Shown here in pieces: positions 1 through 64,000 of a stretch of 64,000 bases of DNA. Every line of letters begins with the position of its first letter. The first letter of the stretch is position 1. Made by a program: the position numbers and the translations under genes. Source of the stretch: Actinomycetota bacterium (GTDB taxonomy: Bacteria; Actinomycetota; Actinomycetes; Streptosporangiales; Streptosporangiaceae); assembly GCA_027313705.1 (NCBI GenBank), contig DAHVDE010000050.1:1-64000 (forward strand). Reading direction: 5' to 3'. The notes under the pieces are model-generated. The model searched no databases. It was not told where the DNA came from and saw nothing but the letters and a program-made list of their open reading frames with translations.

Positions 1-159
1 GCCGCCGACATGGGTATCTCGCTACGCAACCTGATGGCCCGCATGGGGCACGACAACGAACGAGCCGCACTGATCTACCAGCACAAGTCCAACGCTGCCG
101 ACCGCCAGATCGCTGACGGCCTGGACGAGCTGCTCAAGGCATCGGAGCCAGCGAGCTAA
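1..159 (+). CDS. Tyrosine site-specific integrase, C-terminal end only
   Basis: The window opens in frame inside a coding region that ends at the TAA at 157-159. The 52 visible residues contain the sequence LMARMGHDNERAALIYQH followed by an acidic-amphipathic tail. This is the end of the catalytic domain of actinobacterial tyrosine recombinases: GH is the last catalytic histidine pair and the Tyr of LIYQH is the nucleophile. Its 3' end points at the 3' end of tRNA-Gly about 90 bp downstream, the usual place for an element integrated into a tRNA gene. The rest of the element lies outside the window to the left. Family assignment is confident; whether the full gene is intact cannot be seen. Confidence 0.85.
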   Translation, partial: AADMGISLRNLMARMGHDNERAALIYQHKSNAADRQIADGLDELLKASEPAS

Positions 160-205
160 TGGCCCGTTAATGGCCCGAAGGGCTTCGACTGGCCCAGAAG
201 CGCAC

Positions 206-244
206 AAGGCCCAGGACTGGGAGACCATCTCCCACCTGGGCCTT
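206..244. terminator. Hairpin between integrase and tRNA-Gly
   Basis: The 10-bp arms AAGGCCCAGG (206-215) and CCTGGGCCTT (235-244) are perfect complements and enclose a second inner stem around GGGAGA/TCTCCC. It lies just after the integrase stop and just after the 3' end of the oppositely oriented tRNA-Gly, so it can act as a bidirectional terminator. There is no long U-tract, as is common in high-GC actinobacteria. Confidence 0.6.
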
Positions 245-249
245 CGCAC

Positions 250-323
250 TGGAGCGGGTGACGGGAATCGAACCCGCACTGTCAGCTTGGGAAGCTGATG
301 TTCTGCCATTGAACTACACCCGC
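250..323 (-). tRNA. tRNA-Gly (anticodon CCC)
   Basis: The minus strand folds as a cloverleaf. The acceptor stem is GCGGGTG/CACCCGC, the anticodon stem is TCAGC/GCTGA with loop TTCCCAA, and the T arm contains GGTTCGATTCC. The discriminator base is T and CCA is genome-encoded (250-252). The anticodon in the loop reads CCC. The integrase fragment at the left edge ends close to its 3' end, so this gene is the probable attachment site of that element. Confidence 0.95.
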
Positions 324-384
324 GTTCGCGCCAGCCTTACCGACTGCCGCGACGACATAGTACCGGAACCTGTAGGTTGCCGTC

Positions 385-960
385 GTGCTGCTCTCCGATA
401 GGGACATCCGCGCCCAGATCGAATCCGGCCGGGTCGTGATCGATCCGTTCGCGCCTGAACTGGTTCAGCCGTCGAGCGTCGACGTGCGGCTTGACCGGTT
501 GTTCCGGGTGTTCGAGAACCACAAATACCCCCATATCGACCCGGCGATCGAGCAACCAGACCTCACTCGCCTGGTGGAAACCGAAGGTGACGAGCCTTTT
601 GTGCTCCACCCAGGGGAGTTCGTGCTCGGCTCAACCTATGAGGTGGTAACACTGCCCGACGACATCGCCGGGCGGCTGGAAGGCAAGTCGAGCCTTGGCC
701 GCCTCGGCCTGCTCACCCACTCGACTGCGGGCTGGATCGACCCTGGCTTCACCGGCCACGTCACGCTCGAGCTCTCCAACGTGGCCACTCTCCCGATCAA
801 GCTCTGGCCAGGCATGAAGATCGGGCAGCTCTGCCTGTTCCAGACCAGTAGCCCAGCAGAGCACCCTTACGGCTCGGCCATCTATGGTTCTCGCTACCAA
901 GATCAGCGCGGCCCGACCCCGTCCAGGTCCTACCGCAACTTCTACCGGGCCAAGGTCTAA
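385..960 (+). CDS. dcd: dCTP deaminase
   Basis: A 191-residue protein of the dCTP deaminase/dUTPase trimer family, cytosolic, acting in thymidylate precursor synthesis. Residues 98-108 ([11 protein letters not shown]) form the nucleotide-binding loop, and residues 112-132 carry the [11 protein letters not shown] motif plus the catalytic Glu of TLELSN (about 129). Length and sequence match the actinobacterial type. The M. tuberculosis member of this family is bifunctional and goes from dCTP to dUMP; I infer but cannot prove the same here. GTG at 385 is the start, because the conserved N-terminus MLLSDRDIR begins there. It stands alone between tRNA-Gly and the convergent permease gene. Confidence 0.96.
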
Positions 961-1005
961 TCGTGACGGGCTAGACTTTCGCGGTCGCAGGTGGCGAGGT
1001 TGCCG

Positions 1006-2145
1006 CTACCGCGCGCCGGTCACCGCCAGGCCGGCGAGCGCGGCGGCGATGGCCAACGGCACCGCCACCGCGCCGATCATGCTGGCTCTGGCCAGCGACG
1101 GTGCAGCGCCAGCCCGGCGCGCGGCGCGGAGCCAGAGCAGCCACGCCAGCGAACCAGTGACGCACAAGTTGGGTCCGAGGTTCAACCCCACCAGGATCGG
1201 CCAGAAATCACCATGCGGCGTCCGCGCCGCCAGCAGTGATGCCGCGGGGAGATTGTTAAACACCACGGCTGCGCCGGCGGCTAGCCCGGCGGCTCCAGCC
1301 GGATCAAGCCTCGCAAGCAACGCCGCAGGGCCGGACCAGGCCCGCCCGACCGTGCCAAGCGCCACCGCGATCCCGAACAACCCGATCAGCAAAGGCAGCC
1401 CGAGTACGCCGGCCACCTCGCGCAGGTTCGCTCGCCCCCTGACAAGGTGTACCGCCGCGACAAGCACGCCGACCGCGAGCACCGGAATCGCCGGGGCGCC
1501 AAGCGTCAGGACCAGCAACGTTCCTGCCCCGATCGCGCCAAGCGCGACCAGTTGCCAGCCGCCAAACCGGAACTTGCTCGCCGGAATCTCGCCGAGCCGG
1601 CCAGCACGCCATGAGCCGCGCTCGAGTATCCCCACCGCGACCGCGGTCACGACCAACGCCGCGATCGCGGCCAGCCACACCCTGGACAGGAACTGCCCGC
1701 CAGACAGCCGCAAGTGCCCGAGAACGATCAGATTCGTAAGGTTCGCTCCTGGTAGCAACAGCGACCCGGCGTTCGACAGCAGCAGGCAGGCATAGAGCAA
1801 TGCCTCGCCAGTGCCCCTGTTCCGCCCGGCATAGACAAGCACCGGGGTAAGAAAGGCGACCGAGGTATCCAGGTTCAGCGTGGCGGTGACCAGGCCGATC
1901 ATGACAACCGCTCCGGCGAAGAGCACGATCCCGTTCGGCGAGACCCGCCCGAGCCAGTCTCCCGCAGCACCGAACAATCCTTCGTCGTCAGCGACAAGGC
2001 CGATCAGCAGCAGACCTGCAACCAGCACAAAAGCCGGATAATCCTGACCCGCGCTAGCCGCCGCGTAGTCCGGTCGCAGCCAGAACGCGATCCCGATCCC
2101 GACGACGCCGAGCAGCGCAAGCAGCCAGCTGGCCGGGATCCGCAT
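1006..2145 (-). CDS. ArsB/NhaD-type ion transporter (SLC13-like permease)
   Basis: A 379-residue polytopic membrane protein with about ten hydrophobic segments, arranged as two inverted halves. The sequences NLDTSVAFLTPVLVYAGR (first half) and a later FNNLPAASLLAARTP segment are the paired re-entrant signatures of the ArsB/CitM/NhaD ion-transporter superfamily, which exports arsenite or exchanges anions or Na+/H+. No arsR, arsC or metal regulator is nearby, so the substrate is open. It is somewhat shorter than typical ArsB (about 430). It is convergent with dcd and starts at ATG 2145. Confidence 0.75.
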   Translation of the reverse strand: MRIPASWLLALLGVVGIGIAFWLRPDYAAASAGQDYPAFVLVAGLLLIGLVADDEGLFGAAGDWLGRVSPNGIVLFAGAVVMIGLVTATLNLDTSVAFLTPVLVYAGRNRGTGEALLYACLLLSNAGSLLLPGANLTNLIVLGHLRLSGGQFLSRVWLAAIAALVVTAVAVGILERGSWRAGRLGEIPASKFRFGGWQLVALGAIGAGTLLVLTLGAPAIPVLAVGVLVAAVHLVRGRANLREVAGVLGLPLLIGLFGIAVALGTVGRAWSGPAALLARLDPAGAAGLAAGAAVVFNNLPAASLLAARTPHGDFWPILVGLNLGPNLCVTGSLAWLLWLRAARRAGAAPSLARASMIGAVAVPLAIAAALAGLAVTGAR

Positions 2146-2339
2146 CTCCGCCGACTACCCGCCCTTCTGCGAAATATGCCCGACTTCAGGGTAACCGCCA
2201 TCACCGGCACTCCCGCTAACCGCGCCCCGCCTCACCGCCTCCGCCCCCACGTTGCGGCGGAGCAGGCACCCAGGCACCCACGTTGTGACATCGCGGGGCC
2301 ACTCGCGGCGCCATGAGGGCCGGCCAGGGACGGGAACAC

Positions 2340-2696
2340 CTACCTCAACCGGCCGCGGGGGAGCGCGTTACGGCCTAGTGCCGCTATTAGCTGGTCGCGC
2401 TCGGCGAGGGCGGCAAGCAGGGCATTGCGCTCAGCTTCGAGTGCCTTCACCTGCTCTTCGAGTTCGAGTACCCGGCGGATCGCGGCCAGCGTCATCCCTT
2501 CGTCGGCGAGGCGCGCGACGTACTGGACAATCGTGACCTCGGTACGTGAATACCGTCGCTGCCCTCCATCGGAACGGGACGGCCTGACGACGCCGAACTC
2601 GTCGAGCCTGCGCAAGAACGCCTGCTGTACCTCGAGCATCTGGGCGACCTGGCCGACCGTGAACAGCGGAAGGTTGTCATCGTCAAACGGCAGCAC
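2340..2696 (-). CDS. MerR-family regulator, HspR-like
   Basis: A 118-residue protein with an N-terminal MerR winged helix (about residues 11-80, starting LFTVGQVAQMLEV) followed by a C-terminal coiled coil of Glu, Ala and Leu heptads. The DNA-reading helix region contains QQAFLRRLDEFGVVRPSRS, close to HspR proteins that repress heat-shock genes. The gene lies 118 bp downstream of hsp20 on the same strand, so it is probably its autoregulated partner. Start is GTG 2696. It lacks any conserved metal- or thiol-sensing cysteines, which fits HspR-type rather than metal-sensing MerR proteins. Confidence 0.85.
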   Translation of the reverse strand: MLPFDDDNLPLFTVGQVAQMLEVQQAFLRRLDEFGVVRPSRSDGGQRRYSRTEVTIVQYVARLADEGMTLAAIRRVLELEEQVKALEAERNALLAALAERDQLIAALGRNALPRGRLR

Positions 2697-2814
2697 AGTT
2701 CAACACTCCAGCATCGAAGGCCAGCCAGGCAAGTCGCGGCCGGCCTTAGCGCCGAAAGCCGGGGCAAGCGGTAAGTTACCGCCTGGCCCGGCCCGGCATC
2801 TTCTTCACATCTGA

Positions 2815-3252
2815 TCAGGCCGTGAGCTGAGGGGCTCCGGGCCGGGTGATCTCGATCTTGTGCGGTTTGGCCTGCTCGGCGACCGGCAGGACGATGGTCA
2901 GCACGCCATTCTCGTACTGAGCATTGACCTTCTCCGCGTCGATCGCCTCGGTCAGCCTGATCTTCCGAGTGAACGTGCCCATCACGCGCTCGCGCACAAC
3001 TGGCTTCTCCTGCTCGCCGTACTGATCGTCCCGCTTGGCGGAAACGGTCAGCAGCCGGCGATCGGTCGTGACCTCGATGCTGTCCGGGTCGGCGCCTGGC
3101 AGGTCAATCCGCAGCACGACATCATCGTCGCGGCGGATGACATCCATCGGCAGCGCGGCACGGCCTGCGGAAACGCCGTCAGCCCAGCCAAAGGTTCGCT
3201 GAACGATGCGGTCGAAGTCGGTGACGAACGGGTCAAATGACGTCAGCAGCAC
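2815..3252 (-). CDS. Hsp20 / alpha-crystallin small heat-shock protein
   Basis: A 145-residue small heat-shock protein: an ATP-independent holdase that binds unfolding proteins in the cytosol. The alpha-crystallin domain covers about residues 35-135 and ends in the family signature region YENGVLTIVLP. The short C-terminal extension carries an IEITRP motif resembling the I-x-I anchor used for oligomer assembly. It is the first gene of a likely two-gene operon with the MerR-type regulator downstream, and a promoter with an operator-like dyad lies just upstream. Confidence 0.95.
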   Translation of the reverse strand: MLLTSFDPFVTDFDRIVQRTFGWADGVSAGRAALPMDVIRRDDDVVLRIDLPGADPDSIEVTTDRRLLTVSAKRDDQYGEQEKPVVRERVMGTFTRKIRLTEAIDAEKVNAQYENGVLTIVLPVAEQAKPHKIEITRPGAPQLTA

Positions 3253-3267
3253 GGTGATCCACCTCCA

Positions 3268-3352
3268 GTGAATCCGAGATTCAACTCTGAACCTCGGTTA
3301 CCTACATTTCTACCGTAGGCAAACCTACAAGTCAAGATAGAGGTTCACTGGA
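3268..3352 (-). promoter_or_regulatory. hsp20 promoter with embedded dyads
   Basis: Reading the minus strand, TTGACT (3330-3335) and TAGAAA (3307-3312) form a promoter with a 17-bp spacer. Inside the spacer is the perfect dyad GTAGG-TTTG-CCTAC (3315-3328), the position where MerR-family regulators bind. Closer to the gene, GAGGTTCA and TGAATCTC form an 8-bp inverted repeat with one mismatch (about 3274-3293), and a further GAGGTTCACTGG copy sits at about 3340-3351. No classical CTTGAGT-N7-ACTCAAG HAIR box is present, so the regulator probably reads a divergent site. Confidence 0.55.
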
Positions 3353-3366
3353 ACCGTACCGTTAGC

Positions 3367-4524
3367 TCACACTCGTTCGATGATCGTCGCGTTAGCCTGG
3401 CCACCGCCTTCGCACATGGTCTGCAGCCCGTACCTGCCGCCGCTGTGCTCAAGCTCATGCACCAGCTTGGTCATCAAGATCGCACCGGTCGCACCGAGCG
3501 GGTGACCGAGTGCAATGGCGCCGCCGTTGGGATTGGTCTTCTCGAGCGAGGCGCCAGTCTCGGCCGACCAGGCGATCAGCACCGGCGCGAATGCCTCGTT
3601 CACCTCGAAGACGTCTATGTCGTCGACGGCCAGCTTGCCCTTGGCCAGGGCCAGTTCGGTTGCCGGGATCGGTCCGGTCAGCATGAAAACCGGATCAGCA
3701 CCGATCACCGCGAGCGCGTGGATGCGGGCGCGAGGGGTCAGCCCGTGGCGCTTCACGGCATCCTCGGAGGCGATCAGCAGCGCGGCCGCGCCGTCTGAGA
3801 TCTGGGACGCCGTGGCCGCGGTGAGCTCCCAGCCATCGCGCAGCGGCTTGAGTTCGGCCATCTTCTCCAAAGTGGTGTCACGACGCGGGCCCTCATCCGC
3901 GCTTAGCCCGTTGACCGGCGTGATTTCGCGCTCGAACCTGCCCTCGTCGATCGCCTGGATCGCCCGCCGGTGGCTCTGGAGCGCGAACTCCTCAAGTTGC
4001 AGCCGCTTGATGCCCCACTTCTCGCACATCAGCTGAGCGCCGCGGAACTGCGAGATCTCCTGCTTCCCGTACCGCTTCTGCCAGCCTTCCCCGAACGGGA
4101 ACGCCATGCCTTTCTCAAGTGGCAGCGACACGGTCGTGCCCATCGGGACCTGACTCATGCTTTCCACGCCCGCGGCGACGACAAGGTCCTGGGTGCCCGA
4201 CAGCACGCCCTGGGCGGCGAAGTGCACTGCCTGCTGCGAAGAGCCGCACTGCCGGTCGATCGTCACTCCGGGCACCGACTCTGGCAGCCCGGCGGACAGC
4301 CACGCGTTGCGCGCGATGTCGACCGCCTGGGGACCGATCTGCGAGACGCAACCCATGATCACGTCTTCTACGGCGGCCGGGTCTATCCCGGTACGGGTCA
4401 CTAGTTCGGTCAGCACATGCGCGCCAAGGTCAACCGGATGAGCGCTGGCCAGACCTCCGTTCCTGCGGCCAACCGGAGTCCTGACCGCTCCGACGATGTA
4501 TGCCTCCGACACGCTAACCTCCAC
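3367..4524 (-). CDS. Acetyl-CoA acyltransferase (thiolase)
   Basis: A 385-residue degradative-type thiolase that cleaves 3-ketoacyl-CoA with CoA in beta-oxidation or side-chain breakdown. The catalytic residues are visible: nucleophilic Cys93 in DRQCGSS, His341 in GGAIALGHPLG, and Cys371 in MCEGGGQANATIIE. The NEAFAP motif is at about 309-314. The sequence resembles the FadA5/FadA6-like actinobacterial subgroup linked to steroid or branched acyl chains, but no steroid genes are nearby, so substrate is not assigned. It is a single gene, with start at 4524 (or a few codons later). Confidence 0.92.
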   Translation of the reverse strand: MEVSVSEAYIVGAVRTPVGRRNGGLASAHPVDLGAHVLTELVTRTGIDPAAVEDVIMGCVSQIGPQAVDIARNAWLSAGLPESVPGVTIDRQCGSSQQAVHFAAQGVLSGTQDLVVAAGVESMSQVPMGTTVSLPLEKGMAFPFGEGWQKRYGKQEISQFRGAQLMCEKWGIKRLQLEEFALQSHRRAIQAIDEGRFEREITPVNGLSADEGPRRDTTLEKMAELKPLRDGWELTAATASQISDGAAALLIASEDAVKRHGLTPRARIHALAVIGADPVFMLTGPIPATELALAKGKLAVDDIDVFEVNEAFAPVLIAWSAETGASLEKTNPNGGAIALGHPLGATGAILMTKLVHELEHSGGRYGLQTMCEGGGQANATIIERV

Positions 4525-4642
4525 TGTTGCCCCACGCCAACCTGCGATTCGCTATCGAGGTTACCCCCCGGTAGCCGAGCGGCAATAGGGCACCTGTCGC
4601 GGCGTTATGCTCAATAGCAGGCATAACTGACCGGAGGCGGCC

Positions 4643-4813
4643 ATGACGGACGGCCTTATCCTGCTTGTGTTCATCGCGATCCTCATCGCGGTCACCGTGG
4701 CACGAATCAGGCGCCGGATGGGTTTCCCGGTCAGGCAGGGCTTCTTGGGTACTGCCATCGTCGGCATCGCGATCGCCATCCTCGTCTACTGGGTGGCGAG
4801 CAGCGGCCGGTAG
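4643..4813 (+). CDS. Small two-helix membrane protein
   Basis: A 56-codon reading frame, ATG 4643 to TAG 4811-4813, with a good ribosome site GGAGG (4633-4637). The product has two hydrophobic segments (about residues 4-20 and 33-52) separated by the basic turn RIRRRMG, so it is probably a hairpin in the membrane with a cytoplasmic positive loop. I do not recognise the family. It lies in the gap between the thiolase start and the end of the SpoIIE-type gene. Confidence 0.6.
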   Translation: MTDGLILLVFIAILIAVTVARIRRRMGFPVRQGFLGTAIVGIAIAILVYWVASSGR

Positions 4814-4840
4814 GCCGAACCGGCGGCTAAGATCCCGCAG

Positions 4841-7213
4841 CTAACTTGGCGCAGCAGCTAACAGGCTGGTTGAGGCTGCCCTGATGGGCATCTGGAACCA
4901 GACCGTCTTACCCTCCTCCGTGGGCCGGGATCCCCACCGTTCGGCAAGCTGATCTACCAGATACAGGCCGCGTCCGCCTTCGTCGTTCTCGCCCGCCACC
5001 CGGATTCTTGGCAGCCGCAGGTCGTAGTCGAAGACCTCAACCCACACCGACTCGGCGCCCTTGCGGATGCTCAAGACGAACTCCTGGCCCTCGGCACTCA
5101 CGAAGTCCTCGGTAAGCGGCGAGTCCACCGATTCGTCCAGGCTGTCCGTCCAGCCAGACCGCCGTCCTGGCTGAGCGAACTCGTGCCTGGGCGCGGGCGC
5201 CGCGGCGGTGTGCAGAACCACGTTGGTGACGACCTCTGAGACCAGCAGGCAGGCCAGATCGGCCTGATCCTCGTCCATGCCGAATTGAATGAACATCTCA
5301 AAGGCCATCTTCCTGGCTTCTGAGACCTTGATCGGCTCGGCCTTGAACGGCCGTTCCCAAGCCTGGAGGTCAGCAGGCGAGGTCCTGACTACCAAGATGG
5401 CCATGTCGTCGTCGATGTTGCCAGGCACCGCGTGCTCAGCCGCTTCGGCGATCCGGTCGACATCCTCGCCGGCGACGGCCTTGACAGCTTCCCTCAGCAT
5501 GCCCATGACCTCGGCATCGCCGTAGTGGCCAGGCCCGTCGGCCCGTGCCCGCCGGTCGACCAGGCCGTCGGTGTAAAAGATAAGGGTCGCACCTGGCGGC
5601 AGCAGGCGGGTTTCCTCGCGGTAGGTCGGCAGCGCGGAAATGCCACTGCCGCGCACGCCGAGCAGCACGCCCTGGTACTTCAGCTCAAGCGGCCTGACAT
5701 CTTCCTTTGTCACCATCAAGGGCGACATGTGCCCGGCGTTGGCGACGGTGAGGTTACGCGACCACGGATCGTAGGTCAGGTAGGTGCAGCTCGCGGTTGG
5801 CGCGTCGGCTACCTGCTCATAGCTTTCGTCGGCCATGGTCTGGCACCACTCGTCCAGCCTGCGGAGTATGTCGGCCGGCGCCCGGTCATCTTGAGCGAAC
5901 GCGCGAAGCGCGGACCTGAGCTGTCCCATGAACGCCGCCGCACGAGCGCCGCGGCCCTGCACGTCCCCGATCACGATGCCGACTCGCCCGGCGGAAAGCT
6001 GGATGATGTCGTACCAGTCGCCGCCGACCTGGGTCTGAATGCCTTGCCCATGGCTCTCAAGCGGCTTGGCTGGCACGTAACGGTAAGCGACCTGCAGACC
6101 GTCTAGCATTGGCGGCGTACTCGGCAGCAGGCTGTTCTGGAACGCGAGAGCGGTGTTCCGCTCTTCTTCGAACAGCATCGCGTTATCGATCGCGATCGCG
6201 ACCCGGCTCGCGATCGCGGCGACCAGATCACGGTCGTCGGCCACGTAATGCTTGGCGTCCCTTACGGTCAGGCTAGACAACGCCAGGCTCATGACGCCGA
6301 GTCGCTGGCCGCGGGCAGTGAGCGGGGCGGAGATCACGGACGTGATCCCGACGTCACGGCTCGCGGTCATGCTCTCATTGTTCGGCGCCGGGTACGCCTG
6401 GTCGTCGACATCCTCGACCAGTACCACTTCATCCTGGTCCATGGCCTTTTTGCTGAAATGGCCTTTAGGGTAGTGAACCGGTTCGCCTACGCTGGCCCAG
6501 GTTCCCGGCGGCGGTTCCCACTTCCATGCGCTGATGCGCACCCGGCGGACCAGCGTCTCAGGTTTTCTGACCTCGCTCGTGCGCAGGTCAATGAAGCAGT
6601 GGTCAGCGAACTGCGGCACGAGCGCGTCGGCGACCTCGCGCAGGGTCTGGTCGAGCTCGAGTGACTTGTTGAGCCGCTGCCCGATGCGGTCGAGCAGGCC
6701 TATCCGGTCGGTCGCGGACTCGTCCCCGACCTGGAGCGCCTCCTTGGCCATGATCACCGTGCCGGCGACCTCGCCGGCCTGGCCGCGCATCGGCGTCGCG
6801 TTCATCCTGATGAAGAAGTTCGCGCCGTCCTTGCGCTTGATCGACAGGGTGCCTTCCCAGTCCTTGCCGCGGCAGGACTGCCGTTCCAGGTTGGCTACCT
6901 TGCTCAGGTCGTCCTCGTCGAAGCCGAGCGCACGAAATGGCACGTCAGTTAGCTGCGCGGGGTCGTCGAAGCCAAACAGCCCGGCGGCGAAGTCATTGGC
7001 GTAGCGCAGGCAGCCATCGTGGTCAACGACGATCACGGCGGTCTCTACCTGATGCAGGATAAGCTCGGTGCCGAGCATCTCGCGCGATCTGACCTGAGCG
7101 GTGCCCGCCGGAATCTGGGCACCGGCGTTCACGGCACCGGCTTCTGGCCGGAGCCTGTCGCTCACGGCCCGCGTGGCAGCGTTACCTTCTGCGTTCATTG
7201 ACCAACCAGGCAT
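4841..7213 (-). CDS. PAS-GAF-SpoIIE phosphatase-ATPase regulator
   Basis: A 790-residue signalling protein. Domains in order: PAS (about 47-155, with ETAVIVVDHDGCLRYAN), GAF (about 175-345), SpoIIE/RsbU-type PP2C phosphatase (about 370-600, with the metal-binding GGDWYD and GDVQGRG motifs) and a C-terminal RsbW-like HATPase (about 620-780, with SEVVTNVVLHT and GGRGLYLVD). Such proteins control an anti-sigma/anti-anti-sigma partner switch: the phosphatase activates an STAS antagonist, the kinase domain inactivates it. Both activities sit in one chain here. Its start codon (ATG 7213) directly follows the TGA of the DtxR-type gene, so the two are translationally coupled. An alternative start is the Met at residue 6. 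No sigma factor or STAS gene is in the window. Confidence 0.92.
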   Translation of the reverse strand: MPGWSMNAEGNAATRAVSDRLRPEAGAVNAGAQIPAGTAQVRSREMLGTELILHQVETAVIVVDHDGCLRYANDFAAGLFGFDDPAQLTDVPFRALGFDEDDLSKVANLERQSCRGKDWEGTLSIKRKDGANFFIRMNATPMRGQAGEVAGTVIMAKEALQVGDESATDRIGLLDRIGQRLNKSLELDQTLREVADALVPQFADHCFIDLRTSEVRKPETLVRRVRISAWKWEPPPGTWASVGEPVHYPKGHFSKKAMDQDEVVLVEDVDDQAYPAPNNESMTASRDVGITSVISAPLTARGQRLGVMSLALSSLTVRDAKHYVADDRDLVAAIASRVAIAIDNAMLFEEERNTALAFQNSLLPSTPPMLDGLQVAYRYVPAKPLESHGQGIQTQVGGDWYDIIQLSAGRVGIVIGDVQGRGARAAAFMGQLRSALRAFAQDDRAPADILRRLDEWCQTMADESYEQVADAPTASCTYLTYDPWSRNLTVANAGHMSPLMVTKEDVRPLELKYQGVLLGVRGSGISALPTYREETRLLPPGATLIFYTDGLVDRRARADGPGHYGDAEVMGMLREAVKAVAGEDVDRIAEAAEHAVPGNIDDDMAILVVRTSPADLQAWERPFKAEPIKVSEARKMAFEMFIQFGMDEDQADLACLLVSEVVTNVVLHTAAAPAPRHEFAQPGRRSGWTDSLDESVDSPLTEDFVSAEGQEFVLSIRKGAESVWVEVFDYDLRLPRIRVAGENDEGGRGLYLVDQLAERWGSRPTEEGKTVWFQMPIRAASTSLLAAAPS

Positions 7214-7954
7214 TCACGATGATTTCGGAGATTGGGTACAAGTTGTGACAAAAATGTGCGATGCCACTTCCAGCGGCAATGCCGCGCTGAAGCCATCGAC
7301 TCTGTCCGCACCTGTCACCCGCACATCCTCGCTGCCGACCACAAGCGTAACCTCGCGGCCGGGTTGTATCCCGATGTTCTTGAGTTTAAGCATTAGCGCG
7401 GCATCGCTTTGGAGTTGTTCACTGATCCGCTGTACCACGGCCTGCGCGGGCACAGCCTCCGTTATGGCCGTCATTGCCACATCGGGCTGGTCAGCGGCCA
7501 CCTGGGCGTCATCTACGGCCCAGGGAGGAACGCCAAGCTCGGCGAGGCCAGGAATGACATTTCCGTGCGGGCAGCGAACCGGGTATTTCAGCAACTCGGC
7601 CAGCCGCCGTTCTACGTTGTCGGAAATGACGTGCTCCCAGCGGCACGCCTCGATGTGCACGTCTTCCCACGGCAGCCCGATCACGTCAACTAGCAGGCAC
7701 TCCGCCAGCCGGTGCTTGCGCATCACGCGCATGGCGAGGGTCTCGCCCTCGCTGGTCAGGGCCAGCCGCCGGTCGCGCTCGACGAGCAGGAGACCGTCCC
7801 GCTCCATCCTCGCCACGGTCTCGCTGACCGTCGGGCCACTCTGCGACAGCCGCTCGGCGATCCTGGCGCGCAGCGGAACCACGCCCTCCTCGGTGAGCTC
7901 GAAAACCGTGCGAAGATACATCTCGGTCGTGTCGATCAGGCCGTGCGCCGCCAC
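7214..7954 (-). CDS. DtxR/IdeR/MntR-family metal-dependent repressor
   Basis: A 246-residue transcription repressor that binds Fe2+ or Mn2+. It contains an N-terminal winged HTH (about 1-70, starting LIDTTEMYLRTVFELTEEG), a metal-binding dimerisation domain with HRLAECLLVDVIG and EACRWEHVIS (about 80-140), then the CPHG motif and a C-terminal SH3/FeoA-like domain (about 165-235). Length suits the IdeR class. It has no gap to the downstream SpoIIE-type gene, implying that metal status and a partner-switch are expressed together. The start is GTG or ATG at 7954; the N-terminus MAAHGLIDTTEMYL is typical. Confidence 0.93.
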   Translation of the reverse strand: MAAHGLIDTTEMYLRTVFELTEEGVVPLRARIAERLSQSGPTVSETVARMERDGLLLVERDRRLALTSEGETLAMRVMRKHRLAECLLVDVIGLPWEDVHIEACRWEHVISDNVERRLAELLKYPVRCPHGNVIPGLAELGVPPWAVDDAQVAADQPDVAMTAITEAVPAQAVVQRISEQLQSDAALMLKLKNIGIQPGREVTLVVGSEDVRVTGADRVDGFSAALPLEVASHIFVTTCTQSPKSS

Positions 7955-8087
7955 CTGGCTACCTCCCCTCGCGAATTCGATGCTAAGGGGTCAGCGCACC
8001 ATCGCGTAATCTTCGCGGTCCTGGCCAAGCACGGACCAGCCAGGCACCTGGCTGGCCGGGTAGCGGACCTCTAGCCAGGCAGCATGC

Positions 8088-8726
8088 TCACGGGGCGAGC
8101 CGCTCGACGATCCAGGTGTCACCTGACCGGCGGTACCTGAGCCTGTCATGCATCCGGTTGGCCCGGCCATGCCAGAACTCAAAGGTCTGCGGCGTGACCA
8201 GGTAACCGCCCCAGAAACCGGGGGCGGGCACCTCGGCACCTTCCGGCCAGCGCTGCGCAAGTTCGGCGTAACGCTCGTCGAGTTCGGCCCGAGAACCTAC
8301 CACGGTCGACTGCCTGCTCGCCCAGGCGGCGATCTGAGAGGCGTGCGGCCTGCTATGGAAGTAGGCCGCGCTCTCATCCTCGCCCAGCCTGCTCACTGTC
8401 CCCTCGATGATGATCTGACGGTGGATGGCATGCCAGCCGAAAAGCAGGCAGGCCCGCGGCACCTCGTCGAGGTCGGTTCCCTTGCGTGAGGTCCGGTTGG
8501 TGAAGAACACGAAACCGGCCGAATCGTGCCCTTTAAGCAGCACGGTCCTGGCCCGCGGCTGCCCGGCGGCCGAGACAGTGGCGAGCACCACGGCAGTAGG
8601 CTCTGGCAGTCCGGCGTCGACGGCGTCGGCCATCCAGCTATCGAACTGAGCATCAGGCTCCGCGGCGAGCATAGACTCGTCCAGGCCGCTGGCCGGCCAG
8701 CTAGCCGCGTCTGTCACCACACCCAT
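8088..8726 (-). CDS. pdxH: Pyridoxamine 5'-phosphate oxidase
   Basis: A 212-residue FMN-dependent oxidase that converts pyridoxine or pyridoxamine phosphate to PLP in the cytosol. FMN-binding segments RTVLLKG (about 60-66) and FFTNRTSRKG (about 74-83) are present, as is the C-terminal signature EFWHGRANRMHDRLRYRR, and the protein ends in ERLAP as in this family. The gene is divergent from the citrate synthase gene, with a 116-bp shared promoter region. Confidence 0.97.
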   Translation of the reverse strand: MGVVTDAASWPASGLDESMLAAEPDAQFDSWMADAVDAGLPEPTAVVLATVSAAGQPRARTVLLKGHDSAGFVFFTNRTSRKGTDLDEVPRACLLFGWHAIHRQIIIEGTVSRLGEDESAAYFHSRPHASQIAAWASRQSTVVGSRAELDERYAELAQRWPEGAEVPAPGFWGGYLVTPQTFEFWHGRANRMHDRLRYRRSGDTWIVERLAP

Positions 8727-8842
8727 GGGTACTGATCTTCACACACCCGGTCTTCGCGCACCCAGGTAACGAGGTCGTAAGCTAAACGGCGTTTGACCGG
8801 CTTGCCGACGCGGTTTCGACGCGCCAGAAAAAGGAGACAAAG

Positions 8843-9952
8843 ATGTCCGACTTCACACCTGGCCTCGAGGGCGTTGTCGCGTTCGAGACCGAGATCGCCG
8901 AACCCGACAAAGAGGGCGGTGCTCTGCGGTACCGCGGCGTCGACATCGAGGATCTCGTCGGGCATGTCACGTACGGACATGTCTGGGGTCTCCTGGTGGA
9001 CAACGCGTTCTTTCCCGGCCTGCCGCCCGCCGAGCCTTATCCGATCCCCGTGCATTCTGGCGACATCAGGGTCGATGTGCAGAGCGCACTGGCGATGCTG
9101 GCACCGGCCTGGGGCATGCACCAGCTGCTCGACATCAGCGACGAGCAGGCGCGTGATGACCTGGCGAGGGCCTCGGTCATGGCGCTGTCCTTCGTGGCGC
9201 AGTCCGCCCGCGGCCTCGGCTTGCCGATGGTGCCGCAGAAGCGGGTGGACGAAGCCAAGACGATCACCGAGCGTTTCATGATCCGCTGGCGCGGCGAGCC
9301 TGACCCGAGGCACGTGAAGGCGATCGACGCATACTGGGTTTCAGCCGCGGAGCACGGCATGAACGCCTCTACGTTTACCGCCCGGGTCATCGCCTCCACC
9401 GGCGCGGACGTGGCGGCGGCGCTCTCGGGCGCGGTCGGCGCCATGTCCGGCCCCCTGCATGGCGGTGCGCCCGCGCGGGTGCTGCACATGATCGAAGAGG
9501 TCGAGCGGACCGGCGACGCGGTGTCCTATGTCAAGGACGCGCTTGACAAGGGTGAGCGGCTGATGGGATTCGGGCACCGCGTATACCGTGCCGAGGACCC
9601 GCGGGCTCGGGTACTCAGGCGCACCGCCAGGGATCTCGGCGCCCCGCGCTACGAGGTCGCGGCGGCACTGGAGAAGGCGGCACTCGACGAACTGCACGCC
9701 CGCCGCCCCGACCGGGTTCTCGCGACCAACGTGGAGTTCTGGGCGGCGATCATACTTGACTTCGCCGAGGTGCCTTCTCACATGTTCACCTCGATGTTCA
9801 CCTGCGCCCGCACGGCCGGCTGGGCGGCCCACATACTCGAGCAGAAGAAGACGGCCAGGCTGGTACGGCCGAGCGCCAGGTACGTTGGCCCGTCCGCTCG
9901 CTCCGTCCGGGAGGTGCCAGGAGCCTCCGAGGTAGTAGATCACGACGTCTAG
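8843..9952 (+). CDS. Citrate synthase (CitA-type)
   Basis: A 369-residue citrate synthase condensing acetyl-CoA and oxaloacetate. Active-site histidines are His206 (GPLHGG) and His245 (GFGHRVYR). The residue normally given as the catalytic Asp is Glu298 here (NVEFWAA), as in the actinobacterial second citrate synthase subfamily. It is shorter than the hexameric GltA type (about 430). Start ATG 8843 has an AAAAGGAGA ribosome site. The last 4 bp overlap the convergent thpR gene. Confidence 0.93.
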   Translation: MSDFTPGLEGVVAFETEIAEPDKEGGALRYRGVDIEDLVGHVTYGHVWGLLVDNAFFPGLPPAEPYPIPVHSGDIRVDVQSALAMLAPAWGMHQLLDISDEQARDDLARASVMALSFVAQSARGLGLPMVPQKRVDEAKTITERFMIRWRGEPDPRHVKAIDAYWVSAAEHGMNASTFTARVIASTGADVAAALSGAVGAMSGPLHGGAPARVLHMIEEVERTGDAVSYVKDALDKGERLMGFGHRVYRAEDPRARVLRRTARDLGAPRYEVAAALEKAALDELHARRPDRVLATNVEFWAAIILDFAEVPSHMFTSMFTCARTAGWAAHILEQKKTARLVRPSARYVGPSARSVREVPGASEVVDHDV

Positions 9953-10524
9953 GGAGTGCGGCGGAGCGGCCAGCTGGCCAGCGTACGGTAGCCAGGGTCG
10001 GGGCCAAGACGGCTCTCGACGAGGTGGATCTGCGTCGCTGGCCAGGTAGAGGCGTGGCCGCGCCGGCTGCTGAGCGACCCAAGGAGTGCCGCCAAGTCGG
10101 TGGGCTGCATTGCCCGCGCCAGGGTCAGATGCGGCCGGTAGCGCCTGCCCTCGCCCGGCGGCGGGGCACCTGCCCGGCGCGCCCCGGCCGCAACCGAGCG
10201 AGCCAGCGCGACCAGCCCGCTCAGATCGGCGTCCGCGCTCTCCACGCGCGCGATAAGCACCCGTGCCCGCGCCGGGGAAGGAAACGCCCCACCCGGCCCG
10301 ATTCTCAGCCGCTGAGCGTGATGACGCGCCGCGGCGCGTTCGAGCCTGACCGTGAGCTCGTCCAGCCTGGCCGGGTCAACTTCGCCGAGGAAGGCCAGGG
10401 TGACATGCCAGCGCTCCTGACCGACCCAGCGCAAGCCAGGCCAGTCTCGGCGAGCGTGAGCGACAGCGGCTGCAAGCTCATCGAGCGCGTTCGACGGCGG
10501 GCTGATCGCCACGAACAGTCGCAA
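9949..10524 (-). CDS. thpR: RNA 2',3'-cyclic phosphodiesterase
   Basis: A 191-residue member of the 2H phosphoesterase family that opens 2',3'-cyclic phosphates on RNA ends. Both HxT motifs are present: His40-Val-Thr42 (HVTLAFLG) and His132-Leu-Thr134 (PHLTLAR). The N-terminus MRLFVAISPP is typical. The stop codon overlaps the end of the convergent citrate synthase gene by 4 bp. Confidence 0.93.
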   Translation of the reverse strand: MRLFVAISPPSNALDELAAAVAHARRDWPGLRWVGQERWHVTLAFLGEVDPARLDELTVRLERAAARHHAQRLRIGPGGAFPSPARARVLIARVESADADLSGLVALARSVAAGARRAGAPPPGEGRRYRPHLTLARAMQPTDLAALLGSLSSRRGHASTWPATQIHLVESRLGPDPGYRTLASWPLRRTP

Positions 10525-10603
10525 CGCCCACCCCCTGAAGGTCTCTTACCCAACCATGACACGCTCCGCGCGTCCGGGCTCGCCAGGCCGTCACGAGCGC
10601 GGG

Positions 10604-11863
10604 TCAGCGGGCGAACTGGGGACGGGCCTGCTTCAGGTAGGTGCGGACAGGCACGCCACGGTGCCTGGCCACGAGCAGGCCGACCACGATCGTGGCGCAG
10701 ACCGAGATGATGCCACCCGCGGCCATGGCCATCCGGGTGCCGAATTCCTGAGCCACCCAGCCGGTAAGCGGCGAGCCTATCGGAGTTCCGCCGAAGAAGA
10801 CGAGCATGTAGATGCCCATCACCCGGCCGCGCATCTCGGCAGGGGTGTTCAGTTGCACCGCGGCGTTGGCCGCCGTGGACAAGCTGATAACGGTCAGGCC
10901 CGTGGGCACGAGCAGCACGAGGAACAGCCAGTAGCCCGGCATGAAGGCAGTGCCGATCTCCAGCACGCTGAACGCCAGCGCGGTGACCACGAGCATCCGG
11001 AGGCCCTGCCTGACGCGGCGAGCGGCGACCAGGGCGCCGATAAGGGCGCCAAGAGCGAAGACTGCGGACGCTACCCCGAATTTGCCTGGCCCGGTGTGGA
11101 ACACGACGCGCGACATCAAGGCCGTGGTCACCTGAAAGTTCATGCCGAATGTCGCGATGAAGAAAACCAGCACCATCGTCATCAGCAGGTCAGGCCGCGA
11201 CGTCACGTAGGCGAGACCCTCGCGCAACTGGCCCCTGGCCCGTTCTACCCGCTCGGCAGGCCGGAGTTCGGCCGGGCGCATCATCTTCAGGCTGATGATC
11301 ACCGCCAGATAGGACGCCGCGTTGAGATAGAAGGCCGCCGGGGTACCTACCAGGCTGATCACCAGGCCAGCGACCGCCGGGCCGCCGATCCTGGCCAGGT
11401 TGAACACGGCGCTGTTCAGCCCGATCGCGTTGGTCAGGTCCTTCTTGCCGACCATCTCGATCGCGAACGACTGCCTGGTCGGGTTGTCCACGACCGTGGC
11501 GAGGCCGAGCCCGAACGCGAGCAGGTACACATGCCAGGGCTGGACCACGCCTGTGATCGTGAGCGTACCGAGTATCGCGGCGAGCGCTCCCATCGAACCC
11601 TGCGTGACCAGCAAGATGTTGCGCTTGGGGTAGCGGTCGGCGATCATGCCGCCCCAGAGGCTGAACAGCAGCAGCGGCAGGAACTGAAGACCAGTGGCGA
11701 TGCCGACCGCAGTGCCGCTGCCATGCGTGAGTTCGAGAATCAGCCAGTCCTGGGCGACGCGCTGCATCCAGGTGCCGGTGTTGGAGATCACCTGGCCGGT
11801 CGCGAACAACCGGAAGTTGCGCACCCGCAGCGAGCTGAACATCCGCCCCCGCCGTCCGATCAC
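10604..11863 (-). CDS. MFS transporter (MFS_3 / EntS-like)
   Basis: A 419-residue major facilitator with about twelve membrane segments. It starts at residues GRRGRMFSSLRVRNFRLFA and carries the loop motif GGMIADRYPKR between helices 2 and 3. The subgroup contains multidrug and siderophore exporters. I chose GTG 11863 because AGGGAG lies seven bases upstream; ATG 11842 is the alternative. Upstream in-frame sequence only reads antisense to the marR frame and has no similarity. It follows marR by 35 bp, so it is likely its regulatory target. Confidence 0.88.
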   Translation of the reverse strand: MIGRRGRMFSSLRVRNFRLFATGQVISNTGTWMQRVAQDWLILELTHGSGTAVGIATGLQFLPLLLFSLWGGMIADRYPKRNILLVTQGSMGALAAILGTLTITGVVQPWHVYLLAFGLGLATVVDNPTRQSFAIEMVGKKDLTNAIGLNSAVFNLARIGGPAVAGLVISLVGTPAAFYLNAASYLAVIISLKMMRPAELRPAERVERARGQLREGLAYVTSRPDLLMTMVLVFFIATFGMNFQVTTALMSRVVFHTGPGKFGVASAVFALGALIGALVAARRVRQGLRMLVVTALAFSVLEIGTAFMPGYWLFLVLLVPTGLTVISLSTAANAAVQLNTPAEMRGRVMGIYMLVFFGGTPIGSPLTGWVAQEFGTRMAMAAGGIISVCATIVVGLLVARHRGVPVRTYLKQARPQFAR

Positions 11864-11898
11864 GGACTGCTCCCTGACAGCGGGCGAGCGCTGCCCGG

Positions 11899-12348
11899 CT
11901 AGGACTGGCTGAGTTTCTCCAGGATCGGCAGCGCTTCCCGCAGGACGGCTCGCTCCGCTGGCGTCAGGTCCCGCAGCCGCCGCGCGAGCCAAGCTTCGCG
12001 CAATTGCCTTACCTTCCGCACGACGTCGCGACCCTGGTCGGTGGCGGTCAGCAGGACCTGCCGGCGGTCGGTCGGGTGCGGCATCCGCTGAATCAGGCCG
12101 CGTTCTTCTAGCGAAGCGATAACCCTGGTGATCGACGGCGGCTGAACCTTCTCGTGCTCGGCCAGTTCGCTCGGCGTCATCGCGGTGTGCTTCTCCATCG
12201 CCGCCAGCGCGGCGAGCTGGGTATCTGACAGCTCCGGCTGCAGACCCTGTGCTACGCGTTCTGCCCGCATCCGACGCGCTAGCCGGCTGACCGATATCCG
12301 GAGAGAGGTCGCCAGGCCCGCGTCCGACCTGGACTGGGGTGTCGTCAT
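11899..12348 (-). CDS. MarR-family transcriptional regulator
   Basis: A 149-residue winged-helix dimer. The DNA-binding region (about 45-115) has TPSELAEHEKVQPPSITRVIASLEE as recognition helix and the wing sequence PTDRRQVLLT. It heads a two-gene unit with the MFS exporter, the usual arrangement for a drug-responsive repressor and its pump. Confidence 0.93.
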   Translation of the reverse strand: MTTPQSRSDAGLATSLRISVSRLARRMRAERVAQGLQPELSDTQLAALAAMEKHTAMTPSELAEHEKVQPPSITRVIASLEERGLIQRMPHPTDRRQVLLTATDQGRDVVRKVRQLREAWLARRLRDLTPAERAVLREALPILEKLSQS

Positions 12349-12501
12349 ATTCGTTAGCTTTGCTCATTACTCTTGCTAACCGTATCCGACGGCCAGAGAT
12401 TCCGCCAGCTACGGCCCGCGACGCGGGCAGGAACAAGGTAAGGCACAGATGGCTCAGCCCGCCGCATGCTTGGCCGAACCTGCTCGGCTAGCCTGACTCA
12501 T

Positions 12502-12792
12502 ATGGCACGCAAGGCACCGCAGTTGCGTGCGGCGCCACCGCCGCTAGAGGGCAACGACCTCTTCATCACCTCGGCCGGCACGATCGCCTGGGCTGTGGCT
12601 CTGATCGTGCTCGTCGTGCTGCGCGATCACCTTCCGGCCAGCGACCGGTGGTGGATCTGGACGTGCGCAGCCGGAGTCGGATTCGGGCTCTTCGGACTGC
12701 TCTTTGTGCCGCATCTCAAGCGCTCCCGTGCCAGGGCGGCAGAGCACAGGGCAGGCGCAGAAGAGGTCAGCAGCGATCAGCCCGGTTCGTGA
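12502..12792 (+). CDS. DUF2530 membrane protein
   Basis: A 96-residue protein with the DUF2530 signature PPPLEGND near residues 10-18 and two membrane segments (about 25-43 and 50-70, the second starting WWIWTCAAGVGFG), then a basic C-terminus. I take ATG 12502 rather than an upstream in-frame codon, since homologues begin just before the Pro-rich stretch. The 3' end overlaps the convergent DUF3027 gene by 16 bp. Function is unknown. Confidence 0.85.
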   Translation: MARKAPQLRAAPPPLEGNDLFITSAGTIAWAVALIVLVVLRDHLPASDRWWIWTCAAGVGFGLFGLLFVPHLKRSRARAAEHRAGAEEVSSDQPGS

Positions 12793-13613
12793 TCGAGGTT
12801 TTCTAGCACGCTGTCAGGAAGCGCGGACCCAGCGTTGAGCATGTCGTACCCGATCTCGCCGATGGCCGGGATGACCTCGCCGGCCGCATCCTCGGGCGTA
12901 TCGCCCTCAGAGTGCGCGCCGCAACCATGATCGACCGACACCACGCCGCCGTCGTCAGGAGCGAACTCGTTCGCGCAGACGCCGAACACCCGGCCAAGCG
13001 GGCCGCTGAGCCTGATCATGAACCCGCAGGTAGCGCAGCACGCGGGTGCGGCGCTGGCCAGCGCGGACGAAGGCCCGTGATCGCCAGCATGCCAGCGTTC
13101 CGCAGCCTCGTCACGGCCGATGGCCGACAGCACTCGCCGCTGCCTGGCAAGGCCCTCCGGCTGACTCGCCTCTGACACGATCCCTTCGCCGTCTTCCCAG
13201 TCAAGCAGTCCTGGTTCACCGGCCAGTGCGACCACAGGGACGAGACGCTCGTCATCGCTAGGCGCGGGCATGAGGTCACCGGCCTTGAGATCGCCAGGCC
13301 TGACCCGTTCTGTCCACGGCACCCAGTCGGGCGCGAGCAGCGAGTCTGGCCCTGGGAGCAGCAGGCTCTCACTGACGGTCACCACGCGCGACCTGGACGC
13401 ACGGGTAACCGTGACTGCCCACCGCCAGCCCGCATATGCGGGATCGAGTGATTCGAACAGATGCGTGACGGTACGGTCGGCTTCGACCTCGACGCCGACG
13501 TGGTCGCCGACATTGCCGGCGCCCGCATCGTCAACAGCCGCCTGCCTGGCAAGGCCGACAGCTTCGACGCAGGCTTGATCTGGCTCCGCGTGCCTGGCAG
13601 TAGTAGGGCTCAC
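12777..13613 (-). CDS. DUF3027 protein
   Basis: A 278-residue actinobacterial protein of unknown function. The N-terminal half resembles DUF3027 (HLFESLDPAYAGWRWAVTVTRA at about 51-72, split here as two parts). The C-terminal half carries conserved cysteines CCATCGFM, FGVCANEF and HGCGAHSE that look like a metal site. In actinobacteria it tends to occur with cold-shock, DUF2530 and MFS genes, as here (15317-15700, 12502-12792, 13803-15287). Confidence 0.88.
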   Translation of the reverse strand: MSPTTARHAEPDQACVEAVGLARQAAVDDAGAGNVGDHVGVEVEADRTVTHLFESLDPAYAGWRWAVTVTRASRSRVVTVSESLLLPGPDSLLAPDWVPWTERVRPGDLKAGDLMPAPSDDERLVPVVALAGEPGLLDWEDGEGIVSEASQPEGLARQRRVLSAIGRDEAAERWHAGDHGPSSALASAAPACCATCGFMIRLSGPLGRVFGVCANEFAPDDGGVVSVDHGCGAHSEGDTPEDAAGEVIPAIGEIGYDMLNAGSALPDSVLENLDHEPG

Positions 13614-13802
13614 GGTTACCTATTCTCCCGCATGTGGCCCACTACCTGCACCAAGACAGCGTGCACCGCAACCGAAAAGCGACCTGCGCGCCGCAGCGGG
13701 CACTGGAATTCCCGGCCGTTTGCTAGCGAATACCGCGAAACGACACGGCGATCGTCGCCCGCAGGGCGGCATTCCGCGCTGGTAGGCCCAATACTTGATG
13801 GC

Positions 13803-15287
13803 ATGGGAGATTCCGGAGTCGGAGCTCGGACGCGGCGCGCGACCAAGACCTTCGTCTCCGCGTCACAGTCGGCGGCGAAGGCAAGCGCCAACGTCGCCGG
13901 CGGTGCCACCAGGACCGTGCACAAGATCACAGGCGCCTCGGGAGCCGCCAGGACCGGCCTCGCCCACCTCATCGAGCTCACCGCAGGCGGCAGCGTGGGC
14001 GATGGCTTCGTGGCGGTGGCACTGGCAGGCACTTTGTTCTTCAGCGCCTCGGTGACGCAGGCCCGCGGCCGGGTCGCGCTCGCACTGCTCATCACCATGG
14101 CGCCCTTCGCCCTCGTCGCGCCGTTCATCGGCCCCATGCTCGACCGAGTGCAGCACGGCCGCAGGTACTTGCTGATCGGGACCGTGTTTGCCAGGGGGCT
14201 GCTTTGCTGGGGAATGTCAGGCGCGGTACAGCACAATGACGCGGTGACGCTGCTGCCGGCCGCGTTCGGCGTGCTCCTGCTGCAAAAGGCGTACGGCGTC
14301 ACCAGGGCATCAGTCACACCACGATTGCTGCCCGAGGAGATCACGCTAGTCACGGCCAACTCACGGGTCGCGCTGGCCTCGCTGATAGCGACGACGCTCG
14401 GGGTGCCGGTAGCAGCGGGCATAGACGCGATTGCCGGCGGCCATGCGACCGGTGCCGCCTGGGTACTGCGAATCGGCACGGTCGTCTACCTGCTCGCCAT
14501 GGTGCCTGGTTTCCGCATACCTGACGGTGTCGACGAACCGGTCGATGAGGCCGCCGGCAGTCCTGCCGCGCCCGCGAACGGGCAGGTGGCATCGGAGAGC
14601 GGCGAGTCACCGAAGGCGGCCCCCGGCTCGCAAGGCGGCACAGGGGAAGGCGCGGCGAGTGCCAAGCGGAAGGGCTGGCATCTGTTCCCGCAGCCAATCG
14701 GGCCGATCGTTACCGAGGCGATCAAGGCAAACATAACCTTGCGTGCTTATTCAGGCTTTATGATTTTTTTTCTAGCCTTCCTGCTACGCACCGTTCATTT
14801 CGGATCGATCTCTGACAAGCTGGCGCTCACCGAGATGATCGCCGCAGTGGCGATCGGCGGCTTCAGCGGGACCGCGATCGGAGCCGCGCTCAGGTCCAGA
14901 TCCCCTCAGATCGTCGTCTACGCGATGCTGACGTTCTCGGCGATCGTAACCACGCTCTGCGCGGTGTTCTTCGGGCTCTGGGCCGCCATCATCGTCTCCT
15001 TCAGCGCCGCCGTCGGGCAAACCCTGGTCAAGCTCGCGCTCGACTCGATCGTGCAGCGCGAGGTCAGCACCGAGGTAAGGTCTTCGACCTTTGCCGTCTC
15101 AGAGACCCTGCATCAACTGTCCTGGGTCATCGGCGGCCTGCTCGGTCTGTTGCTCTCCCTGACTAACAGCGGAATCACCGGCCTTGCCGTCGCTGCGGCC
15201 GGCCTGACGCTGTCACTGGGCTTGCTCGTCACCACGAGAAGGAACCGGATCCTGCGAATCAGGCGCAAGGACACCGCTGCGGTCTAG
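13803..15287 (+). CDS. MFS transporter
   Basis: A 494-residue protein with about twelve membrane helices and the MFS loop GPMLDRVQHGRRY. It has a long soluble N-terminus (about 50 residues) and a Pro/Gly/Ser-rich central loop (about 245-300) between helices 6 and 7. It is the MFS protein usually located next to DUF3027 and the CSD protein in actinobacteria; substrate unknown. ATG 13803 is chosen; longer in-frame starts lie in the divergent DUF3027 gene. Confidence 0.85.
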   Translation: MGDSGVGARTRRATKTFVSASQSAAKASANVAGGATRTVHKITGASGAARTGLAHLIELTAGGSVGDGFVAVALAGTLFFSASVTQARGRVALALLITMAPFALVAPFIGPMLDRVQHGRRYLLIGTVFARGLLCWGMSGAVQHNDAVTLLPAAFGVLLLQKAYGVTRASVTPRLLPEEITLVTANSRVALASLIATTLGVPVAAGIDAIAGGHATGAAWVLRIGTVVYLLAMVPGFRIPDGVDEPVDEAAGSPAAPANGQVASESGESPKAAPGSQGGTGEGAASAKRKGWHLFPQPIGPIVTEAIKANITLRAYSGFMIFFLAFLLRTVHFGSISDKLALTEMIAAVAIGGFSGTAIGAALRSRSPQIVVYAMLTFSAIVTTLCAVFFGLWAAIIVSFSAAVGQTLVKLALDSIVQREVSTEVRSSTFAVSETLHQLSWVIGGLLGLLLSLTNSGITGLAVAAAGLTLSLGLLVTTRRNRILRIRRKDTAAV

Positions 15288-15316
15288 GCCCAGGCGGGTC
15301 CTGGCCCCCCGGCCGG

Positions 15317-15700
15317 TCAGACGTCTATGTCGTCGGCCACCGCACGCAACAGGGCGGCGATCTTCTTTGAATCCTTGTTGTCTGGGTGCTTGCCGCGGTG
15401 ATAAGTGTTCGACAGGCTGTCGAGCAGCTTGATGAGGTCCTCTACCAGGACCGTCATCTCGTCAGTGCCCTTGCGGCTCGCCTTGGCGACGGTAGGCGGT
15501 GGCTCGAGAACCCGCACCTGAAGCGCCTGGGCGCCGCGGCGACCCTCTGCCACGCCGAACTCGACCCGCTGGCCTGGCCGCAGTACAGTTCCTGCCGTTG
15601 CCAAGGCAGTCGAGTGCACGAAGACCTCACCGCCGTCATCTCGGGTGAGGAAGCCGAATCCCTTGTCGGCGTCATACCACTTGACCTTGCCTGTAGGCAC
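15317..15700 (-). CDS. Cold-shock-domain protein with C-terminal extension
   Basis: A 127-residue protein. Residues 1-70 form a cold-shock domain with RNA-binding motifs GKVKWYDADKGFGFL and GEVFVHSTA; the C-terminus (about 85-127) is a helical extension ending LLRAVADDIDV. GTG 15700 gives exactly the family length of 127, whereas longer forms add unrelated sequence. A single-strand nucleic-acid binding role is expected. It sits next to the MFS and DUF3027 genes as in other actinobacteria. Confidence 0.88.
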   Translation of the reverse strand: MPTGKVKWYDADKGFGFLTRDDGGEVFVHSTALATAGTVLRPGQRVEFGVAEGRRGAQALQVRVLEPPPTVAKASRKGTDEMTVLVEDLIKLLDSLSNTYHRGKHPDNKDSKKIAALLRAVADDIDV

Positions 15701-15897
15701 GTGCAGACCCTTTGCGCGAGAAGAAACTAGTGGGCTACGAACTTGCGGTGTATCCAGGCTATCGGTCATGGCCGGGCGTCCGTCCACGTCCGGATCGGGT
15801 TGTCGCGGCCAGGACTGAATCTGCCGAGCTAGCCGACCGAGTCGCGAACTGAAAGATACCCTGTCCGCACGATCAGAACACCGGGTTATCGCTCTGC

Positions 15898-16971
15898 TCA
15901 GCCGAAGCGGGGCGATAGCCGCCACGGAGGCTGCTTCGGTGGCTTGCGCCGGCTCCGGCGCAGCGCCCACAGAAGGTAGCCGGCACCGGCCAGTGCGGTG
16001 AGCCTGCCGATCCGCTCCGCTCCCAGCCACGCTTCATGACCATAGGACAACAGGGAGCTATGCTGCCCGCCGAAGGCGAGCACGAGCACCGTGCCAAAGA
16101 TCACCAGCAGCACGGGCAGGACAATACCGAGACATTTGTCCTTTACATCCCATTTCTTAGACGGCAGCGCCACCAGTACGCCGATCATCCAGATCGGCGG
16201 GTACACCGCTCCCCCGACGCCGAGCAGCAGAACCGCGAGCATCTCAACGGGATTACCGCGCGCCAGCGTCCACGCGGCTGAGGCGAGCCTTGCCAGCGCA
16301 CCTGCCCAGGCCGCCGCAGCGCCAGCAAGTCGCCGGCGCTGCGGATCTGCCTTCCGCGACGGAGCCTGCAACCTGCCTGGCTGTCCCTGTACCTGGTCTT
16401 GCGGCGCCGCTAGCCTCGGCGCAGATTCTCCCGGTGCGCCGTCTCCCGGTGCGCCGTCGTCAGGTACCGCGTCGTCAGGTACCGCGTCGTCAGGTGCCGC
16501 GTCGTCAGGTGCCGCGTCGTCCGGTGCCGCGAAGAGCGCAGGTTCCCCGAGTTCGACGTCTTTTTCAAGCGGCATCTTTTTCCCGCCTTTGACGACTAGG
16601 CGCGCCGAGGACGGCAATCCGGGGCGGGGGGCAGGCACCTGGACGGGAGGCACCGCAGGAGTAGCCAGGGGCTGAGCTGGTTCTGTCGCGTCCACGGCGG
16701 TTACCGATTCACCTCGACTCTCGCTCTTGTCGACAATCCGCGCTCGCTCGACGATGGCAATCGGATCGCCTAGGTTCGCCAGTACCTTCCTGACCTGCAC
16801 TGAGGTCGCCGTGTGTAGGTCTCCACAATCAGCTTCAATGCGGGTGCGCGTCCGGTCAAGCAGCGACTTCCGTTCTGATAGACCAAGGCGACCGCGGGCA
16901 GCAAGGGACAACCTGTTGAGGAAGTCCCGGATTAGCTGCTCTGTGGGCGGATTCATGCCTAGATCATCCAC
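15898..16971 (-). CDS. Membrane protein with HAAS-like N-terminus and pentapeptide repeats
   Basis: A 357-residue protein of unknown function. Residues 6-80 are a helical region resembling HAAS/DUF1700-type domains (LIRDFLNRLSLAARGRLGLS). A disordered Pro/Ala linker follows, with seven tandem copies of a five-residue unit (APDDA, VPDDA, GAPGD variants, about 147-181). Then come three or four membrane segments (about 235-330) and a basic tail. The Met at residue 6 is an alternative start. It is alone between the CSD gene and groEL. Confidence 0.7.
   Translation of the reverse strand: MDDLGMNPPTEQLIRDFLNRLSLAARGRLGLSERKSLLDRTRTRIEADCGDLHTATSVQVRKVLANLGDPIAIVERARIVDKSESRGESVTAVDATEPAQPLATPAVPPVQVPAPRPGLPSSARLVVKGGKKMPLEKDVELGEPALFAAPDDAAPDDAAPDDAVPDDAVPDDGAPGDGAPGESAPRLAAPQDQVQGQPGRLQAPSRKADPQRRRLAGAAAAWAGALARLASAAWTLARGNPVEMLAVLLLGVGGAVYPPIWMIGVLVALPSKKWDVKDKCLGIVLPVLLVIFGTVLVLAFGGQHSSLLSYGHEAWLGAERIGRLTALAGAGYLLWALRRSRRKPPKQPPWRLSPRFG
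16427..16531 (-). repeat. Seven 15-bp in-frame tandem repeats
   Basis: Seven consecutive 15-bp units starting at 16427, 16442, 16457, 16472, 16487, 16502 and 16517, of the form TCGTCAGGTGCCGCG or TCTCCCGGTGCGCCG. They keep the reading frame of the membrane protein gene and encode the acidic linker repeats. Confidence 0.9.
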
Positions 16972-17080
16972 CTTTACCGACCGTTAAGCGTAGCAACGCG
17001 CACGCGAACGATCAGGAACGCCGGGACGAAGCCGACCGTGGGCCTGCCGATACCAGGCAATAAGTCGAGACCGGATAATA

Positions 17081-17113
17081 AGTGTGGCCCTGGCCTAAGG
17101 CCAGGGCCACACT
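17081..17113. terminator. groEL terminator hairpin
   Basis: A perfect 15-bp inverted repeat, AGTGTGGCCCTGGCC (17081-17095) and its complement (17099-17113), with a TAA loop. It begins 17 bp after the groEL stop codon and is a strong intrinsic terminator of the high-GC type without a U-tract. Confidence 0.85.
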
Positions 17114-17129
17114 CGCAGAGCCGGACTTA

Positions 17130-18797
<1,668 letters not shown>

Positions 18798-18871
18798 TTA
18801 CCTGTGGCCGACCGAGCCGACGCCCGCGACGGACGGCAGATGCCTCGTCGCCCCGATCACGCTACCTGAAG

Positions 18872-18898
18872 TTGTCACTCTCACCCCGAGAGTGCCAA
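18872..18898. promoter_or_regulatory. CIRCE operator, gene-proximal copy
   Basis: TTGTCACTC-N9-GAGTGCCAA at 18872-18898 matches the CIRCE consensus TTAGCACTC-N9-GAGTGCTAA with a few end mismatches. It is the binding site of the heat-shock repressor HrcA, upstream of groEL. Confidence 0.85.
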
Positions 18899-18906
18899 CG
18901 ACCTGT

Positions 18907-18933
18907 TTAGCACTCTCATGCCGAGAGTGCAAC
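18907..18933. promoter_or_regulatory. CIRCE operator, distal copy
   Basis: TTAGCACTC-N9-GAGTGCAAC at 18907-18933 has a perfect left half of the CIRCE element and a near-perfect right half. The two copies are 35 bp apart centre to centre. Confidence 0.9.
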
Positions 18934-19034
18934 CTGACCATGCCCTCACCTCGGCATCCGTAGTCCGCAGGAGCGATCTTTCGGCACTTTGCGTAGTTAG
19001 TCGGCTACCTGGAGGGAGGATCCGCCGACGCGCA

Positions 19035-19072
19035 CAGGCCCGGTACCTGAGGACCCTCAGGTACCGGGCCTG
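19035..19072. terminator. Terminator of the cold-shock gene
   Basis: A perfect 17-bp inverted repeat, 19035-19051 with 19056-19072, containing CCCGGTACCTGAG, and a four-base GACC loop. It lies 20 bp downstream of the cold-shock protein stop codon and insulates the groEL promoter from it. Confidence 0.88.
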
Positions 19073-19091
19073 CCGCGCTAAACCGCGGAAC

Positions 19092-19292
19092 TTATACCAT
19101 GCGGACTGCCTCAGCCTGCGGGCCTCGGTCGCTCTGCGTAATCTCGAATTCGACACGCTGGCCTTCTTCAAGCGTACGGTAACCGTCCGCCTGAATTGCT
19201 GAGAAGTGGACGAAGACGTCCCTACCACCGTCGACCGCGATGAAGCCGTAGCCCTTATCCGCGTTGAACCATTTGACGGTGCCCTGAGCCAT
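19092..19292 (-). CDS. Small cold-shock protein (CspA type)
   Basis: A 66-residue single cold-shock domain with RNP motifs [12 protein letters not shown] and DVFVHFSAI. It binds single-stranded RNA or DNA and acts as an RNA chaperone. It lies just upstream of groEL on the same strand but is separated by a strong terminator and two CIRCE sites, so expression is likely independent. GGGAG upstream of ATG 19292 is the ribosome site. Confidence 0.95.
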
Positions 19293-19903
19293 GAAACAAC
19301 AACTCCCTAACTTTTGCTCGGGCTTCGGGTCACGCCCTTGCTACGCGAAACCCGTTGATCGCGGAACGGGCATGACGTGCCGCGCAAGCTCTGCCTGCCG
19401 TCCTCGCCGTACCGACAGCGACCGGACATTACCCTACATGCTCGCGAGGCGATGCGTAGTGTGATCCGATCCAAGGTCCCGCGACGTCGCAGCGGACCGC
19501 CGGCACGCCTCTTCGAGTACTTCCCGGAGAGTTCTGATGCCATTTAACCCGTTTTCAAGTTGCCAACTTTGGCCGAATGCTGACCGGTGCGGGCATTTGA
19601 CCACGATCACTGCGAACCGGACGGCTGGCCGACCGGCCCGCTACCAGTGACGATAGCACTAAGAGCCGCTCTGACCCTTGCACCGGTAGCCCAGGCCGCA
19701 AGCCTCAGCACTCGCGCGGCGGATCGGCGCAGGCACTACTACGCTGCGCCGGAGAACGCTTTGCGGAAAATCGGCGGCGAGCTCGAGGCAGCTAATCGGG
19801 GAACTTATATCGACTGGCGGCGAGACCCGGCCTACTCATTAGTAATAAAGCGAGCCGGCCAGGCCGCGAGTTCACGGGACCTGGTCGGCTCGGCTACTCA
19901 GCG
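19293..19903. other. 610-bp gap with no recognisable gene
   Basis: Contains the upstream region of the cold-shock gene and the 3' side of the thrC-like gene. The open frames here (for example 19587-19931) have unlike codon use and no family resemblance. I specifically looked for a small MoaD/ThiS-like sulfur carrier ending in Gly-Gly and found none. Confidence 0.6.
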
Positions 19904-21214
19904 TTACCTGTTATCGGGCGAGGACGCATAGAGCGCGGCGAACTCGCGCAGGCTCGGCTTGATCGGCTCTGGCACGACCACCGCTCCTGACACCGCATTC
20001 AGCGTCTTCAGCCCATCGCCCGAGTTGATGAGCACGGTCTCTGCTTCCGGGTCAAGTTCGCCGGCGGCTAGCAGCCTGCGCAGCACCGCGAGAGTCACGC
20101 CGACAGCGGTCTCGCCGAAAATGCCCTCGGTCGCGGCGAGCAGCCTGATGGCATCGACGATCTCGTCGTCGGGAGCGGCCGCAACGCTTCCGCCTGTCCT
20201 GCGCACGACGTCAAGCACGAAGGGGCCGTCGGCGGGGTTGCCGATGGCGAGCGACTTGGCGATCGTGTCAGGCTTGACCGGTTGCACCACGTCCTGCCCG
20301 GCGGCATAGGCAGCAACCACAGGCGCGCAACCGCTGGCCTGCGCGCCGAACACGCGCACTGGCTCTGGCACGTCAACGTCGACCAGTCCCAGCTTCCTGA
20401 CCTCGCGGAACGCTTTGTCAATCTTGACGAGCTGCGCGCCAGAGGCGACAGGTACGACAATCTGGCGCGGCAGTCGCCAGCCGAGGTCCTCGGCGATCTC
20501 GAAGCCGATCGTCTTGGAGCCCTCCGCGTAGTAGGGGCGCACGTTGACGTTGACGAACGCCCAGTCGTCGCGCTCCTCGGCCAGTTCGCAGGCCAGCCGG
20601 TTGACTTCGTCGTAGCCGCCATCGACCTTGATCAGCTTGCATCCGTAAGCGGCGGAGGCGAGTATCTTCTCCGGCTCCAGGTTCGCGGGGACCAGAACCA
20701 CGGCCTCGATCCCGGCCCGTGCCGCCGCCGCGGCGACCGCGTTCGCCAGGTTCCCCGTGGACGGACAGGCGAGCACCTTGTAACCGAGTTCGATCGCGGC
20801 GGCGAGCGCCACGGCGACCACTCGGTCCTTGAATGAGTGGGTCGGATTGGCCCGCTCGTCCTTGACCCATAGCCGCCGCATGCCGAGTTCCCTGGCCAGA
20901 TTGTCGGCCAGCACCAGCGGGGTACACCCTGGCTCCGTGGTCCGCCTCGTGGCTATGTCAGCGGGGACAGGCAGCATGCTCGCATACCGCCAGATATTGC
21001 GCGGCCCGGCAGCGATGGAAGCCCGGCTGACCTGTGGCACGTGATAGCTGACTTCCAGCGGCCCGAAACACTCGGTGCACGCGTGCTGGCCACCGAGTTC
21101 GAATCGGGCACCGCACTCACGGCAGGTCAGCGCAGTAGCGTTGCCGAACCTGGCGCGATCAGGCGAACCAGGCTGGTCGAAGTCGAGCGACGATGTATTA
21201 ACGACAGATGTCAT
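19904..21214 (-). CDS. Threonine-synthase-fold PLP enzyme under SAM riboswitch
   Basis: A 436-residue PLP enzyme. An N-terminal zinc ribbon (C31-x2-C34, C46-x2-C49) precedes the fold-II PLP domain; the Schiff-base lysine is K129 in NPTHSFKD, and the phosphate loop is PSTGNLANA. By sequence it is annotated threonine synthase (O-phosphohomoserine to threonine). The SAM-I riboswitch directly upstream argues for a methionine role: a threonine-synthase homologue that makes homocysteine from O-phosphohomoserine (called MetM) has been reported in Streptomyces, and this could be its orthologue. I chose ATG 21214, with GGAGAGG at 21222-21228; the upstream ATG 21232 lies within the riboswitch stem. Fold is certain; reaction is undecided. 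Confidence 0.85.
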   Translation of the reverse strand: MTSVVNTSSLDFDQPGSPDRARFGNATALTCRECGARFELGGQHACTECFGPLEVSYHVPQVSRASIAAGPRNIWRYASMLPVPADIATRRTTEPGCTPLVLADNLARELGMRRLWVKDERANPTHSFKDRVVAVALAAAIELGYKVLACPSTGNLANAVAAAAARAGIEAVVLVPANLEPEKILASAAYGCKLIKVDGGYDEVNRLACELAEERDDWAFVNVNVRPYYAEGSKTIGFEIAEDLGWRLPRQIVVPVASGAQLVKIDKAFREVRKLGLVDVDVPEPVRVFGAQASGCAPVVAAYAAGQDVVQPVKPDTIAKSLAIGNPADGPFVLDVVRRTGGSVAAAPDDEIVDAIRLLAATEGIFGETAVGVTLAVLRRLLAAGELDPEAETVLINSGDGLKTLNAVSGAVVVPEPIKPSLREFAALYASSPDNR

Positions 21215-21227
21215 AGTGAGGCCTCTC

Positions 21228-21384
21228 CTCATCTGTCCTGCTACCGGTTAGCAGCAGGCCGGAGTTGGCACCAGTCACGCTGTTGCGACAGTGCGGCCTC
21301 ACAGGACCTATGCGGTCAAGTTCGGATCAGCGTGATGGTTGCCGGGGCTTCACAGGGCCGTTCCCTCCACCCCTCTGGATGAGC
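21228..21384 (-). promoter_or_regulatory. SAM-I (S-box) riboswitch
   Basis: The minus strand carries all core S-box elements in order: P1 5' strand GCTCATCC, then GGTGGAGGGA, GTGAAGCCCCGGCAACC, GGTGCCAACTCCGGCC, the P4 arm, and the P1 3' strand GATGAG (21228-21233). The last P1 base touches the GGAGAGG ribosome site (21222-21228), so ligand-stabilised P1 would hinder initiation; this suggests translational control. The left att repeat of the mobile element includes the P1 5' strand. Confidence 0.93.
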
Positions 21385-21389
21385 AATAT
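21370..21389. repeat. attL, 20-bp direct repeat
   Basis: CCCCTCTGGATGAGCAATAT, identical to 33188-33207. On the minus strand it supplies the leader start and the 5' strand of riboswitch P1, so integration restores the aptamer. Confidence 0.9.
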
Positions 21390-21396
21390 TCAGTTA

Positions 21397-21523
21397 GTTG
21401 AGTGAGTACGCACCTTCCCCTGAGCTGCGGAAAGGTTGATACTTGTCAACCACCATACCCCATGAAGCCGCGTTAGATGGAGTGAATTTTCACCGGACAT
21501 ACCGGGGCAGCGACTCACTCAAC
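21397..21523. repeat. Possible integrase arm sites near attL
   Basis: GTTGAGTGAG at 21397-21406 and its inverse CTCACTCAAC at 21514-21523 flank the element's left terminus; a similar TTTGAGTGA occurs at 33109-33117 near the right end. Between them is the dyad GGTTGA-TACTTG-TCAACC (21434-21451), which looks like an operator. Arm-type integrase binding sites are expected in such places, but this is inference. Confidence 0.4.
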
Positions 21524-21559
21524 CAGCGGCCGGTGGAGCGCAGTCCGTACTAGGGGGGC

Positions 21560-21961
21560 ATGGAGAGCGGCAGCGCGCCCTGGACACCGGCATGGTCTAG
21601 GCCGTGCCGTCGCGAGCCGAGACTCGCCGTCATCGTGAGGTACTGGCACGAGCGCGGCGACCCCTTCCCGCTTGACGACGACGACCTCCGCTCGCCGCAC
21701 TGCTTCGGCTGCTGCCGCCTGGTCCCGGCCAAGCTGTACGATCCGGCCGACGCCCCGGCCGCGCGGTGGGACAAGTCCTCGGCCTGCCTGGACCGCGCGC
21801 ACCTCGTGGACAGGTGCCGGGGCGGGCTCGACGGGCCGCAGAACCTGGTACCGCTGTGCCTGCGCTGCCACCGGGTGATGCCCATGTTCACGGACGGCCA
21901 GGCGGCGATTGGCTGGGTCATGCTCGGCGGTTACCGGCAGCTCGCAGGCAGCGATGTCTGA
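21560..21961 (+). CDS. HNH-type nuclease-like protein
   Basis: A 133-residue protein with the zinc-finger HNH pattern: CFGCC (about 48-52), then DRAHLVDRCRGG, then NLVPLCLRCHRVM. The His-Leu-Val and Asn residues fit the beta-beta-alpha metal site of HNH nucleases. ATG 21560 follows a G-rich ribosome site. It is the first gene of the element's left operon. HNH proteins often accompany phage packaging genes; none is present here, so its role (nicking, defence or packaging) is unknown. Confidence 0.7.
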   Translation: MESGSAPWTPAWSRPCRREPRLAVIVRYWHERGDPFPLDDDDLRSPHCFGCCRLVPAKLYDPADAPAARWDKSSACLDRAHLVDRCRGGLDGPQNLVPLCLRCHRVMPMFTDGQAAIGWVMLGGYRQLAGSDV

Positions 21962-22307
21962 CGGCTTCCCCGATGCCGCCCGCATCGAGCGATACACGCG
22001 CGGTCAGTGCTGGCTGCTCGCGATGGCGTTGACCGCCCGGACGGGCTGGCCCGCGTTTGAGCGCACCTTTCATTACCCCGGCCTCGGCCAGTATGAGCAC
22101 GCTTACGTGCGCGTACCGGATGGCCGCTGGCTCGATGCCGAAGGCGTGCACCCCGAGACGTTCGCGGACGAGAGCCCGATGAACCTGGACCGCTGGATTC
22201 TGCGTCACGCAATGCTAGGCCAGCCCGGCGGCGACCTCGATATGGGCCGTGCGCTCGCGGACGCCGGGGAGCTGCTTGAGATTACCGGACTGGCCGAGCT
22301 GCGCTGA
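21954..22307 (+). CDS. Unknown protein with Cys/His pattern
   Basis: A 117-residue protein, ATG 21954, overlapping the HNH gene's end by 8 bp. It has a GQCWLLAMALTARTGWP segment near the N-terminus followed by HAYVRVPDGRWLDAEG. The Cys...His-x-V...DG...D spacing is shared with small actinobacterial and phage proteins that may have a papain/transglutaminase-like fold. I do not recognise a named family and assign no activity. Confidence 0.6.
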   Translation: MSDGFPDAARIERYTRGQCWLLAMALTARTGWPAFERTFHYPGLGQYEHAYVRVPDGRWLDAEGVHPETFADESPMNLDRWILRHAMLGQPGGDLDMGRALADAGELLEITGLAELR

Positions 22308-22344
22308 CCGGGCGAGTTCGCCTAACTGCGTATTAGAGACAGAG

Positions 22345-22420
22345 CCGGGGCTGATCACCCCGGAGAGCGCGTGCAGGCGGCCGGGTCTACGGCCTTGGGC
22401 GGTCTACCGGCCGCCTGCAC
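22345..22420. repeat. Two adjacent hairpins before the Rep-like gene
   Basis: CCGGGG/CCCCGG (22345-22350, 22358-22363) is followed by a 14-bp perfect inverted repeat GTGCAGGCGGCCGG (22371-22384) with its complement (22407-22420) around a 22-nt loop containing GTCTA twice. They fill the 130-bp gap before the winged-helix gene. They could be a terminator, an attenuator or an origin structure. Confidence 0.75.
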
Positions 22421-22440
22421 CAGACCGCCCAGGAGTCCGC

Positions 22441-23022
22441 GTGACCAGTTCCGCATCCGGTAGCGACGGCAATTCAAGTAGCGCACGCTGGCCGCTGAAA
22501 AGAGCAATTACGCAGTCCAGCCTTGATGGCATCAGTCGCGCCATTCTCCAGCTCATAGCTGATGAGGTTAACGACAGCCTGACACTGCCTCAGAAATTCT
22601 CGCCGTCTCGCAGCGAGCTAGCGAGTCGCAGCGGCTTCGCCGCCAGCGCGGTAGATGACGCCATAAAGCGACTGGCGTCAGCCGGATGGCTCCGCAATCT
22701 CAATCCGCCGCGCACCAAATCGAGATGGCAGCTCAGCGTTCCCCAGGAGATAGCTACCCCGGCTGGCGGGGTAGTTGCGGTTGAGCCGGACGGGCTGTCT
22801 ACCCCGCCAGCCGGGCAAGCACTACCCCGGCAGACGGGCATGACTACCCCGGCAGGCGGGGTAAGTACCAGCAAGACTAGCCAGGCTATTCAAGTCTCAT
22901 CAGGAGCCGAGGCAGTCAAGCCTGATGAAGCCGAGCAAGATCATGCTGAGCAGCGGCTAGTAATATCAGGTCAAGATAGCCCCGGCCTTGATATACCGGC
23001 TGAGATTAGGATCTACCCGTGA
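22441..23022 (+). CDS. Winged-helix Rep-like protein
   Basis: A 193-residue protein. Residues about 25-95 form a winged helix (TLPQKFSPSRSELASRSGF as helix-turn-helix), similar in layout to phage replication initiators. The middle (about 105-142) is low-complexity and is encoded by iteron-like repeats; the rest is acidic and disordered. GTG 22441 is chosen because AGGAG lies seven bases upstream. The stop overlaps the next start (GTGA). The layout of an N-terminal DNA-binding domain and iterons inside the same gene recalls lambda O, which supports but does not prove a replication role. Confidence 0.65.
   Translation: MTSSASGSDGNSSSARWPLKRAITQSSLDGISRAILQLIADEVNDSLTLPQKFSPSRSELASRSGFAASAVDDAIKRLASAGWLRNLNPPRTKSRWQLSVPQEIATPAGGVVAVEPDGLSTPPAGQALPRQTGMTTPAGGVSTSKTSQAIQVSSGAEAVKPDEAEQDHAEQRLVISGQDSPGLDIPAEIRIYP
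22754..22865 (+). repeat. Iteron-like repeats within the Rep-like gene
   Basis: The 8-mer CTACCCCG starts at 22754, 22799, 22822 and 22844, each followed by a GC-rich partner half such as CGGGGTAG. The last three are contiguous units of 22-23 bp. The first and last copies are near-perfect dyads (CTACCCCG-N5-CGGGGTAG). They encode Thr-Pro-Ala-Gly-Gly-Val type peptides. Confidence 0.85.
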
Positions 23023-23537
23023 GCAGCAAGACAGCCAGGCTCAAGCGCCGCCACGCTGCGCGGCTGCGGCGGATCAAGCGCCTGCGGAAGACGGGCCGCC
23101 TGCCCGTGCACACGCTGACCGAGCGCAAGCGCGCCGAGGCCGTGCGGCTCCGCGACCGTCAGGACCGGCTTAGCCGAGCCAGGCGGGCCAGGCTGGGTGC
23201 AGCGGCGGCTTCCGCTGCTGTTGGCGTCGGCCTCGCAGCAGGGCTGACGGGACTGGCCGTCCCGGCTGCCGCGAGCGCGGCTTACCCGGTCGTAGTGAGC
23301 GCGGTCCCGTACCTGAGCCCTGTCACGTCGCCGTACAGCGTCATGACGCCCGGCCGACATGATGAGCTGCCCCACCCGGAACCGTCCGATCCGACGCTGT
23401 ACGCCGGGGACGCCTCATACGGCGGCACCGCGTCCACATCTGCCGGGCTCGTCGGTCTCCAGCCCTCGGGAGTCCCCCCGCTGGAAGCGCAGCGCTACGG
23501 GACTTGGGCCAACTACAGCCTGCTCAGAGGCGGCTGA
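23019..23537 (+). CDS. Basic protein with one hydrophobic segment
   Basis: A 172-residue protein starting at GTG 23019, overlapping the previous stop by 4 bp. The first 65 residues are strongly basic (Arg/Lys-rich), then a hydrophobic alanine-rich stretch (about 66-90) that could be a membrane or signal segment, then a Pro/Ser-rich tail. I recognise no family. Confidence 0.55.
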   Translation: MSSKTARLKRRHAARLRRIKRLRKTGRLPVHTLTERKRAEAVRLRDRQDRLSRARRARLGAAAASAAVGVGLAAGLTGLAVPAAASAAYPVVVSAVPYLSPVTSPYSVMTPGRHDELPHPEPSDPTLYAGDASYGGTASTSAGLVGLQPSGVPPLEAQRYGTWANYSLLRGG

Positions 23538-24147
23538 GCCCGCCGATCATCCGGGCGCGAGCAACGCCCTGACCCTGGCGGTCTGCGAGCTTGTCGGGAT
23601 CGAGCCGAGGCCGTCCCCGGCGGATGAGCTGTACCTTGCGCTGTCGGCTGATCCGGTTCCGGTGCTCGGTGAGCTGCGCCTGGTCGCGGACCAGCTCTCC
23701 GATGCCAGGGCGATCCTTGCCGAGGCCGGGCAGTACCAGATCACGTCCGGCATGGAGTCTTCGACCTGCCATCTGTGCGGGGCTACGGATCAGCAGCTCG
23801 TCTACAACTGGCCGAAGGCTGGCTTCGCGGATCGGCCGGTCTGCGACGACGACGCCCGGTGCGATGCCCGCGCCGCGCGCGCCTGCCTCGTCCTTAGCGC
23901 GGTGGATGAGGCCAGGACCGTGGTCGCGCGGGCGGAGACAGCCAGGGATGTCTTGCGCAGATGGCAGGCCGAGCAGATGGAGCACCGCGGCCAGGAGATA
24001 GAGCCGCCGGTCACGCCTGATCCGTGGTCGGGGACGCTGCGCCACCCCGGTAACCGGGCTCACCTGCTGCATAACGCGGGCGCGCACCGGATGCTCAGCA
24101 ACGGCGAGCGGCCCTCGCACCTGATCGGAGCGCGGCCAGCCATCTAA
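23359..24147 (+). CDS. Unknown protein with zinc-ribbon motif
   Basis: The convincing protein begins at about 23540 (NALTLAVCELVGIEPRPSP) and ends at TAA 24145-24147. ATG 23359 is the only standard upstream start and would overlap the previous gene by 180 bp; GTG 23662 is an internal option. A STCHLCGA...CDDDARCD cysteine arrangement in the middle suggests a metal-binding finger, followed by a helical region. Function unknown; start uncertain. Confidence 0.5.
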   Translation: MMSCPTRNRPIRRCTPGTPHTAAPRPHLPGSSVSSPRESPRWKRSATGLGPTTACSEAAEPADHPGASNALTLAVCELVGIEPRPSPADELYLALSADPVPVLGELRLVADQLSDARAILAEAGQYQITSGMESSTCHLCGATDQQLVYNWPKAGFADRPVCDDDARCDARAARACLVLSAVDEARTVVARAETARDVLRRWQAEQMEHRGQEIEPPVTPDPWSGTLRHPGNRAHLLHNAGAHRMLSNGERPSHLIGARPAI

Positions 24148-24164
24148 GCCATACGATCGACGGT

Positions 24165-24890
24165 GTGGCGGCCACTGAGGCGTTCTGTCGGCATTGCCGC
24201 GAGCCCATGATCGCTGAGAGGTCAACCCGGCTCTACTGCTCGGAAGCCTGCAAGCAGCGAGCGAAGCGCGTCCGGCGCAAGCAAGAACGCAATCCGCTCG
24301 CGTGCTGGATTTGCGGCAATGATGTCTACGGGCCTGACGGGATCGGCGCCCTGAGCAAGGACGCCCAGGACCGCCTGTTCGCGGCCACGGGCCGTCTGTG
24401 GTCGCCACGGAGATATTGCAGCCCCGAGTGCCGGGCTAAGGGCCGGGCGCGGAACCACGCTTACCGTGTCGCTGAAAAGCGCTCAGGACGCCGTAGCGTG
24501 TCGCGTGGCCCGTCCGGTGCCGTCGTTATCGCGCTCCCGGAGCGGCCCTCTCAGCCTGCTCTTGAGCGCCTTGCGGAGCTGGTGCGGCGGCCGGGGAAGA
24601 ACACGGTCGTCGTCCGGTTCCCGAGGGCTGCCCTGTATGATCCGCTCGGTTCTGACGGCGGCCTGGACCCGGATTTCGATGAGGTCGCCTTCACCGGTTC
24701 GGCGCTGACGGCTCGTGACGGGATGTGGGTGGCGCTCGCGCTGTCCGGCCTCGGCGCTGAGCCTCGCCCGCCTGCCCAGCCGCCGCCGGGCGCCGAGCTG
24801 CCCCCGGTCACGGAGCTGCCGCCTGCCCGGCTGGCGTGGCCCGAGGCAGGCCCGGAGCCTGATCTGTCTTTTGAGTCGTTCCTGCGCTAG
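24165..24890 (+). CDS. Double zinc-ribbon protein
   Basis: A 241-residue protein, GTG 24165. Two cysteine clusters are visible near the N-terminus: FCRHCREP...YCSEACKQR and ACWICGND...YCSPECRAK, each C-x2-C plus C-x3-C, like small DNA- or RNA-binding treble clefs. The middle has a mixed alpha/beta region and the tail is Pro-rich. I do not recognise a named family. Confidence 0.6.
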   Translation: MAATEAFCRHCREPMIAERSTRLYCSEACKQRAKRVRRKQERNPLACWICGNDVYGPDGIGALSKDAQDRLFAATGRLWSPRRYCSPECRAKGRARNHAYRVAEKRSGRRSVSRGPSGAVVIALPERPSQPALERLAELVRRPGKNTVVVRFPRAALYDPLGSDGGLDPDFDEVAFTGSALTARDGMWVALALSGLGAEPRPPAQPPPGAELPPVTELPPARLAWPEAGPEPDLSFESFLR

Positions 24891-24906
24891 CCGCGTTCCG
24901 ATGTAG

Positions 24907-25086
24907 ATGGACGTGAGCACCAGGACCACGACGACCCCCAGGCGCAAGACCAGGACGCCAGCGCCGCCGCCTGACCCGTCGTCAATGTGCCCGGAGTGCG
25001 GCGGCACGCTGGTGCGGCTCAGCGCAGATAGCGCGCCCACCTGTTATTCCTGTGTGATCAGCCGCGCGGGGCTCAACCGGCGGTAG
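24907..25086 (+). CDS. Small zinc-ribbon protein, 59 residues
   Basis: ATG 24907 to TAG 25084-25086. A Thr/Arg/Pro-rich N-terminus is followed by CPECGGTLVRLSADSAPTCY, a four-cysteine zinc ribbon (C-x2-C, C-x2-C). Too short for ordinary gene callers. It may bind nucleic acid or a protein partner; function unknown. Confidence 0.55.
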   Translation: MDVSTRTTTTPRRKTRTPAPPPDPSSMCPECGGTLVRLSADSAPTCYSCVISRAGLNRR

Positions 25087-25173
25087 GCACCTGCCGATCT
25101 GACCGGCGGGCGGCCGGGCTGCTTTCCTCTTGGGATAGGCAACGTCGAGCCCGGCTGCCCGATTGAATGCGGC

Positions 25174-25440
25174 ATGAGCGTCATGGTGTCGGCCGTCAGC
25201 AGTTACGCGAATGTGCTCGGCGGGATGTTCGGGCACGTCGAAATCGAGATGAACCCCGGCCCGCCGGTCACGCTCGCGGACAACTCCACGGTGATGATGT
25301 GCGAGTTCGGCCTGATCGTCACCCAGCCGGGAGCCGAGCCGAACCAGTTCATCCCGTGGGGAAGCGTCCGCCGGATCATCGAAGCACCAGCGCCGCAGGC
25401 ACCGCCGGGCCAGGCCGGGGACGGCCAGCTGCACGACTAA
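25174..25440 (+). CDS. Unknown 88-residue protein
   Basis: ATG 25174. Begins MSVMVSAVSSYANVLGG and contains a beta-rich centre (VEIEMNPGPP, TVMMCEFGLIV, FIPWGSVRRII) reminiscent of a small SH3/PH-like fold, then a Pro/Gly tail. No family recognised. It is in line with the same-strand operon. Confidence 0.5.
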   Translation: MSVMVSAVSSYANVLGGMFGHVEIEMNPGPPVTLADNSTVMMCEFGLIVTQPGAEPNQFIPWGSVRRIIEAPAPQAPPGQAGDGQLHD

Positions 25441-25486
25441 GTGAGCACTTCAGCCGGGCAGGTGAGCACTTGCCGATGTACCGGTC

Positions 25487-25648
25487 GTGGAGCGGTTCGG
25501 GCTGGTCGGCCAGCGGTGCCAGGAGTGCGGCGCGGTGCGTGCCGTGGCCGCTGACCCGTGCCCCGTCTGCGGGCCGGACCTGCCGAGGTGGGCCGCCAGA
25601 CAGCGCAGGTCGCGCTACGCCGAGGGGAGCACAGGATCAGGAGGGTAG
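25487..25648 (+). CDS. Tiny zinc-ribbon protein, 53 residues
   Basis: GTG 25487 to TAG 25646-25648, with RCQECGAVRAVAADPCPVCG, again a four-cysteine ribbon. No clear ribosome site precedes it, and an in-frame stop at 25463-25465 excludes a longer form. Probably real because of the intact motif and operon position, but weakly supported. Confidence 0.4.
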   Translation: MERFGLVGQRCQECGAVRAVAADPCPVCGPDLPRWAARQRRSRYAEGSTGSGG

Positions 25649-25654
25649 CTGCCC

Positions 25655-25822
25655 GTGCAGCCTGATGCGCATGCCGATCCCGCCGGGCTGACCGAGCCGT
25701 TGCGGGTGCCAGGCAAGGACTTCCATGATCAGGTCGGGCTGATGCTCAAGATCGTGGACACGGGCCGCGTGGTCGAGGTCATGCAGCGCGGCAAGGTCCG
25801 CGCCCGGCTGGTGCCCGCATGA
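25655..25822 (+). CDS. Small protein, possible antitoxin-like
   Basis: GTG 25655 to TGA 25820-25822, 55 residues, with GGAGG at 25639-25643. The C-terminal half LKIVDTGRVVEVMQRGKVRARL looks like a beta-strand plus helix of prevent-host-death-type antitoxins, but it is too short to be certain. It overlaps the next start (ATGATG). Confidence 0.4.
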   Translation: MQPDAHADPAGLTEPLRVPGKDFHDQVGLMLKIVDTGRVVEVMQRGKVRARLVPA

Positions 25823-26127
25823 TGGCCGCGCAGATCCCGGTCGGTCTGACCCTGGCGGCGGTCAGCGTCAGCGACCTGCGCGAGCACTGCGCTGACCGGC
25901 TGGCCGAGGCGCGAGGCGGCGCGGTCGTGGTGATCTACGAGACCAGGGGCGAGGTCAGGCCGCTGGGGGTGCTCGTGGCCGTGCCTCCTGAGCTGACCCC
26001 GGTCGTGGAGGCGCTGACTACCGAGATAGCGCAGCGGCGTCATGTGCGCTTCGCGGCCCGCCAGCGGCGGAACGCGGCGGCTGGTGCGATCACCCGCCGC
26101 CTGAGGATGGAGGCAGCAGCAAGTTGA
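25819..26127 (+). CDS. Small Phd/YefM-like protein
   Basis: A 102-residue protein, ATG 25819 (or 25822). VSVSDLREHCADRLAEARGGAVVVIYETRGEVRPLGVLVAVPPE follows the Phd antitoxin pattern: an N-terminal short strand and helix, then 'R-G-x-x-V-L-V'. The C-terminal half is basic. It resembles, in miniature, the preceding 55-residue protein, so the pair may be a duplicated antitoxin-like fold. No toxin is obvious next to it. Confidence 0.45.
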   Translation: MMAAQIPVGLTLAAVSVSDLREHCADRLAEARGGAVVVIYETRGEVRPLGVLVAVPPELTPVVEALTTEIAQRRHVRFAARQRRNAAAGAITRRLRMEAAAS

Positions 26128-26336
26128 CGACCACGGAACAGGCCGACGACGCCAAGGCCCGCGCTGAGGCGCAGGCGCGGGAGAACGTGGCCGACTTCGC
26201 GGCGATGGCCTCCACCATTGCCAGGACGCGCCCGCGCCGCCGCTGCCGGGCATCCGCGAGTACCGCGAGCAGTTCGGCTACCGGCGTCCCGGCGAGCTGG
26301 ACAACAGCGGTCCCAGGCCGGTCAGCCGGTCGGTGA
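26124..26336 (+). pseudogene. Short gene apparently broken by a frameshift
   Basis: The frame starts at TTG 26124, overlapping the previous stop, with a helical start ADDAKARAEAQARENVADFA. After about 26225 it becomes compositionally poor, while the +2 frame continues with a plausible protein: PGIREYREQFGYRRPGELD and then NFSADDLRKRATALAEERRY, running to about 26515 before the next gene. This looks like one gene of about 130 codons with a shift near 26225. Sequencing error, decay or programmed shifting cannot be told apart here. Confidence 0.4.
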
Positions 26337-26519
26337 ACTTCAGCGCCGACGACCTCCGCAAACGCGCCACGGCGCTGGCCGAGGAACGGCGCTACAGCAC
26401 CGAGATTGCCCAGCGCGGCCAGCTCGGTGCCGGGGCCGCCGGGTTCCGGGCGCGGCATCCCGAGATGGACATGGCCCGGCCGCCCGGCTCCGATCTTGAC
26501 AGCGAGGAAGGGCGCAGGT

Positions 26520-28418
26520 ATGACCACGATCACCAGCGGCGACATCGCGGAAGCTGTTGCCGAGCTGTCGGCAGCGTCGGCCATGCCCGAGTCGGATATC
26601 TGGGCCGAGGTCGGCCGCTGCTGTCCCGAGTGCCAGGCCGGGGCTATCGCCGGGATCGCGGGTCGGCTCGGCCTGACATCGGCACCCGATGCAGGCCAGG
26701 CTGTGATCATCCCGAGCACGTCGAGCGATTACGTCGAGCTGGGCCGGGCCGCCAGCGGGGTGCGGTTCAGGAAGCAGATTCTGTCGGTCGGCCCCGGCCA
26801 GACCCTGATACATCCCAAGACCGGCCAGCGCCTGACGCTGGATGACGACTGGTACGCGCAGCTTGAGCGCAATTTCCGTGACAAGGTGTGCGATCTGGTG
26901 CAGTTTCCGATGGCCGACGCCCGCAATCAGCACACCGAGGACCCGCTGCGGAACGGGGGCCAAGTCGTTGACCTTGAGCGCCGGGGGACCAAGGTCTACG
27001 CGGTGATCGAGGCACGCAAGCCCGAGGTCATCGAGGGCCTGCGGAACGGCACGATCCTCGGCGCGTCAGCGTTCCTCAACCTTAACTACACCAACACCAA
27101 GGATGGCCGGAAGGTCGGCCCCACCTTGCTCCATGTGGCGGGGACCAACAGGCCGTACCTCACCGACCTGGAGCCGTACCAGGAGATTGCCGCCAGCGCC
27201 TCGCCCGGCCGCGAGGTGCTGATGCTTACCGCCGCCGCACCGGCCGCCGCCGCACGCAGGGAGTACACCCGGATGAGCCAGACAGCAGAGATTACCTGGG
27301 ACGACCTGGATGCCCGGATCGCGCGGCTCGCCGGGCTGACCGGCTACGCAGGCGAAGCAACCGGCCTGACCAGCACGGACACCGACGTAGCCCGCTACCT
27401 CGCGATGTGCGGCCAGCCCGCGCGGGTGGCCGACCTGCGCCCCGCCTCGCCTGTTGCCGACATCCGCAACGCCGTCGAGGAACTGGCCGACCGGCGCGGC
27501 TACGACCGCAGCGCGTTCGGCCTCAGCCGCGCGCTGGACGAGCTGATCAACGCCAAGGCCGCGACCCTGCCCCTGGACCTCGGTGACGAGCTGAAGATGG
27601 CCATGAACGAAGCCGATGACCTCGCGCTCGCGGGCGGCTACGCGCTGCCGGACTACGGCGACAAGCCCAAGCTCCCGTGCGACTCGCCCGAACTGGTGCG
27701 GTCGAGCTGGACCGCGCTGCACCGGTACTACAAGCACCGGCTGTCGGCGGCCGACTTTGCCGACGCCAGGGCCGGGCTGCTCGACGCGGCGGCCTGGTTC
27801 GGGTTCGCCCTGGACGACTCCACCACCGGCAGCCCCGGCCCGGATGGCACGCCCGCCGTCGCCGCGAGCTTCGCGCAGATGCCCTTGTCCTCAGCCGCCG
27901 ACGAGGTTGACCGCTACCTCGCCATGACCGGCCAGCCCGTGCCCCGGCGGTCCCTGAGCAGCCCGGCCGATCTGAGGCTGGCCGGAGCGGCGGGTGGCGA
28001 CGCCTCGCCCTACGTGCCGGACTGGACCAGCCAGGCCGACGTGAACGAGGCCGCCCGCATCGCCCAGCGCCAGGCCCGTACCGGCTACTTCGGCAGGAAG
28101 CCCGGCCGGGTCAAGGGCCAGACCGTCACGCACGATTTCAGCGACCAGGACGACCCCACAGCAACCGACAATCCCTCGCGCGGCGGCGACGTGCACCCCG
28201 AGGTCGCCCGTCTCATGGCCGACCACAACGGCGGCCCGCTCGGCCAGATCTTCGGCGGCGAGCATCCCCGGACCGGCAATCGCAAGATCACGCCCAAGGT
28301 CCGCAGCCGCAGCAAGGTCAGCCCCGCCTGCGGCAGCAGCGTGCTGGCCGCGATGAGCATCCCGTCCGCGCCGCCCGGTCTCAGCGCCAGCGCTTACAGC
28401 CCTTACCTGGGGCTTTAG
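26520..28418 (+). CDS. Phage capsid-maturation-protease-like protein
   Basis: A 632-residue protein, ATG 26520. The N-terminal part (about 65-210) carries VRFRKQILSVGPGQ, QFPMADARNQHTEDPLRNGG, VYAVIEARKPEVIEGLRNG and LLHVAGTNRPYLTDLEPY, the arrangement of phage prohead proteases of the Mu gpI type found in actinophages. The rest is helical and may act as a scaffold, with the motif RYLAMxGQPxxR occurring twice (about 310 and 460). In a normal phage it would sit between portal and capsid genes, but neither is here. Function is inferred from resemblance only. Confidence 0.6.
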   Translation: MTTITSGDIAEAVAELSAASAMPESDIWAEVGRCCPECQAGAIAGIAGRLGLTSAPDAGQAVIIPSTSSDYVELGRAASGVRFRKQILSVGPGQTLIHPKTGQRLTLDDDWYAQLERNFRDKVCDLVQFPMADARNQHTEDPLRNGGQVVDLERRGTKVYAVIEARKPEVIEGLRNGTILGASAFLNLNYTNTKDGRKVGPTLLHVAGTNRPYLTDLEPYQEIAASASPGREVLMLTAAAPAAAARREYTRMSQTAEITWDDLDARIARLAGLTGYAGEATGLTSTDTDVARYLAMCGQPARVADLRPASPVADIRNAVEELADRRGYDRSAFGLSRALDELINAKAATLPLDLGDELKMAMNEADDLALAGGYALPDYGDKPKLPCDSPELVRSSWTALHRYYKHRLSAADFADARAGLLDAAAWFGFALDDSTTGSPGPDGTPAVAASFAQMPLSSAADEVDRYLAMTGQPVPRRSLSSPADLRLAGAAGGDASPYVPDWTSQADVNEAARIAQRQARTGYFGRKPGRVKGQTVTHDFSDQDDPTATDNPSRGGDVHPEVARLMADHNGGPLGQIFGGEHPRTGNRKITPKVRSRSKVSPACGSSVLAAMSIPSAPPGLSASAYSPYLGL

Positions 28419-28646
28419 CGGAGACGGAAGCCGGTTGCCTACGCGCGGGATTCGTTGCCCTATGCGGGCAGTTCGGCATGCTGCTGCGGCGATTTTGCGC
28501 GGCACGGGAGGCGAGATTAGACTGCCGAGTCCCAGGCAACGGCACAGCCATGCTCATGGGCTTACACGGCGTGTACAGTCGTGCACCGCAGTGATCTAGG
28601 CGCATGCGAGGACGTGTGCGTACACTCAGATGACGGAACGCTATTT
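28419..28646. other. Gap without a gene
   Basis: 228 bp between the protease-like gene and the HicA-like gene. I see no coding frame with family resemblance. It probably holds the promoter of the HicA-like pair. Confidence 0.5.
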
Positions 28647-28853
28647 ATGAGCAGACCGAGACACCAAGTCAAGGAGCTAGAGGCCCTCCTCACGGAGGCG
28701 GAAGGCAAGGGCTGGCGAGTTGACAAGAAGGCAGCGTATTACCGCATGCGCTGTCCGTGCGGCAAGCACATGACCTGGGTACACCTCACGCCATCGAACC
28801 CAAGGTACGAGCAAGAGAAGCGGCAGAAGCTTCAGGGCACGGGATGCTGGTAA
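28647..28853 (+). CDS. HicA-like small protein
   Basis: A 68-residue protein, ATG 28647. The pattern KELEALLTEAEGKGW, then RMRCPCGKHMTWVHLTPS, then a short helix, fits the double-stranded-RNA-binding fold of HicA mRNA interferases, although with a Cys-Pro-Cys insertion rather than the usual Gly-Ser-His. It is followed 13 bp later by the partner gene. A toxin role is inferred, not shown. Confidence 0.5.
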   Translation: MSRPRHQVKELEALLTEAEGKGWRVDKKAAYYRMRCPCGKHMTWVHLTPSNPRYEQEKRQKLQGTGCW

Positions 28854-28866
28854 GGGAGGCGCGACG

Positions 28867-29223
28867 ATGAAGTACTGGGTGAACATCCCGGTCCAGGTGG
28901 TTGGATACCAGGGTGATCTGGGCGATAACATCGACCTCGTGGTCGAGCAACTCGCCAAGCTGGACGCGTGCAACGACGCGCTGCTGGATTACTCGGCTGA
29001 GTCCGACGCTACCGATGACACCGCCGAGTTCGGGGTAACCGTCGAGGCGTCCGGCCTTGAGGACGCGCTGAGGACCGGCCTTAGCTGCATCAGGTCCGCG
29101 ATCCACGCGACCGGCGCGGCAACGCCTGACTGGGACGACAAGGCCGCTCTTGGCGAAGGTGTGGTCATCTACCAGATAGACGCCGACGAGAGCGTCGAAG
29201 TGCGCCCGCTCGTCAGCGCCTGA
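28867..29223 (+). CDS. Partner of HicA-like protein, possible antitoxin
   Basis: A 118-residue acidic protein, ATG 28867. Beta-alpha units MKYWVNIPVQVVGY, TAEFGVTVEASGLEDALRTG and VVIYQIDADESVEV resemble a ferredoxin-like or HicB-type partially degraded-RNase-H core. The close spacing to the HicA-like gene supports a pair. No separate DNA-binding domain is seen. Confidence 0.45.
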   Translation: MKYWVNIPVQVVGYQGDLGDNIDLVVEQLAKLDACNDALLDYSAESDATDDTAEFGVTVEASGLEDALRTGLSCIRSAIHATGAATPDWDDKAALGEGVVIYQIDADESVEVRPLVSA

Positions 29224-29244
29224 TCTAGGTCTGTACCGGGCCTG

Positions 29245-29493
29245 CTAGGCGCGGCGCTCAAGCTCCAGGGCTCGCATCCGCTCATCGAGTTCGGCGGGAT
29301 CGCGGGAGGCGATCAGGATTGACCGCCCGTCACGGGTGGCGAACCGGCTCCAGGCCCAGAGCAGCCGCGAGTAGCTTCCGTACATCACTAACCAGCCGGG
29401 ATTGCGGACCTCAAGAACCTCGGCGGCACGCCGTTTGGCCGGATCGTATGGCCTTCCCTCGGTACCGGATTCCGGCCAGTTCTCGCCCGGCAC
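29245..29493 (-). CDS. Short actinobacterial protein (WLVMYGSYSR family)
   Basis: An 82-residue protein, GTG 29493; the recognisable core is PGWLVMYGSYSRLLWAWSRF, followed by a strand and a helix. Similar small proteins flank XRE-type regulators in many actinobacterial mobile elements. The start overlaps the upstream gene by about 106 bp; a later start near 29430 would avoid this. Function unknown. Confidence 0.5.
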   Translation of the reverse strand: MPGENWPESGTEGRPYDPAKRRAAEVLEVRNPGWLVMYGSYSRLLWAWSRFATRDGRSILIASRDPAELDERMRALELERRA

Positions 29494-29783
29494 CCGGCCG
29501 CCGTTATGGTCTCATCAGCGACCGCTAGGACACGGGCGATGATGTCGGCTGCCCCTGGCACGTCGGCCTGCGGGCCGATCTGGTCGAGCCACGGCCACCA
29601 GAAGGCCCCCGCATGGCTGATGATCGTTTCAGTCAGTACCGACGCGGCCGGGTTAGTGACCTTCAGCCGTGGCGGCCCGGTTAGCGGCTCTATCAGCTTG
29701 GTTCTGTAGCCGCGCTCTTGCAGGCAGTCAGCAAGCTCCGTCGCCGCGTCTGCCGCATTTCCGTCGTGCACCATGTGCGTCAC
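29388..29783 (-). CDS. Unknown helical protein
   Basis: A 131-residue protein, ATG 29783, starting MTHMVHDGNAADAATELADC. It has an N-terminal beta-alpha-beta region (GYRTKLIEPLTGPPRLKVTN) and a tryptophan-rich centre AGAFWWPWLDQIGPQADV. This type of protein is the usual partner of the short WLVMYGSYSR protein next to XRE regulators in actinobacteria. Function unknown. Confidence 0.5.
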   Translation of the reverse strand: MTHMVHDGNAADAATELADCLQERGYRTKLIEPLTGPPRLKVTNPAASVLTETIISHAGAFWWPWLDQIGPQADVPGAADIIARVLAVADETITAAGCRARTGRNPVPREGHTIRPNGVPPRFLRSAIPAG

Positions 29784-29851
29784 TGTGCGCTCGCACCCGT
29801 TACCGTGGGACTGTTGATTAACCGCCTATCAACACTGGTCAACCTTCGCGA

Positions 29852-30963
29852 TTGGTGCACGCGGAATGGACTTCGGCTCGCTGCTGTCCGCCCTCAGCGC
29901 AGATTGCCCGCAGGCTCGATGAAGTCCTCGGCGCTGGCGGCGAACTGGCTGATCTGGCCTCGCTGGCTCCTGACCCCGGCCCGGCCTTCGATGACGAACT
30001 GGGTGCCATCGAGGCGGCCCGGAGGGCGGGAGCTACCGAGGTCGGCGCGAAGGTCGTGGAGCGCCTGGAGCATGCGGTTGACACCCTCGCGATGGCTTAT
30101 CCATCGTCGCCCCCGGCCAAGCTGCTGAGCCGGACGGGCGCTTACCTCGCGTATGCGACCGGGCTCCTGGGCCGGAAGATGACGCTCTCGGAGCACCGCA
30201 GGCTGCTCGTGACCTCGGGCTGGCTGTCACTGCTGGCGGCTACCAGCCTGATTGACGTTCGCCGTTATGAGGCTGCTGACGCCCACCTCCAGACGGCCAT
30301 GCAGATGGCGGGCGAGGCCGGGCACCCGGAACTGGGCGCCTGGTGCCTGGAGACCCGCGCATGGAAGGCACTCAGCGATGGCGACTACGCGCGGGCGGCC
30401 TCCCTTGCTCGCGGCGCGCAGTCACTCGCCCGCGCGACTCTAGCGCGCTGATCCAGTCCACCGCGCAGGAAGGCCGGGCCTGGGCGCGGCTGGGCGCTGC
30501 CAGCGACACCTACGACGCCCTGGCCCGCGTCGAGGCGCTCGTGTCGCCTCTCCCTGTGCCCGACCATCCGGAGCATCACTACAGGTACGACCCCGCCAAG
30601 GCAGAGGCATACGTCGCGACCACGCTCTCATGGCTCGGCGATCCGGCCGCAGTAGATATCGCCCGGTCAGTCCTCGCCACGATGGAATCACCGGCCGACC
30701 CCCGGCCGAGACGGGCCGTGGCCGCCCGGATCGACCTCGCCCTTGCGCTCGCCGGGGCCGGAAAGCCCGACGAGGCCGCCGGGATCACCCTTGAGGCGAT
30801 CACGTCGCCGTACCTCGTCCCGTCGAACTATTGGCGGGCTGACGAGGTCATCGCTGCCGTGGAGCCCAGCGACCCTGAGGGCTCTCACATTCTCCGCGAG
30901 GCGATCATGGCTCGGCGGAAGGCACAGCCCGCCAAAGATGCACCCCGCAGCCCGGAAGGCTAG
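29852..30963 (+). pseudogene. XRE-family regulator lacking HTH, frameshifted
   Basis: Two frames together encode the C-terminal TPR-like part of an actinobacterial XRE regulator. The first (about 29895-30430) starts at AQIARRLDEVLGAGGELADL, normally the linker just after the HTH. The second (about 30440-30963) continues SSALIQSTAQEGRAWARLG. Joining them needs one extra C in the CCC run at about 30429-30433. Upstream, MDFGSLLSALSA is in another frame, and the whole HTH region seems deleted. So a regulator is broken at two places. A full-length homologue would be about 400 residues. Confidence 0.75.
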
Positions 30964-31006
30964 CGGGGTGCATCGCGCTGGTGCGCGCGGAGAGAGGCTA
31001 CCTTGG

Positions 31007-31783
31007 CTAGCTCACCGGCTGGACGGTCCTGATTCCGCCCCTGAGCCGCTGAGCTGTGCTGACCGAGCAGTCCAGCCGACGCGCCAGCTCGGTGGTCCCG
31101 ATTTCTGGCTCAGCGCTGAGTATGGTCAGCGCCTCGGCCTCCCGCGCTGCCCGCGCCGCCTGCCGCTGCGGCAGCGAGCCGCCGCGCCGTGACCGGCTCG
31201 CGTGCCGCCGTCCAGGCCGTTGCGGTGACCGGGCCGGGCCATGGGCAATGACCGGCTCAGCAGTGATCGCGCTGACCGGCACCGCGTTCGCCGTGACCGA
31301 CATCGCGATGGTCTCGGTGACTGGTTCAGATGTCGTGTCCGATGGCGCGTCCGATGCCCGCAGTAGGTGAGTCAGTCCGGTAGCTAGCCCGAGGGTCGCG
31401 ACCGGCAGGCACGACACGAGCACGACGACCGGCCACGGTGCCCGGCTCGCGTGCGCCGCCGCCAGCAGGTGATAGATGACCTGCCCGGTCATCCCGAGCG
31501 ACAGCGCCCCGATGGCCGACCGGCGGGCGAAGCACTTCGCTCGCGCAGGCACGCCGGGCACCAGCCAGGCACCGAGCGCGTAGGCCCCGTATGCCTCGAC
31601 GCCGACCGGCAGCGTGATCGCGGTGTTCAGCCTGAACGAGCCCGCGATGCCCGGAAGCGGGTGGATGACGCCGAAGCCGCACAGCTCCCCGAGCCCGACC
31701 CACCCCGACCAGACCGCGACCGCTGCGGGCGCGGCAATCAGGAACAACGGCCAGGCACGGAACTGCCGCCCGTGGCCGCTCAC
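31007..31783 (-). CDS. DUF2637 membrane protein with C-terminal HTH
   Basis: A 258-residue protein. Four membrane helices (about 8-130) belong to DUF2637, a family common on actinobacterial integrative elements and plasmids (Spd-like). The C-terminal 45 residues form an HTH (ILSAEPEIGTTELARRLDCSVSTAQRLRGG). GTG 31783 is the start: it overlaps the TGA of the upstream gene (GTGA), while the longer frame adds junk. It is in an operon with the integrase. Confidence 0.8.
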   Translation of the reverse strand: MSGHGRQFRAWPLFLIAAPAAVAVWSGWVGLGELCGFGVIHPLPGIAGSFRLNTAITLPVGVEAYGAYALGAWLVPGVPARAKCFARRSAIGALSLGMTGQVIYHLLAAAHASRAPWPVVVLVSCLPVATLGLATGLTHLLRASDAPSDTTSEPVTETIAMSVTANAVPVSAITAEPVIAHGPARSPQRPGRRHASRSRRGGSLPQRQAARAAREAEALTILSAEPEIGTTELARRLDCSVSTAQRLRGGIRTVQPVS

Positions 31784-32124
31784 CTGGCACCCGCCGCCGC
31801 GCGGGTGATCAGCCCGGCAAGGACCGCGCAGACCTCGGGCTCCCACCCGGACATCCACTGAATGATGCGGTGATCGTAAGCGCCCAGCTCGACCCCGGCG
31901 GCCGAGCACGCTTCATCGAGCATCCGGTGCAGGTGCGGGGCCATCTTGCCGGGGCCAGGATCGGCACGCCACGCCTTCCAGGCCGCCCGCGCCCTGTCGC
32001 TGTCGCGGGCTTGCTCGCGGGTCTCGTAAGGGCCGCTGCCCAGCGGGCACGACTCGCCCGGCTCCAGCCAGTGCATCCCCTGGCCGTCAAGATCAGCGTG
32101 CGCGCACAGCCTGCGGGCGGTCAT
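31780..32124 (-). CDS. Unknown 114-residue protein
   Basis: ATG 32124, overlapping the integrase stop (ATGA). Starts MTARRLCAHADLDGQGMHWL, then LGSGPYETREQARDSDRARAAWKAW and a helical end. Two cysteines and two histidines near the N-terminus might hold a metal. Small proteins in this position act as excisionase partners in some elements, but I see no clear HTH, so no assignment. Confidence 0.5.
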   Translation of the reverse strand: MTARRLCAHADLDGQGMHWLEPGESCPLGSGPYETREQARDSDRARAAWKAWRADPGPGKMAPHLHRMLDEACSAAGVELGAYDHRIIQWMSGWEPEVCAVLAGLITRAAAGAR

Positions 32125-33128
32125 GACGACATCACCAGCCGCACGGCTGACCGGGCCTTTCCTGCGGCTAGTGCCCGCTCGGTGGCCAGCGCAGCTCCGT
32201 AGCGGCTGATCTGGGCAGTCGTCGTCCACCCGGCCAGCGTCATCAGGTCGTGCTCGGCCACCCCGTCAGCGAGATTGGAGTGCGCCCAGGCGTGCCGCAT
32301 GATGTGAGGCCGCAGCCCCGGTACTCCCGCCTGCTTCCCGCGTCGCTTGAGCATGTACCCGATGGCCGACGCCGTGAGCCGCCTTCCGTTGCCGGTAGTG
32401 AACAGCGGCTCGTCCGGCCCGGCGGCCGGGCGCTTTCGCAGCATCTTGTTCACCGCCACGGCGGTGTCCGGGCCGAAGGTCGTGATCCTCGGCTTGCCGC
32501 CCTTCCCGCGCTGGATGACCACCTGATTGGCCTTGAGGGGCATGACATCCGCGATGTTCAGGGCGACCAGCTCGGAGCGCCGCATGCCCGAGTCCATGAA
32601 CATCAGGACGATAGCGCGGTCACGCAGGGCCAGGAAGCCGCTGCCGTCGCACGCGGCGAGCACTGACTTGAGCTGAGCGGCGGTCAGGACGGGCGGGGGC
32701 GTCACTATGTCGGGTGGCCTCGGGATCGAGGCGAGCGGGCTAGCCTGGCCGGTTTCCGCGCACGCGCACTGCCAGAAGACCTTGAGGTCGTTGTAGTGCG
32801 TGCGCGGCCCCGAGCCCTTCCGGACCTGGTAGACGTGCATGAAGTAACGCTTCATGTGCACGGAGGTCACTTCGGCGGGGGACTCGATGCCCTCGTGCTC
32901 AGCTAGCCACTCCGACAGGGCACGCACCGCTGAGCGGCGATTGGCAATCGACTTGAGATCATGACCAGCGGCATTCGCGGTCAGGGCAAAATCCTGAAAG
33001 CTCTCTTCCCAGGCGGGAAGCAGTTCGTACACAGCACCACGGTTTTCCGCTAGTCGGAAACCTCCGTGGGGATAACTCGCTCGTTTGCCAGTGTACTGGC
33101 CGTTCTGGTTTGAGTGAACTTGACCCAT
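32121..33128 (-). CDS. int: Tyrosine site-specific integrase
   Basis: A 335-residue intact tyrosine recombinase. The SAM-like core-binding domain is about 35-135 and the catalytic domain about 150-330. Catalytic residues: Arg183 (GMRRSEL), Lys209/212 region (RGKGGK), His275-x-x-Arg278 (RPHIMRH), Trp301 in LAGWTT in place of the last His, and nucleophile Tyr310 (SRYG). It starts 59 bp from attR. It is expected to catalyse integration between attP and the 20-bp core in the riboswitch leader. Confidence 0.93.
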   Translation of the reverse strand: MGQVHSNQNGQYTGKRASYPHGGFRLAENRGAVYELLPAWEESFQDFALTANAAGHDLKSIANRRSAVRALSEWLAEHEGIESPAEVTSVHMKRYFMHVYQVRKGSGPRTHYNDLKVFWQCACAETGQASPLASIPRPPDIVTPPPVLTAAQLKSVLAACDGSGFLALRDRAIVLMFMDSGMRRSELVALNIADVMPLKANQVVIQRGKGGKPRITTFGPDTAVAVNKMLRKRPAAGPDEPLFTTGNGRRLTASAIGYMLKRRGKQAGVPGLRPHIMRHAWAHSNLADGVAEHDLMTLAGWTTTAQISRYGAALATERALAAGKARSAVRLVMSS

Positions 33129-33181
33129 TTACGGGCGCTCCGTTCGGAGTCTGCCCAGGTCAGGTGCTATTTCACCCAACA

Positions 33182-33202
33182 GCTCATCCCCTCTGGATGA
33201 GC
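33182..33202. repeat. Perfect dyad across attR
   Basis: GCTCATCC (33182-33189) and GGATGAGC (33195-33202) are perfect 8-bp inverted arms around a 5-bp centre CCTCT. The right arm belongs to the 20-bp direct repeat, the left arm comes from the element. Such a dyad is what paired integrase core-binding sites look like. Confidence 0.75.
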
Positions 33203-33207
33203 AATAT
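33188..33207. repeat. attR, 20-bp direct repeat
   Basis: CCCCTCTGGATGAGCAATAT, identical to the left copy at 21370-21389. Chromosomal sequence leading to otsA follows immediately. Confidence 0.9.
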
Positions 33208-33362
33208 GAAGTTGTATCGAGCGAGTGCCAATCCCCCCGCTCACGGACACAGTAACACGGCCAAGAAGACGAGGCGATCGAGGTACGAGCCGCCCGGTCG
33301 GGCGCGCCGGCACGCCGGTCCTGAAGGGGCGCACTCAAAGCCAGCCCTGTTAACCTCACTCG
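33208..33362. promoter_or_regulatory. Chromosomal region cut off from the riboswitch gene
   Basis: 155 bp of chromosome between attR and otsA. In the empty site it would lie directly upstream of the riboswitch, so it should hold the ancestral promoter of the thrC-like gene on the minus strand. A weak candidate is TTGGCA with CATATT 17 bp later, the second box overlapping the att repeat. It also carries the otsA promoter on the plus strand. Confidence 0.4.
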
Positions 33363-34919
33363 GTGGGTGATGAGTCGGTGGCTGATGTGCCAGTGGGCGA
33401 TGAACCAGTGGGCGATGAACCAGTGGGCGATAAACCGGCAGGCGAGACGAACGAGCGGCGCCTGGTACTCGTCGCCTCCAACCGGGGGCCGGTTTCCTTC
33501 AGCCGCGGCGAGGACGGCGAACTGACCGCGAAGCGGGGCGCCGGCGGCGTGGTGTCTGGCCTGTCTTCTGTGGCCAGTAATGCGAACCTGCTCTGGGTGT
33601 GCGCCGCTTTGAGCGAGGCGGACCGTACGGCGGCGCGGCGTGCGCCGAACGGCATGCTCGATCTTGACGGCAATCCTGGCGGCAGCGCGGTTCAGATGCT
33701 CGGCATTCCGCCGACCACGTTTCACCGGGCTTACAACACAATCGCCAACTCGGTCCTGTGGTTCGTGCACCACATGCTCTACGACACCCCGAGCCGCCCG
33801 CAGTTCGGCCTCGCCTTCCGCCGGGACTGGGCCGCCTACCGTGAGTACAATCTGGCCTTCGCCGAGGCACTCGCCGCGGCTAGCACCGCGGCAGGCGCGG
33901 CGGCGCCACGCGCCGTCGTGCAGGATTACCACCTGACCTTGGCACCGCGGCTGCTCGCTGAGGTCAAGCCTCAGGTCAGGATCGCCCACTTCTCCCATAC
34001 TCCCTGGGCGCCGACGGATTACTTCAGGCTGCTGCCCGACTCGATCGCCGAGGAAGTACTCACCGGCATACTCGGCGCCGACCACGCCGGCTTTCTCAGC
34101 CAGCGCTGGGCGAACGCCTTCATGGATTGCTGCGAGCAGGTACTTGGCGCGGCCGCGGACAAGGACCGGCAGCTTGTCAGCTACCAGGGTCATTCCACCG
34201 GCATCGGGGTGCACCCGCTCGGTGTCGACGCCGCGGAACTGACCGAGCGGGCGGCTCAGGCCGACGTGGAAATGCGGATGGCCGCACTGCGCGAGGTGAT
34301 CGGTGATCGCAAGCTGATCGTCAGGGTCGACCGCACCGAGCTGTCCAAGAACATCCTGCGCGGCCTGAACGCCTATCGCGAGCTCCTGCTGAGCCGCCCG
34401 CAGTGGCGCGGCAAGGTCATGTTGCTCTCCTTCGCCTATCCGTCCAGGCACGACCTGCCCGAGTACCGCGAATACACGGCCGGAGTGCAGCGGCTGGCCA
34501 GCGCGATCGACGATGAGTTCGGCTCGGCGGACTGGACGCCTGTCCTGCTTCAGACCCAGGACGACTACGCACGCTCGCTGGCCGGTTACCGGCTCGCCGA
34601 TGTGCTCCTCGTCAACCCGATCAGGGACGGCATGAACCTGGTCGCGAAAGAAGGCCCGATACTCTCCGACCGCAACTGTGTGCTGGTACTTTCCCGCGAG
34701 GCGGGCGCAGCCGACGAACTGGCCGGCGACGCGCTCATGATCAACCCCTTCGACATCAGCGCCACGGCGGAGGCACTGCACGAGGCGTTGCTCATGTCAG
34801 GCACCGAGCGCGCGCGCCGCCGCAGTTCGCTTGCCGCCGCCGCGTCCGCCGTGCCACCGACGGCATGGTTCCAGAGCCAGCTTGACGCCCTCGATGCTCA
34901 GGTACCTTCCTGCCGCTGA
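33363..34919 (+). CDS. otsA: Trehalose-6-phosphate synthase
   Basis: A 518-residue GT20 glycosyltransferase joining UDP-glucose (or another NDP-glucose) and glucose-6-phosphate. Motifs: SNRGPVSF at 39-46, HFSHTPW for substrate binding, the arginine-containing VDRTELSKNILRG, and LVNPIRDGMNLVAKE near the C-terminus. The N-terminus carries an unusual acidic extension with three 15-bp tandem repeats (33390-33434, encoding VGDEP). Start is GTG 33363. The 3' end overlaps convergent otsB by 22 bp. Confidence 0.95.
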   Translation: MGDESVADVPVGDEPVGDEPVGDKPAGETNERRLVLVASNRGPVSFSRGEDGELTAKRGAGGVVSGLSSVASNANLLWVCAALSEADRTAARRAPNGMLDLDGNPGGSAVQMLGIPPTTFHRAYNTIANSVLWFVHHMLYDTPSRPQFGLAFRRDWAAYREYNLAFAEALAAASTAAGAAAPRAVVQDYHLTLAPRLLAEVKPQVRIAHFSHTPWAPTDYFRLLPDSIAEEVLTGILGADHAGFLSQRWANAFMDCCEQVLGAAADKDRQLVSYQGHSTGIGVHPLGVDAAELTERAAQADVEMRMAALREVIGDRKLIVRVDRTELSKNILRGLNAYRELLLSRPQWRGKVMLLSFAYPSRHDLPEYREYTAGVQRLASAIDDEFGSADWTPVLLQTQDDYARSLAGYRLADVLLVNPIRDGMNLVAKEGPILSDRNCVLVLSREAGAADELAGDALMINPFDISATAEALHEALLMSGTERARRRSSLAAAASAVPPTAWFQSQLDALDAQVPSCR

Positions 34920-35749
34920 GCGCTGATCGCCTCGGCGAGGGCGCCGAGCAGCGCCGCCACTCCGTGCGGCCCGTCTACCACGAGATCAGCTTCCCCGGCT
35001 AGCTCGGTGACCTCAGACGAACCGCTGAGCACGGAAAGACCTGGCACGCCGGCGTCTCTCAGTTCGCGCAACGCGGCAAACGCGGGACGGTCGCCGAGGT
35101 CGTCTCCGCAGTACATCACCGCTGACCGGTGCTTAATTGCGGCAAGTTCTTTCAGCGTTTTCCCCTTGTCCGCCCCGTGCGGACGAAGCTCCATGACCAT
35201 CCGGCCTGGCTCGCCGCGCAGGCCGGTCTGCGCGGCGAGCGCAAGCAAGGGCCCGCGCAACCGTTCGAGCGCACCCGCAGGGTCAGCGGCGCGACGAGTG
35301 TGGACGGCCAGTGCGTCGGTCTTGTCCTCGATCCAGATGCCTACCGGGGCTCTGAGCTCGGCGAGCAAGGCAGGCAGCCTTGCCCTGGCTTCGGCCAGGC
35401 CAGGCGGCGCCGGCGGCGCCGTGAGCGTGCCGTCCTGCCAGCGCTGGCGGCCGTACTGACCGAGCACGATAATGCCGGGAACCTGGTCGAGCGAGCCGTA
35501 CTCGACGGCCACCTGGGCCGGCCGGCCGGTGACCACCGCTATGGTGCCTACCAGCGGCGCAAGCGCGCGCAGCCCGGAGATCGCTTCAGGCAGCACCCGT
35601 GCCGACGCCGGGTCAGGCACGATCGGCGAAAGGGTGCCATCGAAGTCCAGCGCGATCAGCGCCTGGGCCGGCCGCTCGAGCATGGCGACCAGGCCGGCGA
35701 CGCCGGCTCGCGTAGCCGGGGTGAAGCCTGGCAGTGCGATGGTGACCAT
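34898..35749 (-). CDS. otsB: Trehalose-6-phosphate phosphatase
   Basis: A 283-residue HAD-family phosphatase making trehalose. The nucleophile motif is D35-F-D37-G-T (ALDFDGTL); the C-terminal motif is CGDDLGDRPAF; ADKGKTL supplies the lysine. ATG 35749 is chosen; the longer upstream frame overlaps the DUF3263 gene and has no similarity. It is convergent with otsA, overlapping by 22 bp, so the two trehalose genes are on opposite strands rather than in an operon. Confidence 0.95.
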   Translation of the reverse strand: MVTIALPGFTPATRAGVAGLVAMLERPAQALIALDFDGTLSPIVPDPASARVLPEAISGLRALAPLVGTIAVVTGRPAQVAVEYGSLDQVPGIIVLGQYGRQRWQDGTLTAPPAPPGLAEARARLPALLAELRAPVGIWIEDKTDALAVHTRRAADPAGALERLRGPLLALAAQTGLRGEPGRMVMELRPHGADKGKTLKELAAIKHRSAVMYCGDDLGDRPAFAALRELRDAGVPGLSVLSGSSEVTELAGEADLVVDGPHGVAALLGALAEAISAQRQEGT

Positions 35750-35765
35750 GCTTAGGTGGATACCC

Positions 35766-36002
35766 TCAGTCGGCCGAGCGTAGCCGGCCGCGCGCAACCC
35801 GCCTGCGGCGAAGCCTGGCCACGAGTTCCGGGTCGAACTCGGCGGCCTCCTGCCGGTCAATGAGTTCGTTGAGCACCTGGTAATACCTGGTCGGCGAGAG
35901 GCCGATGGCATCGGTGATCTCGCGGTCCTTAGCTCCCGGCGACAGCCAGAGGCTGCGCTCGAACGCCAGGATCCGCATCTGAAGCTCAGTAAGCGAAGGC
36001 AT
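35766..36002 (-). CDS. DUF3263 protein
   Basis: A 78-residue protein with the DUF3263 pattern ILAFERSLWLSPGAKDREI, then GLSPTRYYQVLNELIDRQEA. The helical HTH-like core suggests DNA binding, but the family has no proven role. ATG 36002 gives the normal length. It lies 16 bp upstream of otsB, so they may be co-transcribed. Confidence 0.9.
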   Translation of the reverse strand: MPSLTELQMRILAFERSLWLSPGAKDREITDAIGLSPTRYYQVLNELIDRQEAAEFDPELVARLRRRRVARGRLRSAD

Positions 36003-36084
36003 GTCAGGCCGTTGCCTTTCTCCCCCGCGCTCATGGTAGGCCAGAGCTAGCGCACGGAGGGGCGACCACGTACGCTCACGATTT

Positions 36085-36906
36085 GTGACCTCGCCTAGGT
36101 GCCTGACCTTCCTCACGGACTTCGGCCTTGAGGACGGATTCGTCGCGGCCTGCCACGGGGTCGCCGCCCAGATCGCGCCCCACGCCAGGATCATCGACAT
36201 AACGCACCTGGTGCCGCCTGGCGACGTGCGCCGGGGCGCGGCCGTGCTTGCCCAGACCGTCACCTCGATGCCGCCCGCCGTGCACGTCGCCGTGGTTGAT
36301 CCTGGCGTCGGCACGAATCGCCGCGCCATCGGACTGCGCGCCGGGACCGGCATCCTGATCGGTCCTGATAACGGCCTGCTTTCCTGGGCCGGCGATGCTC
36401 TCGGCGGCATCGACGCCGCGTACGTGCTCAGTAACGAGAAGCTGTGGAACCAACCGGTCTCACAGACCTTCCACGGCCGGGACATCTTCACGCCGGTGGC
36501 GGCCAGGCTGCTAACCGGCACCGCGCTGGCGGAGGCGGGAACCGAGATCGACGCCAGTGAGTTGGTGACGCTCTCCGCGCCAGCCAACCGCATGCTCGAC
36601 GGCGAGGCAGAAGGAGAGGTCCTGTCTGTCGACCGGTTCGGTAACGTGCAGCTATCGATTCCCTCGGTAGCCGCGGCGGAACTGGGCATCATATTCGGCT
36701 CGTCTATGATGATTCGCTACAGCAGGCAGAAGATAGTCGTCCCCTACGTGACGACCTTCGGCTCGGTGTCACCAGGCGAGCTAATCGCGTTCAGCGACAG
36801 CGCCGGGCTGATATCGCTGGCGGTAAGAAACGGCAGCGCGGCGGAGAAACTGGCGCTGCCATCCGGGGCCAGGGTCAGGATCGCGGCTAACCTGGCCTCC
36901 TCGTGA
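36085..36906 (+). CDS. SAM hydrolase (DUF62 / SAM hydroxide adenosyltransferase)
   Basis: A 273-residue protein of the family that hydrolyses S-adenosylmethionine to adenosine and methionine and is related to fluorinase and chlorinase. The Asp-Arg-His set is seen: TDFGLEDGFV (Asp12), VVDPGVGTNRR (Asp72, Arg79/80) and HGRDIFTPV. It lacks the halogenase loop features I would look for, so hydrolase is preferred. GTG 36085. Confidence 0.9.
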   Translation: MTSPRCLTFLTDFGLEDGFVAACHGVAAQIAPHARIIDITHLVPPGDVRRGAAVLAQTVTSMPPAVHVAVVDPGVGTNRRAIGLRAGTGILIGPDNGLLSWAGDALGGIDAAYVLSNEKLWNQPVSQTFHGRDIFTPVAARLLTGTALAEAGTEIDASELVTLSAPANRMLDGEAEGEVLSVDRFGNVQLSIPSVAAAELGIIFGSSMMIRYSRQKIVVPYVTTFGSVSPGELIAFSDSAGLISLAVRNGSAAEKLALPSGARVRIAANLASS

Positions 36907-36940
36907 GACTGACCAGACGAAGCGTTACGAACATGGCAGA

Positions 36941-38182
36941 ATGGGGATTGCTCCCCATGGAAGGCAACGAAACTTGCCGCTGAGGTTCCTTCGACTCGCC
37001 AAGGCCGTGACCGTGGTCAGCCTGGCGTCGGCTCCGTTCGCTGCTCTCAGCATGCCCGCGTTCGCCGCAACAGCCTCGGTGGCCTCGTCCGTACCGCATG
37101 CCAGGCCAGCGACGCGAGGCGCGGTGCCGCGGCGCCATCCGGTTCCGCCGTACGTGCCTGGTTCCGGGGCAGTCATCATGCACGAGATCACCGGCGACGC
37201 CGAGTTTTCCGGCCTGTTGCTGCTGATGCTGCTGGTACCGATCACCATGTACGGGCTGGCGTTGAGGCGACGCGACCGGCGCGAAGTCGCCGACCTGCCT
37301 GCCGAGCGCGTCATGCCTGGTCAAGCCAGGTCAGGGCACGGTTCCATGCTGGCCGACCCGCTGCTGGAGTTCTTCGGGCCGCAGCACGCGAGACCGGCCG
37401 CGCCTGCCCAGGGATCGAGGACGCCGCATGCACCCAGGTTCCAGCCGAGGGCAGGGCTGACCGGCCGCTCCACCATATCCGCGCCGCTCGCCGCGCGGCC
37501 GGCCTTTGAAGCCCCGCCATCGTCGGCGGCGGGACCACCCGGTGACCAGGGCCACGCGGGCGGCGCCGGCAGTGCTCCGTTCGGCCAGCGCACCAGTATC
37601 ACCCCGCTCAACGGCGCCGGCCGCGGCGTGGCCGCCGGCCAGGGCGCAGCTTCCGGCCAGGACCTGATCGCGGCCGGGCCGCCGGCGGGCGGAGCCGGCC
37701 CCACGGTTCGCCAGGCTCACGTATCGGGTGCACCGCCGTGGGAGCCAGCGAAGCGCCCGACCTCGGACCTGCCCTGGACCGTAGTACCGCCGCAGCAGGC
37801 GCCAAGCCGGCCCGTCAGCCAGGAACTGCCTGCGATTCCGCCGCCGCCGGACTCCGTGTGGGACTCGGCTCCGCCACCTAAGGCGCCCCGCCCCCGCCCC
37901 TCAGTCCCGCCGCCTTCGTTGTTCGCGTCACCCGAGCCCGGCCAGGACCGGTCCAGCGGACCTGCGGCGCCCACTGGACCGGGCAGTTCCCCCAGGTCAG
38001 CGTCAACGGCGGCGCCGGTGCCCGCAGACGTAGGTCCGCAGCCGACGTCGTGGCAGGACCTGCCAGGGTCTGAGCCGACCCGGCAGGCGAGGCGGCGGCG
38101 TCCAGCCGAGCGGAAAGCCGACGGCGAACGCGGACCCATCTTCGTGTGGAGTCCGATGGGCTCGGGCGACAACAAGCGCTAG
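36941..38182 (+). CDS. Pro-rich membrane protein of unknown function
   Basis: A 413-residue protein. An N-terminal signal-like segment (about 19-42) is followed by a short extracellular stretch, one membrane helix (about 84-104, LLLLMLLVPITMYGLAL), and a 300-residue disordered Pro/Gly/Ala cytoplasmic tail that ends in RGPIFVWSPMGSGDNKR. Proteins with this tail occur in Streptosporangiales. The start may be later than ATG 36941, at a Met or Val before LRFLRLAK. It overlaps plsC by 4 bp convergently. Confidence 0.65.
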   Translation: MGIAPHGRQRNLPLRFLRLAKAVTVVSLASAPFAALSMPAFAATASVASSVPHARPATRGAVPRRHPVPPYVPGSGAVIMHEITGDAEFSGLLLLMLLVPITMYGLALRRRDRREVADLPAERVMPGQARSGHGSMLADPLLEFFGPQHARPAAPAQGSRTPHAPRFQPRAGLTGRSTISAPLAARPAFEAPPSSAAGPPGDQGHAGGAGSAPFGQRTSITPLNGAGRGVAAGQGAASGQDLIAAGPPAGGAGPTVRQAHVSGAPPWEPAKRPTSDLPWTVVPPQQAPSRPVSQELPAIPPPPDSVWDSAPPPKAPRPRPSVPPPSLFASPEPGQDRSSGPAAPTGPGSSPRSASTAAPVPADVGPQPTSWQDLPGSEPTRQARRRRPAERKADGERGPIFVWSPMGSGDNKR

Positions 38183-38931
38183 GCGGCGGCCCTTTTCTCC
38201 GCCGCCCTCTTCTGAGCGGCTTCCTTGTCGGCGGCTTGCTTCTCTGCGGCGAGTTGCTCCTTGCGCGCCGAGGCGTAAATCGGCTCCACCTGCTGGCCGG
38301 ACAGTTCGCCGATGGCCGCCATCACCCGGTCGGCGACCGCACGCCGCTGCTTGGCGCCCCCGGGGACGTCGGCGAACTCCTCGAAGGTCAGCGGCTTGCC
38401 GATCCTGATCTCTATGCGGCCGGGCGTGGGAATTTTCGCTCCTGGCGGCATCAGCCGCTCGGTGACGATCATCGCCACAGGGATGACAGGCGCCCCCGAG
38501 TGCAGCGCCAGCCAGCCGACACCGGTCCGGCCACGGTAAAGCTTGCCGTCAGGTGACCTGGTGCCTTCCGGATAGATGCCGAACAACGAGCCGTCCTTGA
38601 GCAGTTTGAGCGCCGCCTCGAGCATCTCCTGCCCGGCCCGGGCGCCTGCCCGGTCCACGGACAACTGCTTGGTGGCGCGCAGGTACGCGCCCACCAGTCG
38701 CTCCTGCGGGCGCTTGCCGGTGAAGTACTCGGACTTAGCCGCGAACGTCACCGGGCGCTCGAGCACGAAAGGCAGATAGAAAGAATCCAAGATGGAAAGG
38801 TGGTTCGAGGCCAGGATGCCCGCTCCCTCGGCCGGCACGTTCTCGGCTCCCACCAGCGTAGTCCTGGCCAGCAACCGCAGGCAGGGACCAAGAAACACCC
38901 TAGACGCCTGGTACTTCACCCAATCCTCCAA
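38179..38931 (-). CDS. 1-acyl-sn-glycerol-3-phosphate acyltransferase
   Basis: A 250-residue PlsC-type enzyme adding the second acyl chain in phospholipid synthesis at the membrane. The catalytic NHLSILDSF (N-H-x4-D, about 43-51) and EGTRSPDG motifs are present. The C-terminal 35 residues are a Lys/Ala/Glu-rich tail, which is longer than usual. Several plsC copies are normal in actinobacteria. Confidence 0.92.
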   Translation of the reverse strand: MEDWVKYQASRVFLGPCLRLLARTTLVGAENVPAEGAGILASNHLSILDSFYLPFVLERPVTFAAKSEYFTGKRPQERLVGAYLRATKQLSVDRAGARAGQEMLEAALKLLKDGSLFGIYPEGTRSPDGKLYRGRTGVGWLALHSGAPVIPVAMIVTERLMPPGAKIPTPGRIEIRIGKPLTFEEFADVPGGAKQRRAVADRVMAAIGELSGQQVEPIYASARKEQLAAEKQAADKEAAQKRAAEKRAAA

Positions 38932-38962
38932 GGTCCTCGCGAGGCGGCCCCTACCTGGACAG

Positions 38963-41137
38963 TCACTCTCCTAGTGCCCCGCTTGGGCAAAGATTAGCCC
39001 GCGAAGGCGGCACACTTTCCGCCGCCGTCGAGTTCGCGGTCCGCACCACGAGCACGATGGCGATCGGGAGGGCGACCGGCAGTGCCGCCGCCACCACGCT
39101 TACCCCTGAGTCATCAGCCAGCCACCCGAGCACGACGGCCAGCCAGACCGCGAAAAGCGCCGGCCGCAGGAGTGGCTCAAGACGGCTGGCGGCCGCGAAC
39201 GTGCGCAGCCGCAACCGCTGCGGCCAGCCGAGCATCAGCCCGGTCACGAGCACAACGACCGGGATCACCGGAGTGAACCAGGTCTCGGTCAGCGAGTGCA
39301 GGTTCGAGCTGATCTTGCGCTGGAGCGTGCCGCCTGCCCGGCCGTGCACCACCTGGCCGACGAAACCGCCCAGGTGCGATGGCCCGATCGCGGGCAGCAG
39401 GTAGTCGAGCACCGCGAACGCCGCGACAAGCACGAGTCCGCTCACGGCGATGAGCAGGCCGCGGCGGGGCGTAATCCTGATCTTCGCGATGGCTGCAAGC
39501 AGCACCAGGAAGGCGGGCACCATCGCGATCGTGCCGCCGACCTTGGCGCCGAATCCCGGCCAGCCAGACGCGACCACGGCGCAGGCCGCGACCGCGCCGG
39601 CGGCGGCGACACCCCTGGCCCGTCCTGTCCCGTCCTGGCGAGCGCGCCCGGCCATGCCCGCCCAGGCGGCGGTCAGCATCGCGGCTACGGCGTAGACGCC
39701 GAGTGCGTTGTTGCCGACGCCGTAATACCTGCCCGCCTCGACAAGCGACAGCCCGAAGGGCGCTCCAACCTGCAGCCTCGACCCCGTCATCACGTCGAGC
39801 CCGATTACCGCCAGGGTGACCGCGCAGGTGAATGCTGGCGGGCCAAAAGGCTCTTTGCGCCAGGGACCCGCGAGCGCGGCCGCCCCGATCAATCCGGCCA
39901 GGCCGAAGCCGATCAGGTAAAGCCAGAGGGCCGGATGCGCGAGTTCCCCCCAGGGCACGAGCCCGGCCAGGAAGGTGCCTGCGGGCACGGCAGCGCCTAC
40001 CACGCCCGCCCCCGTGTACCAGGCGATGCGGCGTCGCCTTCGTTCGCCCTCACCTTTGAATACAAGCGCGATTACAGCAAAGAAAACCACCTCGGCGACG
40101 GCGTAGTACAAAAAGAACCAGCCTACGATGGACCGGTAAACCTGATTGGCGACGTCTTGTCCGACCATCGCCTTGACAGCGCCCGGCAGCGACCCGCGCG
40201 GGTCAGCGAGTATGCCTGATCCGGTGAGGCCGGCTGGCACAGGCTGGCCGCGCCAGGCGAAGATGCTCGGCGTCAGGTCGGTGATCGCGACCAGAGCGGG
40301 CTGCCTGGTCGAGGCCGAGGTGAGCTGGCCGTGGTGATAGCCGGGGCCGGAGACGATGATAGCTCGCAGGTGCGGGCTGTAGTTGTCACCCATCCCGGCT
40401 ACGGCGATCACCGCGTCGGGCGGGGCCGCGGCGGTGATGGCGGCGATCGCACGGTCGGCGGCCGCGAGTCGAGCGGCCCTGGCGGCGTTGACCGGAAGGA
40501 CGCCAAGATCGATTGCGGTGAGCGGGCAGCTTGCCAGCGCCGAGCGAAGCGCCGCGCCACTCGCGGGAAGATCTGGCCGGTAGGCCGCGACTTTGCCCGC
40601 GTTGCCTGCGAGAGCAACGGCGGCGCCGCTGCCGATCGCCATCGCGCACTTGCCGGGCCCGGCGGCCTTGGCCAGTACCCCGAAGCTGGGCTCGTAGCCG
40701 GTGGTGCCGTTGTATTTCAGCACGCCCGCCATGCCAAGGACCCGGGCACGGCCCGGCTCGCCTGGCACCGGCTGAACCTCGAGCGACAGGCAGCGATGGT
40801 GGCGGTTCTGCGGCCCGGCGGCGGCGCGATTCCCCGCGTTGACCGTCAGCCAGGCATCATCGGGGCAGGTGACCGTGTGAACCGAGGTAGTCACCAGGGA
40901 ACCGGTGGCGCCGGCTTCCGCCAGTCGCCAGATAGCCGGCGTGCCAGCGGGCGAGATGTCTTGCCAGCGCAGTCCGGTAAGCCCGATCAGGACGACCGGC
41001 CTTCCGGTGGCGCGCGCGCCTTCTGCCAGCGCGGCACCTGTGCCTTTGGCCAGGGCCGGCCCGCCGACCACGGCGAGCGCCGCCGCAGCAAGGCCGAGCA
41101 GTAGTCCTGTCATGCCGCCGGCCCGGATCCGCTTCAC
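38963..41137 (-). CDS. Large membrane protein with phosphatase-like outer domain
   Basis: A 724-residue protein. A signal segment (about 8-30) precedes a secreted domain of about 300 residues resembling the alkaline-phosphatase/sulfatase fold (VLIGLTGLRWQDI, CPDDAWLTVNAGNR, MGDNYSPHL), then about ten membrane helices (350-700). The N-terminal catalytic Asp-Ser/Thr pair is not obvious, so activity is uncertain. Similar conserved membrane proteins are common in actinobacteria. Starts at ATG 41137. Confidence 0.7.
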   Translation of the reverse strand: MKRIRAGGMTGLLLGLAAAALAVVGGPALAKGTGAALAEGARATGRPVVLIGLTGLRWQDISPAGTPAIWRLAEAGATGSLVTTSVHTVTCPDDAWLTVNAGNRAAAGPQNRHHRCLSLEVQPVPGEPGRARVLGMAGVLKYNGTTGYEPSFGVLAKAAGPGKCAMAIGSGAAVALAGNAGKVAAYRPDLPASGAALRSALASCPLTAIDLGVLPVNAARAARLAAADRAIAAITAAAPPDAVIAVAGMGDNYSPHLRAIIVSGPGYHHGQLTSASTRQPALVAITDLTPSIFAWRGQPVPAGLTGSGILADPRGSLPGAVKAMVGQDVANQVYRSIVGWFFLYYAVAEVVFFAVIALVFKGEGERRRRRIAWYTGAGVVGAAVPAGTFLAGLVPWGELAHPALWLYLIGFGLAGLIGAAALAGPWRKEPFGPPAFTCAVTLAVIGLDVMTGSRLQVGAPFGLSLVEAGRYYGVGNNALGVYAVAAMLTAAWAGMAGRARQDGTGRARGVAAAGAVAACAVVASGWPGFGAKVGGTIAMVPAFLVLLAAIAKIRITPRRGLLIAVSGLVLVAAFAVLDYLLPAIGPSHLGGFVGQVVHGRAGGTLQRKISSNLHSLTETWFTPVIPVVVLVTGLMLGWPQRLRLRTFAAASRLEPLLRPALFAVWLAVVLGWLADDSGVSVVAAALPVALPIAIVLVVRTANSTAAESVPPSRANLCPSGALGE

Positions 41138-41165
41138 CTGTCAAAGGTATCTGGCCGGAGAGACT

Positions 41166-41537
41166 TCAGCCGTAACACTTCACCCAGACGATCATGGGGC
41201 CACCAGGCGTCGACCCGTTTGAGTGGACGGTGATCACGCCGAGCGTGACCTTCGTGCCCGATGCCAGGCAGGAAGGCTGACCGCTGCCGTGCCAGCCGCC
41301 GCTAGAGTTCGCCTGCCAGGGGATGGGGTCCTGCATCGGGAAACTGACCGTTCCGCGCTGCCCTTTCTCCTTGAACACCAAGGTGGCGCCCTTGCCGCCC
41401 ATGGCGCCGCGCACCTGGGTTATCGTGCCGGTTTCTGATTTAGGTGATGCCGTGTGCTGCGGCAGCGCATAGCCAACAAGCACGCCAACCACGACAAGCA
41501 CTGCCCCGATGAGCCAGTTGCGCAACCGTTGCGTCAT
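41166..41537 (-). CDS. Small secreted or membrane-anchored protein
   Basis: A 123-residue protein with an N-terminal membrane segment (about 9-27, WLIGAVLVVVGVLVGYALP) and an extracellular beta-rich domain with two cysteines (QPSCLASG and VWVKCYG) likely disulfide-bonded. ATG 41537 is one of three tandem start-site repeats; an in-frame GTG four or five codons upstream is possible. Function unknown. Confidence 0.6.
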   Translation of the reverse strand: MTQRLRNWLIGAVLVVVGVLVGYALPQHTASPKSETGTITQVRGAMGGKGATLVFKEKGQRGTVSFPMQDPIPWQANSSGGWHGSGQPSCLASGTKVTLGVITVHSNGSTPGGPMIVWVKCYG

Positions 41538-41592
41538 ATCAGCCACCACCGTGTCATATCAGCCACCACCGTGTCATATCAGCTACCACCAC
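41533..41592. repeat. Triplicated 20-bp start region
   Basis: Three tandem 20-bp units at 41533-41552, 41553-41572 and 41573-41592 (the last with a few changes). Each contains, on the minus strand, GGTGG, then CTGAT, then ATGAC: a ribosome-site-like and start-codon unit. The two outer starts would make identical 7-residue peptides MTRWWLI, each ending in a TGA that overlaps the next ATG. Confidence 0.85.
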
Positions 41593-41701
41593 GTTGCGGT
41601 AGTTCGATCATTTTCTAATCTCGGCTGATCGGCCACGTAACGCAAGATCGCCACTATTGTGCCGTGTGGGACGTGCCTGTCAAAGCGGACAGGCCGGGTT
41701 C

Positions 41702-41722
41702 TTGGGTCGACTCTCGACCCAA
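41702..41722. promoter_or_regulatory. Operator-like dyad upstream of DUF4232 gene
   Basis: TTGGGTCGA-CTC-TCGACCCAA, a perfect 9-bp inverted repeat, 60 bp before the start of the secreted DUF4232 gene. The short 3-bp centre suits a dimeric repressor site better than a hairpin. Confidence 0.5.
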
Positions 41723-41782
41723 CCGATCGGCCCGCGCAAGCGTCACACTCGTAGACACCACCGCGCAAAGGAGTACGACCAG

Positions 41783-42346
41783 ATGAAGTTCAGCCAGCTC
41801 ATGACCAAGGGCCGCCTTACGCTGAGCGTCGGCGCCGCCGCCGTCGCGCTTGTGGCAGGCAGCGCGACGCTGGCCGCCACCGCCGCGTCAGCCGCCCCCG
41901 CAAGCCCGGCCGCCCCGGCCACCCCGCACTGCCTCTCGTCCAACATGACCGTCTGGACCGGTTCCCCCGGTGACGGCACTGCGGGCAGCTTCTACTACCA
42001 GCTTGAGATAAGCAACACCGGCAGGCACGCCTGCACGCTGTACGGTTACCCGGGAGTCTCGGCCATCAACAGCAAGGGGCAGGTCGGCTTGCCTGCTTCG
42101 CACAGCGGACCCAAGTCCGTGGTCACCATCCCGGCCGGCGGCACCGCGCACGTCGTGCTCAGGGTCATCGACCCCGGAGCCGTCTGCTCGCACCCAGTAA
42201 CCGCAAATGAACTGAAGGTCTACGCTCCTGGCCAGTACAAGGCCGAGACCACGCCATTCGCCGTTTCCGTGTGCCCGCACAACGTAACGCTGCACGTGGA
42301 CGCGGTACATCAGAACGCGGGCATTCCTGGCTACTCGAACTCCTAA
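41783..42346 (+). CDS. Secreted DUF4232 protein
   Basis: A 187-residue exported protein. A cleavable signal peptide (about 1-38, ending ASAAPA) precedes a beta-sandwich DUF4232 domain with paired cysteines (HCLSSNMTV, HACTLYGYPG, VCSHPV, VCPHNV). ATG 41783 with AAAGGAG is the start. DUF4232 proteins are common secreted or cell-wall proteins in actinobacteria with unknown role. Confidence 0.88.
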   Translation: MKFSQLMTKGRLTLSVGAAAVALVAGSATLAATAASAAPASPAAPATPHCLSSNMTVWTGSPGDGTAGSFYYQLEISNTGRHACTLYGYPGVSAINSKGQVGLPASHSGPKSVVTIPAGGTAHVVLRVIDPGAVCSHPVTANELKVYAPGQYKAETTPFAVSVCPHNVTLHVDAVHQNAGIPGYSNS

Positions 42347-42380
42347 TCTGGCCTCGCCGCGCGGCCCCTGGCGCGCCCGC

Positions 42381-42773
42381 TCATTCCGCGAGCGAGCCAG
42401 GGCTTGCGGGCACGTCGATCGCGTGCTCCCGCAGCGCCTCAAGCGGGACGATCTCGAGCGCTCGTTCGTGGGTGGACTTGAGGACCACGAATGCGGCCGA
42501 TCCGTCGCGGTGCGCCCGCAGCCAGTTCGCTGCGGTAACGCACCACCTGTCACCTGGTGCCAGGCCAGGGAACCCGTGCAACAGCATCGGCGAGATCAGG
42601 TCATTGCCGATCCTTCGCTGATGCTCAAGAAATTCGGCGGTCACGACCGCGCAGATGGTATGGCTGCCAAGGTCTTCAGGGCCGGTGTTGCAGCAGCCGT
42701 CACGATAGAACCCGGTCACCGGGTCGTCACCGCACGGCTCAAGGTCACCGCCGAGCACATTCCGCTCGCTCAT
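42381..42773 (-). CDS. DUF2237 protein
   Basis: A 130-residue protein starting MSERNVLGGDLEPCG, with the DUF2237 signature TGFYRDGCCNTGPEDLGSHT and GDRWCVTAANWL. Four conserved cysteines suggest a metal or redox role, but no function is established. ATG 42773 removes an unrelated upstream stretch. It lies downstream of the transporter gene by 100 bp. Confidence 0.93.
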   Translation of the reverse strand: MSERNVLGGDLEPCGDDPVTGFYRDGCCNTGPEDLGSHTICAVVTAEFLEHQRRIGNDLISPMLLHGFPGLAPGDRWCVTAANWLRAHRDGSAAFVVLKSTHERALEIVPLEALREHAIDVPASPGSLAE

Positions 42774-42876
42774 GACAGCAGTATCGCTTAACTCACCGCC
42801 GACGGCAGGCCGGGGATGACGGCGCCGTAGCGCCCGCCCGCCCCGGCCCGTGTCCGCGGCGGCTGGTGTCCGCTGG

Positions 42877-44319
42877 TCAGACCGCGACGTCTGGGCTCTC
42901 CGGGGCGCTTCGCACGATCGCCTCCGCCTCCTTGACCACAGCCTGCTCATCGGACAGTTCGTCTAGACCCCGCCCGGCCGTCTCCGGCAGCAGCAGCGTC
43001 AGCAGGACTCCGACCAGAGTGAACGCCGCCGTAAGCCGAAGGGCGCCTGCGATCCCTAGGTCGGTCTTGATGACGGGGAACAAGAACACCCCGATGAACG
43101 CACCCACCTTGGCGAAGCCTGCGGCGATCCCGTGGCCCGTGGTGCGGGTACTGGTCGGGAAGACCTCGGCGGGCAATATGAACGTGGTCGTGTTCGGACC
43201 GAACTCGGCGAAGAAGTAGCTGACTCCGAACAGGATCAAGAAGGGCGCCACCGTCGTGGTCACGTTCGGGATCACGCCGAGCAGCAGGAACGCCAGCCCC
43301 ATGCAGATGAAGCCGATGATCTGCAGCCGTTTGTGCCCGATCCGGTCGACGAAGTGCGCCGCCAGGTAGTAGCCGGGCACCGCGGCGACCGTGAAGACGA
43401 TCAGCGCGAGGGCCAGCACTTCAGGCAGTACGGTCGCTCCGCTCTTGCCGAGCACGCTCTCGTAGATGAGCGGCGCGGAGACCGAGTTGCCGTAGTAGGC
43501 GTAGTCGAAGACGAACCAGGCACCCGCCGTGCCAAGCAGGTAGAGCAGGTAACGAGGAGTGGTCAGGAACTTCATCAGGCTGATCCTGCTGCGCCGCTCG
43601 TCTGTCTCGGCCACCGAGATGACGCCCTCTGAGTATGCCCGGATGGCGGATACGGCTTCCTTGGTCTTGCCCTCGACCCTGGCCAGGTACCTTGGCGACT
43701 CGGGCATCTTACGGCGCAGGTAAAGCACCGCTGCGGCGGGCACGGCGCCAAGCGCGAGCAGGATGCGCCAGACGTAGTCGATGTTCATGCCCGTCGACAC
43801 CAGCGCGAGTCCGGCTACGTAGCCGGACACGGTGCCGAGTGCCTGCATCGAGAACACCATGCCGACCAGGCGGCCGCGCGACTTGCGGTTCGCGAACTCG
43901 CTCATCATCACTGCCGAGACCGGGTAGTCACCGCCGACCCCGATGCCCAAGATGAACCTGAACACCACCAGCCAGATGACGTTGGGCGAGAACGCCGAGG
44001 CGAGCGCGCCGATAACCATCAGCGCCGCCTCGAGTCCGTAGATCTTCTTCCTGCCGAACACGTCCGCTATCCGGCCGAACACGAAGGCGCCGATAAAGGC
44101 CGAGATCAAGGTGATCGAGTTGATCAGCCCAACCGAATTGACGAAGCTAGTGGTCGAAGTGGACAGGTGCCACTCCTTGGCGATCATCGCCGAAGCGGTC
44201 CCGATGATGAACAGGTCGTAGGCGTCAGTGAAGAAGCCCAAGCCCGCGGTCACAATGGCACGCGAGTGGAACCTGCTGATGGGCGCCTCGTCGAGCGCCT
44301 CAGACAGCGTCGTTGTCAT
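42877..44319 (-). CDS. MFS transporter, PHS (phosphate:H+) type
   Basis: A 480-residue twelve-helix transporter. GFFTDAYDLFIIGTASAM in helix 1, GRIADVFGRKKIYG between helices 2 and 3, and GIGVGGDYPVSAVMMSEFA in helix 4 match the Pho84-like phosphate and organic-acid symporters. ATG 44319 has GAGAGG upstream; the extra eight codons before it are not expected. Substrate is probably phosphate or a carboxylate. Upstream is an unusually AT-rich promoter region. Confidence 0.85.
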   Translation of the reverse strand: MTTTLSEALDEAPISRFHSRAIVTAGLGFFTDAYDLFIIGTASAMIAKEWHLSTSTTSFVNSVGLINSITLISAFIGAFVFGRIADVFGRKKIYGLEAALMVIGALASAFSPNVIWLVVFRFILGIGVGGDYPVSAVMMSEFANRKSRGRLVGMVFSMQALGTVSGYVAGLALVSTGMNIDYVWRILLALGAVPAAAVLYLRRKMPESPRYLARVEGKTKEAVSAIRAYSEGVISVAETDERRSRISLMKFLTTPRYLLYLLGTAGAWFVFDYAYYGNSVSAPLIYESVLGKSGATVLPEVLALALIVFTVAAVPGYYLAAHFVDRIGHKRLQIIGFICMGLAFLLLGVIPNVTTTVAPFLILFGVSYFFAEFGPNTTTFILPAEVFPTSTRTTGHGIAAGFAKVGAFIGVFLFPVIKTDLGIAGALRLTAAFTLVGVLLTLLLPETAGRGLDELSDEQAVVKEAEAIVRSAPESPDVAV

Positions 44320-44619
44320 CTGGTCCTCTCTGTTCCCTGGCAAGTTTGGATAATGCGCTTTGCGACAATTCCACGTTCTTGACCAAAGATGACATCAGAA
44401 GACAGCCCGGAAGTATGCCACGTGAACGACAAGTGAATTAACAGCAAACTGCTATGTCAATATTTATAGTAGAGATATATACTCTGCGACCCGCTCGGAC
44501 GTGGTGAGGCGACCGGCAGCGTACTCGGCGTCTGCCGGATGTCACAACCGCACTCGCCGGTAGCGTGCGGGATGCGATCGGGGGCGAGCGGGTTTGGGCG
44601 AACGCAGAGAAGGCGGGCC
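44320..44619. other. AT-rich promoter region of the MFS gene
   Basis: 300 bp with no gene. The core 44440-44490 is very AT-rich (ATATTTATAGTAGAGATATA). On the minus strand TTGACA occurs at about 44455, but no good -10 box follows at 17 bp. The region also borders the truncated permease. Confidence 0.4.
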
Positions 44620-44830
44620 ATGGCCACTTTTAACCCTGACCTGCGGCCAGTAGCTGAACCCAGGGGTAAGGGTCTGAAGACGGGCGCTCTTGGCCTGGTG
44701 TCCAGCGTGGCCATAGGAATAGCATCCACCGCGCCCGCCTATAGCCTGGCCGCGACGCTCTTCTTTATGGTGGCCGTTGTTGGCCTGAAGTCTCTGCTGG
44801 TCGCGGTGGTCGCATTCATCCCGATGCTGC
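44620..44830 (+). pseudogene. APC amino-acid permease, N-terminal remnant
   Basis: ATG 44620 opens a permease start: a basic N-terminus, GLVSSVAIGIASTAPAYSLA as helix 1, and helix 2 (FFMVAVVGLKSLLVAVVAFI), which is the typical start of APC-family transporters. Homology ends at FIPMLL (about 44830), after which the frame runs into sequence antisense to an integrase fragment and stops. About 400 residues are missing. A true deletion/insertion scar. Confidence 0.8.
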
Positions 44831-44861
44831 TGTGCTCGTTCGGGCCGAAGATCGGCTGGGC

Positions 44862-45197
44862 GGCTGGAGCCGGGCGGTCCTCGTCCTCGGCGGACCGCCA
44901 GCGGAAGAACTGCTGGAGCGCCCGGAACTGGTTGGAGGCGTAGGACGCGGAGTAGGTGCCGTTGAGCCATGCCATCCACCGCTGGATGTCCTGCCGGGTG
45001 ACGTCATCCCAGTCGGTGATCCCGGCCGGGAGCAGGTGCGCGGCGGCGATCCACCTGGCCGCTTCCAGGTAGGTGCGCTGGGTGCGGGGGGACTTGTGCT
45101 CGGCGCTGAGGTGGAGGGCGAAGCTGTCGATGAACGGTTGCAGCGGCCCGGCGTCCAGGCCGGTGCGGTCGGCTCGCACTCGCGGCTTGGTTGTCAT
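44862..45197 (-). pseudogene. Tyrosine integrase, N-terminal remnant
   Basis: The minus-strand frame from 45197 encodes the core-binding domain of a tyrosine recombinase (LHLSAEHKSPRTQRTYLEAA, then RALQQFFRWRSAEDED, about residues 25-110). Similarity stops at about 44870, where it meets the permease remnant. The whole catalytic domain is missing. Its start lies about 90 bp from the 3' end of tRNA-Thr, the probable old attachment site. Confidence 0.8.
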
Positions 45198-45289
45198 ATA
45201 GGCGGCCTGCCAGGATGCGTCATGCTTGGGTTCTGACGGTCGTCAGGGTACGCCATCTGCTGGGTTTGCGCAGCTAGACTGGGGTACGG

Positions 45290-45362
45290 AGCCGGTGAGC
45301 GGGATCGAACCGCTGGCCTGCCGCTTACAAGGCGGCTGCTCTGCCATCTGAGCTACACCGGC
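45290..45362 (-). tRNA. tRNA-Thr (anticodon TGT)
   Basis: The minus strand folds with acceptor GCCGGTG/CACCGGC, anticodon stem GCCGC/GCGGC with loop CTTGTAA, and T arm GGTTCGATCCC. The anticodon is TGT, decoding ACA. CCA is not encoded; CCG follows the discriminator. An integrase remnant lies beside its 3' end. Confidence 0.95.
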
Positions 45363-45416
45363 GTGGGACGACGGCCATCGTAGCCGAAAGCTAACTGAGG
45401 TGCGCATGCTTAAGCT

Positions 45417-45450
45417 GGAGTAAAAGCGTCATATTTGACGCCTGAACTCC
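45417..45450. terminator. Nested inverted repeat
   Basis: GCGTCA-TATT-TGACGC (45426-45441) is a perfect dyad, itself nested within GGAGT (45417-45421) and ACTCC (45446-45450). It lies between tRNA-Thr and the end of the DUF2993 gene, and may be a terminator or an operator. Confidence 0.5.
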
Positions 45451-45565
45451 GGATAGTCCTGCGCTCGCGCCCGACGGGGAGCCTTGCGCAGGGGCAAGGG
45501 GCAGGGGGCTGGAGCTGGGGTTCGGGGGTGGAGCCTGCCGAGATCCGGTGCCGCAATACCGGGGG

Positions 45566-46357
45566 CTAGCTACCGAAGGTTAGGGACCTGGCGAAGACGT
45601 GGGCGGTGATGCCGTTGGATGAGGAGTTCAGGCCGCCAGTCAGCTGCAGGCCGACCGGGAGCGAAGGCAGCGGGAGCGAGATGTTCTCGGCGGCACCGAG
45701 CAGGCCGGAGGCCAGGCCGCTGCTGCTGACCAGGTGCAAGATGATCTTGTTAGCGCCGCCGTTTTCCACCTTCCAGGTCGCGGACTCAAAGACCAGGCCG
45801 CCAGCCAGGTTGAGGCTGCCCTTGATCTCGTTGTTGCCGATCGCGGTGATCTTCAGTGCCTGCTTGCCGCCGCCAAGGAAGGAGGTCAGCGGGCCGGCGT
45901 CTGACAAGGCGTTCCCGATGGCGCCCAGGCTGATCCAGATGGTGCCGTTCAGCGGGCCTGCGGTACCGCCGTTGAAGCTGGAGTTCAGGTGCACGTTGGA
46001 GGCGACGACGCTGAGCTTGGAGATCGTGATCGGGCCTTCAGGTATGTTGCCTGAGCTAATCGTGATCTGCTGGAAGTGCCTGGTGGCGACCTGGGTGAGG
46101 AACGGGAAGCCCGCGATCACTACGCTCGGCTTCTTCGGGAAACCCTGCTTCTGAATCTGGATCGCGGCCTCGTTCTCCGCGAAGGCCTTAGCGGCGAAGT
46201 CTAGCCCGACCAGCAAGGCGACCAGGACCACCAAAGTCGTGATGATCCTGCGGCCTGCCCGCCGCTTCTTGCGCGGCTGGTAGTCCTGATACATGGTCGG
46301 GGCCGGGTTCTGGTAATTGCCTGGGTAGTTGCCTTGGTTCCCGTAGTTGCCGTACAA
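45566..46357 (-). CDS. DUF2993 (LmeA-like) lipid-binding protein
   Basis: A 263-residue protein. A Tyr/Asn/Gly/Pro-rich cytoplasmic N-terminus (1-28) precedes a membrane anchor (about 37-57) and an extracellular DUF2993 domain beginning AIQIQKQGFPKKPSVVIAGFPFLTQV. This family, called LmeA in mycobacteria, binds phospholipids and supports envelope glycolipid maturation. It follows the propeller-kinase gene by 36 bp and is probably in the same transcript. Confidence 0.88.
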   Translation of the reverse strand: MYGNYGNQGNYPGNYQNPAPTMYQDYQPRKKRRAGRRIITTLVVLVALLVGLDFAAKAFAENEAAIQIQKQGFPKKPSVVIAGFPFLTQVATRHFQQITISSGNIPEGPITISKLSVVASNVHLNSSFNGGTAGPLNGTIWISLGAIGNALSDAGPLTSFLGGGKQALKITAIGNNEIKGSLNLAGGLVFESATWKVENGGANKIILHLVSSSGLASGLLGAAENISLPLPSLPVGLQLTGGLNSSSNGITAHVFARSLTFGS

Positions 46358-46393
46358 CGCTTGTCACCTCTCCGGGCTAGGCCGGCCTCCCGC

Positions 46394-48763
46394 TCAGGGC
46401 AGCTTGCTTACGTCAACTATCTGTACCTGACCAGAGCCGTTGTCTGTGACAAGCAGGTAGCGACCGCCAGGCACGCTCCCGAACTCGCGAGGCAGCGCTC
46501 CGGTCGGCAGGTAGCCGAGCAACGAGGATTTCCCCGCGAGTGCGTTGGCCACGTTGAGCACCGCCAGGTTGTGCGCGGTTGAGGAGGTGTTATTTACGTC
46601 AGTATCAGCGACCACCATCCTGCTCCCGCCATCGACGAACGTCAAACCTATGGGCGTCTGGCCTACTTGCACCCGCGCCATCAGCGAATGGCTCGGGTTA
46701 CTTCGCAACAGCGAAGCAGAAAAGGCGAGAACGGAATTGCTGCCGCGGGCGGTGATCCAGACTAGCTTTCCGTCGGCGGACGGTGCGACTCTCGACGGCT
46801 GGCAGCCCGCGTCCACGCGAGCCACTACGGACGTCGCCGGGTCCTGCTCGGCCTTGACGACCTTGACCACGGCCAGCTGTCCCTGTCCGGTGCCTGCGGG
46901 GTCATTCGGCGCGTTGCTGGCGATATAGAGCCAGTGGCCGTCAGGAGACAGGGCGAGACCGAGCGGGTGCGCGCCGGTGGGGATAGCACCGAGATAGTCG
47001 GACGGGCCAAAAGAGTTGGTGGCCAGCGCCTTGCGGAGGTTGAAGACCGCCACCTCGTCACGGGTCTTGATGCTCACGAAGACGTACTTGTCCTGCTTGG
47101 AGACGACCACGCTCACCGCTTGCCCGTTACCTGCCAGCCCTGGCACCGTCAAGGTGCCGACATTGGCACTCGACGCACCAGCCTCGGCGCGGGCCACGCT
47201 CTGCACTATGACGCCGTTGCCCGCGGCGATGACGATGTACTTGCCGTCATGGGTCATCGCCGCGCCTGCGGCACCGCCGCCTGCCCCGCCGATGGCGTAG
47301 GAAAACTTGTGCGCCAGGTTCAGCCCCGGGCCGACCGAAAAGACCTGCAGAGTCGAGGCGGTTGCCACGAACGCGAAATGGCCGGTCGCAAGCACGCCGA
47401 ACGGATTTTGTCCAGGGGACGTGGGCACCAGTTTGCTTGGCACAGTCAGCGTGCTCGCGGTGGCCGTCGCCGAGGTGCAGCCCGGCACCGTGAGCGTGCG
47501 CGAGTTTGCGCCGGTCGCAGACCGGTAATGGAGCGCAAAGTACCCGCCGCTGCCGATGATCAGAATTGCCGCGATGACCGCCGCGATCCCCCCTGGCCCG
47601 CGCCACCAGGGGCGCCGCGCCTGCCTGGCGCCATCGCCCTGGCCGGTCGGTCCGCTGTCCGAACGCCCATCGGCAAAGTCGGGCGAGGTGCTCCCGCCAC
47701 CTGGACCGCCGCGCGCCAGTTGCGTCGGCGCGCGGCGCGGGCTGGCTGCCTCCGTGCCCTGCCGCGATGTCTGGTCAGGTGAACCCGCGTTCTGGCCATA
47801 CGCGGGGGTCCAGGGATCGGTACCACCACTTGGCCCTATTACCTGAGTCGCCGGGTGCGGGCCTGGTACCGGCCCGTGCCCCGAGTCATAGGGCCTGATG
47901 CCGAAAGCCTCGCGGAGCGCGTCGGCGAACTCGGTGCAACTCGGGTAGCGCGCGGCCGGGGCCTTGGCCAGTGCCCTGGCGAACACGGTGTCCACGGCAG
48001 CCGGTATGCCAGCCCGCCGACCGGAGATCGCGGGCGGCGGCTCGGAGAGCTGGGCGTACATGATGGCCATCGCGTCATCACGCTGGAACGGCGGCTGCCC
48101 GGTGATCAGCTCGAACGCGGCGCAGGCCAGCGCGTACTCATCGGCGCGGCCATCGACCGGCTTGCCTTCGATCTGCTCAGGTGCGATGTAGTCGAGCGTG
48201 CCGAGGAATGTGCCCGTGCCGGTCAGCCCCGTGACCTGCAGTGAGCCTTTGCTCAGGCCGAAGTCGGAGAGGTAGACGTGATCTCGCCCGGCTCGCGGCC
48301 TGGCGTCGAGCAGCATGTTGGCCGGTTTGACGTCCCTGTGCACCAGGCCGCGCCCGTGCGCGGCGTCAAGCGCCGATGCCACCTGGGAAATGATCTCCAC
48401 GGCCCGGCCAGCGGGCAGCGGGCCGAGCTCCCGCGTCATGGAACGGACATCGCCGCCGCGCACGAAGCGCATCGCGATAAACAGGACACCAGCCGACTCG
48501 CCCGCCTCGAAGACCGGGATGATGTGCGGGTCGTCGACCGCGGCCGCGGCGCGGGACTCGCGGATGAACCGCTGTCTGAACGCCTCGTCGGCGGCGAGGG
48601 CAGGCGCGAGAATCTTCAATGCGACCGTGCGGTCAAGCCGCTCATCGTGGGCGCGGAAGACGACGGCCATGCCGCCCTGGCCGATCTGCTCTTCGAGCAG
48701 GTAGCCAGCGATCCTCGAGCCCGGCCCGATGCCACCTGGCATCGCCGGGCTGTGCTGCGTCAC
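46394..48763 (-). CDS. Ser/Thr protein kinase with beta-propeller sensor
   Basis: A 789-residue membrane kinase. Kinase domain at about 18-275: GQGGMAVVF loop, catalytic HRDVKPANM and DFG in SDFGLSK. A Pro/Ser/Gly-rich juxtamembrane linker (about 285-390), one helix (about 393-415), and an extracellular seven-bladed YncE-type propeller follow. GTG 48763 is chosen because GGAGG lies upstream; the TTG start at 48775 adds four residues. It is likely paired with the next kinase and with the FHA-ABC exporter. Confidence 0.93.
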   Translation of the reverse strand: MTQHSPAMPGGIGPGSRIAGYLLEEQIGQGGMAVVFRAHDERLDRTVALKILAPALAADEAFRQRFIRESRAAAAVDDPHIIPVFEAGESAGVLFIAMRFVRGGDVRSMTRELGPLPAGRAVEIISQVASALDAAHGRGLVHRDVKPANMLLDARPRAGRDHVYLSDFGLSKGSLQVTGLTGTGTFLGTLDYIAPEQIEGKPVDGRADEYALACAAFELITGQPPFQRDDAMAIMYAQLSEPPPAISGRRAGIPAAVDTVFARALAKAPAARYPSCTEFADALREAFGIRPYDSGHGPVPGPHPATQVIGPSGGTDPWTPAYGQNAGSPDQTSRQGTEAASPRRAPTQLARGGPGGGSTSPDFADGRSDSGPTGQGDGARQARRPWWRGPGGIAAVIAAILIIGSGGYFALHYRSATGANSRTLTVPGCTSATATASTLTVPSKLVPTSPGQNPFGVLATGHFAFVATASTLQVFSVGPGLNLAHKFSYAIGGAGGGAAGAAMTHDGKYIVIAAGNGVIVQSVARAEAGASSANVGTLTVPGLAGNGQAVSVVVSKQDKYVFVSIKTRDEVAVFNLRKALATNSFGPSDYLGAIPTGAHPLGLALSPDGHWLYIASNAPNDPAGTGQGQLAVVKVVKAEQDPATSVVARVDAGCQPSRVAPSADGKLVWITARGSNSVLAFSASLLRSNPSHSLMARVQVGQTPIGLTFVDGGSRMVVADTDVNNTSSTAHNLAVLNVANALAGKSSLLGYLPTGALPREFGSVPGGRYLLVTDNGSGQVQIVDVSKLP

Positions 48764-48874
48764 TCGCGCCTCCAAGGCGGTTACCGACCTGGCCCGAGGA
48801 AAAAGGGCCAGCGGGAATTCGATTTCTACACCCTAGCCGCCCGCAGTTGCCGGCCTATCCGCTCATGATCTGGT

Positions 48875-51310
48875 TCAGCCAAGATGCCACAGATAGGCAT
48901 CGCCGTTCGTGTCTCCGGTCACCACGTAAGCACCACTCGGGCTGAAGGCCAGGGCGCCCACGCCCTGGCTGCCTGGACTCGGGTCGGCAAGCTCTCCGGT
49001 CAGCGACGCGCTCGGGCTGGTCTCGTTCACCTTGTACAGATAGGCGTGCCCGTTGTTGTCGGCCAGCGCGAGCAGCCCTGAACCACTGAACGACGCCGCC
49101 CAGATCGGCTGGCCGGCCGCTGGGACGCTGATCGGATTGTTCGTGCCTTTCGCGATGTTCCTGAGCTCGGCGCTGCCGTTCATGCTGCCTGCCGCAAGCA
49201 CCCGCCCGTTCTCGCTGAACGCCAGCGCGGTGACCGCTGAGCAGGTGGCCGCGCCACATCCGTCGGAGAGGGAGAAGCTAGCTGTCTCCTGGCCGGTCGC
49301 CAGATCCCACAGATAGACGCTGCCGCTGTAGTCACCGGTCGCCAGCGTGTCACCACCGCCGAAGGTCGCCGACCAGACCCCGGCGCCACCCGGGTCAAAT
49401 ATCTTGTACTTCAGCGATACCCTTCTTCCGCCTTCGGTGACGCTCCATAGGTTCGCGTAGCCGTTTCCGTCGCTGGTCACGAGCATGCTGCCGGTCGAGT
49501 TAAAGGCGATCGAGTCGACTTCCTTGCCCGCTGAGCTGCCTGGGTCCTCGACGCTCGCGAGTTTCTGCCCGGTGCTGACGCTCCACAGGTCGGTAGATCC
49601 GTTCGAGTATCCGGTAGCGACGATGGCGCCATCAGGGCTGATCGCCGTCGAAAACGCCTGAGTGGGCCCGGAGAGCGGCTGACCAGCCTGGCTGCCTGCG
49701 GCGGCGTTCCATACATAGGTGGCGCCGTTCTTGTCGCTGGTCGCGAACCTGGTGCCGGCCGAATTCCAGCTCACTGCGTCGATACTGCCCGCAGACTGCG
49801 GGCTGAGCGTGTGGTCAAGCTGGTAACCGTCTTGCCCGACGGAGCCGCCGCCGGCTCCCGAATTGCCGGTGGAACCCGAATTGCCGGAAGACCCGGAGTT
49901 GCCTGATGAGCCGGAACTGCCAGCCGAAGGGCTGCCGTTACCTGACTGCTTAGAGCCTGACGGCTTAGACCCTGTCGGCTTAGACCCTGTCGAACCTGTG
50001 TGCTGCGCCGCGAGGTTCGACGGCGACCTCAGGTAGATGGCACCAGCGACCAGGCCGGCGGCGAGCAGCAGGCTCAGCGCGACGATCAGTACCGCGCCGG
50101 TGCGCGGACGCCGCTCTGGCGCTGGCTGCGGGTAGGAGACAGGCGGGTACCCCTGCTGCTGGTAACCGATCGGGTTCTGCAAATAACCAGCCAGCGGCGG
50201 CCCGTAGCCAGGCTGGCCGTATCCTGCCTGGTGGCCATACCCGGCGGGCGGCTGCCCGGGCACCTGCTGAGGCAGCCGCGGGGTAGCGGCCTGGGTACCT
50301 GGCATCGAGTGCCCGGCTGGCGGGCTAAGCGGCTGATGAGCGACTAGCTGCGTAGCCGGATGGGGCGCCATCGGCTGACGGTCTTGCGGGCCGGTGGTAC
50401 CGCCAAGCCCGAGCGCGGCACGCAGGTCCGAGGCGAACTCCCGGCAGGTCAGATACCTGTCCGCTGGCTTCTTCGCCAGTGCCCTGGCGAAGACCGCGTT
50501 CGCGGCCGAAGGCAGGTCGGGCCTCTTGTCGGTCAGCGCCGGGGGCGGCTCTGACACGTGCGCATAGAGCGCCGCCATGACCTCGGGCCGGTGGAACGGG
50601 GCCGCGCCGGTCAGCAACTGGAAGGCGGCGCAGGCCAGCGAGTACTGATCGGAACGGCCATCGACGGCCTTGCCCTCGATCTGCTCGGGTGCACTGTAAT
50701 CCACGGTCCCGAGAAACGTGCCGGTGTCGGTGAGGCCGGTGTTCTGAAGTGACCACTTGCTGAGCCCGAAGTCTGACAGGTACACGTGATCTTGCCGGTC
50801 CCTGGCCTCGTCGCCGGGATCGACCAGCATGTTGCCCGGCTTGACATCGCGGTGTACCAGGCCGCGGGCGTGGGCCGCGTCAAGCGCCGAGGCAACTTGC
50901 GCGGTGATGTCGACCGCCCGCCTTACCGGCAGCCTGCCGGAGGAATCCGCCAGTGCCAGCACGTCGCCACCTGGCACGAACCGCATGGCGATGAAGAGTG
51001 CCGCTTCGGCCTCGCCGGCTTCGAAGACCGGGATGATGTGCGGATCATCGACCGCGGCCGCTGCCCGCGACTCCCTGATGAACCGCTGCCTGAAGCCCTC
51101 GTCAGCAGCTAATGACGGCTCGAGGATCTTGAGCGCCACCGTGCGGTCAAGCCGCTCGTCGTCTGCGCGGAATACGACGGCCATGCCGCCCTGCCCGATC
51201 TTCTCCTTAATCAGGTAGCTGGCGATCCTGGTGCCCGCCTCAATCCCGGCAGGCTGCACCAGCCGTCGTGACTGCCCCGACGGCGAGGGTTCTTTGTCCT
51301 GCTCGCTCAT
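48875..51310 (-). CDS. Ser/Thr protein kinase with WD40 domain
   Basis: An 811-residue protein. The kinase domain is at about 25-285 (GQGGMAVVF, HRDVKPGNM, SDFGLSK). It has a Pro/Gln/Tyr-rich linker, a membrane helix at about 405-430, a Ser/Gly/Asn-rich repetitive spacer of about 50 residues, and a WD40 propeller (about 500-811) outside the cell. ATG 51310 follows GGGGGA. It lies 111 bp upstream of the other kinase on the same strand and is closely similar to it in the kinase domain, implying duplication with sensor replacement. Confidence 0.93.
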   Translation of the reverse strand: MSEQDKEPSPSGQSRRLVQPAGIEAGTRIASYLIKEKIGQGGMAVVFRADDERLDRTVALKILEPSLAADEGFRQRFIRESRAAAAVDDPHIIPVFEAGEAEAALFIAMRFVPGGDVLALADSSGRLPVRRAVDITAQVASALDAAHARGLVHRDVKPGNMLVDPGDEARDRQDHVYLSDFGLSKWSLQNTGLTDTGTFLGTVDYSAPEQIEGKAVDGRSDQYSLACAAFQLLTGAAPFHRPEVMAALYAHVSEPPPALTDKRPDLPSAANAVFARALAKKPADRYLTCREFASDLRAALGLGGTTGPQDRQPMAPHPATQLVAHQPLSPPAGHSMPGTQAATPRLPQQVPGQPPAGYGHQAGYGQPGYGPPLAGYLQNPIGYQQQGYPPVSYPQPAPERRPRTGAVLIVALSLLLAAGLVAGAIYLRSPSNLAAQHTGSTGSKPTGSKPSGSKQSGNGSPSAGSSGSSGNSGSSGNSGSTGNSGAGGGSVGQDGYQLDHTLSPQSAGSIDAVSWNSAGTRFATSDKNGATYVWNAAAGSQAGQPLSGPTQAFSTAISPDGAIVATGYSNGSTDLWSVSTGQKLASVEDPGSSAGKEVDSIAFNSTGSMLVTSDGNGYANLWSVTEGGRRVSLKYKIFDPGGAGVWSATFGGGDTLATGDYSGSVYLWDLATGQETASFSLSDGCGAATCSAVTALAFSENGRVLAAGSMNGSAELRNIAKGTNNPISVPAAGQPIWAASFSGSGLLALADNNGHAYLYKVNETSPSASLTGELADPSPGSQGVGALAFSPSGAYVVTGDTNGDAYLWHLG

Positions 51311-51570
51311 TGATCCCCCCGGCGCGGAACCGATCTCCTGCATCGATCCATGTAAGTGTGCAAGATACCGGTTGACGGTACTAGTTCAATGATCAATCTA
51401 GGGCAAAAATCAGGTCGCTATCGGTTCGGCAGGACTCTTACCTTAATCGCATCATGAATTGCACCTTTTGTGAGGAAATATACCCGTAGCTCACCCAACT
51501 AGGTGCGCGGCGCAGAAGAACACCAAAAGGCCGATTCATACGGCAGCCGAAACCGTTCTACAGTTGCTCC

Positions 51571-54072
51571 ATGACGCCTCAGTTTGATGACTCCCCTGGT
51601 CCGGCGCTGCTGGTGCGCACCAAGGACGGGGAGCATTCGCTGTCGGCCGGCCGCAGTTACTCTGTGGGCCGCGACCCCCAGTCCGACATCGTCATGAGCG
51701 ATTCCCGTGTCTCCTGGCACCATGCCGTCCTGCGAGTCGACGGCGGCGTCTGGCTGTTCGAGGATGCCGGATCGACCAACGGGACGTTTCATGGCAGGGA
51801 CCGGGTGCAAAAGCTGGCCATCTCGCCCTCGTGTGACGTAAGCCTCGGTCACCCGGACGGCCCCTCGCTATCGTGCGTCGTGGCCGTTCCCATAGCCCAG
51901 CCGCAGCGATACGCGCAGCCGCAATCTCAGCCGGTCACGCCAGGCGGCGGGGTGCGCAACTTCGGCGGCCCGCCGCCGAACCCGCCCGCGCCAAGGGCGC
52001 GAGAGGACCATGACGGCGGCGGCGGCCGGGGCAACGGTTACGGCGTGCCTGTTTCCGCGCCGCGCTTCAGCGTCGAACGGCAGCCAAGCGCCGTGCTGCA
52101 GTTGCCTGCCACGCTGCTGAAGATCGGCCGCGCTACCGACAACCAGGTGGTCGTCGCCGACCTTTCCGTCTCCAGGTATCACGCCGAGTTGCGCAAGGAT
52201 CCGCGCGGCGGCTACATGATCGTCGACCTCGGCAGCCATAACGGCACGTTCGTCAACGGCCAGCGGGTCGGCTCCGCGCCGGTCACTGAGCGCGACATCA
52301 TCGCGATCGGGCCAGCCACCTTCCGCCTGGTCGGCGAGGAGCTGCAGGAGTTCCTCGACGCCGGCGACATTTCCTACATCGCCAATGACCTGACCGTCAC
52401 GCTGCCGAACGGCAGGGTGCTGCTCGACCACGTGACGTTCCCGCTCGGCGAGCGGTGCCTGATGGGAGTAATCGGCCCGAGCGGCGCAGGCAAGTCGACC
52501 CTGCTCGGCGCGCTTACCGGTATCGCGCCCGCCAATCACGGCACCGTGCTCTATGACAACCGTGACCTTTACGCGAACTACGCCGAGCTTCGCAGCCGGA
52601 TCGGCCTGGTGCCGCAAGAGAACATTCTGCACACCCAGCTCAAGGCCAGGCAGGCGCTCAGCTACGCGGCCGAGCTCAGGTTCCCGAGGGACACGAGCAA
52701 GGCCGAGCGCATGCACAGGATTGATGAGGTGCTCGAGGAACTCGCGCTGACCAGGCACGCAGACACCAAGACCGCGGCCTTGTCAGGCGGTCAGCAAAAG
52801 CGGGTAAACGTCGCACTCGAACTGCTGGCCAAGCCATCGCTGCTGTTCCTCGACGAGCCCACTTCAGGTCTTGATCCCGGCCTTGACAAGTCGGTCATGG
52901 AGCAGATGGCCAAGCTTGCGCACGATGGGCGAACGGTCATCGTGGTCACTCACTCCGTGGCCAATCTCAACCTCTGCGACCGGCTGCTTGTCATAGTGCC
53001 AGGCGGCAAGATCGCCTTCTTCGGATCACCGCAGGATGGCCTCCGGCATTTCGGCAAGCCGGGCTGGGCCGAGGTGTTCCAGGCATTCGAAGCCGAGCCG
53101 GACCGCGACTGGCAGGCTGAGTTCCGTAACTCGGCGTATTTCCAGCAGTACATCGTGGCCGAGATGCAAGGTGCCGCCCAGGCGCTCCAGCGCGGACCGC
53201 GCCAGCTACCCGGGCCGGCGCCCAAGACTTCCAACCAGCTTGCGCAGATGTCGACGCTGGTCAGGCGATACATGGCGGTGCTCTCCTCGGACCGAGGCTT
53301 CCTTGTGCTGCTCGTCGGTGTAATTGTCGGTCTCGGCGCTATGGTCAGGCTGTTCCCGTTCAAGGGCGGCTTCACCGCGCCTGACGCGGCCGCCAGGCAC
53401 TTCAACACCGGTCCTCAGTCGGTCCTGCTGATCTTGATCCTGGGCGCTTGCTTCGCCGGCGCACTGAACTCGATCAGGGAGATTGTCAAGGAAAGACCCA
53501 TTTACTCGCGAGAACGCTCGGCCGGCCTGTCGGCCGGCGCATATCTCGGCTCCAAGCTGATCGTGCTCGGGGTGATCAGCGCGCTCCAGGCCGTACTGCT
53601 GGTGATCGTCGGATTGGCTGGCACGAAATTCCCTGCCAGGGGCGCCTTCCTGCCGATACCGCTGCTTGAGGTCATGATCTCGGTGGCGCTCGTCGGCGTG
53701 GTCTCGATGGTGATCGGCCTGCTCGTTTCCTCCATGGTCAGCACCGCCGAGCGGGCGATGCCGCTGGTTTTCTTGCTGGTCATGGTTCAGGTCGTCACCA
53801 CAGGCGGGATATTCTCGGTGCACGGCAAGGCCGTGATCGAGCAGATTGCCTGGTTCACGCCATCACGCTGGGGATTCGCGGCTAACGCGGCAACGGTCAA
53901 CCTGAACCAGATCGGCGGTTTCGCGGCCGCGCATAACTCGGATCCGATCTGGAACCACGACGCATCCGCCTGGCTCACCGACGTGATCGCGATGGCGCTG
54001 CTGTTCGTGCTCTACTCCACGATCACCGCGTGGCGGCTGAGGAAGCTAGGACCGCTCAAGCGCGGCGCCTAG
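51571..54072 (+). CDS. FHA-FHA-ABC transporter (Rv1747-like)
   Basis: An 833-residue protein: FHA1 (about 12-100, SRVSWHHAVLR and DAGSTNGTF), FHA2 (about 172-258, SVSRYHAELR and DLGSHNGTFVNG), an ABC ATPase (Walker A GPSGAGKST at about 302, signature LSGGQQKRVNVALELL, Walker B FLDEP), and a C-terminal six-helix ABC-2 permease. Homologues such as mycobacterial Rv1747 are phosphorylated by an adjacent Ser/Thr kinase and exported substrates are cell-envelope lipids. Here it is divergent from the WD40 kinase gene with 260 bp between starts. Confidence 0.95.
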   Translation: MTPQFDDSPGPALLVRTKDGEHSLSAGRSYSVGRDPQSDIVMSDSRVSWHHAVLRVDGGVWLFEDAGSTNGTFHGRDRVQKLAISPSCDVSLGHPDGPSLSCVVAVPIAQPQRYAQPQSQPVTPGGGVRNFGGPPPNPPAPRAREDHDGGGGRGNGYGVPVSAPRFSVERQPSAVLQLPATLLKIGRATDNQVVVADLSVSRYHAELRKDPRGGYMIVDLGSHNGTFVNGQRVGSAPVTERDIIAIGPATFRLVGEELQEFLDAGDISYIANDLTVTLPNGRVLLDHVTFPLGERCLMGVIGPSGAGKSTLLGALTGIAPANHGTVLYDNRDLYANYAELRSRIGLVPQENILHTQLKARQALSYAAELRFPRDTSKAERMHRIDEVLEELALTRHADTKTAALSGGQQKRVNVALELLAKPSLLFLDEPTSGLDPGLDKSVMEQMAKLAHDGRTVIVVTHSVANLNLCDRLLVIVPGGKIAFFGSPQDGLRHFGKPGWAEVFQAFEAEPDRDWQAEFRNSAYFQQYIVAEMQGAAQALQRGPRQLPGPAPKTSNQLAQMSTLVRRYMAVLSSDRGFLVLLVGVIVGLGAMVRLFPFKGGFTAPDAAARHFNTGPQSVLLILILGACFAGALNSIREIVKERPIYSRERSAGLSAGAYLGSKLIVLGVISALQAVLLVIVGLAGTKFPARGAFLPIPLLEVMISVALVGVVSMVIGLLVSSMVSTAERAMPLVFLLVMVQVVTTGGIFSVHGKAVIEQIAWFTPSRWGFAANAATVNLNQIGGFAAAHNSDPIWNHDASAWLTDVIAMALLFVLYSTITAWRLRKLGPLKRGA

Positions 54073-54082
54073 GCAGGCTGCG

Positions 54083-54826
54083 CTAAAGGCGCTTAGCGTC
54101 GACGATCCGCCGCAGGAACCTGCGGGTTCGGTCGTCCTTAGGGTCAGTGAACAGTTCGGCGGGCGGCGCGTCCTCGATGATCCTGCCTTCCTCAAGGAAG
54201 CAGACCCGGTTCGCGATGTCCCTGGCGAAGCCCATCTCGTGGGTGGCGATCAGCATGGTCATGCCGCCTGCCGCAAGTTCACCGATCACGTCAAGCACTT
54301 CGGCGACTAGCTCTGGATCGAGTGCGCTCGTGACCTCATCGAGCAGCATGATCTGCGGTCGCATCGCCAGGGCGCGCACGATCGCCACCCGCTGCTGCTG
54401 GCCGCCCGACAGCCGGTCAGGGTAGTCATCGCACTTGTCGAGCAGCCCGAACCTGGCAAGCAACTCCCGTGCCTCCGCCGCGGCTTGGGCCGCGGGAGTC
54501 GAAAGTACCTTGCTCGGCGCCAGCGTGACGTTGCGCAGCACGGTCATGTGCGGGAACAAGTTAAACGACTGGAACACGATGCCAATCTGACGCCGCACCA
54601 GGTTGGGGTCGATGTTGGGCGCGGTAATATCCTGGCCGAGCAGCGTGATCCGGCCGGAATCGATCGGCTCGAGCAGGTTTATGCAGCGCAGCAGCGTGGA
54701 CTTGCCTGACCCTGACGCGCCGATGAGGCAGATCACCTCGTGGGAGCTGACCGAGAGGTCGATGCCTTGCAGCACCACGTTCGGCCCGAACGACTTGCGC
54801 AGGTTCTCGATGCCGATCGCGTTCAT
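54083..54826 (-). CDS. Polar amino-acid ABC transporter, ATPase
   Basis: A 247-residue ABC ATPase of the GlnQ type: Walker A GASGSGKST (about 36-44), signature LSGGQQQRVAIVRAL, Walker B IMLLDEVTSALDPE and H-loop ATHEMGF. It energises uptake through the adjacent permease. The start (54826) overlaps the permease stop (ATGA). Third gene of the importer operon. It has 11 bp to the convergent FHA-ABC gene. Confidence 0.96.
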   Translation of the reverse strand: MNAIGIENLRKSFGPNVVLQGIDLSVSSHEVICLIGASGSGKSTLLRCINLLEPIDSGRITLLGQDITAPNIDPNLVRRQIGIVFQSFNLFPHMTVLRNVTLAPSKVLSTPAAQAAAEARELLARFGLLDKCDDYPDRLSGGQQQRVAIVRALAMRPQIMLLDEVTSALDPELVAEVLDVIGELAAGGMTMLIATHEMGFARDIANRVCFLEEGRIIEDAPPAELFTDPKDDRTRRFLRRIVDAKRL

Positions 54827-55728
54827 ATCGTCGCTCCGGCCAGCCTGCGGCGCCGGTCGCGCTCGATCAGCCGGTCGGTGAACCTGGCGAGCGGGATCGT
54901 GAGGATCAGGAACAAGATGGCGGCGACGGCGAAACTCGAGTAATTGAAGGTCGCCGATGCGTAGATGTCGGCTGCCTGGTTGGCCTCGATCACGCCGAGC
55001 ACGCCGACAAGCGCGGTGTCCTTTTGCAGGCTGATGAAGTCGTTCAGCAGCGGCGGGATTATGTTGCGCACGGCTTGCGGCAAGATCACGTAGCGCAGCG
55101 CCGTCCGGTGCGGCAAGCCGAGCGACCTGGCCGCCGCGATCTGGCTGCGGTGCACCGAGTTAAGCCCGGCCCGGTACACCTCGGAGACGTAAGCAGAGTA
55201 GGAAAGCACCAGCGCGGCAACGCCGTAGACCGCGTCAGGCTGATGCGAGATCACCGGCAGGTACAAGCCAGGGACGCCAAGGCCGAGGGCGAGCACCACG
55301 AGCAGCAGCGGCACGCCGCGGAAAAAGTCGACGTAGACCGTCGCCAGCATCCTGATCGGGAAGAGCGCCGGGTGAACCGACTGCCTGATCAGCGCGATCA
55401 GCAGGGCAACCGGAAGGATCAGCACCTCGGCGGCGAGGAACATCCTGATGTTCAGCCAGATCGCACCGCCGACCGAGTAGTAGCCCTTCCTCGGATCGCC
55501 GACGAACGCCTGCCAGGCGTCCTTCGGGTAGAAGAAGGCGTGCGCGACCGTCCTGGCTCCAGGGGCGAGGAGAAAGACCGCCGCGATGAGCACGAGCACG
55601 AGCACGGTGCTCAGCGTCGAGACGACCGTACCTCTGCGGCCGGTGCCGCTGAACAGGCGCGGACCCCGGCCGCCCGCAGTGAACAGCGGCGGCCCGCCGA
55701 CGGCGCTGTCCGGCGAGTTCCCGCTCAA
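54823..55728 (-). CDS. Polar amino-acid ABC transporter, permease
   Basis: A 301-residue HEAT/HisM-type permease with the EAA-like loop ARSLGLPHRTALRYVILPQAVRNIIPP and about five or six helices. It has a longer N-terminus (about 45 residues) than usual. The start at TTG 55728 is weakly supported; a Val or Met soon after is possible. It lies 13 bp after the binding protein gene. Confidence 0.93.
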   Translation of the reverse strand: MSGNSPDSAVGGPPLFTAGGRGPRLFSGTGRRGTVVSTLSTVLVLVLIAAVFLLAPGARTVAHAFFYPKDAWQAFVGDPRKGYYSVGGAIWLNIRMFLAAEVLILPVALLIALIRQSVHPALFPIRMLATVYVDFFRGVPLLLVVLALGLGVPGLYLPVISHQPDAVYGVAALVLSYSAYVSEVYRAGLNSVHRSQIAAARSLGLPHRTALRYVILPQAVRNIIPPLLNDFISLQKDTALVGVLGVIEANQAADIYASATFNYSSFAVAAILFLILTIPLARFTDRLIERDRRRRLAGATI

Positions 55729-55741
55729 GCCTGGCTCAAGC

Positions 55742-56608
55742 TCATGGCTTGATGGTCGGGAATTGCAGGTAGATGCCGAGGTACTTGTGCTGCAATGAGG
55801 CCAGCGTGCCGTTGCTCGACAAGGTGGCGAGCGCCTTGTTGAGGCAGGTCACCAGCTTGTTCCCCTTGGCGAGTACCAGCCCGTAGTGCTCTCCGACGGT
55901 CGGGAACTGCGCGACGAGCACGGCGTGCTTAAGCTGGGCCGTGGCCATGTACTGAGCGGTCGGGGTGTCGGTGACCAGCGCGTCGATCCTGTGGTCCTCG
56001 AGCGCGGACGCCGCCAGGGCCAGCGTGTTGAACACCTTAGGCGTCTTGGTCGGCGCGATGTCCGTGTTGATGTACGCCAGACCGGTGGTGCCGATCTGGT
56101 CGCCGTACAGATAGGTCTTGAGCTGGGCGGGCGAGTGCCTGGTCACGATCGGCGTGCCCTTGATCGCCACGATGGCCTGCTGCACGGGGTAGTAGCTGTT
56201 CGAGAAGGTCACGGCCTGCGCTCGCTGCGAGGTGTAGGACACCTCGTTGATGTCGAAGTCGAACGCCTTCGGCCCCGGTGAGTAGACCAGGTTGAACGGC
56301 TCGTGCACCCAGTTGACCTGCGCGTGGCTGAAGCCAAGCTGGGCCGCCACGGCATAGGCGACCGCGCTTTCGTAACCTTTGCCATTGCTCGGCATGTTGC
56401 CAGCAAACCAGGGCGTATAGGCGGGCGTGTCGGTGGCGACGGTGAGCACCCCCGGCTTGTACAGCAGGTGATTGATGCCTGGCTTGGTGCAGCTAGCGCC
56501 AGTGGCAGCCTGGCTCGGTCCGCTCGAAGACGAGGAACTTGACCCGCACGCGCTCAGGCCGCCGGCCAGCACGATGGCAGCCCCGGTCGCCACAACCCAA
56601 CGTCGCAT
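55742..56608 (-). CDS. Polar amino-acid ABC transporter, binding lipoprotein
   Basis: A 288-residue solute-binding protein. The lipobox is LSAC with Cys21, followed by a Ser linker; the periplasmic-type domain contains GVLTVATDTPAYTPWF and GLVLAKGNK. It catches an amino acid (type not determined) and delivers it to the permease. First gene of the three-gene operon. Confidence 0.93.
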   Translation of the reverse strand: MRRWVVATGAAIVLAGGLSACGSSSSSSSGPSQAATGASCTKPGINHLLYKPGVLTVATDTPAYTPWFAGNMPSNGKGYESAVAYAVAAQLGFSHAQVNWVHEPFNLVYSPGPKAFDFDINEVSYTSQRAQAVTFSNSYYPVQQAIVAIKGTPIVTRHSPAQLKTYLYGDQIGTTGLAYINTDIAPTKTPKVFNTLALAASALEDHRIDALVTDTPTAQYMATAQLKHAVLVAQFPTVGEHYGLVLAKGNKLVTCLNKALATLSSNGTLASLQHKYLGIYLQFPTIKP

Positions 56609-57091
56609 CGAAACCCACCGTTCATCAGTCGTCCTACTTACAGTACTGGGCGAGTTTATATCCTCAAGTAATCAGATTCCCGAGTAGTCCTCGTTCTTGC
56701 CTCGGATGTAGGTCAAGGTACCCATGGCCGGATTGACACGGCTCAGCGAAGACGCCGTCGACCTTGCCCGCAGATTCACGGCACCGATGCTCGCGACCGC
56801 GATTGGCGCCATGCTGAGGCAGTAATCCTGGCCACAGCTGGCCGGCACCGGCGGCCAGCGGCGGGCCCGCCCTGGCGACAGACATCAGTTCATCTGTCGT
56901 TCACTCATGCGTTCCGCATCGTTATATTAGATCGAAGGCAGCTCATCCGGATTTACGCCGTTTGGCGCGCGTACCGATTTACATGACGTTGCCGGCCGCA
57001 CCGAATCGCTTGACCGGGCGCAGGGCACTAGTTGAAAGGCGCTTCGCCCGGCGCGTGCTGAACGACTGCCTGAGCCGACTAGATCCGGGGT
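56609..57091. other. 480-bp gap with promoters only
   Basis: Holds the promoter regions of the divergent ABC importer and ppk2. Its short open frames (for example 56664-56885) look random. I see no conserved RNA motif or repeat. Confidence 0.55.
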
Positions 57092-58066
57092 GTGGTGACA
57101 AGTGTGGTAACGGCCGACCAGCCCGGCGATGCCGACGCCGTGCGCGCCAGGCTCGACGAACTGGCCCATGGGCTTGGCCTGCGGTTGCGCCAGCGTAAGA
57201 ACGGCAGGATTGCCCTGGCCCGCCCAGACAAAGAGCCGTTCGCGCCATGGCGGGAGAGCTACCCGTACCAGAGCAAGCTCAGCCGCAAGCCCTACGAGGA
57301 AGGCAAACGACTACTCCAGATCGAATTGCTCAAGCTCCAGCGTTCGGTTAAGGCGACCGGCGGCCGGGTGCTTGTCATCTTCGAAGGCAGGGATGCGGCA
57401 GGCAAGGGCGGCGCGATCAGGCGGGTCGCCGAAAACCTGAACCCGCGCGGCGTCAGGGTCGTGGCGCTGGAAAAGCCGGCCGCTCACGAACAGGGCGACA
57501 ACTACCTGCGGCGTTACCTGCCGCACCTGCCCGCGCCTGGCGAGATCGCGCTTTTCGACCGCTCCTGGTACAACCGCGCCGGGGTCGAGCAGGTGATGGG
57601 ATTCTGCCAGCCATCGGAGTACTCCAGGTTCCTCGCCGACGTGCCCGATTTCGAGGCGGGGCTGATCGCGGACGGCATCAAGGTGGTCAAGCTATGGTTC
57701 TCGATCACCAGGGCCGAGCAACTCGCCCGCATCGTCGACAGGCACACCGACCCGGTCAAGGCATGGAAGCTGAGCGAGATCGACCTGGCTTCGCTCGACC
57801 GGTGGGACGACTACACCAGGGCCAAGGAGGCCATGTTCCGCCACACCGACCTGCCGCTGGCTCCGTGGACCGTCGTCAAGGGAAACGACAAGAAACGCGC
57901 CAGGCTGGAAGTGATACGTCATCTGCTGTCGCTCTTCGACTACGCGGACAAGCGAGCCGACATAGCCTGCGCGCCCGACCCGCTGATCGTCTACCCGGCC
58001 AGGCGTGTGCCAGCGCTTGAGCCCGTCAGCAGGCTCGGCCAGCGGCGGCTAGCCGCCGCCGGCTAA
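57092..58066 (+). CDS. ppk2: Polyphosphate kinase 2
   Basis: A 324-residue cytosolic PPK2 that uses polyphosphate to phosphorylate ADP or GDP. Walker A FEGRDAAGKGG at 98-108 and Walker B FDRSWYNRAGVE at 155-166; lid residues are in the VDRHTDPVKAWKLSEIDL region. Single-domain length fits class I PPK2 (NDP to NTP), though class cannot be settled by eye. GTG 57092 or GTG 57095. Confidence 0.94.
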   Translation: MVTSVVTADQPGDADAVRARLDELAHGLGLRLRQRKNGRIALARPDKEPFAPWRESYPYQSKLSRKPYEEGKRLLQIELLKLQRSVKATGGRVLVIFEGRDAAGKGGAIRRVAENLNPRGVRVVALEKPAAHEQGDNYLRRYLPHLPAPGEIALFDRSWYNRAGVEQVMGFCQPSEYSRFLADVPDFEAGLIADGIKVVKLWFSITRAEQLARIVDRHTDPVKAWKLSEIDLASLDRWDDYTRAKEAMFRHTDLPLAPWTVVKGNDKKRARLEVIRHLLSLFDYADKRADIACAPDPLIVYPARRVPALEPVSRLGQRRLAAAG

Positions 58067-58081
58067 TGCTGCTTCACCAGG

Positions 58082-59110
58082 TCAGCGCGCGGCGGACCTT
58101 GACCGGGTTACCTGGTACAGGGCAATTCCGGTGGCGACCGAGGCGTTCAGCGACTCGGCACCGCTGATCGGGATCCTGACTACCGCGTCGCAGCGCTGGC
58201 GCACGAGCTTCGACAGGCCCTTGCCTTCCGCGCCGACAACCAGTACCAGCGGGTTGGCCGCGAGTGAAAGGCCGCCGATCTCCTCGTCGCCGTCGGCGTC
58301 AAGGCCGACGACGAACAATCCCGCACGCGCGTAGCCAGAGAGGGCATTGGCCAGGCTAGAGGTCTGCGCGACCGGCACCCGCGCGAGTGCTCCGGCCGAG
58401 GCCTTCCATGCCCCTGCGGTTACCCCGGCGGAACGCCTCGCTGGCACGAGCACGCCATTGCCGCCGAAGGCAGCTACCGACCGCGCTACGGCACCGAGAT
58501 TCCTTGGGTCAGTCACCCCGTCGAGCGCCACGATCAGCGCCGGCCGGCCGTTCTCGGTCCTGAACAGGTCGTCAGCGTGGGCGTAAGAATAGGGCCGCAC
58601 CCGCAACGCCAGCCCTTGGTGCACGGCGCCGCCGGTCAGCCGGTCTAGCTCGGCTCGCCCGGCCTCGACGACCGGGATGCCGCGGTCAGCCGCCAGCTTG
58701 ACCGCTTCGCCGATCCGCTCGTCAGCATCGAGCCTCGGCCCCACATGCAGCGCGGTCGCGGGCACATGCTCACGTAGCGCCTCGAGCACGGGATTGCGGC
58801 CGGCGACCATTTCCTGCGCGGTCCCCGCGCCCCTGGTTCCGCCCCGCGTTCTGGCGCCATCGGCGGCTGCCCGGCCGGCGCCATCAGCGGCTCTGCGGCC
58901 AGGATCACTGCCTTCTTCCGCCAGCGAGCCAGGCCGGCGAGCGCCGCCTGAACTGGCTGCCGCTGCCGCCCGGCGCTGTGCCGGGTGACCCGTGCGGCTC
59001 TGCGCGGGCGGAGTCGGGCCCTTGCCCGCCAGCTTCTTGCGTCCGTAACCGCCGGTGCCTGGTCTCGGCTTGCCCGACTTGGCGACGCTGCCCTTGCCTT
59101 TGCCTGTCAT
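58082..59110 (-). CDS. rlmB: 23S rRNA 2'-O-methyltransferase RlmB
   Basis: A 342-residue SpoU/TrmH-type methyltransferase. Motifs [35 protein letters not shown] and [20 protein letters not shown] show the trefoil-knot SAM site. A basic, disordered N-terminus of about 95 residues (Gly/Ala/Arg-rich) precedes the substrate-binding domain. It overlaps cysS by 4 bp (ATGA), the classical actinobacterial order cysS-rlmB. Confidence 0.95.
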
Positions 59111-60546
59111 CGTGCCAACTCCCAGCGCGGACCCGCCGCAGTATCCTCGACCACGATGCCCGCAGCGGACAACTGGTCCCTGATCGCGTCTGCGGCGGCG
59201 TAGTCCCGCCTGGCCCGCGCCGCCTGGCGCTGCTCGAGAGCGACGCTGACCAGCGCGTCGACCACGGCGCTCAGGTCAGAAGTCACGCTGTCCGCGAACG
59301 GCGCCGCGAACGGGTCGAGTCCGAGCACGGCCAGCATCGCGAGGACGGACTCGGCTTGCTTCGCCGCTCCGCCGGCGTCACCTTCGGCCAGGGCCGTGTT
59401 GCCCTCCCTGACCGTGTCGTGCACGACGGCCAGGGCCGCTGGCACCGCGAAGTCGTCGTCAAGCGCCGCGCTGAACGCGACGGGCAGGCTCGCGGCCGGG
59501 GGAAGGCCGGCGGCAGCTCCCGGCAGGCCGGCGTCTGGGGCTGCGGGCATGGCCGCCGGTGCCAGCTTGCCAACCCGGGTGAGAAATCCCTCGATTCGCC
59601 GGAACGCGGTTACCGCTTCCCCGAGCGCCTCGGCCGAGTAGTCGATATCGGACCGGTAATGCGCCTGACCGAGGTAATAGCGCAACTCGATCGGCCTGAC
59701 CATCGTCACCATGGCATCCACGAGCAATGAGTTGCCAAGCGATTTGCTCATCTTCTCGCCGCGCAGCTTGACGAGCCCGTTGTGCAGCCAGTACCTGGCG
59801 AAGCCGTCGCCGGCCGCGGCCGACTGTGCCAGCTCGTTCTCGTGGTGCGGGAAGATCAGGTCAAGGCCGCCACCGTGGATGTCAAAGGTGGCGCCTAGGT
59901 ACTTGGTTGACATGGCCGAGCACTCCAGGTGCCAGCCAGGGCGGCCAGGACCCCAGGGAGTATCCCACGCAGGCTCGCCCGGTTTATGGCCCTTCCAGAG
60001 CGCGAAGTCCCGCGGATCACGCTTGAAGGCGTCACCCGCTACGTCGTCGGCGGCCAGCATGTGCTCAGGGCGCTGGCCTGACAGCGCGCCGTAACGACCG
60101 TAAGAGGACACGTCGAAGAAGACGTTACCGCCCGCCGCGTAGGCGTGGCCCGAGTCGACCAGGCGCCGCATGAGCGTGATCATCTCAGGAACGTGACCGG
60201 TGGCCCTGGGCTCGACGTCGGGAGGCAGGCAGCCGAGCACATCGTAGGCACGGGAGAACGCGCGCTGGTTGCGCTCGGCGACGGCCCACCATTGACTGCC
60301 CGTCTCGGCGGCGACGCGAATGATCTTGTCGTCGATGTCGGTCACGTTACGGCAGAACGTCACGTCGAGACCGCTGACCTTCAGCCAGCGCACCACGACG
60401 TCAAAGCTGACCCCTGACCGGATATGCCCGATGTGCGGCGGGGCCTGGACCGTGGCGCCACAAAGGTAAAGACCAGCTTGTCCAGGGTTAACCGGGACGA
60501 ACTCGCGAACTGAGCGAGTAGCTGTGTCGTGAACGCGCAAGGTCAT
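59107..60546 (-). CDS. cysS: Cysteinyl-tRNA synthetase
   Basis: A 479-residue class I synthetase. The zinc-binding Cys in [13 protein letters not shown]-type PPHIGHIRS, and KMSKS in [11 protein letters not shown] are all present. It charges tRNA-Cys and lies directly upstream of rlmB. Its upstream neighbour is now hmgA, 4 bp away, instead of the usual ispF. Confidence 0.97.
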
Positions 60547-60550
60547 TGGT

Positions 60551-61756
60551 CTAGGTTACGGGATTCGCTCTGGCGCCGGCCCTGGCCCAACTCCAGGCGT
60601 ACTCGGGATCTTCGGCTGCGGCCGCTGCCGCGGCGAGGCTGAGCGGGCGGAAAGTGTCGATCATCACTGCCGTCTCGTCGGTGCAGGTCCGTCCCGCTTC
60701 CAGGCCGGCGATGACCGCCTCCACCGCGCCGGGCGTCGGGCCGTGCGTGAATCCGCTCGGGTGCAAGGTCACCGAGCCGATTCCGACGCCTGACCCGGCT
60801 CGCGCCGAGTAGTCGCCGGCCACGTAGAACATGAACTCGTCGGAGTCCACGTTGTGGTGGTTGTAAGGAATCGGGACCGACTGCGGATCGAAGTCGAACG
60901 GACGCGGACAGAAGGAGCAGATGACGAAATTTGGCCCGGCGAATGTCTGGTGGACTGGCGGCGGCGCGTGCGTACGCTTCACTATCGGCTCAAAATCGGA
61001 GATGTTAAAGGCATACGGATAAAGGCATCCGTCCCAGCCAACGACGTCGAACGGGTGATACGCATAAGTCAGCCTGCTCAGCCCGGCGCGATTGCGGACG
61101 ATCACTGGCACGTCCGCGCCCTCCTCGAGCAGTGGGCCAGCCACGCCGCGAAGGTCACGCTCGCTGTACGGAGCGTGCTCAAGGAACTGCCCTGTTTCCG
61201 ACAGGTAGTGCTTCGGCGGCCTGATGTGCCCGCGGGCCTCGATCACCAGGGCCGTGACCGCAGTGTCCCCGGCCGGGGACCAGCGGTGGATCGTGCCGCG
61301 CGGTATCACCACGTAGTCACCCGCGACCGCGTCGATGGTGCCGTAGGCGGACTCGAACTTGGCCGCTCCGCCCTGGAGGTAGATAGCTTCGTCGCCGGCG
61401 GAGTTGCGGTAAAGGTCGCTGGCCGCATCGGCACTTGCGAACGAGACCGTCACGTCATCGTTACCGACGAGCGGCCTGCGGCCGAGCACCAGGTCACCGC
61501 CGGCCGGGAGTTCCTGCGTGCGGTAGTGCCTGGGCAGCAGCGGGTGGTTTTGAGTCAGGCTTGGCCTGGCTATGGCGTCGGAGATCGCCTCGCTCTTGAC
61601 GATCGCCGTTGGCGGGTTGATATGGTACAAAAGCGAAGAATCAGAGGAAAACCCTTCCTCGCCCATCAATTCCTCTGCGTACAACCCACCGTCAGGACGG
61701 CTGAAACGGATGTGACGCTTTCTAGGGATCTCGCCTATCACCCGGTAGTACGGCAT
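60551..61756 (-). CDS. hmgA: Homogentisate 1,2-dioxygenase
   Basis: A 401-residue iron dioxygenase that opens the ring of homogentisate in tyrosine and phenylalanine breakdown. The N-terminus is [19 protein letters not shown]; the cupin region holds the ligand sequence [20 protein letters not shown] and [19 protein letters not shown] 61756 with GGAGA is the start. It sits 4 bp upstream of cysS, a likely operon created by insertion. No other tyrosine-degradation gene is near. Confidence 0.95.
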
Positions 61757-61910
61757 ATCGTCTCCTTTGACGTCATCATCGCTGCCTTGGGCGCGTTGCC
61801 GCACGTCACCCCGGTCACCTGGCGGTGCCAGGGCCGGCCGCAGGCAATGCGATGCGATTATTGCCCGTCTTCCCGACTATATGACCGCAGACTGAGCAGG
61901 AAGGAATGCC

Positions 61911-63245
61911 GTGGCCAGGACCAATGAGCGGCGTGCGGGCAGCGGGGCGAGTACCGGACAGCACCGCCAGTCCGACGGAGCGGGCGACAGCGGGCGAGTG
62001 CTCCGCACCCTGGCTCTCGTCGCCGTAACTACCGGACTGACCGGGCTCACCGTCGGAGCGTGCCTGATCTCCTATCAGAGCGTGCACGCGCTGGCTTCCC
62101 TGGCCGGCGTTGACAACTCACTTGCGAAGGTATATCCGGTCATCGGTGATGCCTCGCTGGCGGTGGCCGGGTGCTCGGTGCTTGCCCTGCGCGGGGCGGG
62201 GCTGGTCAGCAGGCTATACGCGTGGCTGTGCTTCTGCCTGCTCCTGGCGGCACTCGCGGCCAGCGACGTCGTCCACGCGGCGGCGATCAGCGTTCCTAAG
62301 AGAGCGGCCGAGATCACCGCAGCGGTGCTGCCGTGGGTGCTAGTCCTGCTCGCCTTCTGCCTCTTGCTGGCGCTGCTAAGGCATGCTAAGCGGCGCCGGC
62401 CCAGTCACCGCGCGGGCGCGGCTGCCACGGCGAGCATGGCACCGCCCGCCCCGATCGGGCCGGCGCCTGCGCGGCCGGCCGTCGTGGAGCCAGATCTTCC
62501 CATTCAGGTCGCCGAGACCGGCGGCCCTGCCCTCAGTGCCGCAGCCCTCGCCAGCGCCGCCCTCGCCAGCGGCACGCCTGGCACCCGGCCAGACCAGGTA
62601 CCGCCAAGATCTGCCTGGCCGAACATGGGGTCGGGTTTCGCCGACGGCCCCCGGCCAGACTTGATTCCCCAGCCGGCCACGCCCAAGGACCCAATGCCGT
62701 CGGCCGGCGGGTCCGAGCCGGCCGGCGGGTCCGAAGCGCCGGAGCCGCCAGAATTTGCGGTATCTGGAGTGACTCCGCCGGAGCAGACGCCACCGCCTGA
62801 CTCGCCGGGCAGGCTCGTCGCCCGTCCGGTTGAAATGCAGCTTCGCGCCAGGAGGCAGCCGCTGCCCATCCTCGGCCTTTCCGATGCCGGTGACGCACCG
62901 TTCCTGGCTGACCCGCCGCGCGCGGGTCACGCCATGCCGCCGCTCATGCCCCAGCCGGGCGTCGCGCCCACGTCTGGATTGCCCGCCAGCGGTTACGGCG
63001 GTGACACCGTGCCTCGCGGTATCGCCAGCTCGCCGCCCGCGCCAGGTCAGCCATCCGGGCCGAGCCCGGCTAGCGCCAGCCCGACCGGCACCGGCCCGAC
63101 CGAAGCCGGCCCGACCGAAGCCGGCCAGGTCGAAGCCGGCCAGGTCGAAGCCGGCCAGGTCGAAGCCGGCCAGGAAAGCGACGCGCCTGAGGAACCGCCG
63201 GCGCTAGACCGCCCGCGCAGCTCGCCGACCCCGCCAACGGCTTGA
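61911..63245 (+). CDS. DUF2637 membrane protein with Pro-rich tail
   Basis: A 444-residue protein. The first 160 residues hold four helices of DUF2637 (ALVAVTTGLTGLTVGACLIS, then DASLAVAGCSVLAL). The rest is a long disordered Pro/Ala/Glu-rich tail including five 15-bp tandem repeats near the end. DUF2637 proteins are usually carried on plasmids and integrative elements, but this one is beside core genes. It is divergent from hmgA and interrupts ispF-cysS. Start GTG 61911. Confidence 0.8.
   Translation: MARTNERRAGSGASTGQHRQSDGAGDSGRVLRTLALVAVTTGLTGLTVGACLISYQSVHALASLAGVDNSLAKVYPVIGDASLAVAGCSVLALRGAGLVSRLYAWLCFCLLLAALAASDVVHAAAISVPKRAAEITAAVLPWVLVLLAFCLLLALLRHAKRRRPSHRAGAAATASMAPPAPIGPAPARPAVVEPDLPIQVAETGGPALSAAALASAALASGTPGTRPDQVPPRSAWPNMGSGFADGPRPDLIPQPATPKDPMPSAGGSEPAGGSEAPEPPEFAVSGVTPPEQTPPPDSPGRLVARPVEMQLRARRQPLPILGLSDAGDAPFLADPPRAGHAMPPLMPQPGVAPTSGLPASGYGGDTVPRGIASSPPAPGQPSGPSPASASPTGTGPTEAGPTEAGQVEAGQVEAGQVEAGQESDAPEEPPALDRPRSSPTPPTA
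63101..63175 (+). repeat. Five 15-bp in-frame tandem repeats
   Basis: Units of CGAAGCCGGCCAGGT and variants at 63101, 63116, 63131, 63146 and 63161, encoding Glu-Ala-Gly-Gln/Pro-x within the disordered tail of the DUF2637 protein. Confidence 0.9.
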
Positions 63246-63280
63246 GCCCAGACCCGCAGGCCGACTCGGCAGGCGATGGT

Positions 63281-63760
63281 TCAGCCGACGGCGGAGGCGA
63301 AGATGAGCGCCGTTGCGATGGCGGCCGCCCCTTCACCGCGGCCGGTGAAGCCGAGTCCGTCTGTCGTGGTAGCTGACAGGCTCACCGGGGCGCCGCCGAG
63401 CGCCGCCGACAAGACAGACTGCGCTTCCTCGCGGCGCGGTCCGATGCGAGGCCGGTTCGCAATGACCTGAACGGCCACATTGCCGATCGTGTAACCAGCT
63501 GCGGCGAGCAGTTCGCGCGTCCTGCCGAGCAGCACAGCGCCCGCCGCGCCCGCCCACTCAGGACGACTGACGCCAAACTGGCTGCCGAGATCCCCGAGAC
63601 CAGCGGCGGACAGCAGCGCAGAGCAGATCGCATGAGCCGCCACGTCACCGTCGGAATGACCGATCAGGCCAGGCTCCCCCGGCCAGAGCACTCCAGCCAG
63701 GTACAGCTGTCCGCCCTCGCCGAACTTGTGTACGTCTGCTCCGATGCCTACGCGAGTTAT
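63281..63760 (-). CDS. ispF: 2-C-methyl-D-erythritol 2,4-cyclodiphosphate synthase
   Basis: A 159-residue trimeric enzyme of the non-mevalonate isoprenoid pathway. Metal-binding residues Asp9 and His11 are in [10 protein letters not shown], and [11 protein letters not shown] follows. The normal start 'ATG ACx CGx GTx' is replaced by ATA (63758-63760), which overlaps the carD stop as ATAA. No ATG, GTG or TTG exists in this frame upstream within carD, and GTG 63691 would remove the active-site Asp and His. So the gene probably initiates at ATA, or a G-to-A change is present. Length with ATA is exactly the family's. Confidence 0.9.
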
Positions 63761-64000
63761 GAGGTCGCCAGGATCTCGTCGAGCAAGGTCTCGGCCTTGT
63801 CCTCGTTCGTCTTCTCGGCCAGTGCGAGTTCGCTCACCAGGATCTGCCTGGCCTTGGCCAGCATGCGCTTCTCGCCCGCAGACAGCCCGCGCTCGCGATC
63901 ACGCCGCCACAGGTCCCTGACCACTTCGGCCACCTTGTTGACGTCGCCTGAGGCGAGCTTCTCCAGGTTGGCCTTGTATCGGCGCGACCAGTTCGTTGGC
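63757..64000 (-). CDS. carD: CarD-family RNA polymerase-binding regulator, C-terminal part
   Basis: The visible 80 residues ([18 protein letters not shown], then [20 protein letters not shown], ending LDEILATS) match the C-terminal helical DNA-binding domain of CarD, which stabilises the rRNA-type open promoter complex. The gene continues beyond 64000. Its stop overlaps ispF directly, without the ispD gene that usually follows carD in actinobacteria. Confidence 0.95.

Follow-up and report, generated by a model that had tools for sequence, protein, structure and literature searches.

A SAM-I riboswitch precedes a threonine-synthase-like gene

The stretch of DNA analyzed in this study, hereafter called the window, is 64,000 nucleotides in length. 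On its reverse strand, one threonine-synthase-like gene, here called metM (19904..21214), is located directly downstream of one SAM-I (S-box) riboswitch aptamer (21226..21385). On the other side, metM is followed by a 611-bp gap (19293..19903) and by two genes of the same strand, csp (19092..19292), which encodes a 66-aa cold-shock-domain protein, and groEL (17130..18752); by synteny, csp and groEL form the right-hand flank of a metM-(metO)-csp-groEL block.

The aptamer matches Rfam family RF00162 over the full model (positions 1–108) from 21385 to 21226, with a score of 80.2 bits (E = 2.8e-17 for the window), which is above the gathering score of 44.4; it is the single such element detected across the 5.3 Mb genome of the window. 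In the cmscan alignment, the conserved core is intact, and an insertion lengthens one hairpin loop well past the Rfam consensus. The P1 3′ strand GATGAGGA (21233–21226) runs into the Shine–Dalgarno sequence GAGGAGAGG (21230–21222), so that the two overlap within 21222..21233; the spacing between the Shine–Dalgarno sequence and the ATG at 21214 is 7 nt. Owing to this arrangement, SAM binding should directly mask the ribosome-binding site, and the leader layout points to a translational OFF switch that would act through direct P1/Shine–Dalgarno occlusion. Eighteen relatives were inspected: all have GATGRG as the P1 3′ strand, beside a purine-rich stretch, and in 15 of them GGCCTC follows.

The open reading frame (21232–19904, reverse strand) matches PF00291 with 245 bits and TIGR00260 (thrC) with 260 bits, the latter over its cut-off. 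Together with the riboswitch directly upstream, these matches bear out the preliminary description, which had proposed that a threonine-synthase homologue is controlled by a SAM-I riboswitch. The first listed ATG of the frame, at 21232, falls within the P1/Shine–Dalgarno region; for this reason, the ATG at 21214, giving a protein of 436 residues, is the likelier start.

Two further elements were noticed 5′ of the aptamer. Immediately 5′ of it (5′ of 21385 in the window), almost every lineage examined has a block resembling ACAACTGAATAY or ACAACTTCATAT. The window also contains one inverted repeat, GGTTGACAAGTATCAACC, at 21434–21451; it overlaps a TTGACA sequence and is absent from the relatives inspected.

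The protein falls in the MetM clade, apart from operon-type ThrC

MetM of the window is a threonine-synthase-like PLP enzyme of fold type II, as judged from family matches, tree and structure model. It contains an N-terminal CxxC...CxxC segment and the PLP-lysine motif HSFKDR. The AlphaFold model (pLDDT 81) confirms the ThrC fold and nothing beyond it; compared against the PDB, its target-normalized TM-score is about 0.82–0.84 for the best ThrC. Like bona fide ThrC (TIGR00260; PDB 2d1f and 1uim), the protein has the threonine synthase fold and active-site core. Different from bona fide ThrC, however, it belongs to a separate clade: in a tree built from 25 proteins of the window type and 30 ThrC of the operon type, the two types are divided with a support of 100/99, and the window protein groups with the MetO-linked orthologues, as the preliminary description had expected. 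Its identity is 61–82% to the MetM-type proteins and 32–38% to ThrC. At the similarity threshold used, each of the 121 genomes sampled from the order, that of the window included, has exactly one close MetM orthologue. In a plasmid collection searched for Streptomyces MetM, the only matches were from one Nonomuraea and one Halomarina.

The thr operon context is that of ThrC. The genome of the window (118 contigs, 98.9% complete) carries a separate hom-thrC-thrB operon on contig C118, in which thrB, at 167.7 bits, is just short of its cut-off of 168.25. Contig C105 holds a third threonine-synthase paralogue, which is more distant and of PRK08197 type. The window gene is therefore neither the sole copy in the genome nor part of a hom-thrC-thrB operon, and the second thrC that had been anticipated in such an operon is indeed there. 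The expected absence of metX and metB held in part. No metX was found in the genome, where only stray alpha/beta-hydrolase matches of at most 21 bits were seen; a metB-like gene, by contrast, is present on contig C67, where it adjoins a cystathionine beta-synthase gene, which suggests reverse transsulfuration. MetH is present. On contig C59, a Cys/Met-metabolism PLP enzyme is located at the end of one 954-aa open frame with much low-complexity sequence (L025:7792-10656); it is methionine gamma-lyase- or O-succinylhomoserine sulfhydrylase-like and scores under the cut-offs of its best families. With this enzyme and the CBS/CGL pair, other routes to homocysteine are possible.

For Streptomyces albulus, PMC12172450, citing Hasebe et al. 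2024 (Appl Environ Microbiol 90:e01247-24), states that MetM is a homocysteine synthase preceded by a SAM riboswitch and that MetO belongs to a family of carrier proteins. Like that system, the window has a threonine-synthase homologue under an upstream SAM riboswitch, and its orthologues in the order have a metO-like gene directly downstream. As would be expected of a MetM, its protein groups away from operon ThrC, and the canonical acyl-homoserine entry (MetX) was not found in its genome. Owing to this match between the riboswitch and linked-carrier arrangement of the relatives and that reported for S. albulus, the window gene is probably metM, an O-phosphohomoserine-dependent homocysteine synthase of the threonine-synthase superfamily. 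The MetM-like reading of the preliminary description is supported by the separate hom-thrC-thrB operon, the lack of metX, the clade and the carrier-linked orthologues; homocysteine formation itself, which we infer from the published Streptomyces case, is very likely.

Every metM locus scanned carries the SAM-I element. All 19 order relatives scanned have it ahead of metM, as do 20 of 20 loci of the metM-metO set (L035 being scanned twice) and all 19 loci that are without metO or unscored for it. In two metO-less genomes, the element is located ∼750 bp before metM (L115:2157-2246 and L117:2141-2230); in the former, one GNAT-like acetyltransferase frame is present in between. In one relative, a guanidine-II (mini-ykkC) riboswitch match was observed at the end of metM (L123:4221-4276).

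metO is found neither at the locus nor elsewhere in the assembly

In the relatives, the gene order is metM, metO, csp, groEL; in the window, it is metM, the 611-bp gap, csp, groEL. The locus lies on unbroken sequence, with metO cleanly missing at its usual site. A profile search with the MetO/CysO model detected no MetO-like sequence in window positions 14001–26000 at E ≤ 10; in this search, the gap holds no trace of a decayed metO either. The carrier gene, which had been noted as lacking just downstream, is missing from the gap and from the whole assembly as well; the genome holds one carrier of the CysO type only, and the two-gene MetM/MetO arrangement is not present.

All 120 remaining genomes sampled from the order have their best CysO/MetO-type carrier gene on the same strand, 19–300 bp downstream of the metM orthologue, as confirmed by a script; in addition, every one of them shows one or more further CysO/MetO-type carrier matches. 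The linked carriers end in AVAGG, some with a short tail in addition. The window genome and four sampled congeners (the genomes of loci L108–L111, judged from identical carrier coordinates) have kept metM; metO is missing from their assemblies, and each has exactly one CysO-type carrier. A further 41 genomes were compared: the 22 with metM-metO all contain two or more carriers, and 17 of the 19 that are without metO or unscored contain one real carrier, the exceptions being two draft MAGs with no carrier. Two of the genomes counted as one-carrier are G130, which has a weak second match, and G133, in which the carrier gene is split over two contigs; two loci were unscored for downstream metO, owing to a contig end and a failed frame call (L118 and L123). 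The metO-less set includes isolates, namely Trebonia kvetii (L121) and Nakamurella leprariae (L143).

When presence or absence of metO was labelled on the MetM tree, at least six changes were needed, forced by well-supported branches; the root of the tree is unsure, and some of these changes could be gains. For the genus of the window, loss is the simpler reading, since metO is present order-wide. We read the absence of metO as a recurrent loss.

The MetM proteins without linked metO (orphan MetMs) share a mean identity of 71.8% among themselves, compared to 71.5% among the linked ones, and HSFKDR is present in all. The alignment of orphan against linked proteins revealed no substitution common to all orphan lineages; the changes observed are lineage-specific, for example Q243 to D or H, and G371 to V or A in two lineages. 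Being conserved like the linked proteins and having kept the PLP-lysine motif, the orphan MetMs are presumably active.

The remaining carrier is CysO

The single CysO-type carrier of the window genome is located in a mec-cysO-cysM operon on contig C52 (L023:7886-8164). In the carrier tree, the MetO and CysO clades are separated with a support of 100/99, and every lone carrier tested falls in the CysO clade. The lone carrier genes fetched all adjoin cysM, and they adjoin mec too in all but one truncated contig. For 13 genomes with two carriers, the second gene was fetched as well, and in all cases it is the mec-cysM one.

In the clade of the window, CysO often has a short tail past GG (AR, MR, SR, TR, DR or longer), whereas MetO mostly stops at GG. 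Such a tail would need trimming before charging, perhaps by the neighbouring Mec protease.

One MoeZ-type activating protein with ThiF and rhodanese parts is encoded on contig C71. In Mycobacterium tuberculosis, the CysM/CysO/Mec system pairs a PLP enzyme, whose substrate is a phosphorylated amino acid, with a ubiquitin-fold carrier that MoeZ charges and that bears a thiocarboxylate; MoeZR of mycobacteria charges MoaD as well as CysO (PMC3227635). The mec-cysO-cysM operon of the window genome is of the same kind. Different from M. tuberculosis, where CysO serves cysteine only, we propose that CysO of the window genome may serve homocysteine too.

Proposed pathway and its alternatives

In the proposed pathway, the products of hom and thrB would provide O-phospho-L-homoserine, MetM would swap the phosphate for sulfur to give homocysteine, and MetH would methylate homocysteine to methionine. 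When SAM is plentiful, the riboswitch would close the Shine–Dalgarno sequence of metM, leaving the shared precursor for threonine. In most relatives, sulfur would come from MetO, the small thiocarboxylated carrier encoded next door. In S. albulus, according to what Hasebe and colleagues reportedly published in Applied and Environmental Microbiology in 2024, metO lies directly downstream of metM and the MetO thiocarboxylate is the sulfur donor. Different from S. albulus, the window genome has CysO only, with metO absent from both the locus and the assembly. In the genus of the window and several other lineages, where metO appears lost, CysO of the mec-cysO-cysM operon is the most likely replacement; it would be charged by the MoeZ-type enzyme and would, as a single carrier, supply cysteine and methionine synthesis alike.

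Since the lone carriers are of the CysO clade and the orphan MetMs are conserved, we propose that CysO thiocarboxylate feeds MetM; given the homocysteine-forming reaction, this use of CysO is reasonably likely. The whole reading, that the window gene is metM and that CysO, the sole carrier left of its type, serves both cysteine and homocysteine synthesis, is given a probability of about 60%. Protein-thiocarboxylate sulfur is also used for homocysteine in Wolinella, by HcyS/HcyD/HcyF with MetY. Like that system, the proposed pathway would make homocysteine from a carrier-bound sulfur; however, MetY is a PLP enzyme of fold type I that uses O-acetylhomoserine and has its own carrier and protease, whereas the window enzyme is of fold type II with a different substrate.

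The foremost rival to CysO use is that, after metO loss, MetM takes free sulfide or another thiol donor. The chemistry is easy, as for O-acetylserine and O-acetylhomoserine sulfhydrylases, which use free sulfide, and the repeated losses of metO left no visible mark on MetM. The carrier comparison likewise revealed no drift of the lone CysO toward MetO-specific residues; with convergent changes missing from the lone CysO and from the orphan MetMs alike, free sulfide is a real rival. On the other hand, CysO and MetO are close homologues (54–58% identity, with a common IPTILR...AVAGG core), hence docking of CysO would need little change, and the conservation of MetM is not relaxed in the orphans. 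We therefore regard the use of free sulfide as rather unlikely, though worth weighing. Less probable still, metO may be hidden in an unassembled stretch of the 118-contig, 98.9% complete assembly, or its place may be taken by one of two other ThiS-family carriers of the genome, a MoaD-like one (C61) and ThiS (C99); against this, a single CysO-type carrier is likewise all that the four congeners and isolates such as Trebonia kvetii have, the contiguous metM-csp-groEL locus lacks metO cleanly, and the ThiS gene adjoins a thiG-like gene. That the window gene encodes a true second threonine synthase which happens to be SAM-repressed is very improbable: its fold and best sequence families are those of threonine synthase and a Microcystis MetM homologue is described, in a passage of PMC12172450, as making threonine in vitro, but a hom-thrC-thrB operon is already present, the clade is separate from operon ThrC, a sulfur carrier is linked in all 120 other sampled order genomes, and, with no metX found, homocysteine synthesis would be left without an enzyme if the window gene were subtracted.

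Compared with these alternatives, supply of sulfur by CysO is the reading we retain. Its wider form, in which MetO was lost repeatedly in several actinobacterial lineages, CysO and MoeZ, possibly with Mec, supply sulfur to both CysM and MetM, and the SAM-I element on metM alone divides the sulfur flow, seems to us slightly better than an even bet.

Significance

The core of the system, a SAM-riboswitch-controlled MetM, is already published for Streptomyces. What is new here, as read from the genomes, is that metM is kept without metO in the window genome and four congeners, and that this recurs elsewhere; no description of the recurrent metO-less form was found in the open-licence literature searched, which is weak evidence of novelty.

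Many actinobacteria seem to be without the textbook homocysteine enzymes, and the MetM/MetO route explains methionine synthesis there. The route is general in the order of the window, with SAM-I wherever it was looked for, and many metM genes probably carry a threonine synthase annotation. By losing metO independently, several lineages have run a natural experiment on whether protein-thiocarboxylate carriers can stand in for one another across the cysteine and methionine branches; as Trebonia kvetii and Nakamurella leprariae are in culture, such an exchange is testable in them.
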